Shown: positions 1-9,469 of the stretch, piece after piece
Numbering within the stretch: position 1 is the first letter of the stretch
Layout of the letters: each line of letters starts with the position of its first letter
Source: Promethearchaeota archaeon
GTDB taxonomy: Archaea > Asgardarchaeota > Lokiarchaeia > Sigynarchaeales > SOKP01
Direction: 5' to 3'
NCBI GenBank assembly: GCA_019894655.1
Contig: JAGXNZ010000012.1
Coordinates: 1 to 9,469, forward strand
DNA length: 9,469 bases
Position numbers and translations under genes: made by a program
Notes under the pieces: model-generated
Databases searched by the model: none
What the model was told of the DNA's origin: nothing
Seen by the model: only the letters and a program-made list of their open reading frames with translations

Positions 1-103
1 AAGATTAATAAGAAAATATCAACTTTTTCTAATTTCTTCAATTTAATCAGTTTTTTATATGTTAGATTTTGTTTTCGATTAGAATTCAATTATAATAATC
101 TAT

Positions 104-121
104 AGAAAATAGTAAAAATTG
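104..121 (-). terminator. Possible T-run terminator after the 143-958 gene
   Basis: Read on the minus strand, runs of five and four T lie about 25-40 bases beyond the TAA of the 143-958 gene. Archaeal transcription commonly ends at T-runs without a hairpin, and I see no hairpin here. The rest of 1-142 is very AT-rich and shows no coding signal. Because the whole stretch is low-complexity AT, this is only a weak call. Confidence 0.3.
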
Positions 122-142
122 TTTAAATTTTAAATTTATTAA

Positions 143-958
143 TTACATAAGGTTATGTTTCCAGTCATTCAACTTTGTATAGTATCTTGAAAACATAATG
201 TAGCAGATATCAGGCAATTCCTTGTCTAGGTTATTTAATGTGATATATCGGAGAATATGATTTATTAAAAATATCCCTAGAAATTCTATATGATAGCTAC
301 CAATTTTTTTAGAAAGTGCTTTACCTGAGTAATTTATGTCAAGATTGAAGTACTCATCGATTTCTAACTCAACAAATACTCCAGGAAATACTTCTTTTTT
401 AATTTGCCACTTTTCAGCTGTTTTCCACACTATAGCATCGAGAAACGTTGCTAAATCATTTATATCGTTCTCTTTTAATAAACTAAATGGCTCGGTTCTT
501 TGAATTAAAACCTTTTTCATTAAATCAGATTTTTTATCATAGGATTGTTCAAAGGGTTCTCTATTTTGAATCATTCTCTGCATAAAATCAAAGATTATAT
601 CAACATAAGTAATGCTATCTTCACCTGGGATTAAATGTGCTCTTTTACCTGAAAAATAGCATTTAAATTCTGCGGTAACGCCATCTCCAAATTCATCTCC
701 GAAATATGTAAAAGCTAGATGGATATTTACCTCTGGAAACATTTCTAATGTAATTGTCCAATCTTCGTTAAAACCTAAATTTTCGATTTTACCTCCAATA
801 TCCTCTGAAATTATCTTCTTAAGAGTTTCCATGTTGATATCGACGAAAAGTCGATGTTTTGCTTTGCTAACATCTTCTAATTCCTTAACATGGGGGCCAG
901 TTACCCCAGTACCATCAATTTGTCCAACGGTCCAAAATTTCCGTTTATCATCAACCAT
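143..958 (-). CDS. Hypothetical protein with apparent internal duplication
   Basis: I do not recognise this 271-residue protein. It has no signal peptide and no clear membrane helix, so it is probably cytoplasmic. Two segments resemble each other. The first starts at W67 (WTITLEMFPEV) and runs through FSGK at 102-105 to an aliphatic helix ending near MI at 129-130. The second starts at W184 (WQIKKEVFPGV), runs through YSGK at 210-213 and ends with a similar helix near 239. Shared features are W-x-I-x3-E-x-FP-x-V, then acidic/aromatic strands, then (F/Y)SGK, then a hydrophobic helix, which suggests two copies of one alpha/beta module. The ATG lies 11 bases after the TGA of the RNA methyltransferase gene on the same strand, so the two are probably co-transcribed. 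The ribosome site is weak (GGGCTGAT about 10 bases upstream). A role linked to RNA modification is guilt by association only. Confidence 0.85.
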   Translation of the reverse strand: MVDDKRKFWTVGQIDGTGVTGPHVKELEDVSKAKHRLFVDINMETLKKIISEDIGGKIENLGFNEDWTITLEMFPEVNIHLAFTYFGDEFGDGVTAEFKCYFSGKRAHLIPGEDSITYVDIIFDFMQRMIQNREPFEQSYDKKSDLMKKVLIQRTEPFSLLKENDINDLATFLDAIVWKTAEKWQIKKEVFPGVFVELEIDEYFNLDINYSGKALSKKIGSYHIEFLGIFLINHILRYITLNNLDKELPDICYIMFSRYYTKLNDWKHNLM

Positions 959-969
959 AATTAATATTA

Positions 970-2271
970 TCAGCCCTTTTTTTTGAATTTTCCTATGAAA
1001 AAACCTTGAGTTCCATGAATCGCTGGAAATAGTCTCCCTGTACCGGGAAAGGTTTGATTTTCAATTCTGTAACTTGGCGAGAACCACTCTGGGAGCTCTA
1101 ACGGTTCAAGTGTATCTATTATATTCTTAATCTGTAGTTCTCCTTCTTCGGGATATAAACTACATGTTGAATATACTAAGATACCCTCTGGTTTTAACAA
1201 ATTTAAGGCACTTTTAAGTAGCTTTTTTTGAAGAACCGTGTTTTGATGTAAAAACTTCTCGCTTTGTCTCCATTTTAACTCAGGATTATGTAGAAATGTT
1301 CCACTCCCGGTACAAGGAGCATCCAATAAGATCTTATCAAATTGATACTCATCTCTCACAGGAAACTGGATACCATCGGCATTTATTATGGGTATTTTAG
1401 GAGTATTCAAGTGTTTTAATAATTTTTTCATTGAGTTTGCCCTCTCTACATGAAAATCACTCGCTATAATTCTTGTTGCGTGTTTTGTCATTAAGTAAGT
1501 TTTAATGCCAGGCGCAGCACATAGATCGCCGATAATATCATGTGGTTTAGGATCTAAGACATCAATTACTGCCACCGAACCCTTATCAACTATTAGAATT
1601 TCTCCATTTTGATACAATTCAGAGCTTACTAATTCGCTCTTAAATTCTCTAGGCAGGGTATAGAGATGATCTATATTAGTATCTTTTTTAAATATTGACC
1701 TGTTTTTATTATCTAATTTTTGTAAATTACCAATAAAGCATAAGTTTAAGGTATTTTCTATTGAACTACTTACATGAACTGTAAAATAATTTGATTTCTT
1801 AATATCATTCATAGTCTCATGATTATCTTTTATTTGTTCAATAGACATAACCTGTGAAAGGCGTTCAATAAAGAAGCTTGGAATAGCTTTATTGAGACTT
1901 AATTTTTCGTTTTCTGTTTTGCCTTCTAATGCCCGTTTCCATGAAAATGTCTTTAATTTCTTAATAAAATCTAAAATTATAGGATATTTCAATGATATTT
2001 GATCCACTTCTAAATAAAGTTCTTCCTCTAAGATTCCTTCAAATTTCATTCTATAAGCCAAATAAAGCAAAATAGCGATTTGATGATTATTAAATTCCTT
2101 ATACTCCAGACTTCTCAATGTTTTTTTAATCATAAAGTTTAATTTATTCCAGAATCGAACGATTTCATTATAATAATAAATAATTTTAGAATTAGAACGA
2201 GTCTTCTCTGAAAGATTAGCTTTTTTTCTTTCTAAATACTGCTCTAATAAATCAATAATAACTGTATCCAT
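970..2271 (-). CDS. NOL1/NOP2/Sun-family RNA m5C methyltransferase
   Basis: This 433-residue protein is an S-adenosylmethionine-dependent RNA (cytosine-C5) methyltransferase of the RsmB/Trm4/NSUN family. The catalytic half carries the SAM-binding motif I GDLCAAPGIKT (248-258), an acidic motif II ASDFHVERA (270-278), motif IV DAPCTGSG (317-324) with C320, and motif VI VYSTCSLYPEE (366-376) with C370. In this family the motif VI cysteine attacks C6 of the target base and the motif IV cysteine helps release the product. The C-terminal GRLFPAIHGTQGFFIGKF (412-429) is the usual closing motif. The N-terminal ~220 residues are largely helical and resemble the NusB-like plus N1 arrangement of RsmB-type enzymes, without obvious strong motifs. 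Length fits the two-domain members. Whether the target is tRNA or rRNA cannot be read from the sequence. It is the first gene of a two-gene unit with the 143-958 gene. Confidence 0.95.
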   Translation of the reverse strand: MDTVIIDLLEQYLERKKANLSEKTRSNSKIIYYYNEIVRFWNKLNFMIKKTLRSLEYKEFNNHQIAILLYLAYRMKFEGILEEELYLEVDQISLKYPIILDFIKKLKTFSWKRALEGKTENEKLSLNKAIPSFFIERLSQVMSIEQIKDNHETMNDIKKSNYFTVHVSSSIENTLNLCFIGNLQKLDNKNRSIFKKDTNIDHLYTLPREFKSELVSSELYQNGEILIVDKGSVAVIDVLDPKPHDIIGDLCAAPGIKTYLMTKHATRIIASDFHVERANSMKKLLKHLNTPKIPIINADGIQFPVRDEYQFDKILLDAPCTGSGTFLHNPELKWRQSEKFLHQNTVLQKKLLKSALNLLKPEGILVYSTCSLYPEEGELQIKNIIDTLEPLELPEWFSPSYRIENQTFPGTGRLFPAIHGTQGFFIGKFKKKG

Positions 2272-2295
2272 ATCTCAAAAATTGGTCTAAAGATT

Positions 2296-2304
2296 GTATA
2301 TAAT
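2296..2304 (-). promoter_or_regulatory. TATA-box candidate for the RNA methyltransferase gene
   Basis: The minus strand reads ATTATATAC here. Its centre is about 29 bases upstream of the ATG at 2271. Archaeal transcription normally starts about 25-27 bases after the TATA centre, which puts the start within a few bases of the ATG. The bases before the ATG (TTTTGAGAT) contain no convincing Shine-Dalgarno site, which agrees with a leaderless mRNA. The surrounding sequence is AT-rich, so chance occurrence is possible. Confidence 0.45.
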
Positions 2305-2481
2305 AATAATAATGAATTAGCTCAGTATTGCTAAGATTTTTAATAGAGAGAATGCCCGTTTTTCGCTCAATAAATTTAATTAATAACTTAATTAAGACAT
2401 CTAATACTTTTTGATTGATGTTAGACACTCTCCAATAATATGTTTATTTCTAGAGCTTTAACTATCAATAATGTTTATGCT

Positions 2482-2511
2482 AAAAAAAAGAATAAGTATT
2501 TAGAAAAAAAA
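2482..2511 (-). terminator. Double T-run terminator after the membrane protein gene
   Basis: On the minus strand two separate runs of eight T follow the TAG of the 2523-5867 gene, the first beginning about 11 bases after the stop. This is the usual form of an intrinsic archaeal terminator, and no hairpin is needed or seen. It supports separate transcription of the membrane protein and the methyltransferase unit, which fits the TATA candidate further downstream. The remaining intergenic sequence (2305-2481) is AT-rich and includes the 10-base palindrome CTTAATTAAG at 2387-2396. I saw no other feature there. Confidence 0.55.
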
Positions 2512-2522
2512 TCGGAATTTAA

Positions 2523-5500
2523 CTACATTTTGATTGGTATTAAAATTCCTTTATTTTTTAAAGTAAGTATAGTGCTAATAATTTGGTCTCTCGATTCTTT
2601 TCTACCCGCAATCCCAAAACTAAGCAAGCTGGAAACAAAGAAAAACTTCCTCTCTTTTTGTATCTGTTCAGCAACCTCTATTAACGCCTTTTCTAGAGAA
2701 CTTAGTTTGAAGACATCTCGATAGGGAGCTAATTTCAAAGGATACATTAAGGTGATATTAAAATACTTCTCAATCAATGGATCTGTTTCTCTGAATGGCG
2801 TGAGATCACCGTCGAAGTTTTCTAAATAAGCTCTGAATTTAAATTCAAAATCGTTGGTAAAAGAGGATTGATTTTCTTTTAATTGATCAGAAGGAGATTT
2901 ATCTAATACTAAAGCGACACGAGCATAATCACCATCAGTAATAATAATTTTGAAATCATAGTAATCCATTTCGAAACCTTTAGATACCTGCTCTTTTTTT
3001 ACTCCTTTTTGAAATTCTTGACGGAACTGCGATATTGCTTGTAGAAATCCAGAAATTAAGTCTGAATCGATACCCTCAATGGCAATTTGTTTATTGAAAA
3101 TTGAAACTCCAACATCCTTATGGATGATCATGATGTAAGAGATATTCACTAAATCATTGAGAACCATAGCTTCCTTTGACCAGATTCTTCTCAACTTTTG
3201 ATTTTTCTGTCGTTTTATAGCAATGAAAATGAATAAACCTGCCAATATTGCTAGCATATAAGGTAATAATTGTAGGAATGTATCCATAAACAGGATAAAG
3301 TCATCAACAATTCTGATATTGATTGATTGTAGTTCAGAACTCACATAGATTCCTTCTTCGTTATAAATCGCTTTTATTGAATATTGTTCTCCAGTTTGGG
3401 AAAATTCAAGATTTGCTGTAGCTTTCCCTTCAGTATTAGTTGTAACTCTGGTTTCAAATGTTACTAACGAATCGTCTTGAAGTACTTGGAAAATTATATT
3501 CAAAGTTTCTAAGGGTCTTCCATCTCCACTAATAACTCTCACTGAAAAAGGGTGAGTTCCTATTTTATATTGGGCATCCGGGTTGTCAACAAAGCTAATC
3601 AGAACTTGAACCTTATATACTTCATATATTCCATTTACATCGAATTTAATGAAATTCCAAAGAGAAGTTATATTAAATTCAAAGAAACCTTGAGTAGGTG
3701 CTCCATTTTGTATATCTCCCTCCCAATAACCCTTTCCAGAGCCATTATTAGCAATTGCAGTTCCGAAATTTTGCATCATGATATCAGAAGGATTTAAATT
3801 ATTAGGATTTAAGCCGAAACCAATTTTCGAGGTTATATCTGATGTTACTGTATTTTGTATATGCAAATTGACTGTAAATTCATCTATCGAGACATTAAAG
3901 TTTTCGAAAGTTCCATTTCCTACGTACAAGAAACGCATTCTAATTGAATTGGCATCGCTATCGTTTATCAATTGGATCATTACCCAAGTATAAAGAGAGG
4001 GTAACCTTTCAGAAAGGGTAGTTTCTTCTTTAAACGCAAGAGATCTGTTGTCTTGAGATAATCGCAACCAGTCAAGTTCATTTTCTTCTGGAGAAAGAAA
4101 AGTATAATTTTCCTTACCTTTATAAATCTCTATAACTGCAAAATCTAAGTCATTAGGCAAAGTAATACTCACATTAGAACTAGTCCGAAGGTCCAATTGA
4201 GGTACATATGGATATGGATAAAGAGGTGGCACTTTTAGGCCAAAATTAAAACCCCAATCATAGAGATCAACATCCCAGAGTGATAAATCGATATCTTCAA
4301 GAATATTAAATTTAAATTCTATCGAAAGATTATTCGTATCCGCTTGCGCTCTAAAGAAAATGTCATCGTTTAATTTTAACGTATCTAAGTCTAATTCCCC
4401 CGTTATAGTACCATTCATTGCACCTTCATTTAATTCACTTGGGAATTCTAATTCTTGAATAAGGGGATCGTACAGCAATATAGTGTCGTTAAATAATAAT
4501 CTTTCACCAAAATTTGCTGTAAAAATATTGTAGGAGACATCAAATTGAGTGTTACCGTCATAGTTAAATTGAATTTCCATTGAATTATTATTCGAATAGT
4601 TAAGAAAGTGTTTAAGGAAAGCTATCTTCTCATCAGGTTCAAAGATTTTATAACTTAGCAATATTTCAGTTTCTTGTTTTATGTTAATTCTATCAGAAAG
4701 ATCGAACCATTGACCGCTACTATAATTCTTAATCAGTATTGACGCTTCATTGAGGTTTGCTAAATCATTTATGCTTGAAACTAAATAAAAATCAATACTG
4801 TTCAACAATCGATTATGCAAAAAAGCCCATGGAAATGGTCTGTCGTAAAACCAGTCAACTAGAGCCTCATCTAAAATACCAGATGATATATTGCGTATAT
4901 TAAATATCATTTCAATTGTCAAATTAGTTGTATCAGTCCTGCAAATATATGAATCGCTATCAAAACTTTCGAGAGATGTTAGATCCCCTGATATTGTTGT
5001 TCCATTAAACGGACCAATTATCTCTTTAACATTATTAATTGAAAAATTTTCTTTCCACACCTCATTATAAAACAGATATGTTTCTCCTTCTCCAACCTCA
5101 TCTATATCTCCTCCATCTGGATTAAAATAGAGAAATTTTGGTCCACCACCATAGGATTGATCATCAGGAGGGATTTTGATTCGAAAAGCAAACCAATATT
5201 TATCAATACCATTTACATCTGTATGGTACGTTTCTGAAACATTCAAGAACACCGCTCCCTGCTCAGAATTTAAAAAATCAAAATGTTCCCAATGAGCCGC
5301 CATATTAAGAGGATGCGGATTTGTGACTTGACCTAATGTTTCGTTATTAGGTGTACCATCAGGAGTACAATTAACAATGGCTATCTCCCAAGAATTTTCA
5401 TCTGTAAAGTTATATGTGTTAACAATATCTTGGATGAATATACTAATATTATTAACAAATTGACTTAATTGGACGGAAAATTTTTGATAAATATAGAGAG

Positions 5501-5867
5501 GACCTTCTTCAGTACTAGATAAAAATTGAGTAGGATCAACCTCAACTTCTTTTGTGTAATTCATTGCTGTAATGTTTTCAAAATACATTTTCGCATATGA
5601 AAGATTATAATTTGGAATGTAAACACTTGGCTGAATGTTTAAATTCGGTTGGTCACTACTAATCGAGCAATCTGAGCTTATACTTGTTAAATTGGTAAAA
5701 ATTTTTCCAGTTCTATTCACTGCCTGGATGTTTAAATTGTTCCTTAAATTTTGTGAATTGGAATTTCCCAACCTATCAAATTCGCTAATTAATAGAGCAA
5801 AGTTAGAGAGAGTAAGGAATGAAAAGACTAATATTACTAAAATATGTCCATTTCTAATGATTTTCAT
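2523..5867 (-). CDS. Single-pass membrane protein with duplicated ectodomain and cytoplasmic longin-like domain
   Basis: No named family was recognised for this protein of about 1114 residues. Counting from the ATG at 5867: residues 1-30 are a signal peptide or anchor (KIIR, then a hydrophobic core). Residues about 80-275 are rich in strands and aromatics and look like a jelly-roll/lectin-type module. Two related modules follow at about 285-453 and 482-668, each opening NGT-x3-G-(D/E)-L and continuing TNLTIEMIFNI or NNLSIEFKFNI. Residues about 750-853 look Ig-like, with a G-x-A-T-A-N-L turn. Residues 865-884 form a transmembrane helix followed by the basic stop-transfer KRQKNQKLRR. The cytoplasmic part (about 898-1050) has the beta-beta-alpha opening of longin/roadblock-like folds: ISYIMIIHKDVGVSIF, then DSDLISGFLQAISQF. 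A helical, possibly winged-helix tail ends the protein. By hand I count about 28 N-x-S/T sequons in the ectodomain and 3 in the cytoplasmic part. A TTG at 5882 would add five residues. ATG was preferred because GAGG sits 9 bases before it. Confidence 0.9.
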   Translation of the reverse strand: MKIIRNGHILVILVFSFLTLSNFALLISEFDRLGNSNSQNLRNNLNIQAVNRTGKIFTNLTSISSDCSISSDQPNLNIQPSVYIPNYNLSYAKMYFENITAMNYTKEVEVDPTQFLSSTEEGPLYIYQKFSVQLSQFVNNISIFIQDIVNTYNFTDENSWEIAIVNCTPDGTPNNETLGQVTNPHPLNMAAHWEHFDFLNSEQGAVFLNVSETYHTDVNGIDKYWFAFRIKIPPDDQSYGGGPKFLYFNPDGGDIDEVGEGETYLFYNEVWKENFSINNVKEIIGPFNGTTISGDLTSLESFDSDSYICRTDTTNLTIEMIFNIRNISSGILDEALVDWFYDRPFPWAFLHNRLLNSIDFYLVSSINDLANLNEASILIKNYSSGQWFDLSDRINIKQETEILLSYKIFEPDEKIAFLKHFLNYSNNNSMEIQFNYDGNTQFDVSYNIFTANFGERLLFNDTILLYDPLIQELEFPSELNEGAMNGTITGELDLDTLKLNDDIFFRAQADTNNLSIEFKFNILEDIDLSLWDVDLYDWGFNFGLKVPPLYPYPYVPQLDLRTSSNVSITLPNDLDFAVIEIYKGKENYTFLSPEENELDWLRLSQDNRSLAFKEETTLSERLPSLYTWVMIQLINDSDANSIRMRFLYVGNGTFENFNVSIDEFTVNLHIQNTVTSDITSKIGFGLNPNNLNPSDIMMQNFGTAIANNGSGKGYWEGDIQNGAPTQGFFEFNITSLWNFIKFDVNGIYEVYKVQVLISFVDNPDAQYKIGTHPFSVRVISGDGRPLETLNIIFQVLQDDSLVTFETRVTTNTEGKATANLEFSQTGEQYSIKAIYNEEGIYVSSELQSINIRIVDDFILFMDTFLQLLPYMLAILAGLFIFIAIKRQKNQKLRRIWSKEAMVLNDLVNISYIMIIHKDVGVSIFNKQIAIEGIDSDLISGFLQAISQFRQEFQKGVKKEQVSKGFEMDYYDFKIIITDGDYARVALVLDKSPSDQLKENQSSFTNDFEFKFRAYLENFDGDLTPFRETDPLIEKYFNITLMYPLKLAPYRDVFKLSSLEKALIEVAEQIQKERKFFFVSSLLSFGIAGRKESRDQIISTILTLKNKGILIPIKM

Positions 5868-5876
5868 TTTATGAAT

Positions 5877-5880
5877 CCTC
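5877..5880 (-). promoter_or_regulatory. Ribosome binding site deciding the ATG start at 5867
   Basis: The minus strand reads GAGG here, 9 bases before the ATG at 5867. The competing TTG start at 5882-5880 overlaps this motif and has no purine-rich site of its own, so the ATG is favoured. Confidence 0.55.
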
Positions 5881-5882
5881 AA

Positions 5883-6144
5883 TTGTGTAATAAAAAAAAT
5901 TTAAATTGAATAACAAATAACAAATTGAGCTTTTAAAATTTTATTTTCTATTTAAGTAGAATATTGACTTAATTGCTTCTTGTAGAGAGAAAAAAATTTG
6001 ATTAAATCGTAAAGATTACTCTATAAATCCATATGAAGAGTTGTTTTTATTTCTTTTTATTCAAACTTCTTATTAGAGAGCTTTTAAAGATATGAAATCT
6101 TAAATTAATCATCCTTAATTTTTAATAGACTTTAATTGATCAAA
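5883..6144. promoter_or_regulatory. Divergent promoter region with a repeated GAGCTTTTAAA motif
   Basis: This gap separates the membrane protein (minus) from the transporter (plus) and should hold both promoters. The 11-mer GAGCTTTTAAA occurs identically at 5927-5937 and 6078-6088. Each copy contains a near-palindromic TTTTAAA core that can serve as a TATA box in either direction. Placing starts about 26 bases downstream gives leaders of roughly 40 bases for the minus gene and 34 for the plus gene, long enough to contain the ribosome sites seen. A factor-B recognition element could not be assigned. The rest is AT-rich and shows no RNA gene or riboswitch that I can recognise. Confidence 0.4.
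6137..6141 (+). promoter_or_regulatory. TGATC ribosome binding site for the transporter gene
   Basis: TGATC followed by AAA precedes the ATG at 6145. TGATC is complementary to the GAUCA stretch next to the CCUCC at the 3' end of archaeal 16S rRNA. The same arrangement occurs before the flavoprotein gene (7829-7834). A TTG start at 6136 would lie inside the motif, so the ATG is preferred. Confidence 0.45.
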
Positions 6145-6900
6145 ATGTGGTTAGTACTTCTAATATGGGTTGTAGTTATCTTTGTTTCCACACTAGTAAT
6201 AAGCCAATATATGAAAATGCAAAAACGGGAAGATGTGGCAATCGCTTTTTACATTTTGTTCATTACAATGTCCCAGATTTTAGCCGTAAAAATTGGAGAC
6301 TTTAGCCTTGGAAGTTATCAGATCACAGCACCGGTCGCAGTTCTTATATTTCCTTTTACGTTTCAAATAACTGATATGGTTAATGAGAATTTTGGGCGAA
6401 AAAGAACCCATAGAATGATATTTATAGCATTTGTCACTCAAATTCTAATGGCAGTATTTATATGGTTTAGCATTGAAATACCTGGTGCTCCTTTTTGGGG
6501 GCTTAACTGGGGCAGTAATCCTACTGAAGCTCAAAATTTTTGGTTGAACTTTTTTGGATCGACTATCCGAATAACGATTGCTTCTTGGATTTCATTTATT
6601 ATAACGGAGAATTTAGATGCTGTTTTATTTGCAAAATTGAAAAAGCTTACTGGAGGGAAAAATCTATGGATAAGAAATATATTTAGCGACATTCCAACTC
6701 TCGCTTTAGATAGTCTAATTTTTGTTAGTATAGCATTTGGAGGTCTTTTAGACATTTGGCCAATAATTTGGGGTCAACTCTTAACAAAATGGTTCTTTGG
6801 AGTTATTGATACACCTTTTATGTATTTATCTCGTGGTATTATCAACGGAAAAATCAATATTCTAGGCAATTTATTTGGAAAACATGAAGAGAATAAATAA
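6145..6900 (+). CDS. VUT/YhhQ-family transporter, putative queuosine-precursor uptake
   Basis: This is a 251-residue integral membrane protein of the VUT (DUF165, YhhQ/QPTR, COG1738) family. Characterised bacterial members import queuosine precursors; related proteins are annotated as vitamin uptake transporters. Counting from the ATG: hydrophobic segments lie near 2-22, 31-51, 59-76, 90-112, 138-158 and 184-222. Family hallmarks are ITDMVNENFGRKR (75-87), RITIASWISF then ENLD (142-158), and LWIRNIFSDIP then LDSLIFVSIAFGG (174-200). Length is normal for the family. The six bases before the ATG (GATCAAA region) support this start over a TTG nine bases upstream. The gene stands alone on the plus strand and converges on the flavoprotein gene with only 36 bases between stop codons. 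In an archaeon the cargo could be a 7-deazaguanine feeding tRNA archaeosine or queuosine, but substrate cannot be read from sequence. Confidence 0.9.
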   Translation: MWLVLLIWVVVIFVSTLVISQYMKMQKREDVAIAFYILFITMSQILAVKIGDFSLGSYQITAPVAVLIFPFTFQITDMVNENFGRKRTHRMIFIAFVTQILMAVFIWFSIEIPGAPFWGLNWGSNPTEAQNFWLNFFGSTIRITIASWISFIITENLDAVLFAKLKKLTGGKNLWIRNIFSDIPTLALDSLIFVSIAFGGLLDIWPIIWGQLLTKWFFGVIDTPFMYLSRGIINGKINILGNLFGKHEENK

Positions 6901-6936
6901 ATCCGATTTATACTCATATCTGAATTAATTCATAAT

Positions 6937-7824
6937 CTAGCTATCCAACTTTATTTTATCTCCAGTAAAGCCCCAAGATTTTAGAATTTCTCCTGCTTCC
7001 TCCATCATTGATTCGATAAATTCATTAATAGAAGTCACACTTTTTTGATGCACTATAGCTGCTGATAATACATTAGTACTTTTAAACGCTCGATGGTATA
7101 ATTTACTGTGATAATCTTCAGAAAAAACATTCATTTTTAACCATTTTTCTTTTACTTCTTTAGAAGCAGGGCTTTCTTGAGTTGTAAGAATAGCTGATCC
7201 TAGACATACACCCTCTGCACCCATACCTAGAACCCCTACGAAACCTCGTGCATCACCAATTCCACCAGCGGCAATTATAGGTGTTTTCAATAGTCGTTTC
7301 GCCAATGTAATATTGATTAAAGTCGTATGCTGAAAAGGATTTTTAAATCCGGAAGCTTCCATTCCTATTAATGTAATGGCACTAGCTCCTGCTCTTTCTG
7401 CTGAGATCGCATGTTTGAGTAAAGGACACTTATGAAACCAGAAACAACCTGTTTCTCTTATTCTTTCTCCTAGATGAGTTGCTTGATACGCTGAGGTAGT
7501 AAAAACTTTTATTCCTTCGTCAATAGCAATTTCCAAATACTTTAAGTAATCTTCTTTGGATACATTGCTAAGAGGATCAAACGCGCTTACTCCTGGTGGT
7601 AAGACTGTCAAATTAACACCAAAAGGCTTATCTGTCAATTCTTTCATTTTTATAAGTTCTGACTTGAAATTACCGATTTTATAATTTAAACCAGTAATAA
7701 TCCCTAATCCTCCAGCGTTTGAGAATGAAGCTGCAAATTCTGTTCTCCCTAGCCCAGCAAAAGCTGCCATAATCAAAGGGTACTTAGTACCGGTCATTTT
7801 ATTGATAGAAGTTTTCCAAATCAT
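6937..7824 (-). CDS. Nitronate monooxygenase-like FMN flavoprotein lacking the usual histidine
   Basis: This 295-residue TIM-barrel flavoprotein belongs to the nitronate monooxygenase / 2-nitropropane dioxygenase / FabK-like superfamily. Residues 15-44 give the opening barrel strand and SNAGGLGIIT. Residues 146-162 hold AGASAITLIGMEASGF. The FMN-phosphate region is AAGGIGDARG (185-194) and GMGAEGVCLGS (200-210), followed by TTQESPAS and VKEKWL, which match the C-terminal pattern of the COG2070 group. Typical members read E-A/C-G-G/A-H-x-G where this protein reads EASGFKNP, so phenylalanine 160 occupies the place of the histidine regarded as the catalytic base in nitronate monooxygenases. The true reaction may therefore differ. 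The ATG has a good ribosome site and lies 12 bases after the amidohydrolase stop codon, implying one transcript. Family membership is secure; substrate is unknown. Confidence 0.92.
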   Translation of the reverse strand: MIWKTSINKMTGTKYPLIMAAFAGLGRTEFAASFSNAGGLGIITGLNYKIGNFKSELIKMKELTDKPFGVNLTVLPPGVSAFDPLSNVSKEDYLKYLEIAIDEGIKVFTTSAYQATHLGERIRETGCFWFHKCPLLKHAISAERAGASAITLIGMEASGFKNPFQHTTLINITLAKRLLKTPIIAAGGIGDARGFVGVLGMGAEGVCLGSAILTTQESPASKEVKEKWLKMNVFSEDYHSKLYHRAFKSTNVLSAAIVHQKSVTSINEFIESMMEEAGEILKSWGFTGDKIKLDS

Positions 7825-7828
7825 TTTT

Positions 7829-7834
7829 GATCAC
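7829..7834 (-). promoter_or_regulatory. GTGATC ribosome binding site for the flavoprotein gene
   Basis: The minus strand reads GTGATC, four bases (AAAA) before the ATG at 7824. It matches the GGTGATC part of the archaeal anti-Shine-Dalgarno complement and lies between the stop of the upstream gene and this start. It supports translational coupling within a two-gene transcript. Confidence 0.6.
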
Positions 7835-7836
7835 TA

Positions 7837-8691
7837 CTAAATTTTTAAAATTTTGGCAGCGTTTAACCCCATAATTCTCTTTTTAAATCCTTCTGAAATA
7901 GGTAAATTTTGTGCAGCGGGTATAATTTTATTCCAATGAACTAACGGATGATCAGATCCAAATAGTATCTTATGTTCAATGTTGTATTTTACATAAGCAT
8001 CCCAAGGAAAATATGGGTAAAGATCTGGATGGGCAGAAATGTCAGCATATACATTTGGATGCCTTAATACTACAGAATATGTGTCCCAGAACCAAGGGAC
8101 TCCCATGTGCCCAATTATAATAGTTAGATCTTCATTTCGCATTGCCATTTCATCTATGAGCAAAGGATGGCCATATTTTGCTATAGCTCCTCCAGTGCTT
8201 TCGTGATGTCCACCATGTGTCCATAAAGGTATACTATTGTCAACCATTTTTCGCCATAATGGGTCGTATTTCTTATCAGAAATGTCAAATTTCTGAGCAG
8301 AAGGGAGAATTTTAATACCTTTTAAACCAAGAGAGAAGATCGCGTAATCTAACTGTTCTATAGCATCTGGCGCAGGGGGGTCTATACCTGCAAATCCAAT
8401 TAACTTATTTGGATGCATTTTTACAAGATTAGCTATATCATCGTTAGTCACAAGAGTTATTCCATAAGCAGTCTTGATATTAAAACTCACAATTACTGAT
8501 TTATCAATTCCAAATTTATCCATTAAAACAATGTAATTATTAATTGAGATGTTTTCCTTCAAGTTTTTAAAAGCTTTGTACATGTATTTTTCTTTGTGAG
8601 GATCTAATCCGTACATTGCTTTACAGATTTTTTTGGGATCATCCCAACTAACTTCTTTACATAACGGATGTACATGCATGTCTATAATCAA
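7837..8691 (-). CDS. Amidohydrolase-family metalloenzyme (ACMSD / amidohydrolase-2 type)
   Basis: This 284-residue protein is a TIM-barrel metal-dependent hydrolase or decarboxylase of the amidohydrolase-2 (PF04909) type, related to ACMSD and gamma-resorcylate decarboxylase. Metal-site residues are visible: H6 and H8 (DMHVHP) on strand 1, H159 (WTHGG), H195 (IIGHMG) and D247 (FGSDHP) on the last strand. KGIKILPS (124-131) is the usual mid-barrel strand and lacks a bridging carboxylated lysine signature, suggesting a single metal ion. The start is TTG: it gives the family-typical N-terminus MIIDMHVHP, it has GAGGGG eight bases upstream, and an in-frame TAA lies seven codons further up. An ATG at 8679 would begin right at the metal motif. 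The gene is followed after 12 bases by the flavoprotein gene. The substrate is unknown; hydrolysis and non-oxidative decarboxylation are both possible. Confidence 0.92.
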   Translation of the reverse strand: MIIDMHVHPLCKEVSWDDPKKICKAMYGLDPHKEKYMYKAFKNLKENISINNYIVLMDKFGIDKSVIVSFNIKTAYGITLVTNDDIANLVKMHPNKLIGFAGIDPPAPDAIEQLDYAIFSLGLKGIKILPSAQKFDISDKKYDPLWRKMVDNSIPLWTHGGHHESTGGAIAKYGHPLLIDEMAMRNEDLTIIIGHMGVPWFWDTYSVVLRHPNVYADISAHPDLYPYFPWDAYVKYNIEHKILFGSDHPLVHWNKIIPAAQNLPISEGFKKRIMGLNAAKILKI

Positions 8692-8699
8692 TCTTTTTA

Positions 8700-8705
8700 C
8701 CCCTC
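8700..8705 (-). promoter_or_regulatory. Ribosome binding site supporting the TTG start at 8691
   Basis: The minus strand reads GAGGGG, eight bases before the TTG at 8691. It is the only purine-rich site near the start and favours the TTG over the internal ATG at 8679, which would lie 20 bases away. The rest of the 77-base gap (8706-8768) is AT-rich and probably holds a promoter. AATTAAAG around 8735 would be a fitting TATA position, but this is weak. Confidence 0.5.
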
Positions 8706-8768
8706 TCGATTAATCTTAAACTGATAGATTAGTTGAACTTTAATTTTCACATAAAGAAATAAGAGAAT

Positions 8769-9469
8769 TTATAAAAAATTATCTATAGTTCTCTGATTTT
8801 TGATAAAATTAATTAGTTTGCTGCTCTGTTTCCAGTATTTGTAGTTTACCATGAATCCTTCCGCCATTTTTTTTGTTGAATCGTTGAAATTGTCAAGGAT
8901 TAGAGGATTTCCTTTCTCCATCGCATCTTTAACAGTCTCGCGGATGACCCACACACCCAATGGAACTATGTAGCCGCCACGTACTTCCCGAAAAATTAAA
9001 ACCCTAGCTTGTCTTCCAATTTTATATAAATACTCGCAAACCTCTTTTCTGGCAGCATAATAAGCACCGGTAATATTGCTCGCATAAGTTTTTCTACCCT
9101 TATAAAATTCATAATCAGTCATTATTTGAGGTTTTAAGTTACGGTTGTCTCCATTGAGAGAAATATTCCATAGCGTATTAGGAGCCCAAACCTCGTTCAT
9201 TTCGTATGTAAATTTACCGGGAAAGAGAAGAATTTTAAAATGATTGTCAAGGTAAGTGTTTTCAAAGATTTGATAATTATCAATTTCTGGAAAATTTTTA
9301 ATTTCTTTAATAAGCGCTTTAGATATAATATCATCAACAGCTGTAATACTCCATCGTGTTGGAACAATTCTACGCCTTGCTTTTAAGCCCAGTAACCCTG
9401 CTGAAAATACTCTCTTGATCGTAGATTCTGGAACTTGACCTTTAAAGTAGAGATATTTTGATACTGCTT
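8769..9469 (-). CDS. nreA: DNA repair protein NreA, C-terminal 232 residues (5' end outside window)
   Basis: The frame stays open from the right edge of the window to the TAA at 8769, giving 232 residues. NreA is an archaeal DNA-repair factor. In Haloferax it acts with UvrABC on mitomycin-C damage and depends on PCNA contact. Recognisable NreA sequence includes GLLGLKARRRIVPTRW then SITAVDD, which begins about 25 residues in from the edge. Later come YLDNHF, the Nre_C region FYKGRKTYASNITGAYYAAR, and YIVPLGVWVIRE. The Met at 9200 is internal: conserved sequence continues upstream without a stop. The last eight residues, QRTIDNFL, fit the PIP-box consensus Q-x-x-(I/L/M)-x-x-(F/Y)-(aromatic/L). 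Full-length homologues are about 400 residues, so roughly the N-terminal 40 per cent, where a zinc-binding motif is usually found, lies beyond the window. The amidohydrolase gene follows after 77 bases on the same strand. Confidence 0.95.
   Translation of the reverse strand, partial: AVSKYLYFKGQVPESTIKRVFSAGLLGLKARRRIVPTRWSITAVDDIISKALIKEIKNFPEIDNYQIFENTYLDNHFKILLFPGKFTYEMNEVWAPNTLWNISLNGDNRNLKPQIMTDYEFYKGRKTYASNITGAYYAARKEVCEYLYKIGRQARVLIFREVRGGYIVPLGVWVIRETVKDAMEKGNPLILDNFNDSTKKMAEGFMVNYKYWKQSSKLINFIKNQRTIDNFL

Follow-up and report, generated by a model that had tools for sequence, protein, structure and literature searches.

A Lokiarchaeal type I surface protein with a predicted longin domain in its cytoplasmic tail

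A Lokiarchaeon encodes a type I single-pass surface protein which, by computation, consists of a signal peptide, a sequon-rich and beta-rich ectodomain, one transmembrane (TM) helix and a cytoplasmic tail with a longin domain and a small helical domain. The gene lies on the minus strand of the window, i.e. the whole 9,469-nucleotide stretch of DNA that was analysed. The favoured reading, to which we give a probability of roughly 0.45, is that the protein is a receptor which presents its longin tail to a small GTPase.

The large ORF of the original prediction is present at 2523..5867 (ATG at 5867 in the ORF listing; stop codon 2523-2525) and encodes 1114 aa; an alternative TTG start 15 nt 5' of the ATG would give 1119 aa. 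All parts expected of a type I receptor-like protein are found: signal peptide, glycosylatable ectodomain, one positive-inside TM helix and folded cytoplasmic tail. The extracellular part has about 830 residues and the cytoplasmic part 230, close to the ~835 and ~230 proposed earlier.

The signal peptide region (residues 1-30; 5778..5867, like all features of the protein on the minus strand) is supported by hydropathy and by a helix at residues 5-31 in the full-length model. It is followed by the beta-rich ectodomain D1 (residues 55-285; 5013..5705). D2 (residues 286-480; 4428..5012) and D3 (residues 484-675; 3843..4418) are the two copies of a tandem duplication, recognised by profile-profile comparison (E 3.3e-24). 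D4 (residues 676-752; 3612..3842) is beta-rich in the full-length model; its boundaries, like those of D1, were set by us. A membrane-proximal Ig-like domain of the Big_1 or macroglobulin MG4-like type (residues 753-854; 3306..3611) completes the ectodomain. The TM helix (residues ~862-884; 3216..3284), seen in hydropathy and in the family alignment, is followed by the basic stop-transfer KRQKNQKLRR. The tail comprises a juxtamembrane helix (residues 886-908; 3144..3212; helix 2-24 of the tail model), the longin domain (residues 909-1040; 2748..3143) and the C-terminal helical domain (residues 1041-1114; 2526..2747), placed by the order of elements in the tail model.

Hydropathy exceeds the threshold in two regions, the N terminus (best span 9-27) and residues 856-887 (best span 864-882). 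In an alignment of the protein with 63 relatives, picked by us from the 120 listed, the N-terminal hydrophobic segment is detected in 54 of 64 proteins, the TM helix at the same position in 59 and any other segment in four. The tail side of the membrane carries the more positive net charge in all 59 proteins with a detected TM helix and in 17/17 receptor-like paralogues; on this topology evidence a tail outside the cell, which the original prediction had named as refuting it, is rejected. The ectodomain contains 28 N-X-S/T sequons against 12.4 +/- 3.0 in shuffled sequences, so their occurrence by chance is ruled out; across the 64 proteins, sequon density is 3.26 per 100 aa in ectodomains and 0.57 in tails. 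The ectodomain can thus be called glycosylatable and, given both the charge asymmetry and the concentration of sequons, the tail is most likely inside the cell. A P-[KR]-[KR] motif soon after the TM helix, often behind [YH]R, was seen by eye in 14 of 17 receptor-like paralogues; it is absent from the orthologue group of the window protein.

Structure prediction gives residues ~907-1040 a longin/roadblock fold, in agreement with the beta-beta-alpha start that had been noticed in the tail. In the tail model, beta1 (909-916), beta2 (922-927) and alpha1 (935-952) are followed by beta3-5, alpha2 and alpha3, giving the longin order beta-beta-alpha-beta-beta-beta-alpha-alpha around a five-stranded sheet. 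Foldseek, VIA and the full-length model agree on this fold; a tail of another fold, the second outcome named beforehand as refuting, is rejected on the tail model and VIA. The structures matched are longin and roadblock folds and include SNARE longins and small subunits of AP and COPI. The Foldseek matches score only modestly (best E 1.9e-4; TM-score by target 0.22-0.70) and the tail has lower confidence in the full-length model, with pLDDT <50 at 944-963; both count against the GTPase reading.

The single tail sequence found nothing among solved structures, and tail alignments gave chance-level matches only (TrwK, E 0.37; an acyltransferase, E 0.43). No Pfam family matched more than 1/15 tails (best Cor1, 7.3e-4) or, in a larger set, more than 1/24 (best APAF-1-like_WHD, 5.6e-4). 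The curated Pfam longin profiles do not match the tail of the window protein; sub-cut-off matches occur in 2/15 paralogues (Fuz_longin_1, 4.6e-4; Sybindin, 0.008).

The last ~75 residues fall outside the longin match; the model shows them as a small helical domain of their own, an addition to the original prediction. This domain is possibly winged-helix-like. Its profile matches only designed helical repeats (0.0071-0.049) and JukB (0.55), and no consistent Pfam family was found for it. Winged-helix models match one soluble paralogue, at locus L084 (7e-4 to 0.003), but at residues 198-239, past the stretch that aligns with the module.

In longin SNAREs, an N-terminal longin domain precedes the SNARE motif and a C-terminal TM helix. 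Here the order differs from that of eukaryotic trafficking longins, as the longin domain (909-1040) is C-terminal to both the ectodomain and the TM helix (~862-884). The tail is 6-12% identical to the longins of Sec22b, VAMP7, Ykt6, Synbindin and Fuzzy (VIA), and the models add to these an N-terminal helix and the C-terminal helical domain. Among roadblock/LC7 proteins, MglB is soluble. The roadblock fold has one C-terminal helix (PMC10933270, in part). Unlike MglB, Roadblock3 of MK-D1 (9jue) and other roadblock proteins, the tail has two after the sheet (model 110-132 and 139-152), as in longins, in addition to its N-terminal helix, and so departs from the roadblock/LC7 pattern of an N-terminal helix, a central helix and at most one C-terminal helix.

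The first composite Lokiarchaeota genome has 41 longin-like domains, five of them fused to Arf-like GTPases (PMC4917890, in part), and the domains are also enriched in Lokiarchaeum ossiferum (PMC9834061, in part). Roadblock-Longin (8yqg) is a further longin-like case from Lokiarchaeota. The fusions described in PMC4917890 and PMC10933270 (both in part) are to GTPases or TRAPPC3 and are not membrane-spanning receptor-like proteins; some of the 41 domains may belong to the receptor-tail family described here.

The module was sought in other Asgard genomes and extends further than had been proposed, to a family with many paralogues. A protein search found 142 relatives; among the matches listed (the best 120 of 142, and those of two further searches, within limits on length and shared words), the named organisms are Asgard archaea or a marine sediment metagenome. 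Orthologous loci number 14, all from genomes with Lokiarchaeota or Lokiarchaeia in the title; the nearest shares 84% identity. These relatives bear out the Asgard origin that had been guessed. Six Loki genomes were selected because they bear orthologues, and in each of them the tail profile matches 12 to 21 times at E <= 0.01; a few of these matches carry stops or sit at contig ends. Across the phylum, 213 of 227 genomes have a tail-profile match at 1e-4, and in 22 the best match is at orthologue level (at or below 1e-90).

The module is found on 42 ORFs in 40 loci, picked by us among strong and weak tail-profile matches. As we read their hydropathy, a TM segment lies just before the module in 19, several TM segments are present in 10 (one is incomplete) and 13 are apparently soluble. 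An N-terminal segment is present in 15 of the 19, off the contig in two and absent in two; three of the 19 have additional weaker hydrophobic segments. In a tree of 40 of 43 modules (three short ones were dropped), the single-pass, soluble and polytopic labels cluster, with 6 changes against a shuffled mean of 17.2; the deep forks, on which the number of fusions depends, are weak.

Conservation of the receptor-like proteins is concentrated in the tail. When the window protein was compared with 17 of the 19 TM-then-module proteins (two close orthologues were left out), 152/153 tail pairs and 53/153 ectodomain pairs matched at E <= 1e-3; the pairs are not independent, since some of the 17 are mutual orthologues between genomes. 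The tail of the window protein matches 17/17 and its ectodomain 3/17. Ectodomain spans range from about 340 to 2350 residues, and in the 64-protein alignment the tail is again better conserved than the ectodomain. A constant intracellular module with a varying exterior looks like the anatomy of a receptor family.

Other arrangements of the module were observed. At L097:5774-7654 (+), six TM segments precede a remote longin-like module and then HisKA and HATPase_c, so that a domain of longin type takes the relay position in a histidine kinase. Four receptor-like paralogues (L099:2241-11333, L090:5725-12507, L069:1-2475 and L105:5485-10650) have ~200-400 extra residues after the module which look helical and TPR-like by eye. 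At L103:5323-7473 (+), FG-GAP (integrin-alpha-like) repeats (Pfam 3.4e-11) precede the module, and no TM segment passes the threshold. L073, L086 and L096 encode polytopic proteins of ~550 aa in which 10-11 TM segments are followed by a C-terminal module; L086 and L096 each hold two adjacent copies.

If the protein is a receptor of the favoured kind, its ectodomain would bind a ligand, a glycan of a partner cell or a surface protein, and binding would alter receptor pairing or clustering. The tails might then pair in the manner of longin/roadblock domains and present the face of the dimer to a small GTPase of Arf/Rag/Rab-like type, which would be switched or recruited under the membrane; the C-terminal helical domain could be a further docking site. 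Architecture and fold come from computation; ligand, dimer and GTPase are our inference. External binding may in this way be coupled to small GTPases or trafficking, a step that the original prediction also put forward as an inference. The L, G and A that are invariant over 24 aligned rows lie at model positions 53, 56 and 60 of central helix 51-68, i.e. in its first half. In roadblock proteins, it is the C-terminal half of this helix that mediates dimerisation (PMC10933270, in part). The GTPase reading is weakened by the position of these residues, and also by the occurrence of Ras and Arf matches in control genomes. In addition, a GTPase role is not obvious where paralogues place the module on polytopic proteins or before a histidine kinase.

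A small GTPase gene nearby had been suggested as a check, and one is present in 12 of 14 orthologous loci; this is only weakly informative. Downstream of the receptor gene in the window are an RsmB/RsmF-type rRNA methyltransferase gene (970..2271, minus strand; PF01189, 3e-46; downstream in 12/14 loci) and a gene for a conserved 271-aa protein of unknown function (143..958, minus strand; DUF3786 at E 0.056 only; 13/14). Beyond these, and convergent, are genes for a 184-aa protein (13/14) and an Arf-family GTPase (12/14); no end of the 184-aa gene was found at positions 1-142 of the window. The GTPase gene begins 1.5-6.3 kb past the receptor gene; in L001 it is convergent, three genes off, and overlaps the 184-aa gene. 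Its two absences are at L009, where the contig ends before its position, and L012, which lacks the whole block. The block at L001:10974-14076 (-) encodes the 184-aa protein, the GTPase and a DUF2070 membrane protein; these three are conserved in 13, 12 and 9 of 14 orthologous loci, respectively.

Each Loki genome has 51-91 matches to the Ras model and 52-91 to the Arf model; these counts are upper bounds, since of 14 control genomes 12 also match the Ras model and 8 the Arf model. Because such matches are abundant and the same block retains a housekeeping gene, GTPase nearness is only suggestive; the synteny may be passive, in a block that also retains the rRNA methyltransferase. GTPase-like ORFs, recognised by motif pattern, also occur in some of the other loci analysed. 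In MK-D1, GTPase genes are generally outside the operons of their presumed regulators (PMC10933270, in part). The 184-aa protein was considered as a further longin plus winged helix; a profile comparison with the receptor tail found nothing (E 0.17), and no kinship is claimed. Its only Pfam matches are HTH_27 (0.025) and Mor (0.05).

The strongest competitor, which we consider unlikely, is a sorting receptor. Its longin tail would be read by trafficking or ESCRT/adaptin-like machinery that places or retrieves the surface protein, with no signalling from ligand to GTPase. By analogy, longin and small adaptin-subunit folds may act here as they do in eukaryotes, and both are among the VIA and Foldseek matches; however, the position of the longin domain after the TM helix is the reverse of the SNARE order. 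ESCRT-tied Asgard proteins combine Vps28-C, adaptin appendage, longin, Ig-like, TPR and HTH/PCI domains (PMC10936438, in part). Their list of domain types overlaps with that of the present family. They are linked, however, to Vps28-C or SB domains, and that paper nowhere uses the term 'signal peptide'; Pfam scans of the window and paralogue proteins found no Vps28 or adaptin domain. Against sorting, no internal membrane compartments were observed in two cultured Lokis (PMC10933270, in part).

Slightly less probable again is a PAS/GAF-like relay, in which the module would form dimers and transmit a change of conformation, or take up a small molecule; outputs would differ from protein to protein, and small GTPases would not be involved. 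The histidine kinase-like paralogue at L097 and the 10/42 polytopic ORFs would suit such a relay, and longins are counted within the PAS/GAF superfamily (PMC4917890, in part). However, the solved folds listed as matches are longin and roadblock, neither PAS nor GAF, and L097 is a remote member (27.6 bits). A surface adhesin or envelope protein with the tail as anchor or spacer is improbable: Lokiarchaeum ossiferum does show numerous surface proteins and no ordered S-layer (PMC9834061, in part), and Foldseek with the full-length model lists chains of complement and of the Nitrosopumilus S-layer (query-normalised TM-scores very low, about 0.05-0.10), but a tail that served as an inert anchor would scarcely be expected to exceed the ectodomain in conservation or to be common to ectodomains that mostly do not match.

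The receptor with a GTPase-directed longin tail is favoured over sorting, relay and anchor. A broader proposal, that Asgard genomes each encode many surface receptors which differ in their ectodomains but share a longin tail that directly controls Arf/Rag/Rab-like GTPases upon outside binding, is conceivable but doubtful.

Longin domains in Lokis were already known; a longin-tailed, receptor-like surface family is what is added, and no description of a longin-tailed type I surface protein was found in the open-licence literature searched. Asgard archaea are rich in eukaryote-like small GTPases and in longin/roadblock domains. In complex cells, longin modules control membrane traffic and small GTPase switches; Lokiarchaea are relatives of the archaea that gave rise to such cells. 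Surface proteins ending in a longin module are a concrete candidate input to Asgard GTPases, and the family may account for part of the Asgard longin expansion. It also has implications for how partner-cell contact might have been coupled to the control of membrane and cytoskeleton before there were eukaryotes. We know of no described eukaryotic or bacterial counterpart to a one-protein link from surface to GTPase. If the broader proposal is true, a single-protein link from surface recognition to GTPase machinery would be older than eukaryotes.
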